The notes under the pieces: generated by a model
What the model was told of the DNA's origin: nothing
The model's input: only the letters and a program-made list of their open reading frames with translations
Database searches by the model: none
Virus record (IMG/VR): IMGVR_UViG_3300031578_000229
Coordinates: 1-30,881 of that record
DNA from: a virus
Length of the DNA stretch: 30,881 nucleotides
Direction: 5' to 3' (one strand)
Position numbers and translations under genes: made by a program
In this document: positions 1-30,881 of the stretch, piece by piece
How positions within the stretch are numbered: the first letter of the stretch is position 1
Layout of the letters: every line of letters begins with the position of its first letter

Positions 1-1
1 A

Positions 2-649
2 AAAATGAAGATTCAAATAATCAGGTACATATTTTTCATCGACTGATTTTAAAACTTCGATAAAAGTTTTATAATATTCAGCAGCACCGTGATATGTTAT
101 GCCTAAAAATTTCATATTTGATTTTATAGCATCAGGTAATTTATCCAAAACAAATAAACCACCATTCATTATTTTAGCATTTGGAAAAGCACTTTTAATA
201 TAATCCCACCATTTTATATAATATACTGCATATAAGGCGGGTGACATGTAAGGGAAAAGATTTGGTTCGTTGGCAATTTCAAATACAGGTTCTTCGTTAG
301 GATGATGTTTTACCCAACTAGCTGCAAGTGCTTTTATATTTGATAATCCCGAACTACCTTCATATTCACCTGTTTCATTAAGAAATTGTTCCATTAAAAT
401 ATTATGCTTGGTTTTATTACCTACATCATGTAGGTAACTAAGATGACCATTTTTAAAATACACACCTTCTATTTTAAAATGAAAATCCATTAAAGTTTTA
501 TAATTATCAATAGGATATTTATATGGGCCGTTTCTTGAGTTATCCACTTTACCAAAAGTAATGAAATCGGAAACACCGACACCCATTCCCATTCTACAGG
601 GTAATTTATTATTTCTCAATCTACCGTATGTTCTATAACGATTATCCAT
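2..649 (-). CDS. Glycoside hydrolase, clan GH-A-like (3' end outside window)
   Basis: The frame runs from ATG at 649 off the left edge, giving 216 visible residues. AGGAG at 660-656 sits 6 nt before the ATG and fixes the start. Residues 123-130 read FEIANEPN. The Asn-Glu-Pro at the end of a beta strand is the signature of the acid/base glutamate (Glu128) in clan-A TIM-barrel glycosidases. The strands GITYH (about 183-187) and LNLHF (212-216) fit later barrel strands. The nucleophile Glu would lie beyond the edge. There is no signal peptide or membrane segment. The gene follows the polymerase-like gene by 14 nt, so the two may be co-transcribed. In a phage, such an enzyme could degrade host surface polysaccharide as part of a virion depolymerase. 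That role, the substrate and the GH family are inferences; the fold assignment is fairly secure. Confidence 0.65.
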   Translation of the reverse strand, partial: MDNRYRTYGRLRNNKLPCRMGMGVGVSDFITFGKVDNSRNGPYKYPIDNYKTLMDFHFKIEGVYFKNGHLSYLHDVGNKTKHNILMEQFLNETGEYEGSSGLSNIKALAASWVKHHPNEEPVFEIANEPNLFPYMSPALYAVYYIKWWDYIKSAFPNAKIMNGGLFVLDKLPDAIKSNMKFLGITYHGAAEYYKTFIEVLKSVDEKYVPDYLNLHF

Positions 650-663
650 GTAAATCTCCTACG

Positions 664-2094
664 TTATAATGAAACCCCTGTCACTACACCATTTTCATTC
701 AATATTTCTTCAAATGTATCATACGTGAAATCAGCATCAGATTCCTTTACGACAATACAATCATGTACAGTAAAATAATCAATCTTATTTTTATTCATGG
801 TTGGGCATAATTTATTATAAATGATATTGGATTCTTTCCGCTGCAATTCATGGGCTAACGATTTATGATCACCTTTTTTAAAATGCGTTAATATTTTTGT
901 CAATAATGGAAATTCAATTTCCCAAATAGATTGCATTTTTTCATTGTATTTAACATTGTTCCTACCAAATACATGAGTGATCCATTCCTTTTTGATCTCA
1001 TCCCTTGTTTTTTCCTCAGAAAAATAAAAATCCATCCTATCTTGAAAAAACTCATACAAACCAGATTTTAAAATTATTTTATAACGCCCTAATTCATCTA
1101 TTGCTTCCCGGCTCATATCGGAGTATGATTTAAACCCAAAACTCTTGATAGTGGGGTTAAAACTATTTTTATAAATATGTTCACCGGAATAAGAATTGTT
1201 CCGATTTACATATTTATCCCTTACATCTTCAGCATTTGGAGTTATTTCAAAAGGGGACATGTAAAATTCATCTTCTCTATACTTACCCGATTCATCTAAT
1301 ATTTTATTTAAATAATTTTTAAATAATGTGTAAAGTAGTGCTGGTTGACAAGAAATAACATCCAATTGAACTAATTTTTCACCATTTTCTGAGATAAGGA
1401 AATTTTCACGGATATGCCTTGATATATTCGTGAAATTGGTATGTACCCGACCAAAACGATCCCTTGTCAAAAATAAAGAATGAACATCATCACCGTTGAT
1501 TCTTTCACATTTGTCCAATTCTAATCGAGCTTTTCTTTTACTGAGTCTTTTATTTTTAACTTCATTGTCTAAATATTCTTTAGCTCCCCTGATATCTACC
1601 TTAAAAGTTCTCATCATGTCATATAAGTGGCCTAATAGCTCATCATTTCTCATTTTACCAAATTTGTCATTTTGCCACTTCAACATTTTTTTAAGTAATG
1701 AAGGTTTAACAATTTCGTAATTGACAACCTTATCATCATTGTACCTTTTATGCAAACCATAACATTTACACTTACCATCAGTTTTATTTTTACCCACAAT
1801 ATAATAATTATCAGTATTGATAAATTTAAATTCAAGCAGATACTCAAGATAACGCTTATAGTGCTTACCTAACTCCATTCTTATGATTTTTGATGAAATA
1901 GGGACTTTTTTTAGGTTTTTGAATTTAGAAAAAGAATTTAGATAAATAATCTTGCTGGCAATAAATAAGAAATAATCAATATTATACTTAAAAGGAAAGT
2001 TAGGTGAGTTATACTTTAAACAACGTTCAAGCTCATCCTTGAATTTTTTAGGGAGTTTTATAATTGGCTTTATCTTGCTCTTATCAATATTCAT
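664..2094 (-). CDS. Single-subunit (family A-like) polymerase-related protein
   Basis: 476 aa. The C-terminal half carries an ordered set of motifs resembling family A DNA polymerases and T7-type RNA polymerases. GRVHTNFTNI at 215-224 is followed by a motif A-like strand LVQLDV with Asp245 and then QP (250-251). A motif B-like helix contains K368/K369 and FGRN (376-379). A Gln-rich helix HELQRKESN (415-423) follows. A motif C-like VHD (443-445) lies in a hydrophobic strand. The N-terminal 200 residues are basic and unrecognised, with two Cys near 109-111. No 3'-5' exonuclease domain is visible, and the protein is short for a replicative polymerase. I recall similar proteins from Bacteroidota mobile elements. 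Activity (DNA synthesis, priming, RNA synthesis or none) is unknown. An AATAATTTAAATTTC box lies at 2115-2101, just before the start, and no SD is seen. Confidence 0.55.
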   Translation of the reverse strand: MNIDKSKIKPIIKLPKKFKDELERCLKYNSPNFPFKYNIDYFLFIASKIIYLNSFSKFKNLKKVPISSKIIRMELGKHYKRYLEYLLEFKFINTDNYYIVGKNKTDGKCKCYGLHKRYNDDKVVNYEIVKPSLLKKMLKWQNDKFGKMRNDELLGHLYDMMRTFKVDIRGAKEYLDNEVKNKRLSKRKARLELDKCERINGDDVHSLFLTRDRFGRVHTNFTNISRHIRENFLISENGEKLVQLDVISCQPALLYTLFKNYLNKILDESGKYREDEFYMSPFEITPNAEDVRDKYVNRNNSYSGEHIYKNSFNPTIKSFGFKSYSDMSREAIDELGRYKIILKSGLYEFFQDRMDFYFSEEKTRDEIKKEWITHVFGRNNVKYNEKMQSIWEIEFPLLTKILTHFKKGDHKSLAHELQRKESNIIYNKLCPTMNKNKIDYFTVHDCIVVKESDADFTYDTFEEILNENGVVTGVSL

Positions 2095-2100
2095 TACAAA

Positions 2101-2115
2101 GAAATTTAAATTATT
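2101..2115 (-). promoter_or_regulatory. Early-class promoter-like box
   Basis: The minus strand reads AATAATTTAAATTTC, 6 nt before the ATG at 2094. It is a two-mismatch relative of the AATAATTTATATTTT box found before the helicase, nuclease and exonuclease genes. There is no SD between box and start. Confidence 0.35.
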
Positions 2116-2258
2116 TAATTCAGAAAGTAGGTTTTTTTATTTTTCTTTTTCTCTTTTCGGTTTGGGTTCCTAAGAATTTGGGAATAGGGAATACCATTTA
2201 TGTTTTCCCTTTTTGGATTGGATATAAACTCTATTAAATATATCTTTTATTATAAATT

Positions 2259-3059
2259 ATGCTAAATAAAGACAAAATCATAGAATCCCTGAAACAGGGG
2301 AAACCCAGAAACATTAAAATTTCTAACAAAATAACCAAAGATGCTTTGATTGAAAGTTTGTTGGAATACGAAAGCACCGATGCGCCAAGTGTGATTGACC
2401 TTGAAAAGGAAGTACGGGAAGGCGGTGTAGGAACTTTACCAACCATCAAAAAGGAAGAAGGTTCGGATAACAAGTCGTTTCAGATTAAAATGGGGAAAAA
2501 CAATAAAGACGAGAAAAAAACCAAGACACCTATCAAATTTGCAACTGATTTGGGCATGAAAACAATTATATTTGATGAAAATTTCATGGGTATAGATGAG
2601 CAGGGAAAAGCTTCAATCTCAGATATGTTCAAGGAAGAAGAAGTAAATCTGATTTTAAAGTCCCCCATTGCTAAATGGAGAATGGTTGAAATCAGACCAA
2701 TTTATTGCATTGAAAAATATTTAATGACCGGAACTACAGGGAACCGCATTACTTGTTATAATCCCAAACTAAATAAATTTAAATCACCCAACCTAAAGGG
2801 TTTCGTAAATGCACTTTATGAAAGAATGGATGACAAGGGAAAAGAACCAGTTGAATTAGAAGGGAAAAAATTGAAAAGTGGTAAAACTATTAAATATAAA
2901 TTCATCCCAATAGAATCTACCATTGATAATTTGGAAATAGGAGTTATGCAGGTAGCCAGAAATAAATACGCCATTGCTTTACAAAAACCCAACCAAGAAC
3001 ATCCTTACTTGTTCAATATGACACCAGACGTGCTTAACTTTTTCTTCAAAGATAGATAA
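2259..3059 (+). CDS. Conserved-looking hypothetical protein, 266 aa
   Basis: I do not recognise a family. The first 40 residues look like a short helical domain (LNKDKIIESLKQ...). A Lys/Glu-rich linker spans about residues 60-90. A mixed alpha/beta domain of about 170 residues follows and ends in a hydrophobic FFF stretch. It has no cysteine cluster, membrane segment or signal peptide. The start at 2259 directly follows AT-rich DNA (TATAAATT at 2251-2258) without an SD. Its TAA overlaps the next ATG by one base (TAATG at 3057-3061). This indicates translational coupling to the SWIM protein and a shared operon leading to the helicase. A replication or recombination accessory role is inferred from position only. 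Confidence 0.6.
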   Translation: MLNKDKIIESLKQGKPRNIKISNKITKDALIESLLEYESTDAPSVIDLEKEVREGGVGTLPTIKKEEGSDNKSFQIKMGKNNKDEKKTKTPIKFATDLGMKTIIFDENFMGIDEQGKASISDMFKEEEVNLILKSPIAKWRMVEIRPIYCIEKYLMTGTTGNRITCYNPKLNKFKSPNLKGFVNALYERMDDKGKEPVELEGKKLKSGKTIKYKFIPIESTIDNLEIGVMQVARNKYAIALQKPNQEHPYLFNMTPDVLNFFFKDR

Positions 3060-4126
3060 TGATAAATATTAAACGATTAATTATTAATGCAGAGAAAATG
3101 TATCCCTTATTAGAGGATTCTTTCCCTTCATTGAAAAGCTCATCTGATGCAGCAAGAAAATCCCGTGCTTCTTCCATAACTGTTTTTTATCAAGGATTGG
3201 ATCAAGCCCCGGATGGACACGCCAGAACTAATTGGAAGGTGCCAAGTCAGTCATCAAGAAAAAACGTTGGTAAGAAAGGTAATGATTATTTAGTTGTTGT
3301 TGAAATTAAAGTTAACTTGAACGGTGGTTTGTTTACCATCGCAAAAGAAAAATGGAACATGAAACGTTTTGCGGAAGTTTTTGCCACAAGTGATGTTAGA
3401 GTTCATTGTACATGTCCAGATTTTTATTATGGTGGTGCCAAATATAATTTAGGCCCATCGGGCGGTCATAAAGGTAATTTAGCTTTAAACAAAAACAGTG
3501 GTTATGCTGGCGAACCAACCAGCGTTGGAAATAATTTAGCACCGGATGTACGAGATCCAGAAAGAAAGCATGTGTTATGCAAACATTTGATAGCAGTTGC
3601 TACTTGGTTTCCGGGTAACGCAAGTAAAATAATGTCTGATGCTAAAAAATACAATATTGAAATTGAAGTCACTGATAAAGCAACAAAAGATGCAGAAGAT
3701 GGAACCCCTGAATTGGAAAAAGATAAAAATTTAGTCGAGGTCTCTGATGAATTGAAAAAAGCTATTATCGACCCGTTGATTAGTGCTGCTGAAGAATTAG
3801 ATAAGAATCAGGAAAATCTTGGCGCAGAAGATATTGTAGATGAGGAAAACATATCAACCGAACATGAAATCGAAGATGTTCCCGCTGAAGAAACCGAAGA
3901 AGTCATTGAGGACGAAAACATTGAAGCCGAAGAAGTGGAACCGGAAGATGAAACCGAGGATATAATCAGCGATAGAAATGAAACCGTCATAGAAAAAGAA
4001 GACGAAACAGGGGATATCATTGAAGATGAAAATATAGAACGTGACGAAAAAAAGAAACTGGAAAAGGACAAAGATTCGGAAGATTCTAAAGTTTCTGATG
4101 ATCCAGAGGAATTATTAGGCCGATAA
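3059..4126 (+). CDS. SWIM zinc-finger protein with acidic C-terminal tail
   Basis: 355 aa. A SWIM-type zinc motif (CxC...CxH) is visible: Cys117 and Cys119 in CTCPDF, then Cys174 and His176 in CKHL. The Gly/Asn-rich loop between the pairs is about 54 residues, long for a SWIM finger. SWIM fingers bind DNA or protein partners, for example in Rad51-paralogue cofactors and transposases. From about residue 200 the protein becomes a strongly acidic, low-complexity tail with repeated EDENIE-like units. The start codon overlaps the stop of the preceding gene, and the UvsW-like helicase follows after a 48-nt gap that contains its own promoter-like box. A recombination or helicase-loading role is inferred from domain and neighbourhood. 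The acidic tail could mimic DNA or recruit a basic partner. Confidence 0.6.
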   Translation: MINIKRLIINAEKMYPLLEDSFPSLKSSSDAARKSRASSITVFYQGLDQAPDGHARTNWKVPSQSSRKNVGKKGNDYLVVVEIKVNLNGGLFTIAKEKWNMKRFAEVFATSDVRVHCTCPDFYYGGAKYNLGPSGGHKGNLALNKNSGYAGEPTSVGNNLAPDVRDPERKHVLCKHLIAVATWFPGNASKIMSDAKKYNIEIEVTDKATKDAEDGTPELEKDKNLVEVSDELKKAIIDPLISAAEELDKNQENLGAEDIVDEENISTEHEIEDVPAEETEEVIEDENIEAEEVEPEDETEDIISDRNETVIEKEDETGDIIEDENIERDEKKKLEKDKDSEDSKVSDDPEELLGR

Positions 4127-4154
4127 TTTCACAAAAACGATTGATTTAACCTGC

Positions 4155-4169
4155 TATAATTTATATTTT
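4155..4169 (+). promoter_or_regulatory. Early-class promoter-like box before helicase gene
   Basis: TATAATTTATATTTT ends 5 nt before the ATG at 4175. If its 5' TATAAT acts as a -10 box, the transcript would begin only about 8 nt before the start codon. No SD is present. Confidence 0.45.
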
Positions 4170-4174
4170 AAATT

Positions 4175-6070
4175 ATGGATGCGTCAGTTATTTTCGACCA
4201 ATATAATGAAAATGATAGTTTAGTTGTCATAAATGCTATTGATAAGCAAAGTGAGAACGAACTACTTGCTTTCCTTTACAGAAAACTAACATATGAAAAT
4301 ACAAAGGTTAAATACGCATGGGAATTCAAACAGGGCTTCCATGATGGTAATGAACATGTATTTAACCAAAGAAAGCGCACCATCCCTATTGGGTTAATAC
4401 CTAAAACCGTTAATTACTTAAGGGACTCATACCCACAAGTTAAAGTTGGAGTTTCTGATAAAATACGAAAAATATTTTCAAACCCAAATGGGGAAGTAGG
4501 ATTAACACAAGAAGTAATAAAGAAATATTGTGATAAATTAAAATTGTTTCATGGTGTAAAAAAGGTAAAGATAACTCCATACGACCATCAAATAAGAACC
4601 ATCGAGAGAGGTCTTAACGGTAGGCGCATATCTTTAATGGCTTGCACTTCTTCTGGTAAATCACTTACCATAATGGTTATGGCAAGATATTTAATGGAGG
4701 ATGAAAAAAGAAAGGTACTGATTATCACCCCTTCCTCTGGATTGGTAAAACAATTATTCAATGATTTTTCAATTGATTATAGTTGGAAGGAAGCAAAGGA
4801 TCATTGCACTTTAGTTTACAGCGCATCCAAGGATAAATTAACAGCAAAACAAAAAAGACAATTGGAAGAGTTGAATCTTGGTGAAGAAACGATGCACAAG
4901 GAAATTACCATCTCTACATGGCAAAGCCTTCAACATAAACGTGCTAAGGAATGCCCTGATTGTAAAAAAATAAGGGTGAAAAAAAACAGGCCAAAAAATT
5001 GTCCTAACTGTAAAGACATTAGAGCAAAGGCAAAGAAATTTTTTAATTCCTTTACTGCCATAATGGTTGATGAAGCTCACAGTGTACGTGGGGAAATTTT
5101 AAGGGATGTGTTAGGTCAATGTCATAATGCAACTGATTTTAAAATAGGATTATCAGGTACGCTACCGGATGAAGGTATAGAATCGGCATGGATTGAAGGT
5201 GCGCTTGGTAGGAAAGAAGAAGTAGTGCGACTACATGAATTAATCACATTAGGTCTATTACCACCTATGGAAATTCATGGTATAAAAATACCCTATAATA
5301 AGGAAATAAGACCTTTTATCTGTAGACAAAAATTTGACCCTGAATATTATCTACTTACCAACAATGGGAGTAGGAAAAAAGTCATTGATATATTGATCAA
5401 TGCAAAGAAATTAGGCACTAACCAAAACTCTTTACTTCTCTTTAAAAAAATCGATACCCTTAACCAAATGCATGAGTACTTAAAAAAAGAACACCCCGAA
5501 TTTAAATACCATGTTATTACAGGAATAGTCCCTGTTGCAAAAAGAGAAGAAATGCGGGTTGACTTGCGAGAGTCGGGAAGAATAATATTAGCAACGTATG
5601 GAACGATGAGACAGGGGGTTAATATTGAACTTCTCCATAATTTAGTATTTGTCGAATATGCAAAGTCAATGTATTACATCGTACAGGCAATGGGAAGAAT
5701 TGCTAGAGCACATCCCGATAAGGCAATGTCTACTGTATTTGATATATATGATGATTGTAGTTATATGACAAAGCCAAGGGCTGGTAATTTTCCCACGTTA
5801 ATGGAGAATTATTCTGTTCAACATTGGAACACAAGAAACACGTATTACATAGACCAGAGGCTTCCGGTAACAGAATTTTCACTTGAAGGAATATACGAAG
5901 CTAGTGTTAACCCCGATGACTTGGAAAATCGAAAAAAAGTGAAAAAGGAAGAAGCACTTGAAAAGGCTAAAAAGAAAAAGGCCAAAGGTAAAAAGAAAAA
6001 GACACCTACAAATACAAATACAAATACAAAGAAAGTTACTTTAGCGCAACAGACTCAATTCGACTTATAA
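4175..6070 (+). CDS. uvsW: UvsW-like superfamily 2 DNA helicase with zinc-ribbon insertion
   Basis: 631 aa (T4 UvsW is about 500). Superfamily 2 motifs occur in order: a Q-like YDHQ (136-139), Walker A CTSSGKS (157-163), ITPSSGLV (184-191), DEAH (299-302) and SGTLPD (327-332). In the second domain come LLFKKIDTL (421-429), ATYGTMRQGVN (473-483) and the arginine-finger motif QAMGRIAR (504-511). In T4, UvsW remodels forks and R-loops and shifts replication to the recombination-dependent mode; the same role is expected here. Between motifs Ib and II lies an added segment with Cys260/263 and Cys276/279, a likely zinc ribbon that I do not know from T4 UvsW. The last 45 residues form a Lys-rich tail with an NTNTNT run, a probable nucleic-acid contact. 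Translation starts without an SD. Confidence 0.85.
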   Translation: MDASVIFDQYNENDSLVVINAIDKQSENELLAFLYRKLTYENTKVKYAWEFKQGFHDGNEHVFNQRKRTIPIGLIPKTVNYLRDSYPQVKVGVSDKIRKIFSNPNGEVGLTQEVIKKYCDKLKLFHGVKKVKITPYDHQIRTIERGLNGRRISLMACTSSGKSLTIMVMARYLMEDEKRKVLIITPSSGLVKQLFNDFSIDYSWKEAKDHCTLVYSASKDKLTAKQKRQLEELNLGEETMHKEITISTWQSLQHKRAKECPDCKKIRVKKNRPKNCPNCKDIRAKAKKFFNSFTAIMVDEAHSVRGEILRDVLGQCHNATDFKIGLSGTLPDEGIESAWIEGALGRKEEVVRLHELITLGLLPPMEIHGIKIPYNKEIRPFICRQKFDPEYYLLTNNGSRKKVIDILINAKKLGTNQNSLLLFKKIDTLNQMHEYLKKEHPEFKYHVITGIVPVAKREEMRVDLRESGRIILATYGTMRQGVNIELLHNLVFVEYAKSMYYIVQAMGRIARAHPDKAMSTVFDIYDDCSYMTKPRAGNFPTLMENYSVQHWNTRNTYYIDQRLPVTEFSLEGIYEASVNPDDLENRKKVKKEEALEKAKKKKAKGKKKKTPTNTNTNTKKVTLAQQTQFDL

Positions 6071-6091
6071 TTAGTAGCCTTCGAAGCCTTA

Positions 6092-6256
6092 TTACCCCAA
6101 TATAGCTGTCTGGTTATCAGCAACTTTATGTTGTTCGTTGATAATATTTATTTTTCTTGGATTTAACGTATTGATATTTTGTTTTTTTAATTTAGCCTTA
6201 GCAAGTTTTAATGTATCCATTACGTCTTTGTCTTGTTTAGTTGAAAAACCATCCAT
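6092..6256 (-). CDS. Small hypothetical protein, 54 aa
   Basis: ATG at 6256 is preceded by GAGGT with a 5-nt spacing. A TATAAACT late box lies upstream at 6291-6284, so this short frame has both transcription and translation signals. The product is mostly charged and helical in the N-terminal half (residues 1-26, Lys/Asp rich). It has no cysteines, membrane segment or recognisable motif. It converges on the helicase gene, with 21 nt between the two stop codons. The signals support a real late gene; its function is unknown. Confidence 0.6.
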   Translation of the reverse strand: MDGFSTKQDKDVMDTLKLAKAKLKKQNINTLNPRKINIINEQHKVADNQTAILG

Positions 6257-6283
6257 AATAACCTCAATTGAATTTATATAATG

Positions 6284-6291
6284 AGTTTATA
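6284..6291 (-). promoter_or_regulatory. Late promoter box TATAAACT
   Basis: Exact TATAAACT on the minus strand, 27 nt before the ATG at 6256, leaving room for the GAGGT ribosome site. It differs from T4's late box TATAAATA only in the last two bases. Confidence 0.55.
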
Positions 6292-6303
6292 CACGTTAAT
6301 AAA

Positions 6304-6573
6304 TTATTTTATAAATTTATCCAATTTCTCTTTCCTAATTGTTGCAATTTTAGTTATTACGTCATTAACGCCAAGGGATATGTATAAATAATCTTCATTA
6401 TATAATAAACCAGTTGCAAAATTAACACGATTCAACGAACGCCTATATGTCTTAGTTTCTTTTACTTTCTCCCAATCAATAGAACTACCATGCTTTGTTC
6501 CATCATATAAATTCTCATCATAATCTATTTTTTCTATGTTTGTAATGTTATAACACACTATTATAAATATCAA
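6304..6573 (-). pseudogene. Probable remnant of a glycosidase/phosphorylase-like protein
   Basis: An open frame of 89 codons with no convincing start: the 5' codon is TTG and there is no SD. The last 45 residues (NRVNFATGLL...YISLGVND...) resemble the C-terminal blades of GH130-like or DUF377-type five-bladed propellers, where a 'FxxGL...d.l.iSyGvnD' pattern is typical. The rest of such a propeller is missing. A separate ATG at 6606 opens an 18-codon frame (MKIDSLIHPK...) that runs into this one in another phase. That pattern could be the join left by an internal deletion with frameshift. No promoter box lies upstream. It may instead be a short functional gene. The family resemblance is from memory and is moderate at best. 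Confidence 0.35.
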
Positions 6574-6628
6574 CTTTAGGATGTATCAAGCTATCTATTT
6601 TCATAACAATATTTAGTTATCGTTCATT

Positions 6629-6643
6629 AATAGTTTATATTTT
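6629..6643 (+). promoter_or_regulatory. Early-class promoter-like box before RuvC-like gene
   Basis: AATAGTTTATATTTT, one base from the consensus AATAATTTATATTTT, ends 10 nt before the ATG at 6654. An AAAGGAT sequence lies between, unusually close to the start codon. Confidence 0.4.
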
Positions 6644-6653
6644 ATGAAAGGAT

Positions 6654-7325
6654 ATGCAAATAGCTGGAATAGACCCCTCAATCGACTCTTCGGGAAAATG
6701 TATAATGACACTGGATGATAACTACGAAGTTATCAAAATTAAATTCCATGGTTACAACAAGGTGAAAAAACGTTGTATTAAGGGAGAAAACTTTGAAGTT
6801 TTCCACGTAGGTACTAATTATTCAAAGTTGAATTTATTTGAAAGACAAAATTTGGGATATGAAGTTATACACAAATGCATGCATAATGTCAAATATGTCG
6901 CATTTGAAGGGTATTCTTATTCTTCATCTGCCACTCGTGCTATTTTCCAGTTAGGGGAATACATTGGTGGGATGAAAAAAATGTTTTATGAGCAGGGGAA
7001 AGGAATAATGATTTACGCTCCCCGGATGGTAAAACGGTTCGCTACAGGCGATGGTAATGCGGAAAAGGTAACCATGTGTGAGATGTTTAAAAAAGAATTT
7101 CCCCATTTATACCCGGAAGGCTTCAAAGATTTACGCCAATACGAAGAACCCCATTCTGATATGTGTGATGCGTTCTGGATGGCAGAAACACTAAGAAACC
7201 ATATAATTTATGAACACTTGGGTGCGGGGTATTTGGATGAGGGGACGGTTGCTTTTTTGGAACAACAATCTGATAAAAAATCCACATCGATAGTTGAAAC
7301 AAAATTGATTAAAAAATCTGTGTAA
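6654..7325 (+). CDS. RuvC-like Holliday-junction resolvase
   Basis: 223 aa with an RNase H-fold nuclease pattern. The first strand is IAGIDPSIDSSG with Asp7. VAFEGYSYSS (82-91) carries Glu85. KRFATGDGNAEK (127-138) matches the conserved lysine-rich segment of RuvC. SDMCDAFWMAE (168-178) supplies Asp169 and Asp172. All four acidic metal ligands are therefore present. RuvC cuts four-way DNA junctions as a dimer. In a T4-type phage this would clear branched DNA before packaging, the job of endonuclease VII (gp49) in T4. The gene is followed 40 nt later by the 5' nuclease, which has its own box. The final 30 residues are a variable tail. Close relatives among phage nucleases cannot be separated by eye. 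Confidence 0.8.
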   Translation: MQIAGIDPSIDSSGKCIMTLDDNYEVIKIKFHGYNKVKKRCIKGENFEVFHVGTNYSKLNLFERQNLGYEVIHKCMHNVKYVAFEGYSYSSSATRAIFQLGEYIGGMKKMFYEQGKGIMIYAPRMVKRFATGDGNAEKVTMCEMFKKEFPHLYPEGFKDLRQYEEPHSDMCDAFWMAETLRNHIIYEHLGAGYLDEGTVAFLEQQSDKKSTSIVETKLIKKSV

Positions 7326-7346
7326 TGAAAACCCCTTTATTTCAAA

Positions 7347-7361
7347 AATAATTTATATTTT
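7347..7361 (+). promoter_or_regulatory. Early-class promoter-like box before 5' nuclease gene
   Basis: Exact AATAATTTATATTTT ends 4 nt before the ATG at 7366. No SD lies between box and start codon. Confidence 0.45.
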
Positions 7362-7365
7362 TACC

Positions 7366-8688
7366 ATGCCAGATTATTACAACCCACTGAAATCATACCC
7401 ATATTCTAAAAATCGTTTATTAATAATTGATTGGGCCAGTTTGTCTTATCACCAATTATTTGCGTTGGTTTCTAAAAAGAAGACCACAACTTATTTCGAT
7501 ATTAGTACTCCAGAAGATGAATTGTACGCTTGGAGAACTGGTATGGTAAGTAAATTGATAAAATATGTAAGATTGTTCAATCCAAGAGATATATTGCTTA
7601 CCTTAGAAGGTAATAATGTATGGAGAAATGATTATGTTAAGGATTATTACAATAATAATTGTACCGTATTTTACGATTCTAGTGGATATTATGTTAAGTT
7701 TGATAATTTTCTTTACAAATTTTACAAAAAAGAGGGTGAAATTGATTTTCAAAAATGCGATCCCATAGTAGATCAGTCTTTATTAACTGGTAAGCAAAAG
7801 AAAATTACGGAGTTACCTGAAAGAATCCAAAAATTATTTTGGGATAATGTATTGCCGAGGTATAAAGGCCAACGGGCTAAAGCATTTTGGCCGTTTATGG
7901 TAGATAAAAAAGAGTGGAAAGATTATAAAGAAGAATTTACGCAAAAAGTATCAAAAGTTTTTAGAAGCCATGTAATTGGTAGAAAAGATTGTGAAGGGGA
8001 TGATATTATCTATGTAGGTTCCAGATATTGGAAGGATAAATATGATTCTATTATCTTGGTTTCCGGCGATGGTGACATGAAGCAATTACTAGATCAGCCT
8101 AATTTAAAATTATATAATCATAGGGCAGATGAATTCACTGAATGCACTAGACCCAAAGACATGCTTGAGATAAAAGTTTTATCGGGTGATAGTTCAGATA
8201 ACATAAACGGTATGGCCTTACCCAATAAAAAAACACAATTGGGAGAAAAAGGTGCAACTAAATTGTATGAATCAATTGGTAATTGTTTACAGAAAGCCCA
8301 AAGTGAAGGGTGGGATAACCAATATAACAGAAATAAAAAATTGATTGATTTGAGTTTTATTCCAACTCATATACAAAGATTATTATGTAAACAATTTGAC
8401 GATTCTAAACCCTCTTTGGGAGATGAAAAATCTTTATATGAGCTTGCTGTTACTGAAAAAATGGAAGATGAGATTAACAACCTAAAACAATTGGGTTTCT
8501 ATGCTGTACATGCATTAGAGAGCGTTGAAAACAATCCCAATATTTTTGACCCAAGTATATTTAATAATGATGGGGGAGAGGAAAATTCTGTAATGAAAAC
8601 AGAAAGAACGTTTGAAAAGTTGGGCGGTGTATTTGACGATCCTCTTGCAGAACCACAACCTGAAAGTGAAATGCTGGACAATATGTAA
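7366..8688 (+). CDS. rnh: T4 RNase H-like / FEN-family 5'-3' nuclease
   Basis: 440 aa, longer than T4 RNase H (305 aa). The PIN-type active site is readable. LLIIDWAS contains Asp22. YKGQR (166-170) is the typical arch-base motif. DCEGDD (208-213) gives Glu210, Asp212 and Asp213. VSGDGD (232-237) gives Asp235 and Asp237. LSGDSSDN (272-279) with Asp275 and Asp278 leads into a helix-three-turn-helix region (GEKGATKLYESIG, 293-305). Such enzymes remove RNA primers and flaps from lagging-strand fragments. The C-terminal 60 residues are acidic and variable, a possible partner-binding tail. An insertion at about residues 95-150, between the first strand and the arch, accounts for part of the extra length. 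The gp46-like gene begins 3 nt after its stop, so the two are probably co-translated. Confidence 0.85.
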   Translation: MPDYYNPLKSYPYSKNRLLIIDWASLSYHQLFALVSKKKTTTYFDISTPEDELYAWRTGMVSKLIKYVRLFNPRDILLTLEGNNVWRNDYVKDYYNNNCTVFYDSSGYYVKFDNFLYKFYKKEGEIDFQKCDPIVDQSLLTGKQKKITELPERIQKLFWDNVLPRYKGQRAKAFWPFMVDKKEWKDYKEEFTQKVSKVFRSHVIGRKDCEGDDIIYVGSRYWKDKYDSIILVSGDGDMKQLLDQPNLKLYNHRADEFTECTRPKDMLEIKVLSGDSSDNINGMALPNKKTQLGEKGATKLYESIGNCLQKAQSEGWDNQYNRNKKLIDLSFIPTHIQRLLCKQFDDSKPSLGDEKSLYELAVTEKMEDEINNLKQLGFYAVHALESVENNPNIFDPSIFNNDGGEENSVMKTERTFEKLGGVFDDPLAEPQPESEMLDNM

Positions 8689-8691
8689 GTT

Positions 8692-10947
8692 ATGCACGAA
8701 ATAAGAATTAATAGTTTAACATACTCGAATTTTTTATCCTATGGGAACAATGTAAATGAGTTCCCTTTTTTAGAAGGTTTAACGTGGATAAGAGGGCCAG
8801 TTGGTGCTGGTAAATCGGTTAACATAGATGCGTTATCGTTTGTCTGGTTTAAAAGGCAATTTCGTGATGTTGATAAAATAATTGATTTGAAAAATAACGC
8901 AAACAAATCAAAGTTAAAAGCTGAGATAAATTTCGATAGAATATCTAGCGGAGTTGATAATACTACCATAACCGATAATTACATCATCAAACGTGAAATG
9001 ACCAACAGTGGAGGGGTTAAAACTGAAATCATATTGAATAAGGTGTCCCAAAATAAATCGTCTGGAATCACTCAGAAACAGCTTGAGATGGAAGTGTTGG
9101 GATTCAATAAGAATATTTTCGAAAATATTATCTCTTTAAATACCATTCAAACCACCCCCATAATCGATATGACCCCTAAAGACAAACGGCAGTTGATCGA
9201 ATCAGTTCTTACCTTACATATTGATAAATACAAGGATAAAAATAAAAAAGAGTTAAAAGAAGCACAGACCAAGTGTATTTCAGCACAAAGCGATGTTGAA
9301 AAATATTCCAAAGATGCCGATGAATTAAAAAATATACTTGAGAAGCTAAAAGCCGAAAAAGACGATGATATAAAGCATTTAGAAATTCAGGTAGTCGATC
9401 TTGGAAAAAAGATGACTGAATTATCTAAAGACAAAGATAATCTAAAAGAAACAGCAAATGGGCTTACAGCAAATGGTGTATCAAAGAAAAAAGAATATGA
9501 AAAATATGAGAATTTATATGTTGAGATATCCAACTATAATGTAATAATAAATGATATACAGGGTATCGAAATAGCCCGTAACGATTTGGTTGCTAAAATA
9601 GAAGAAGTTAAAAAAGCAAAAGAAGATAATGATGTATCATTGGAAAAAATTAATAAAATAAGTGCAATATATTCAAAAGAAAAACTTGATATAGTTTCTC
9701 AGGAAAATTCACAAACCAATAAAACTTTTATTGAACTTAATGTGGGTATTGCGAACGCATTTAAAGAACTAAAAAAAATCGAAAAGGAAGCCAAATCATT
9801 AAAAGCTGGTGTAGAATGCCCTACATGTGGTAAACCTTCCACTGAAGCTGATATTAATAAAATAAAAGATGAATATCGGAAACAATGGAAAGAGAAAAAT
9901 AGAGAGGTTCAGGAAAACACTAAGGAATCCAAATCATTAAAAACATTATACGAAAAGCAGTTGGTAGAAATGGCTGCTCTTACAAAGCAACAAAAAGAAT
10001 ACAATGAATGTAAGTTAAAAAGTGATTATGCCAGTACCCTTCTTAAGAAGGTTACTGAAGAAGAAGTAACATTAGGTAAATTAATCGACACACGTATTAG
10101 CCGGATTAAAGATTTATTAAAATCAGAAGATAAAAATTTTAAACTTCCCTCAGAAGCTGATATCCAAGGCAGGATAAAAGAAACCGAAAATGAGATAAAT
10201 AAAGGTAAAAAGATAAAAGAGCAATTGGATGCTCTTAGGGGCGAGTTAATAAAAACCAACGAGCAAATAAAATCACTCGAAACCAGTATAAATTCAACCA
10301 ATGAACAAATTGGTTCTTTAACGATACAAATTACTGAAAAAAAGAAAAGGGATATCGATGGTGCTTATTTCTCAACTGAAGAAAAGCTTAAAGGTGCTGT
10401 CCAAGACCTTGAACGAGCACATCAGCGGGTTACAAAGTACTCTGATGCTATTTCCATACATAAGTATATGGAAACAATGTTTGCCGATGATGGTATTAAA
10501 AAATTCGTACTAAAGATATTCATGCCCAATTTAAACAAGACGATAGCTCATAATTTAACTTTATTTGAACTCCCCTTCGCTATTGAATTTGATGATGCCA
10601 TGGAATATAAATTTTCCAGTAAATTTGGTTCATCCAAGGTATATGGTGGTTTATCGCAGGGACAACAGAGAAAATTGAATTTTGCCATTTCAATGGCTTT
10701 TAGAGATTTTGTTATGGTAATTGCTGATTTTAAGATAAACGTTTTATTTTTGGATGAAGTGGTCGGCCAATCAATGGATCTTGAATCTACTAACCATTTA
10801 TTAGAATTATTAAAGAAAAAAGTAAAAGAAATAGGTGGTATATATGTTATGGTACACAGGGAAGATACCGATTTAGGCCACCAATTCGACAATGTAATAG
10901 AAATTGAGCACGATGGCAGATATTCCACGTTATCGTTAAAAAAATAA
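8692..10947 (+). CDS. 46: gp46-like SbcC/Rad50 recombination ATPase subunit
   Basis: 751 aa (T4 gp46 is 560). An ABC-type head is split by a long coiled coil. Walker A GPVGAGKS is at 35-42, the ABC signature LSQGQQ at 654-659, Walker B LFLDE at 685-689 and the switch histidine at 722. The coil runs from about 180 to 590 and is broken at its centre by a zinc hook CPTC (376-379). With its Mre11-like partner gp47, this protein resects DNA ends and feeds recombination-dependent replication. No gp47 gene is present in the window; in T4 the two are neighbours, so the partner must lie elsewhere. The start follows the 5' nuclease stop by 3 nt with no SD. A rho-independent terminator lies 39 nt downstream. 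Confidence 0.9.
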   Translation: MHEIRINSLTYSNFLSYGNNVNEFPFLEGLTWIRGPVGAGKSVNIDALSFVWFKRQFRDVDKIIDLKNNANKSKLKAEINFDRISSGVDNTTITDNYIIKREMTNSGGVKTEIILNKVSQNKSSGITQKQLEMEVLGFNKNIFENIISLNTIQTTPIIDMTPKDKRQLIESVLTLHIDKYKDKNKKELKEAQTKCISAQSDVEKYSKDADELKNILEKLKAEKDDDIKHLEIQVVDLGKKMTELSKDKDNLKETANGLTANGVSKKKEYEKYENLYVEISNYNVIINDIQGIEIARNDLVAKIEEVKKAKEDNDVSLEKINKISAIYSKEKLDIVSQENSQTNKTFIELNVGIANAFKELKKIEKEAKSLKAGVECPTCGKPSTEADINKIKDEYRKQWKEKNREVQENTKESKSLKTLYEKQLVEMAALTKQQKEYNECKLKSDYASTLLKKVTEEEVTLGKLIDTRISRIKDLLKSEDKNFKLPSEADIQGRIKETENEINKGKKIKEQLDALRGELIKTNEQIKSLETSINSTNEQIGSLTIQITEKKKRDIDGAYFSTEEKLKGAVQDLERAHQRVTKYSDAISIHKYMETMFADDGIKKFVLKIFMPNLNKTIAHNLTLFELPFAIEFDDAMEYKFSSKFGSSKVYGGLSQGQQRKLNFAISMAFRDFVMVIADFKINVLFLDEVVGQSMDLESTNHLLELLKKKVKEIGGIYVMVHREDTDLGHQFDNVIEIEHDGRYSTLSLKK

Positions 10948-10986
10948 TTTTTTATTTAATTAACTAAAATAAAATATCTTATTAAT

Positions 10987-11017
10987 AAGTAGGAGATGTA
11001 TTTCCTGCTTTTTTTTA
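10987..11017 (+). terminator. Rho-independent terminator after gp46 gene
   Basis: Stem AAGTAGGA (10987-10994) pairs with TCCTGCTT (11003-11010), with one G-U pair and an 8-nt loop, followed by a run of T. It closes the nuclease/gp46 operon. The palindrome CTTATTAATAAG (10978-10989) overlaps its left arm. Confidence 0.75.
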
Positions 11018-11033
11018 TTTGGTTATAAGCAAC

Positions 11034-11924
11034 ATGTCAAGAACCGGAGCACAAATATTTGACGATCTTCTGAATCTAAATGCAGACGAATGGAATAATT
11101 TATTGTCTAAAGAATTGAATATTTCTATCAATCATCTTAAAGAATTAATTATTTCCAGAGAGTTAAAATTAAATAAAAATAAAGTTAAAGTAGAAATCAA
11201 TCAAAGTAAAATTAGAGAAGCTAGTGCCAAAAACGATGACTATGACGAGTTATTAAATAAGGTCGCTAAATTAAACAAATATGTAATTAAGTTATCAGAT
11301 AATGAAGAAATTATAACATCCCTTTCATGCACCGGAAAAATAATTGTTGGAATGGATTTTTCTAATTCACGATTAGAAGACAGTTATTTTTGTCACTGTA
11401 ATTTTTATAACTGTAAATTCACCAATTCCAATATGGGTGATAGTATAATAAATTCATGTACCTTTAATAATTGTGATTTACGTAAAAGTGATTTTACCAG
11501 TTCAGCCATAGCAAGAAGTAAATTTATTGAATGTAATTTAAAAAATGTAACCTTTGATTATAACATTTTAACCGATAGTGCTTTCGTTGTATGTGATTTC
11601 AGTAATTCAAGTTTTATACAATCTAAAATTCTATACACGGGTTTCAGTGATTGTCTTGGGATTAAAACAGATTGGAAAGATGTTGATTTTACTCAAATAT
11701 CTTTTACTAAAATTGATTTAAGTAATTCTAATTTTAAACGCTCCAAGCTTTATGATTCTATATTGGTAAAGGTAAATTTGTTAGGTTGTGATTTTGATTC
11801 ATTTGTTGCTACCGCCATTACAGCATCCATGTGTTTGTATGATGAGAAACACGAAAGTTTTTTCAAAACGGACAACTCAATTTTTAACCCATCAACGTTC
11901 GAGTGGGAAGATGAAAAAGAATGA
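11034..11924 (+). CDS. Pentapeptide-repeat protein
   Basis: About 296 aa from ATG at 11034; the frame also opens at a TTG 15 nt earlier, which I did not choose. From about residue 105 to 250 the sequence falls into five-residue units with a central hydrophobic residue, for example CNFYN, CKFTN, CDLRK, SDFTS, CDFSN. This predicts a right-handed quadrilateral beta-helix of roughly 20-25 units, with one interruption near residue 208. The first 95 residues are charged and helical. Some pentapeptide proteins (Qnr, MfpA) mimic DNA and bind gyrase, but many have unknown roles. Cysteine frequently fills the first position of the unit, which suggests a cytoplasmic protein. The start lies only 17 nt beyond the terminator, so the gene may depend on read-through. 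Its stop overlaps the next ATG (ATGA). Confidence 0.75.
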   Translation: MSRTGAQIFDDLLNLNADEWNNLLSKELNISINHLKELIISRELKLNKNKVKVEINQSKIREASAKNDDYDELLNKVAKLNKYVIKLSDNEEIITSLSCTGKIIVGMDFSNSRLEDSYFCHCNFYNCKFTNSNMGDSIINSCTFNNCDLRKSDFTSSAIARSKFIECNLKNVTFDYNILTDSAFVVCDFSNSSFIQSKILYTGFSDCLGIKTDWKDVDFTQISFTKIDLSNSNFKRSKLYDSILVKVNLLGCDFDSFVATAITASMCLYDEKHESFFKTDNSIFNPSTFEWEDEKE

Positions 11925-12580
11925 CAGAAAAAGAATTCCCATATATATACTTGGACGGTGGATATGAGCATACTGCCATACATAGAAAATTAATAGCTTA
12001 TGATCCACGAAATACGAATAATCCAATAATCCAAGAATATTTTAACGAGAGTAATAAAAATAAAGATAATTCGACTATTTATTATAAATTAATTGAACGA
12101 GAACTGGATAAATATAAAAATCCTAGTTTTCCGTCTTCTCCGATATCTTTTCAAATGGTTTTCCATGAAATAAACATGGCATGGGTTGACCTCGTACATC
12201 AGATGTTATTTGTAGAACAGGCATTTGAAACTTTTTACGCAGAATACAAAAACGTTATAGAAAAAATATTATTATACGATACCATAGATATGAAGGAATC
12301 ATTAGTTTATAGGTATTTTTTTACAGGAGAATCAATTTTTCACATCGGAGCTAAAACATGGTTATTTGAAAAATACATGCAAAAAGGAGACCTTTTACCA
12401 TCCATCCGTATATATGATTTAGAAAAGGAAATGAAATTTATACTTAATTGCTATCAGAAGTTGGAGAACATAATGAATAGCAAATTTTCAATAGTATACA
12501 TGACCGATTTTTATGATATAACACTGATGGAGTACTTGCAAGTTTTTTTAAATAATTTAAAAGAAAATAAATTTGTATAA
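11921..12580 (+). CDS. Hypothetical protein, 219 aa
   Basis: No family recognised. The product is rich in aromatic residues and largely helical in appearance from residue 75 onward (FQMVFHEINMAWVDLVHQMLFVEQAF...). It has no clear membrane segment, cysteine cluster or nucleotide-binding motif. The ATG overlaps the pentapeptide-protein stop (ATGA at 11921-11924), so the two proteins are translationally coupled and may act together. The gp55 leader begins right after its stop. Confidence 0.6.
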   Translation: MTEKEFPYIYLDGGYEHTAIHRKLIAYDPRNTNNPIIQEYFNESNKNKDNSTIYYKLIERELDKYKNPSFPSSPISFQMVFHEINMAWVDLVHQMLFVEQAFETFYAEYKNVIEKILLYDTIDMKESLVYRYFFTGESIFHIGAKTWLFEKYMQKGDLLPSIRIYDLEKEMKFILNCYQKLENIMNSKFSIVYMTDFYDITLMEYLQVFLNNLKENKFV

Positions 12581-12588
12581 ACCATAAA

Positions 12589-12619
12589 AAGGAGAGGGAC
12601 AGCTATGAGGATTATTTAA
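12589..12619 (+). promoter_or_regulatory. SD plus four-codon minicistron before the late sigma gene
   Basis: A strong AAGGAG (12589-12594) stands 10 nt before an ATG at 12605, which opens ATG-AGG-ATT-ATT-TAA (peptide MRII). Its TAA overlaps the ATG of the sigma gene (TAATG, 12617-12621). The sigma ATG itself is 24 nt from the SD, too far for normal use. Translation of the sigma factor therefore probably depends on reinitiation after the minicistron. Confidence 0.5.
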
Positions 12620-13149
12620 TGGGTAGACCCAGAAAAGAAGAAGTAAGAACATTTACGCAGCGTGAAATTAAGTTAGCAACAATGCGTAATGGTAGAATAG
12701 AAAAGAAATATTTAAATGAATTAGTAGTGGACTATAAGTTAAAGAAAAAAATAGATCCTAACTTTTCAATGCCCAGAGAATTGGCAGAAGTTGTTCTCAT
12801 TATCATCGATAAAATGTTGGGATCTGGTTCATGGCGCAGGTATTCGGAAGATTGGAAAGAAGAGTTCCGAGGTAGGGCAATAGAGCATGTTGTTAAATAT
12901 GCTCATAATTTTAATCCTAAGAAGTGTAAAAGTGGGAAAAACGATCCATACAACTACTTTGCGATGATTATTGGAAATGCATTCATCCAAAGCTGGCGAA
13001 AATGTAAAACATACTCAGAAAATACTAGCCTAATGAACCATGATATAATATACAATGAAAATCATTGGTCGCATGACCAAAACATCACTTCTGACATACA
13101 ATCCATTATTCCACAAATAGATGCTTTGGATTGGGGCCATTTTAAGTAA
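12619..13149 (+). CDS. 55: gp55-like sigma factor for late transcription
   Basis: 176 aa (T4 gp55 is 185). Residues 54-130 match the gp55 core, a reduced sigma region 2: a helix ELAEVVLIIIDKML, the aromatic patch YSEDWKEEFRGRAIEHVVKYA (75-95), HNFNP (96-100), and NPHAYI-like DPYNYFAMIIGNAFIQSWRK (109-128). No region 4 is present. The N-terminus is a basic extension of about 50 residues. The last residues, IDALDWGHFK, have the hydrophobic/acidic character of the T4 gp55 tail (SLDFLYE) that binds the sliding clamp. The protein should direct host RNA polymerase to the TATAAACT boxes before structural genes in a replication-coupled way. Its start is the ATG overlapping the minicistron stop. Confidence 0.8.
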   Translation: MGRPRKEEVRTFTQREIKLATMRNGRIEKKYLNELVVDYKLKKKIDPNFSMPRELAEVVLIIIDKMLGSGSWRRYSEDWKEEFRGRAIEHVVKYAHNFNPKKCKSGKNDPYNYFAMIIGNAFIQSWRKCKTYSENTSLMNHDIIYNENHWSHDQNITSDIQSIIPQIDALDWGHFK

Positions 13150-13188
13150 AAAATAATATATTTTAAAATTATATGAGTGAATTTTTAA

Positions 13189-13196
13189 TATAAACT
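13189..13196 (+). promoter_or_regulatory. Late promoter box TATAAACT before the 1411-aa gene
   Basis: Exact TATAAACT ends 7 nt before the ATG at 13204. By analogy with T4 late promoters, the transcript would begin within a few bases of the ATG. An early-like AATAATATATTTT lies further upstream (about 13152-13164). Confidence 0.5.
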
Positions 13197-13203
13197 ATTA
13201 AAA

Positions 13204-16200
13204 ATGATTGAAATAGATTTTTACAAATATAAAAAAGAACTGAGTGTTGAGCATGATTTGCTCATAGACACTTCTGGTTTATCCCCAAAGGCTGATGCTA
13301 CTGGTGTGTACATCAATGAAGAAGGGGATATTCAAGATGTGAATATGAACGAAATAGTTGATGAAAAAATAAATTTTATATTTAATGATGAAAAGGGAAA
13401 TATACACAAATATAAGGTAAATACCGAAGATGGGTACGATGAAAATGAAATAGCGTATTTACATGAAGAGCCAGTTGTTAATGAGTTAGAGCAGATAAAT
13501 TATCAAGAAATTGATGTACCAGCAACCTTAACAACAACCGGATTATCAAATGAAGAAGATTTAATTAATTATCCTATAGTTTCAATTATAGGTGATGGGG
13601 TAGATACATTAACTGTTAAAAGCAGTAAAATTTTAACTGATATTAGGAACAAAACTGGAAATTTCATACAGGTAACTGGAACCGTTAATTACAACACGGT
13701 TGAAGATAAGAATCCTTATTATACGATTACATCAATAATTGATGATTTTACCATAGTAGTCACGAAAACACCGAACGCACCGGATGTTATATCGGTTTCA
13801 GAAACATCAGGTACTATTACACTTTACCCACTTAAAGAATATTCCATTGGTATTAGACCACAGCATGAATTATTACAGGAACCGAATTCGAGTAGGGTAG
13901 CTATAATAGACAGAGAAATATATGCTGCTCTTGGAATGTGGGATACTAATGATTATAAAATTAGTTTCGACAAAGACGATCCTACGCTTAAAATGGATAT
14001 TAAAGATTCCAGAGCAGCGGGTTATATATCAAGAAAAGATTATGTAATTTACCTGAGAAATTTAAAAGAGAAACTAAATAATATTGGTATTGATGTTTTG
14101 GTAACCGAATTCTTATCTTCCAGACCACTTGGTGATCAGGATGTTAATGTTTCCGGTTTAAAAAGGAGCAGACGAACCAAATTCGATGATGCTATCGTAG
14201 CAGGGGCGGCTTTTTTGTATAGAAAAAATCAATCTGATATATTAACGGAAATAGATCCCGATACCATATCACCTTTTCACATGTCTGTTAAGGAAGTTTT
14301 CAAAGCACAATTTACACCAGCAGATGAGTTAAGAGATCAATTAATCACAATTTTTGAAAAATTAGTAGCTGCCTTAAACATGCCACTGGGACGTAGGATT
14401 TTTGGTGATGTTATAGATGAATTAAAAAAATCCATAGTTATAAATCCCAGAGTACAGGAAAATGAACAAGGTAATCCTGTACTTCAAACAGGGGGTACAG
14501 AAATTAATAACGAAGGGGTTGAGGGTAAAAATTATTATCCTCATGGCTTTGTTGGAAATGGTGAACCAATACCAAAATGGGAACTAGACCCTATTGAGGT
14601 AGATCCTGTTACAGGAGAGGGAGTTATACCCATTAATGATGAAACGGGTGAGTCAATATATGTTGCAGAAAGCGATATTGAAATTTCTTCTGATGTTAAT
14701 ATAGTAGATGTTATAGATGACTTAAAAGAAGTTGTGAAAAAAATTAAAAATGCATCTGCACTTATCAGTGGTGTTTTTGTTAATTTTGCTCTTGGTGATA
14801 TAAGAAATAGGGTAAACCAAATAGAAGATCTTATTAAAAAAATAAAATGGTATGAAAGATTTACCAATGAATCAATATTTGCTAACAGACAATTCTTAAC
14901 CGGAAAGGAAGCAGATAAACGATTAAGTGACCCATCAGAAAACCCAAATAGAAAATTAGGAAGAATATTATTACCTGTAGATTTTGGGATTAAAAGACGA
15001 AGAAGGCGTAAGTGGACGTGGAGGGGTTACCGAACAGTAACGGTGTCAAAAGTAGACTTAGGTATTAGGTGGGTTGAAATTAGATTCATTGATACCAGAG
15101 TATTGTCACAATATAGAGCAAATGAAACAGCATCCGGTAAAGGGATACCCTTAGATATTCCTTCCACTGGAGATAAAGTAGTTGGAAAAACTGTTACATT
15201 AATCACTTCCGTACCACATGGTTTAGATGAAACAACCTTAACTATAACTGTAGATGGTGCAGATCAATCATATTATAATGGTGAATTTAAACCAATCATT
15301 GATGTGAGCGAACCAAATAAAATATCATATAATTTATTAGTCGGGAATGGCAATACTGAAATAACGGACACTCAAGAACTTCCTAAACCAACGGGTGACC
15401 CTATAGTACTACGTTCTGCAATTATTCCATATGAGACCACTGCCCCTAGTGAAGAAGAAGAGGAAGTTGAAATAGTTTTCAAGGTTCCCCATCTTCCTTT
15501 GGATGATGATTTAAGGGATGAGGGGTTTAATAATTATGGGGCGTTTGATCAAACCGAATTTTCTAATAGAGAGAAGCCTGATGAAATAGAAGTTACGAAT
15601 AATTTAGGCAATACATCAACATCAACAGAAGTACCCGCTGGTTTTGAGATTTTTCATCAATCAAGTAAAAAAATAGAGGATATGAGAGACGGTATAGATA
15701 TTTATAATAAGGTTCAGTTCTTGTTACAACTATTAAAAACCGAATTCAATGAAACAAGAGTCCAATTAATAGAAACCATGCGTTCATGGGAAGATCAGGA
15801 AGTATTACAGGTTGGTGGTGATCCAAGTAATTTTCTTTCATGGCATAATTTTGGGTTGTCTGTTAAAATTTTGATTACAAAAGAAGACGGTGTAAAACTT
15901 ATCGAAGAGGGTTCAAAAGATTTTTTCAAAGTATTAAGAATAGCGGATAGCTTTATACAGGGTGCTAAATTGGGACATTTTGGCGAACCAATGAATGTTA
16001 TCTGGTGTGCTCAATTGATAACTGGCCCTGATATGTTTGTTTGGGAGTTTCTACCAATAGGTACTAAACATGGGGATGCGTGGAAGTATAGAATGGAGTC
16101 TTATAATCAAATAGATCCGTTAGTGTCTATTCCATATATCAATACAACCAAAAGAAATTACATCATACGTACTAACGATGAAATCCCAGATGACAAACCT

Positions 16201-17439
16201 TACATTAGAAAATTTGACACAGCATATGATGAAGCAATTTTAATTGATGATGATAGGTATGTTTCACCGGAAGACATAAATCAATTTATTATCCCCAATA
16301 ATTTGGTACTGAAAGATATACAAGAATTTTTGTTCATGGTAAAACAAAAGATGGCTGCTCATGGAACGCTTTTAGAAATCAGGGATAAAATCCAAGAATG
16401 GAAAACAAAAAACCCTATTTCATATGAGCAGTTATTGATTTATTATTCAATTATTGGTAACTTCGTTGCTGCTCGTGGAATATTGGCAAGTGATTATGTT
16501 GAAAAATTTGATTCTATTGTAAGTTCAAAAGCTGATAGCGATCCAGTACAATTTGTAAGGGACTTTGTTGGTGAAGAAGAATACAATAACATCAAAATAT
16601 TTTTATCAAATTCCGGGGATAGTTCTTTTATAACATTACATGATGGCAGAATTACAATACCTGTTTTGGATGTTAGGTCAGCACATCCTGAAGGAAGCGG
16701 AAACACTTTTGGGCAAAAACAGGTTGATGTAGATAACGTTAAATTTGGAAGATTTAACGAAGAAGGAGTATTTATTTCAGAAGATGAAAACCCTATTCCG
16801 GTGATTACATCAGAAAACTCAGTTATTGCCGGATATAATGATGATAATATACCAGTTGAAGGGGATGCTATTTTCTTACATATTTTAGTTAAAAATAAAA
16901 TTGTGGAAGAATTTAAGTTAATCAAAGAACTAACGCAGAATTTAAATATTGAATTTCTGTATGATAATTTAATGGAAAGTCCTAATAGGACACAATTCGA
17001 TACATTAGAAAATGAATTTGGTGTTATTAAAACACAAACTACATTTGATCCAGATAATCCAGACAAAGACGGAAACGTTCTTTCTATCAAGGAGCTAGAA
17101 GATTTATTTAATAGAATGAATATCAATAATCAAAACTCATCCCCGACTGATGGTTCAGTAAGGGGTGCGGGAGTTAATCTTGAAAGTATAAATCAAGATA
17201 TAGACTTTGATACTAACACAGATACAAACTTAGGTGCTGGTGGTAATAAAAACGATAACATAGAATCACAGTCAGTTTTTGAAAAACTTATATCAAATGC
17301 ACAGCTTCAGGGTATTCAACGTGCTAAATTAACGAAGGAAAAACCCGTAATAGAACCATTACAGGGAAAAGCCACTATTGAAAATATTATTAAAGAAATT
17401 AAAAACGACAAAGAACCGGATGTAAGGGATATACTCTAA
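13204..17439 (+). CDS. Large probable virion protein with degenerate M15-like segment
   Basis: 1411 aa, the largest gene here. Two beta-rich stretches, about 104-210 and 655-735, resemble small beta-sandwich domains of phage virion proteins; the second carries the typical PHGL...VDGA...YNGEF pattern. A basic patch RRRRRKWTWRG is at 598-608. Residues 853-890 read like an M15 (VanY/L-Ala-D-Glu) peptidase core: LIETMRSWEDQ followed by SWHNFGLSVKIL. His881 is present, but the expected metal-binding Asp is Lys888 and no clear HxE follows, so catalysis is doubtful. The last 150 residues are Asn/Asp-rich and extended. A baseplate or tail-associated role is inferred from size, beta domains and the late box. 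It ends one base from the stop of the convergent 17441-17896 gene. Confidence 0.6.
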   Translation: MIEIDFYKYKKELSVEHDLLIDTSGLSPKADATGVYINEEGDIQDVNMNEIVDEKINFIFNDEKGNIHKYKVNTEDGYDENEIAYLHEEPVVNELEQINYQEIDVPATLTTTGLSNEEDLINYPIVSIIGDGVDTLTVKSSKILTDIRNKTGNFIQVTGTVNYNTVEDKNPYYTITSIIDDFTIVVTKTPNAPDVISVSETSGTITLYPLKEYSIGIRPQHELLQEPNSSRVAIIDREIYAALGMWDTNDYKISFDKDDPTLKMDIKDSRAAGYISRKDYVIYLRNLKEKLNNIGIDVLVTEFLSSRPLGDQDVNVSGLKRSRRTKFDDAIVAGAAFLYRKNQSDILTEIDPDTISPFHMSVKEVFKAQFTPADELRDQLITIFEKLVAALNMPLGRRIFGDVIDELKKSIVINPRVQENEQGNPVLQTGGTEINNEGVEGKNYYPHGFVGNGEPIPKWELDPIEVDPVTGEGVIPINDETGESIYVAESDIEISSDVNIVDVIDDLKEVVKKIKNASALISGVFVNFALGDIRNRVNQIEDLIKKIKWYERFTNESIFANRQFLTGKEADKRLSDPSENPNRKLGRILLPVDFGIKRRRRRKWTWRGYRTVTVSKVDLGIRWVEIRFIDTRVLSQYRANETASGKGIPLDIPSTGDKVVGKTVTLITSVPHGLDETTLTITVDGADQSYYNGEFKPIIDVSEPNKISYNLLVGNGNTEITDTQELPKPTGDPIVLRSAIIPYETTAPSEEEEEVEIVFKVPHLPLDDDLRDEGFNNYGAFDQTEFSNREKPDEIEVTNNLGNTSTSTEVPAGFEIFHQSSKKIEDMRDGIDIYNKVQFLLQLLKTEFNETRVQLIETMRSWEDQEVLQVGGDPSNFLSWHNFGLSVKILITKEDGVKLIEEGSKDFFKVLRIADSFIQGAKLGHFGEPMNVIWCAQLITGPDMFVWEFLPIGTKHGDAWKYRMESYNQIDPLVSIPYINTTKRNYIIRTNDEIPDDKPYIRKFDTAYDEAILIDDDRYVSPEDINQFIIPNNLVLKDIQEFLFMVKQKMAAHGTLLEIRDKIQEWKTKNPISYEQLLIYYSIIGNFVAARGILASDYVEKFDSIVSSKADSDPVQFVRDFVGEEEYNNIKIFLSNSGDSSFITLHDGRITIPVLDVRSAHPEGSGNTFGQKQVDVDNVKFGRFNEEGVFISEDENPIPVITSENSVIAGYNDDNIPVEGDAIFLHILVKNKIVEEFKLIKELTQNLNIEFLYDNLMESPNRTQFDTLENEFGVIKTQTTFDPDNPDKDGNVLSIKELEDLFNRMNINNQNSSPTDGSVRGAGVNLESINQDIDFDTNTDTNLGAGGNKNDNIESQSVFEKLISNAQLQGIQRAKLTKEKPVIEPLQGKATIENIIKEIKNDKEPDVRDIL

Positions 17440-17440
17440 A

Positions 17441-17896
17441 TTATTTATCCAAATTTATCTGGCCTTCATAATCTTTTTGTTCAACTGGTTTAGCACCAAT
17501 TGCGCTGGCGGTACTGCATACAGTATATCCACCCTGTTTTTTAAAAGCATCTAGAATTTGTTTCACGTTCATTTCTGTTTTTGCATCAACTTCTTTCATG
17601 ACTTCAGCATGTTCTTTACCATCATTACGTTCTACCGGATCGTATTCCATACGGCTCACATTTCTATTTTTTTCACGTCCCCTTGTACCATAAAGTTCAT
17701 CTTCTGGAACAAAAGAATCCTGTGTTTGTGCTAATGCATGATAATCATGATCTTTAAATTGCTCGTATGCTCTTTTTTTGAAATCGTCACTTTCCTTGCC
17801 TACATCACCTATTCTGTTGACATTGCGCTGTATATCACTCCAGAAATCACGTTTTTCGTGTCTAATTAAGAAATTGTTTTGGCTGTATGTAGTCAT
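17441..17896 (-). CDS. Hypothetical late protein, 151 aa
   Basis: Hydrophilic, strongly charged protein with no recognised family, membrane segment or signal peptide. The N-terminal 50 residues look helical. The only cysteine is near residue 127, in a short neutral stretch (GGYTVCSTASAIGA). AAGGAT at 17910-17905 and a TATAAACT box at 17933-17926 give it its own late promoter and ribosome site, so ATG at 17896 is well supported. It is the last gene of the structural block and may be a minor virion or assembly protein; that is position only. Confidence 0.6.
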   Translation of the reverse strand: MTTYSQNNFLIRHEKRDFWSDIQRNVNRIGDVGKESDDFKKRAYEQFKDHDYHALAQTQDSFVPEDELYGTRGREKNRNVSRMEYDPVERNDGKEHAEVMKEVDAKTEMNVKQILDAFKKQGGYTVCSTASAIGAKPVEQKDYEGQINLDK

Positions 17897-17925
17897 ATTA
17901 TTAAATCCTTATTACTCTTATAATA

Positions 17926-17933
17926 AGTTTATA
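17926..17933 (-). promoter_or_regulatory. Late promoter box TATAAACT
   Basis: Exact box on the minus strand, 29 nt before the ATG at 17896, with an AAGGAT ribosome site between. Confidence 0.55.
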
Positions 17934-17958
17934 ACAAACTCTATATTGACATAAATTT

Positions 17959-18549
17959 TTATTCTAACTTACTAACCTTGTTAACATATGCAGTCAATGC
18001 TTGGATGATTGGCTCTGCAATTTTTTGTAAGGGTTTTGCGAATTCTTCTTTACCTTCAGGAATCCAGTAATCCACTTCTTTTAACATTTTGATTGCATCA
18101 TATAGATGTTTTATGGCAACACCCGTTGCATGTTTCCTTACATCTGCACTATCTTTATCAGAGTCGCCTACAATACCATTCATTTGATCCAATAAACTTG
18201 CCATTTTACCTTTATTCTTAAATGCTGTATCTTTGAATGTATCACTTTTAAAATTTGGGTTTTTTAAAGCTTGTTCGGCTTCCAATTGAGTATTAAACGT
18301 GGCATTTGGATTTGCGTTTTGGTCAGCACCATTGGCTACCATGTTGGTTATGTTCTCTGGATTTGATAAATTTAAAAATTGTGGTTGTTTATTCTGTTGT
18401 TGGGAATTTGATGTTCCTAATGATGGAATATAAGGTAAATCATCATCTAAGGGGTTATAGTCTTCCATTACAGCACCGCCATCAACCATTTCTTGCGGTG
18501 TTTCGTCATAGGATTCTGGAAGTTGGAATTCGTTTTTCTTTTTAGCCAT
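17959..18549 (-). CDS. Hypothetical late protein, 196 aa
   Basis: No family recognised. The N-terminal 60 residues are Pro/Asp-rich and probably disordered. The middle (about 60-110) is Asn/Gln-rich, and the C-terminal 70 residues look helical (VAIKHLYDAIKMLKEVDYWI...). CGGAG lies about 7 nt before the ATG and a TATAAACT box at 18578-18571, so the gene has its own late signals. It follows the capsid-gene terminator, separating it transcriptionally from the capsid gene. A structural or assembly role is a guess from context. Confidence 0.6.
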   Translation of the reverse strand: MAKKKNEFQLPESYDETPQEMVDGGAVMEDYNPLDDDLPYIPSLGTSNSQQQNKQPQFLNLSNPENITNMVANGADQNANPNATFNTQLEAEQALKNPNFKSDTFKDTAFKNKGKMASLLDQMNGIVGDSDKDSADVRKHATGVAIKHLYDAIKMLKEVDYWIPEGKEEFAKPLQKIAEPIIQALTAYVNKVSKLE

Positions 18550-18570
18550 TATAAAATCTCCGTTTATTTA

Positions 18571-18578
18571 AGTTTATA
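18571..18578 (-). promoter_or_regulatory. Late promoter box TATAAACT
   Basis: Exact box on the minus strand, 21 nt before the ATG at 18549, with CGGAG between. Confidence 0.55.
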
Positions 18579-18607
18579 TATTAAATATAGATTTTTAATT
18601 TTGGGAA

Positions 18608-18634
18608 TAAAAAAAGCCTTGGTTTCCCAAGGCT
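18608..18634 (-). terminator. Rho-independent terminator of the major capsid gene
   Basis: A perfect 8-bp stem AGCCTTGG / CCAAGGCT (18615-18622 and 18627-18634) has a 4-nt loop. On the minus strand it is followed by a run of T (plus-strand A run at 18608-18615). It lies 26 nt beyond the capsid stop codon. Confidence 0.9.
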
Positions 18635-18659
18635 CTTCTTTAGGTTAACTAGGGGATGA

Positions 18660-20069
18660 TTACACAGAAGTGTCGCCTTCCTGATTTCCACAAGAGTCTG
18701 TTCCAACGCCACCGAGACTTTCTTCAGCATCGTATGTAGCACCTTCAACTTCCCAAGGGTAAGCATCTGAGCCACTATCGAGTCCGAGGATTGCACTGCT
18801 GATGTTGCTAAATGCGATGTATCTGTAGAACTGACCTGCACCAAGCAAGTTAGCTACGATAGCATAACGGGATTTAACAATCAGACGAGGTGAACCGTCT
18901 TCCTGACCTGCGGTCTTCGTAAAAATATAAGGAATGTAGGGCATGAAGATGATACCAGATTCTCCCTGACGTGGCCCCTTGTACCCAACGAGGGCATAAG
19001 AAGTTTCGGCATAGATGTCACGGTATACTTTAATACCCCCACCGATCAATGTACCAGCTTCTACTACTCCACCACCATGCTGTTGGTTGATGTTTGTGTT
19101 CAAGTAAGTAGGAATGTAGATACCTTGATTCATAGTAGAAAGAGCAGCGATAACATCAGGTGAGCAAATTGCCCAGTTACCTGAACCCATTCTTGAAGTC
19201 ACAGCGATTTTCTGTGAAACAGCAAGGATAGTGTTAACGATACCACCAGCGATTCTTTCAGCCATCCAACGAGCGTCTACTGGCCCACCAGAAGCTAAAT
19301 TAACCGTGATAGCAGCTTCTCCACCAAGACCCGGTGTAGTTGCAGCGAAAACTAATGCAGCTAAAATTTCTCTGTCGATTTCTTGCTGGATTTCGAACTG
19401 AAGGGCTTCTAAAAGAAGGGCTTCAATGTCTTGTCCATGAACGGCAGCGAGATCTTGCTGAAGTTCTAAAGTGTAGTGAGATTTGATGGCACGAGTACCA
19501 ACGATTACGCTACCTTTTATAACTTTAATGGAAGCACGTTTGATTCTGAAACCGCCACCTGCTGTTGCAGGATCTGCATCAGGATCGAAAAGACTAAGAT
19601 TGTCTCCACTTTCCATATAATTTGAAAGAAATTCACCTTCACGAGTACTCCAAGGAGTACCATTAGCTGCTGGATTCTGATCACCAGTATGATCTTTATT
19701 AAGATCAAAACCGATTTCCTGTTTCTGCCCATTACGGAAAACAGTACTCTTGGTGGTGTCATCATACAAGTACCTAAGTGCGAAATAAATTCCCTGCGGA
19801 GTAGTAGTAGGAATAACAGCTACAGTGTTCATTGCGAGAAGTTCAGGGAACTGTCTACGAATCAATGGCAATGCATATTGCTGATAAACTTCCACATCTC
19901 CAGTAACATTTGCTGATTCAGGAAGGAAACCTTTATTGAGTTTAACTTGGTTTTCTAACAAAGTAGCTAAAACAGAAGCTTCAGACTGACTTCGTATAGG
20001 GCTTCCAATATCAGACTCCAGTACGGGTGACCATTTCTGGATCAAACTTTTTTTCTGGGATTTTTGCAT
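18660..20069 (-). CDS. 23: Major capsid protein, gp23-like
   Basis: 469 aa (T4 gp23 is 521). The sequence is HK97-fold gp23 type. An N-terminal propeptide-like region precedes GDVEVYQQYALPLIRRQFPE (57-76), the helix conserved in T4-type capsid proteins. The typical run AVIPTTTPQGIYFALRY follows. HGQDIEALLLEALQFEIQQEIDREIL (about 217-242) matches the gp23 spine helix region. LPE at 49-51, followed by a polar segment, is a plausible prohead-protease site, since T4 gp21 cuts after (L/I)xE. AGAGGT precedes the ATG by 9 nt. The gene has its own late box (TATAAACA) and a strong terminator, giving a monocistronic, highly expressed unit. Codon use looks less AT-biased than its neighbours, as expected for an abundant protein. 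Confidence 0.95.
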   Translation of the reverse strand: MQKSQKKSLIQKWSPVLESDIGSPIRSQSEASVLATLLENQVKLNKGFLPESANVTGDVEVYQQYALPLIRRQFPELLAMNTVAVIPTTTPQGIYFALRYLYDDTTKSTVFRNGQKQEIGFDLNKDHTGDQNPAANGTPWSTREGEFLSNYMESGDNLSLFDPDADPATAGGGFRIKRASIKVIKGSVIVGTRAIKSHYTLELQQDLAAVHGQDIEALLLEALQFEIQQEIDREILAALVFAATTPGLGGEAAITVNLASGGPVDARWMAERIAGGIVNTILAVSQKIAVTSRMGSGNWAICSPDVIAALSTMNQGIYIPTYLNTNINQQHGGGVVEAGTLIGGGIKVYRDIYAETSYALVGYKGPRQGESGIIFMPYIPYIFTKTAGQEDGSPRLIVKSRYAIVANLLGAGQFYRYIAFSNISSAILGLDSGSDAYPWEVEGATYDAEESLGGVGTDSCGNQEGDTSV

Positions 20070-20103
20070 GAGTATATTACCTCTTTTGGTTACAACAATT
20101 AAT

Positions 20104-20115
20104 GGCTTTTCAGCC
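20104..20115 (-). promoter_or_regulatory. GNRA-loop hairpin in the capsid mRNA leader
   Basis: The minus strand reads GGCT-GAAA-AGCC, a 4-bp stem closed by a GAAA tetraloop. It lies just downstream of the late box (20133-20126), near the expected 5' end of the capsid transcript. It could protect the RNA from decay. Confidence 0.3.
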
Positions 20116-20125
20116 TATCACACAA

Positions 20126-20133
20126 TGTTTATA
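20126..20133 (-). promoter_or_regulatory. Late promoter box TATAAACA before capsid gene
   Basis: One base from TATAAACT, on the minus strand, 56 nt before the ATG at 20069. This is the longest leader among the late genes here. Confidence 0.5.
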
Positions 20134-20249
20134 AAGTGTTGATAAAATTGTTGAAAAATCATTAAAATGTGTATAATGAACCGGGAAAAGGGGGCTTATA
20201 TTACCGTGTAATATGAGATTTTATTTGAAATTTTACTTATTTCACCGAT

Positions 20250-21128
20250 TTATTTGAAATTATATCCAAGGCTGTTAAAGTCGTTAATACGATCTTTTGC
20301 TTCCTTAACATCTTCCTCAACTTCAGCATTTTCCATGATGGCTGCTGAATCTGCTAAATCTTCGTTAGTGATGTTAGGTGACATTTTGGATACCTTCTGA
20401 GGTTTTAACCCCTTATTCAAACTTTCAAACTGAGATTTGTTTTTATCAGTTTCACGTCTTTCTTCTTTATCCATTTCAGATGTTTCCATTTTATCCAATA
20501 CATCCTTAACTTGGTCTAATTTGACTTCTCCAACCATTTCATCGTCCCTGTCACTACCCAAATCAAGATTTGAAAAATCACCATCGAGGAAAGTCTGTAA
20601 TTCGTCCTGAACATCCAGTATATCTTTATCTTTGAAAAAATCTAAAGCAGCATTAACAATTTTAGGATTTGCGCCCTTTAATTGAGCAAGAATAAAATTT
20701 TCCTTTTCGGAGTCAGTTAATTGACTTTTAATTGCTTCCATGTCATCCCAAGATTTTTTAAGATTCCCTTTTGCACTATTTAATTTTTCTTGCAACTCTT
20801 TGGTTTTTTCAGTTGTAGTGATACCAGCATTTTCTAAAAGGTTTACCATACCTTTTATAATGGTATAAAATTTCTTATTAATGCTATTGCTTACATTACC
20901 TTTTACATTTTCAACAATTACGGTGTTAACCTGATCATCAAACTTTTTGGTGATGCCTTCAACTAAGGTATTGAATTTACCAGAAATGGTTGTTTCCACT
21001 TCCTTACTTTTTACGTCAATAGCATTATCAACAATGTTACTCATAGCTTCATTGATGGATTTAATACTTTCTTTTGAAAGTTTTTTTAAATCTTTTTCTG
21101 GTAAAATTTTTTCAATCTGGAGTTCCAT
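20250..21128 (-). CDS. 22: Prohead core scaffold, gp22-like
   Basis: 292 aa (T4 gp22 is 269). It is highly charged and helical with coiled-coil character over residues 1-130, no cysteines, and an acidic C-terminal half. That is the usual composition of a T4-type scaffold, whose sequence is poorly conserved. Its position between the gp21-like protease and the gp23-like capsid gene is diagnostic. LPE near residue 10 and other (L/I)xE-like tripeptides are possible protease cut sites for scaffold removal. AAAGGA precedes the ATG, and the gene begins 13 nt after the protease stop, so the two share a transcript. The 120-nt gap to the capsid gene holds that gene's own late box. Confidence 0.75.
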   Translation of the reverse strand: MELQIEKILPEKDLKKLSKESIKSINEAMSNIVDNAIDVKSKEVETTISGKFNTLVEGITKKFDDQVNTVIVENVKGNVSNSINKKFYTIIKGMVNLLENAGITTTEKTKELQEKLNSAKGNLKKSWDDMEAIKSQLTDSEKENFILAQLKGANPKIVNAALDFFKDKDILDVQDELQTFLDGDFSNLDLGSDRDDEMVGEVKLDQVKDVLDKMETSEMDKEERRETDKNKSQFESLNKGLKPQKVSKMSPNITNEDLADSAAIMENAEVEEDVKEAKDRINDFNSLGYNFK

Positions 21129-21141
21129 GTTTTTTTCCTTT

Positions 21142-21894
21142 TTAATTTAACAATGTTGTCTTATCAATACTTTCAAGAAGATTAGCTAAACCTTTTCTAT
21201 CAAATTGTTTCCTACCAACTCTAATTTTTTGATTTACCATAGAATTCAACAGCATTTCTTTTCTGGCAATATTCACTGATTCTGTTAAAACGTGAATTTT
21301 GCTACCTTTCATTGCTTCATATACAGGGGTTATTAAAGCCTGTTCATCAAATGATGGGTTTCCAACTACATCAACGGTGATTAATCTATAATCTTCCGTT
21401 ATTTCCATGTATCCTTTACCAGTATCAATTACAGAACCGGCACCACGAAGAGAAAAACCGGGGATATAACCATCATCGACAAGAGCTTTCAGCATTGCGC
21501 CAGCAGGATGCGCTTCAACAACTCTCATTTTGCATTGTAGCTCATTTCCTTTAAAATAAAGCTGCTCTATAAGAGCACATGCTTTTGAGAGATTCATTTC
21601 AAATACGGAATAATCTTTACCCTCGCCTTCTTTATCTAATCTTGGGTGATTTAATTCACCAGCAGCACGTCCTCTATTGAGAAATTTTTCAACGAAACGA
21701 TTAACTTCAGATTCTAAAATGGGTTTAGGATAAGATCGCCCGTTGATACCAGCAAGATCACTTACAATGGCAACACCTTCAAGTTTTAACCTTTTAACTT
21801 TTTTACCAGCTAAATTTAATTCAGTTTCATAAAGTGGTTTAATATCAATGTTGTCATTGAATGTATTTTCTCTTAAAAGTTGGATATTAGACAT
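21142..21894 (-). CDS. 21: Prohead core serine protease, gp21-like
   Basis: 250 aa from ATG at 21894. The frame extends to an ATG at 21909, but AAGGAG at 21906-21901 sits 6 nt before 21894 and would lie inside the longer version, so the shorter start is preferred. T4 gp21 family features are clear. GELNHP (79-84) contains His83, GFSLRGAGSV (146-155) contains the likely nucleophile Ser148, and ITVDVVGNPSFDE (172-184) contains Asp175. The N-terminus has the conserved N-G-R-x-Y-P segment (51-56). The enzyme cleaves scaffold and capsid propeptides during head maturation and then itself. The C-terminal LLES may be a self-cleavage area. Its ATG overlaps the end of the small upstream gene by 8 nt. 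Confidence 0.92.
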   Translation of the reverse strand: MSNIQLLRENTFNDNIDIKPLYETELNLAGKKVKRLKLEGVAIVSDLAGINGRSYPKPILESEVNRFVEKFLNRGRAAGELNHPRLDKEGEGKDYSVFEMNLSKACALIEQLYFKGNELQCKMRVVEAHPAGAMLKALVDDGYIPGFSLRGAGSVIDTGKGYMEITEDYRLITVDVVGNPSFDEQALITPVYEAMKGSKIHVLTESVNIARKEMLLNSMVNQKIRVGRKQFDRKGLANLLESIDKTTLLN

Positions 21895-22060
21895 TTGCAT
21901 CTCCTTCAAAACTTTCCATAATAATTTTCATAATATCGTCTTCTTTATCAGGCAATATCGATTCAGATATCTCATTTACAAGCATCTCAGTTTTCTTATT
22001 GTCATTGACAATTAAGCTGCTTATTAACGCCTTCATCTTTTTTTCTAAATTACTACTCAT
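21887..22060 (-). CDS. Small prohead-region protein at the gene 67/68 position, 57 aa
   Basis: A 57-codon frame from ATG at 22060, directly preceded by a TATAAACT late box and ending inside the protease start region. The product is charged and helical (SSNLEKKMKALISSLIV... then DKEDDIMKIIMESFEG) with an acidic C-terminus. In T4 the genes between portal (20) and protease (21) are 67 and 68, encoding small prohead core proteins needed for correct head shape. Position, size, charge and transcription match that role. Sequence homology cannot be claimed by eye. Its last codons contain the SD for the protease gene, which indicates coupling. Confidence 0.6.
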   Translation of the reverse strand: MSSNLEKKMKALISSLIVNDNKKTEMLVNEISESILPDKEDDIMKIIMESFEGDANV

Positions 22061-22071
22061 TATTTACTATT

Positions 22072-22079
22072 AGTTTATA
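22072..22079 (-). promoter_or_regulatory. Late promoter box TATAAACT before 67/68-like, protease and scaffold genes
   Basis: Exact box on the minus strand, 11 nt before the ATG at 22060. It would drive the 67/68-like, gp21 and gp22 cistrons from a very short leader. Confidence 0.55.
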
Positions 22080-22098
22080 ATATAAAAGGAATACTTTT

Positions 22099-23739
22099 TT
22101 ATTCGGTGCCTTCATCACTTTCCATGTCAGCTTCTTCCTTCAACCATTTCTCATTATCAGAAATTTCTGCATCATTAAGTCTCAAACCTCTGGTCAAAGC
22201 AAAACGCTTAGATAACGTGCCATCGGGCTGTTCACTGCTCTTAACATGTTTCATGAGACCATCAAAAGTTTCCAAATTGGTCTTCAATATCTCAGCAGCC
22301 ATGTAGTTCTGGAACTCATTTGATTTGTTAAATAAAACTGAAAAATTTTCTTCAATTTTTATTTCTTCGGCTATATCAGTTCTGGTATTGAGAACCATTA
22401 TAAATAAACGTGTAAGTAATGTATCCATTGGCATCTGGTAACGCTGAACCATTCTAGCAAAAGCAACTTCTGCCTGAGTAACCTCACCTATTTTTCCATT
22501 GGAATAACTTTCACCATCACCCGCAAGCGCAGTAACACGCCCCGGTGGAACCATCATTGCGTTAACAAGATTTCTTTTAAAATATTTCAAATCTTCGATT
22601 TTAGCAATGTTATCACCACTATCTAATCTTTCGATTTCGGAACCCGTTGTTTGATTACTTGTAGAAATGAAGAAGTGTTCACCCAATCCGATAACTCTAC
22701 CGAAGTTGGTTACTTCTCCAGTAGCGGTATTGTAGTCAATCCTTCTAGAAAGTAATTTAGCCTGATCCTTCATATGCTTTTCAGCTTTAGGCTTAGGCAT
22801 CATACCTGTATCAATCTTAAACACCAATTTTTCTGATCCCCACTGTATCCTATACATTGTAATGGAGTCTTCTATTGCATTTAATTGGTTAAAAGGTTTA
22901 ATAGCAGGTTCAAGGGGTGATCGTGGATCATTGATACCACCGGGGCCGTAAAGACCCAAATCAACATAAATAATCTGATTAGGAGAAAAATCTACAAAGT
23001 TTTTACCAGAAGTTTTACCAGTGGTGGCATATACACCTTCCAGCATTTGTCGATATCCTATAATAATACCATCTTGAATGATGATAACCATATTCTGAGA
23101 AGGAAGTAAGTTAACACCAATAATTTCATTTTTCTCAGGACTATATACAACCTCAATAAACATCCGACCTTCTATTAGAAGGGAACGCATTACATTCCAC
23201 CCTTCTTTGTAGAAGTTCATTATTTTCTTTAATACTTCTCTTCTGAAAATTTTATGAAGCTTTTCTTGAATAGCTCCACCGATTTCTGAATCTGCATCAA
23301 TTTTTAATGAACAAACTTCACCTAAATCATCTGGATATATACTTTCATCACAAATATTTGATAGTGCTTCTTTTATTTCACCCCTACCAGCAACCCTGTA
23401 ATATTTCATTATTCTTTCACGGTTTTTCTTCCAGAATAAATGAACCTGATTCTCAGCGGTTACATCATATATCCTTTTAGGATCTACGTTTGCTGTGTTT
23501 ACACCCAATGTTGGTGCAAAGGCACTGAAACCATCCGGGGACATGCCATTAGGGTAAGAAAGCTGCTTTACACCTTGGCCTACTAAATTTTGAGCTACAT
23601 CTATTTCACGTTCAGTTTTTACTCGATTGAATAATCTATCAAATACTGAACCTCTTGGATTGGTAAGACCATAATCTCTAGCTCTAGTAAGAATCTTACT
23701 GGATATGGTTTCTTGTTTAGGTAATTGTTTAATTAACAT
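22099..23739 (-). CDS. 20: Portal vertex protein, gp20-like
   Basis: 546 aa (T4 gp20 is 524). Recognisable T4-type portal features include YYRVAGRGEIKEALSNICDESI (residues about 112-133; T4-like portals have a similar 'YR..A..PEI..AI..I.DE.I' stretch). The central wing/stem sequence EGRMFIEVV...LLPSQNMVII follows, and later GDGESYSNGKIGEVTQAEVAFARMV. The dodecameric ring sits at one capsid vertex, nucleates head assembly and is the channel for terminase-driven packaging. An acidic C-terminus is typical. The gene heads the 20-67-21-22-23 cluster and has its own TATAAACT box, with GGAAA about 10 nt before the ATG. Confidence 0.93.
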   Translation of the reverse strand: MLIKQLPKQETISSKILTRARDYGLTNPRGSVFDRLFNRVKTEREIDVAQNLVGQGVKQLSYPNGMSPDGFSAFAPTLGVNTANVDPKRIYDVTAENQVHLFWKKNRERIMKYYRVAGRGEIKEALSNICDESIYPDDLGEVCSLKIDADSEIGGAIQEKLHKIFRREVLKKIMNFYKEGWNVMRSLLIEGRMFIEVVYSPEKNEIIGVNLLPSQNMVIIIQDGIIIGYRQMLEGVYATTGKTSGKNFVDFSPNQIIYVDLGLYGPGGINDPRSPLEPAIKPFNQLNAIEDSITMYRIQWGSEKLVFKIDTGMMPKPKAEKHMKDQAKLLSRRIDYNTATGEVTNFGRVIGLGEHFFISTSNQTTGSEIERLDSGDNIAKIEDLKYFKRNLVNAMMVPPGRVTALAGDGESYSNGKIGEVTQAEVAFARMVQRYQMPMDTLLTRLFIMVLNTRTDIAEEIKIEENFSVLFNKSNEFQNYMAAEILKTNLETFDGLMKHVKSSEQPDGTLSKRFALTRGLRLNDAEISDNEKWLKEEADMESDEGTE

Positions 23740-23761
23740 TCAAATTTCCAAATTTATAACT

Positions 23762-23769
23762 AGTTTATA
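23762..23769 (-). promoter_or_regulatory. Late promoter box TATAAACT before portal gene
   Basis: Exact box on the minus strand, 22 nt before the ATG at 23739. A second TTATAAAT lies between the box and the start codon. Confidence 0.55.
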
Positions 23770-23806
23770 ATTAAATATTATCCTTTATTTAAGTTATAGT
23801 CATTAT

Positions 23807-24052
23807 TCATTCATTTATAGGTTTTTTCAAGTTTCTAAAATCTATAATCACGCCTTCGTAAAATACCCCAAATGCATTTCTATTTTTATCCGTCCTCGTG
23901 TAAAATTTTTTTACGTCTTCAGATTTAATATTTCTACTAAAAATTCTACTACCACTTTCAAAACAGTTAACTATGTATGAAAAATCACTGAAACCTACCT
24001 TATAAATAGGTATCCCGTTATATTTAAAATTCCTATCTGTTTCTTTAGGCAT
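23807..24052 (-). CDS. Small hypothetical protein, 81 aa
   Basis: Basic, aromatic-rich, probably a compact beta-containing domain (NGIPIYKVGFSDFSYIVNCF...). No family recognised. Its ATG overlaps the end of the upstream gene by 8 nt (shared GATTATGCCTAA area at 24045-24052), so it is translated by coupling. One Cys (about residue 30) and no membrane segment. It ends 37 nt before the portal promoter box. Confidence 0.55.
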   Translation of the reverse strand: MPKETDRNFKYNGIPIYKVGFSDFSYIVNCFESGSRIFSRNIKSEDVKKFYTRTDKNRNAFGVFYEGVIIDFRNLKKPINE

Positions 24053-24809
24053 AATCCTTTTCTACTTTAGCCAATTTACCCCAATTATATGATTGATTTT
24101 CTACCCTTTTAATCTTATTGGATGCAATGTTACCATCAATTATATATTTGGAAATTGAAACTAATTTTTTAATACCTTCTTCTGAAATAACGGAATTATC
24201 GATTAACCCATAATCGTTACAATAACTTAAACATTTTTTGTAATCTTTTAATGGTGTGATATTAAACGTAATAGCCACCGAGGGAACTACATTCTTGTCA
24301 AAATCTATTTCGGTTGGGACTTTATCATTACGTAATGTGTATAGAAGAAAAGTCGCTACCGTTAATGCATTAGAAACTTTATCACAAAAATTCATGTTTT
24401 CATTATCATATTCAATATGTTCTTCGCTATGCTCCAGTGCGTTAGGTAAATATTCCGAATCTTCCATTTTGGTTACGATTAACCCAAGATTTTCCCTAAC
24501 CTTTTTCATGTCAGTGCCTTTTTCCATATTCATTATGAATAATGGATCAATATCTTCCATATATTTGTAAAGCTTTAATAAATTTCTTAAATATTTTTCA
24601 CCTAAAGAATTTTTTAGTGCTAAAATTAATTTATCAAAATGAGTGAATGACCAATCATCTTTTTGGCTGAGGATGTTACCAACAGAATCTATGACATCTT
24701 GGTTACACGCATCTGACTCGCCAATATTGTCAAATACCCTTTTGGAGAAGTATTTGATCAATACATCATCAAATTCCTTCTTTCTATTTTCTAATGATTT
24801 GTATTCCAT
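24045..24809 (-). CDS. Hypothetical late protein, 254 aa
   Basis: No family recognised. The product is acidic, helical and has scattered cysteines (residues about 35, 142, 199 and 203) that do not form a clear zinc motif. A moderately hydrophobic helix (VSNALTVATFLLYTL, about 145-159) is too short and charged at the flanks to call a membrane segment. The ATG lies only 6 nt after a TATAAACT box at 24823-24816 and has no SD, making it one of the best candidates for a leaderless late transcript. It is coupled to the following 81-aa gene. In T4 the tail tube and sheath genes precede the portal; this product does not resemble them. Confidence 0.6.
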   Translation of the reverse strand: MEYKSLENRKKEFDDVLIKYFSKRVFDNIGESDACNQDVIDSVGNILSQKDDWSFTHFDKLILALKNSLGEKYLRNLLKLYKYMEDIDPLFIMNMEKGTDMKKVRENLGLIVTKMEDSEYLPNALEHSEEHIEYDNENMNFCDKVSNALTVATFLLYTLRNDKVPTEIDFDKNVVPSVAITFNITPLKDYKKCLSYCNDYGLIDNSVISEEGIKKLVSISKYIIDGNIASNKIKRVENQSYNWGKLAKVEKDYA

Positions 24810-24815
24810 GTTTAT

Positions 24816-24823
24816 AGTTTATA
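24816..24823 (-). promoter_or_regulatory. Late promoter box TATAAACT
   Basis: Exact box on the minus strand, 6 nt before the ATG at 24809. It leaves no room for an SD and almost none for a 5' leader. Confidence 0.55.
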
Positions 24824-24827
24824 TCCT

Positions 24828-27167
24828 TTAATCTTCTTCTTCCTTTTTACCAGATACTGACAAATAATCATTAGACAGTGGTGCCATCCATGCTACATCA
24901 CCCTTTTGAAGATTGGTATTGGCTACATGAAAGAATACTGATGGTAATGCGTTATTAGCATATGTATCAAATGGTACGGGTGTATTTTCACCTTTTTGCG
25001 GTATTTCAATATGGAAGGCGTTATCTTTACTGTTACCCGGATGTAAAAATTTTGCGATTCTACCAGCAAGCACCTCTGCTTCAAGTATATTTTTAAATCT
25101 TGTTTTTGCTTGTGGGTCAATTCTTCCCTTTGAACTTTTAAATGAACTTGGGGCTAAATCGAATACCCTTACTTCATCAACGTTGGCACAATGCCTAGAT
25201 ACATTCCCTTCTCCCCACCTATCAATTTCATTTTCCATAGCGGTTCTAATGTTTTTTTGGTGAGAAGTATTGATAACTGGTTGAGATCTGGTATACCCCA
25301 ATGCTTCCTTTTTCTTAAAATAAACTGTAGTGACAGCAGCTCCGGGTTGCCTGTAACTGATAATGTTATTTCTGTTCAAGTTATTAAACATTATTCTAGC
25401 CTGAGTTTCTTTATCTCTCTGTGTACTGCTAATTCTCAGACTGCTTATCTTAGCAGCATCCATTAAACTCTTTAAATAATTTTCTGTTTGTTCTATTGGC
25501 ACGGCCTGACTGTTTCCTTCGTCATCTCTTACTGCATTGGAACCATAGGTTAATGTAGCAGTGGATTCCTGTTGTTGTAGAGTAGGCGTTCCACCCGGAG
25601 AACCTTCATTTGAATATCTCCAGAAGCTTCCTTTTACAGCGTCCATCAATTTATGGAATTTTCTTTGCTTTAATCCATCTATGGTATGCTCAAATGAGAT
25701 TTTAGAAAGCTCTGCACCATATTCTATTTTGGGTAATCCAAAACCAGCATAAATCAAATTTGCTTCATCTATCCTTCTTTTTCTCATTTTTTGCGCTAAT
25801 TCTTCAGGTACTGAATTGTAAGTAAGTCTAGACAATACATCAGCGACCCAAATAAAATAACGTTTAGCTAACTTATCATTTTTCGGTAAGCCAGTTACAC
25901 TGGTGGTTAATCCCTGATCAGCGGTTACTGGTGATTCAAAAGTTACCACGCCACCAGATGATGCACCAACTCCGGTTGAATCACCAACAAATAATTGTAC
26001 TTGATCATTTATTATTCCCTTATCACCTTCAAATCCAAGGGCTTCGTCTTCTTCAATACCATATATCTTAACTGGATATTGATACCCTATTAGATAAAAC
26101 AAACCCATATGAACCAAATAGCTGATAAGTGCAGCTTCTTCTGATTTACCTTCTTCAATAGCAAGACCATTTGACCAAATAAAGCTACATACAGCAGTCT
26201 TTACAAATTCTGGCATTGAATTATGTGTTAATGCTCCCCAGTGACCATGCGCCCAGTTTTTTCTATTACTGATAACCTTCCACAATTTCATTTCAACATG
26301 TTGGTTGAAAGCAGCCCTTATTTGGAATTCATTTAATTTAAATTCTTTAATTTCCTTATCGCCTTGTTCTTTATCTAAAGCAACGACACCTTTTTCTCTG
26401 GCATTTAATACCACATTGAATTCTTGTTGACTTAATCCACCCTTAAGATCACCTATCAAACCTAAATTTTCGTCTGCTGTGACTACATTGAATATTTTTT
26501 TAAGATATAACTCATTTCCTTCAGATATATCAATGTTAGTACCAATTTTTATTTTTCCGTCATCACCAGCGAAAAATTTGTTATTTTTAACTAATTCATG
26601 ATCGTAAAGAAATATCCAGTTAGGTCTAAGTGTTCCGGGTTTTAGAAAATTTCCCAAATCCCCAAGTTTTCCAAAGCCATCTAAACCGAATGTAAACTGT
26701 GGAAGTATATTAACGCTGTAATAGCTTTTACCCAATATGGCACCCATCATTGACTTCATTGATTCCATAGCAGTTTTTATACCAGCACCTGCTCCGGGTG
26801 GAACAACACCACCAGCCAAAGCTGCTGTCATGGAATTTCCCATCATATCCAACTGAACATTTGACATTTGGTTGGCTGCATCCATATCATCAACGGTGTC
26901 TTGGGCAGATTTAGTCATCATACCACCTTTATCATCTCCGAGTACAAAACCAATCATTTCAGCTATTGCATTAGAAAATTGTGTAAATCTATTTTGATTT
27001 TCTGGTGGTACTTGAGCACGTTGTTCAGGTGTTAGCCCATTGTTTTCATCACTAACATCATAAAATCCATGTTTATTAAAAATTTCGTAAAATTTACCCT
27101 CACGGCCTTTGGCCTTCTTAAGGATTTTCTTTAAATCTTTCTCAAATTTACCGCTAAAGTGACCCAT
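24828..27167 (-). CDS. Virion-type lysin: lysozyme-like domain plus M15 metallopeptidase
   Basis: 779 aa. The C-terminal domain is a readable M15 (VanY/D-Ala-D-Ala or L-Ala-D-Glu) peptidase. LRISSTQRDKETQ (577-589) is the usual 'S..R....Q' strand and helix. SRH (657-659), FD (669-670) and FHIE (718-721) supply the zinc ligands His659, Asp670 and His719, with Glu721. In the middle, residues 185-370 look like a GH24-type lysozyme. Glu191 stands 16-18 residues before KIKIGTN (205-211), the spacing of Glu11 to TIG in T4 lysozyme. Later helices resemble the 'Q.dALvsf.yN.G' region. The N-terminal 150 residues are Gly/Met-rich and may anchor the protein. No signal peptide. It heads the structural block, so a tail- or head-associated cell-wall-opening enzyme is likely. 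The M15 call is firm; the lysozyme call is tentative. Confidence 0.7.
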   Translation of the reverse strand: MGHFSGKFEKDLKKILKKAKGREGKFYEIFNKHGFYDVSDENNGLTPEQRAQVPPENQNRFTQFSNAIAEMIGFVLGDDKGGMMTKSAQDTVDDMDAANQMSNVQLDMMGNSMTAALAGGVVPPGAGAGIKTAMESMKSMMGAILGKSYYSVNILPQFTFGLDGFGKLGDLGNFLKPGTLRPNWIFLYDHELVKNNKFFAGDDGKIKIGTNIDISEGNELYLKKIFNVVTADENLGLIGDLKGGLSQQEFNVVLNAREKGVVALDKEQGDKEIKEFKLNEFQIRAAFNQHVEMKLWKVISNRKNWAHGHWGALTHNSMPEFVKTAVCSFIWSNGLAIEEGKSEEAALISYLVHMGLFYLIGYQYPVKIYGIEEDEALGFEGDKGIINDQVQLFVGDSTGVGASSGGVVTFESPVTADQGLTTSVTGLPKNDKLAKRYFIWVADVLSRLTYNSVPEELAQKMRKRRIDEANLIYAGFGLPKIEYGAELSKISFEHTIDGLKQRKFHKLMDAVKGSFWRYSNEGSPGGTPTLQQQESTATLTYGSNAVRDDEGNSQAVPIEQTENYLKSLMDAAKISSLRISSTQRDKETQARIMFNNLNRNNIISYRQPGAAVTTVYFKKKEALGYTRSQPVINTSHQKNIRTAMENEIDRWGEGNVSRHCANVDEVRVFDLAPSSFKSSKGRIDPQAKTRFKNILEAEVLAGRIAKFLHPGNSKDNAFHIEIPQKGENTPVPFDTYANNALPSVFFHVANTNLQKGDVAWMAPLSNDYLSVSGKKEEED

Positions 27168-27179
27168 TATTATAAACTA

Positions 27180-27187
27180 CCTTTATA
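27180..27187 (-). promoter_or_regulatory. Variant late box TATAAAGG before lysin gene
   Basis: Minus-strand TATAAAGG, 12 nt before the ATG at 27167. It matches the late box only over TATAAA. The exact TATAAACT nearby (27171-27178) is on the opposite strand, so the true promoter is uncertain. Confidence 0.25.
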
Positions 27188-27285
27188 GGATAAAATATTT
27201 TTTTATTTCAAACTAATTTTAATAATAACAGTTTATTATTTTTTCAATTAAAAAATAATTAAAAATAAAAATATTTTTTGATATT

Positions 27286-27293
27286 TATAAACT
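27286..27293 (+). promoter_or_regulatory. Late promoter box TATAAACT before the acidic repeat gene
   Basis: Exact plus-strand box 35 nt before the ATG at 27329, with AGAAGGA between. A second exact plus-strand copy lies at 27171-27178. Confidence 0.55.
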
Positions 27294-27328
27294 ATAATCA
27301 AAGTTTAATTAATCAGAAGGACTTGAAA

Positions 27329-28942
<1,614 letters not shown>

Positions 28943-28962
28943 TTCCAAATTAAATTCAATTG

Positions 28963-28992
28963 AAAAAAGCAGGTATAAAAACCTGCTTTTTT
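28963..28992 (+). terminator. Rho-independent terminator after the acidic repeat gene
   Basis: A perfect 12-bp stem AAAAAAGCAGGT / ACCTGCTTTTTT has a 6-nt loop (28975-28980). Its A and T arms would let it also work from the minus strand. Confidence 0.9.
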
Positions 28993-28997
28993 GTTTT

Positions 28998-29012
28998 AAT
29001 AATTTATATTTT
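28998..29012 (+). promoter_or_regulatory. Early-class promoter-like box before exonuclease gene
   Basis: Exact AATAATTTATATTTT ends 6 nt before the ATG at 29019. It begins right after the terminator, so it separates an early-type gene from the late acidic-repeat gene. Confidence 0.45.
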
Positions 29013-29018
29013 TATATT

Positions 29019-29672
29019 ATGAAACTATTATTCAATGATGTAGAAACAACAGGCGTATACCATAATGTACAGGATGTTATCCAAACGGGTGGGATAATAT
29101 CTGAAAATTTCAAACCTATGGCAGAATTTAATTTAAAATGTAAACCTGTTAATTGGAAGGCAATCGATCCAACCGCATTGAAGGTTAATCATACGACCAT
29201 CCAAATGTTGAAATCAGATGTATTCGAAGATCCAAAAGAAACTTGGAAAAAGTTGTATAAGTTGATAGAAAAGTATTTCAATGGTAAGAAATATGTTTTC
29301 GCTGGACAGAATGCACATTTCGATAGAAGATTTATGAATTCTTGGTGGGACAAACACAAAACATCAGAAGCCCCTGAATTTGAGTCTTATTTAGAGGAAG
29401 GTAATTTAGATTTAAGAACCATTTCAGCGGCATTTAAAAATCAAGGTATGATACAGCTTAATGGCGCACCCGTTCCTAATGTAAAATTGGGAACCATTAT
29501 TGAAGCGTTACAAATAAAGGTAAGTGGTAACCTTCATGATGCCTTAACCGATATTAAAGCAACTGCAAATGGTATATACATACTTTTAAAACGGGTGAAG
29601 AAAATAAAAGAGAGTAACCCAAAGCACCCTCTTGTTAAGAAATTTGATAAATGGTTAGTTTTATTTAACTAA
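29019..29672 (+). CDS. DnaQ-like DEDDh 3'-5' exonuclease
   Basis: 217 aa. The DEDDh set is complete. Asp7 and Glu9 are in FNDVETTG, Asp102 is in GQNAHFDRRF, and His173 and Asp178 are in HDALTDIKAT. The fold should be that of the DNA polymerase III epsilon / RNase T group, which trims 3' ends of DNA or RNA. No polymerase or helicase domain is fused. The extra segment between Asp102 and His173 carries an ordinary helix and loop. It starts without an SD behind an early-class box. It could proofread in trans, degrade host nucleic acid or process RNA; the sequence does not decide. Its last 8 bases overlap the stop of the convergent minus-strand gene. Confidence 0.82.
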   Translation: MKLLFNDVETTGVYHNVQDVIQTGGIISENFKPMAEFNLKCKPVNWKAIDPTALKVNHTTIQMLKSDVFEDPKETWKKLYKLIEKYFNGKKYVFAGQNAHFDRRFMNSWWDKHKTSEAPEFESYLEEGNLDLRTISAAFKNQGMIQLNGAPVPNVKLGTIIEALQIKVSGNLHDALTDIKATANGIYILLKRVKKIKESNPKHPLVKKFDKWLVLFN

Positions 29673-29910
29673 TTACTTTTCTAAGCTCTTTAGCTTCTTT
29701 TCTCTGTTGCTTCTTATATTCTTTCTTAGTCATGCCTTCCGGTATATCTAATTTATAAGTACCAGCGGTTAAAGATTTCCAAGTCACTGTTCCTTTTTTA
29801 GGATCGTATTTTTCTTCTTTCTTCTTTTCGATTTCTTTGTTTTTATCCAAAGCTTTTTTCAAAGAAGCTGAATTGAGTAAAGGCGCACTCATGCCTATGT
29901 TATTGTTCAT
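29665..29910 (-). CDS. Small basic hypothetical protein, 81 aa
   Basis: Lys-rich throughout (KKKEEKYDPKKG, KKEYKKQQRKEAKELRK), with a short central beta-like segment (TVTWKSLTAGTYKLDIPEGMT). No family recognised. The basic tail could contact nucleic acid. GGAG lies about 11 nt before the ATG, inside the end of the upstream gene, and only 5 nt separate the two frames. It is the last gene of a coupled minus-strand cluster and overlaps the exonuclease stop by 8 bases. Confidence 0.55.
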   Translation of the reverse strand: MNNNIGMSAPLLNSASLKKALDKNKEIEKKKEEKYDPKKGTVTWKSLTAGTYKLDIPEGMTKKEYKKQQRKEAKELRKVIS

Positions 29911-29915
29911 ATTTT

Positions 29916-30128
29916 TTAATCTCCAAAATCTTCAAACGCATCACCTAAACCACTCATGCCTTCACCTATACCACATAATACATCACTTGCAATATCGAGT
30001 AAAAGCATGTCCATTAAAAAGTCACCAAAACCATCAGATGAAGATTTCCTGAAAAATACTACCCTGATGATACCAATTAGTAAAAGTATCCCTACAACTA
30101 CACCCAAAATTTGTAATGTAATTATCAT
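29916..30128 (-). CDS. Small single-span membrane protein, 70 aa
   Basis: Residues 2-24 (IITLQILGVVVGILLLIGIIRVV) form a clear membrane helix followed by the positive patch FFRKSS, which predicts N-out/C-in topology. The remaining 40 residues are acidic and Gly/Asp-rich. AAAGGA precedes the ATG by 8 nt, and the ATG overlaps the stop of the 23-aa peptide (ATGA). Candidate roles include holin, antiholin or superinfection-exclusion protein, but nothing specific supports one of these. Confidence 0.55.
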   Translation of the reverse strand: MIITLQILGVVVGILLLIGIIRVVFFRKSSSDGFGDFLMDMLLLDIASDVLCGIGEGMSGLGDAFEDFGD

Positions 30129-30196
30129 GATCCAATCCTTTCTAATATTAAATCAATTATTATAATAATGGCCAATATTCCTAAAAATATCCACAT
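30125..30196 (-). CDS. 23-aa membrane micropeptide
   Basis: ATG at 30196 overlaps the stop of the upstream gene (TAATG), and its TGA overlaps the next ATG (ATGA at 30128-30125). The peptide is almost entirely hydrophobic (residues 2-18, including five consecutive Ile), then ERIGS. The double overlap argues that it is translated by coupling. It may serve as a membrane peptide or just as a coupling device for the 70-aa gene. Confidence 0.45.
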   Translation of the reverse strand: MWIFLGILAIIIIIDLILERIGS

Positions 30197-30390
30197 TACC
30201 AAGAAACGGTAGCATCTTCAATTTTATACCCGTTATCAGTTAAATATTTTGTAAGGCCATCATCAGGAGCAGCTTCAAGAAGAACAGAAGTTTCACCCTT
30301 AACAGCAGCATTGGCAATTGCTTGTATAATGTTACCCATCTGAGTAGCGTTATAAGCAGCAGATATTTTTTTCATTACTTTTGCATCCAT
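30196..30390 (-). CDS. Small hypothetical phage protein, 64 aa
   Basis: The start is ATG at 30390, with GGAG 6 nt upstream (30400-30397). A TTG at 30402 also opens the frame but would place the SD inside the gene. The product has a helical first half (VMKKISAAYNATQMGNIIQAIANAA) and a pattern ending LTDNGYKIEDATVSW. Short phage proteins with an 'L...GY.v......v.W' ending are common in tailed phages, but I know no function for them. Both an early-type box and a late-type box lie upstream. It leads a four-gene coupled cluster. Confidence 0.6.
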   Translation of the reverse strand: MDAKVMKKISAAYNATQMGNIIQAIANAAVKGETSVLLEAAPDDGLTKYLTDNGYKIEDATVSW

Positions 30391-30402
30391 AATAGACTCC
30401 AA

Positions 30403-30430
30403 GGTTTATATGTAAAAAATATAAATTATT
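30403..30430 (-). promoter_or_regulatory. Tandem early-class and late-class boxes
   Basis: On the minus strand AATAATTTATATTTT (30430-30416) is followed by TATAAACC (30410-30403), 12 nt before the ATG at 30390. This arrangement could express the small-gene cluster at two stages. The GGAG ribosome site would be present only in transcripts starting at the upstream box. Confidence 0.4.
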
Positions 30431-30455
30431 TTTAATTGAAATGTATTTAAATTAA

Positions 30456-30881
30456 TTAAGCAGCGTTCATTCTTTTATAAATTTCAGCTTTTTCTTCTTC
30501 TTTATAATTATTTAAATGGTATGAATAATATGTTTCTTCGCCCTTTTCATAATAATCTCTGGTTCCTGAAGCATCTGTTGTAGACCACCAACTTGGTGTA
30601 GCATTCATACCAGATTCATTTGGTTCAGAAGCACCTTTATCTGATAGAAATTGAACAGTTTTATCAATAACTGTTGAACCTTCTTCTTGATCAAATTCAT
30701 CGGGTTCTGTTGATTCTCCTTCTTTATCTTCCCAACCTTGATCTGCGTAATCACCATCTTTAGCCGATTCTGGTGTAACTGTTTGATACGTAGTTGTTAT
30801 GTAATGACCCCTAATATCTTCTTTTGGGAATAATGATGTTTGTTGTTGCTCATTTTCTAAACATGCAGTAAAACCTTTTTC
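30456..30881 (-). CDS. Acidic hypothetical protein (5' end outside window)
   Basis: 141 codons are open from the right edge to TAA at 30458-30456. The visible part is acidic and polar, with a probably disordered middle (KDGDYADQGWEDKEGE...). The C-terminal segment is Tyr-rich (TRDYYEKGEETYYSYHLNNY...) and ends in a Lys/Glu helix. No family is recognised. Its stop is followed by the tandem promoter boxes of the small-gene cluster, so the cluster is transcribed independently. Confidence 0.55.
   Translation of the reverse strand, partial: EKGFTACLENEQQQTSLFPKEDIRGHYITTTYQTVTPESAKDGDYADQGWEDKEGESTEPDEFDQEEGSTVIDKTVQFLSDKGASEPNESGMNATPSWWSTTDASGTRDYYEKGEETYYSYHLNNYKEEEKAEIYKRMNAA

Follow-up and report, generated by a model that had tools for sequence, protein, structure and literature searches.

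We found that the minus-strand gene at positions 664-2094 of a 30,881-base virus record carrying T4-type genes (the whole stretch analysed, hereafter the window) encodes a compact polymerase without an exonuclease domain, and we confirmed by homology, fold and residue conservation that its product belongs to the A family (Pol I/T7-like). The enzyme is the phage branch of a lineage resembling the transposon/virus polymerases (TV-Pols) and related to the divPolA2 polymerases, and is not unprecedented. Its probable role is that of an additional, accessory DNA polymerase alongside a normal replicase, in gap filling or recombination-linked synthesis.

The open reading frame (ORF) that a preliminary description had placed at these positions is real, with its strand now assigned as minus; it runs from ATG to stop, encodes 476 residues and was the sole ORF noted for the interval. 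The ordered series of motifs A, B and C reported in that description at residues 215-251, 368-379 and 443-445 was located correctly and is present as described: the first range holds the G215-R216 hairpin and motif A (D245...Q250-P251), the second corresponds to motif B (R364xxxK368...F376-G377) and the third to motif C (V-H444-D445). The protein had also been described as family A or T7-type, compact and exonuclease-less, a view borne out by the structural model, the profile comparisons and the invariance of the catalytic residues; no exonuclease family was matched, and structural alignment with Pol I starts only at the thumb, around residue 146.

Searches with the single protein gave no meaningful Pfam or NCBIfam match and nothing in the PDB or among plasmids, and IMG/VR returned none without a profile. 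The first single-sequence search produced only six weak matches, in records of uncultured huge phages 595-735 kb long, and five of these were combined with the window protein into a family profile. With this profile, 136 loci were retrieved from viral contigs and 80 of them retained; 17 of the contigs concerned exceed 200 kb. Removing near-copies left 46 non-redundant phage homologues, most of which share 20-30% identity with the window protein; the nearest relative (L007) is 54% identical. The Pfam model DNA_pol_A (PF00476) matched 0 of 40 family members at E 0.05, a result that depends on a database cut-off and is not a biological criterion. A Pfam tail-protein match of the polymerase (PF21424, E 0.03) was discarded as chance, as were scattered Pfam matches that each occurred in a single family member.

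Twelve residues are invariant in the 46 phage homologues (G215, R216, T222, D245, Q250, Y347, K368, K406, E421, T442, H444 and D445), and because they persist across such divergent proteins, the motif match is not a chance one. When 12 bacterial homologues were added, R216, D245, Q250, K368, E421 and D445 were retained in all 58 members. The position of R364 is Arg in 29 of the 46 phage members (Lys in 16) and in 12/12 bacterial ones, while K368 is present in 58/58.

Table 1. Coordinates of the polymerase gene, its domains and motifs, and neighbouring genes in the window.
Feature	Position	Strand	Basis
Polymerase gene, 476 aa, exonuclease-less A-family (TV-Pol-like)	664..2094	-	ORF, AlphaFold2 model, PDB structural alignment (Z 13-15), homologues
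Predicted N-terminal winged-helix-like domain, ~residues 39-127, order H-E-H-H-E-E	1714..1980	-	model secondary structure, topology only
Helical thumb-like region, residues 131-201	1492..1704	-	helices in model
Arg hairpin and motif A, residues 212-251 (D212, GR216, T222, R229, D245, Q250, P251)	1342..1461	-	invariance; divPolA2 register
~70-residue insert after motif A, residues 271-341	1072..1284	-	alignments; low model confidence
Motif B/O-helix, residues 364-378 (R364, K368, F376-G377)	961..1005	-	conservation, profile register
L-Q-x-x-E motif, residues 418-421 (Q418, E421)	832..843	-	invariant or nearly so
Motif C, residues 442-447 (T-V-H444-D445-C-I)	754..771	-	conservation, profile register
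Divergent neighbour, 266 aa	2259..3059	+	same position in L007
UvsW-type helicase	4175..6070	+	near polymerase in window, L007 and rumen huge phages

Membership of the A family follows from the structural and profile-profile evidence together. An AlphaFold2 model built from 40 sequences (mean pLDDT 83, pTM 0.74) contains a palm, in which D245 is predicted to end strand 240-246 and D445 to sit where strand 440-443 turns into strand 446-450, as in Pol I; modelled hairpin strands 209-211 and 217-219 flank R216. Every significant PDB match in Foldseek was a polymerase of the Pol I type, the best E-value being a modest 1e-4, and a second aligner gave Z-scores of 13-15 over ~240-250 residues within 146-476 (rmsd 3-4 A) against apicoplast Pol, Pol theta, Klenow, Taq and T7 DNA polymerase. 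In a viral structure library, the best two matches resemble family members (one a 'putative DNA polymerase I' of 403 aa, E 8e-20), and divPolA2-type proteins appeared lower down, including those of Rheinheimera phage Barba31A and Aeromonas phage 4L372D. Profile-profile comparison using hhalign aligned the family with a 39-sequence PolA profile over residues 360-467 at E 3e-6, or 1e-6 when the C-terminal half was used, equating R364/K368 with R754/K758 and D445 with D882 of Pol I, and with nine divPolA2 proteins over residues 210-471 at E 6e-13 with all motifs in register, whereas 15 profiles of unrelated neighbour genes, run as controls, gave E-values of at least 0.04. For motifs B and C the Pol I register comes from hhalign directly, for motif A from divPolA2 and the sequence pattern. 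Only two of 177,635 PDB sequences matched the family profile; both are DNA polymerase I, and neither match is significant alone.

The order of strands and helices in the model suggests that the N-terminus is winged-helix-like, the structural matches themselves leaving any fold possible for residues 1-145; a profile search of this region against the PDB returned a winged-helix factor at a weak and non-significant E of 0.14, and comparison with the corresponding domain of divPolA2 gave no significant similarity (E 0.095). In Vibrio phage 1.101 the divPolA2 gene (L105:199-1476) is abutted by a gene (1476-1773) for a separate protein with a winged-helix DNA-binding annotation, which recalls this winged-helix-like N-terminus. 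The thumb-like region is modelled as helices 131-150, 152-161, 168-180 and 186-200. The insert after motif A is absent from most members, with L007 and the rumen-phage members also enlarged, and its segment 272-304 has a pLDDT under 50.

The family extends into bacteria. Its profile matched 16 of 395 genomes from the phylum of a Bacteroidaceae MAG, the MAG's own match being a phage-like locus with a rumen-phage neighbourhood, and the best chromosomal Bacteroidota matches are nearly full length (E 2e-57 and 2e-59). These homologues are mostly 470-550 aa long and keep the R, D, SQP, K, E and D residues. At 7 of 12 bacterial loci, versus 0 of 20 control stretches, a gene for a phage integrase or serine resolvase lies within ~7.5 kb (Fisher p ~2e-4, computed by hand, with recombinase queries taken from polymerase loci and so favouring those somewhat). 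Bacteroidetes carriers were listed, and an integrase/resolvase neighbourhood described, when the TV-Pols were defined as transposon/virus polymerases and predicted to be prim-pols (Iyer, Abhiman and Aravind 2008, PMC2579912), and we infer that the Bacteroidota homologues correspond to those carriers. Almost no further TV-Pols came from viral contigs, plasmids or 294 genomes from the phylum of a Gemmataceae MAG. In a phylogenetic tree, phage and bacterial members interleave while divPolA2 forms its own clade (100/100), in a topology with long branches and several weak deep supports. One bacterial homologue (L246:1483-3543), of 686 aa, has a C-terminal extension that by eye resembles a GIY-YIG nuclease. 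Separately, two Bacteroidota ORFs (L259, L260) display a GGR(Y/F)Y...DY/DF...CVHDSFIV pattern like that of divPolA2 and, judged from this pattern, may be chromosomal relatives of it.

The sugar gate sets the family apart. E710 of E. coli Pol I excludes ribonucleotides by steric hindrance and, with F762, makes up the steric gate (PMC9324360). The E710 position is Glu in 39/39 PolAs, Gln (Q250) in 58/58 family members, and Glu, His or Trp, mostly Glu or His, in divPolA2. CcPol has Glu there (PMC7581432), and the proteins of Microcystis phage LMM01 and Polaromonas plasmids have His. Phe occupies the Tyr766 position in 44 of 46 phage members (Phe376 in the window protein) and in 7 of 12 bacterial ones. 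Since Gln250 keeps bulk at the gate, dNTP use is expected, with selectivity uncertain; the change from Glu to Gln amounts to a clean natural experiment in sugar selection.

The T4-type genes of the window encode a major head protein, a late sigma factor and a UvsW-type helicase, with genes for a RuvC-like resolvase, an RNase H-like exonuclease and an SbcC/gp46-like subunit following. No family was matched by the 266-aa neighbour, and its identification as gp32 was rejected, the gp32 of the closest relative lying elsewhere on its contig. Other ORFs in the window include a partial one directly downstream of the polymerase (2-649, minus strand) with a glycoside-hydrolase-like 'EIANEPN' motif and no Pfam match; a SWIM-like zinc-finger protein (3059-4126, plus strand), conserved in L007 and L023, whose tail is acidic and repetitive and whose Pfam match falls just below the cut-off; and an ORF with tandem PPVDDMAPEGD/VVPEVGEDD repeats and a poly-Asp run (27278-28942, plus strand).

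The preliminary description had pointed to a separate gp43-like polymerase as something to look for in the genome. None is present in the 31-kb window, which holds no other polymerase gene, and the accessory role therefore rests on the relatives, in which a regular polymerase is found. PolB was detected in 14 of 16 related records larger than 190 kb, namely LR756501, LR756504, LR756502, LR745206 and ten IMG/VR records (G001-G007, G009, G010 and G012), some of these matches being partial only. The two records without PolB, LR756511 and G008, carry a PF00476 polymerase directly downstream that overlaps the family gene by 4 nt, and L074, of the same clade, has the same overlapping pair. In the L003 (11899-14345), L036 (5854-8324) and L074 (5857-8306) loci, the partner is a ~428-aa PolA-like gene, its PF00476 match checked in two of the three, and the two A-family polymerases of this clade look translationally coupled. 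In six of the huge-phage records (LR756502, LR745206, LR756504, G004, G006 and G007), PolB appears to be a split gene, matching in two ORFs at least ~100 kb apart, with PF00136 covered at ~18-155 by the N-terminal part and at ~123-452 by the C-terminal part. A T4-type primase (phrog_47) and a DnaB-type helicase were each found in 16 of 18 records, and the 54-kb contig of the closest relative has helicase, gp32 and primase all present. Each record has a single copy of the family. The DnaG zinc-ribbon model alone had given no primase over the cut-off in 16 records; the phrog_47 primases weaken the idea that the polymerase substitutes for a missing primase.

Beside the homology, fold, conservation, neighbouring genes and regular polymerase of the relatives observed above, activity, substrate (sugar choice) and pathway are what we infer. 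In the proposed mechanism, the palm residues Asp245 and Asp445 would coordinate two metal ions, the incoming triphosphate would be held by Lys368 and Arg364 in the fingers helix, and Arg216 and Gln418 would read the primer-template minor groove, while the N-terminal winged-helix-like and helical region would grip DNA, replacing the usual exonuclease and thumb. Without proofreading, the enzyme would lay down short, distributive, template-dependent patches, most likely to close gaps or lengthen 3' ends during recombination and repair of the UvsW/RuvC/gp46 type, a pathway whose genes lie beside its own in the window; Gln250 at the gate would favour dNTP use, perhaps with relaxed selectivity. Polymerase neighbours vary between clades, so no single pathway is fixed.

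Several other readings were weighed against an accessory DNA polymerase. The Pol I E710 and E883 equivalents are both replaced in the family, the latter by Cys or Ser, as might befit a catalytically dead relative retained for binding. However, all 58 divergent sequences have retained both metal-binding Asp residues and the fingers Lys, and the Tt72 polymerase is an active DNA polymerase with Ser at the E883 position (HD-S; PMC9324360), so the loss of E883 is no sign of a dead enzyme. The inactive relative entertained in the preliminary description is accordingly highly improbable. Motif C of the family reads HD-S/C, as in T7 RNA polymerase (RNAP), whose residue at the E710-equivalent position is Gly. 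The shared motif C, a winged-helix-like N-terminus that could bind a promoter, and profile kinship to divPolA2, for which such a role was raised as one option (PMC11348598), would be compatible with a single-subunit RNA polymerase. The bulky Gln in place of Gly, the HD-S motif of the DNA polymerase Tt72 (PMC9324360) and the late sigma factor in the window, which points to transcription by host RNAP, argue against this transcribing enzyme, and we consider it very unlikely.

That the protein is the phage's main replicase, the new replicative enzyme of the same description, could be read from a 31-kb window with no other polymerase gene, but the large relatives have a separate PolB or adjacent PolA and the protein itself lacks an exonuclease domain, making this exceedingly improbable. 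The main rival is a primase or prim-pol that starts DNA strands de novo, with the N-terminal DNA-binding region or a partner gripping single-stranded DNA as in CcPol-MP of SCCmec. CcPol, the one tested TV-Pol whose biochemistry was found, puts this reading ahead of the other rivals: paired with MP, which binds ssDNA, it synthesises primers de novo (PMC7581432; PMC10061031) and acts as a primase instead of a repair enzyme, which also counts against the gap-filling proposal. The prediction for TV-Pols (PMC2579912) and the integrase/resolvase linkage of the Bacteroidota homologues speak for priming too. Set against these, the relatives already encode a T4-type primase and DnaB helicase, and no SSB gene was found beside the polymerase, with the closest relative's gp32 elsewhere and the 266-aa neighbour unmatched; we give priming a minor though appreciable chance. 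A bolder form of the accessory-polymerase proposal, which we hold to be rather unlikely, is a third kind of phage accessory A-family polymerase with a Gln-Phe gate, primer-independent or sugar-tolerant, spread over several huge-phage lineages and starting or patching DNA in recombination-dependent replication beside a complete T4-type replisome. The limited literature searched yielded no description of a huge-phage branch combining a Gln gate, a winged-helix-like N-terminus and a T4-type replisome; the TV-Pol-like kind is already known, and the Gln-gated huge-phage branch would be the new detail. Whether the enzyme patches gaps, restarts forks or primes, the answer would explain why the phage needs two polymerases.

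Compared with Pol I and T7 DNA polymerase, the protein shares the palm-fingers core, motifs A, B and C, the hairpin Arg and an equivalent of Q849, and differs in its N-terminus, in the absent exonuclease and in the replacements E710 to Q250 and Tyr766 to Phe376. DivPolA1 of Flavobacterium phage immuto is likewise a second polymerase with an inactive exonuclease, but retains that degenerate domain (PMC11348598), and it scored only 2.2 bits with the family profile. DivPolA2, known from barbaviruses and ICP1-like phages (Virol J 2024, PMC11348598), is alike in being an extra PolA-like gene beside a regular polymerase with no exonuclease, a novel N-terminal domain and a homologous palm core with motifs A-C in register (E 6e-13), yet it stands apart as a separate 100/100 clade with Glu, His or Trp, not Gln, at the gate.

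Several features of TV-Pols recur in the protein: a length of 476 aa within their 400-600 aa range, no nuclease domain, a beta-hairpin with a conserved Arg (R216), two palm Asp (D245, D445) and the fingers RxxxK (R364/K368). The TV-Pol thumb consists of two antiparallel helices, and the model here has helices at 131-200. The LQxxE motif is common to the family and the TV-Pol-like proteins of LMM01 and Polaromonas plasmids, the LMM01 protein being taken as a TV-Pol from its motifs and not by accession; a direct profile match to a small LMM01/Polaromonas/Calothrix set of few sequences was not significant (E 0.02). Unlike TV-Pols, the polymerase resides in a huge T4-like phage setting, with relatives that have a full replisome and with recombination genes rather than D5 helicase or integrase as neighbours, and its gate is Gln instead of the His or Glu noted above. 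Linkage to a D5 helicase or integrase/resolvase is typical of TV-Pols, not required, and none was seen adjacent to the polymerase gene among the window ORFs that were scanned. Collectively, these comparisons suggest a family that links phage accessory polymerases with the TV-Pols of mobile elements, the two interleaved in one tree.
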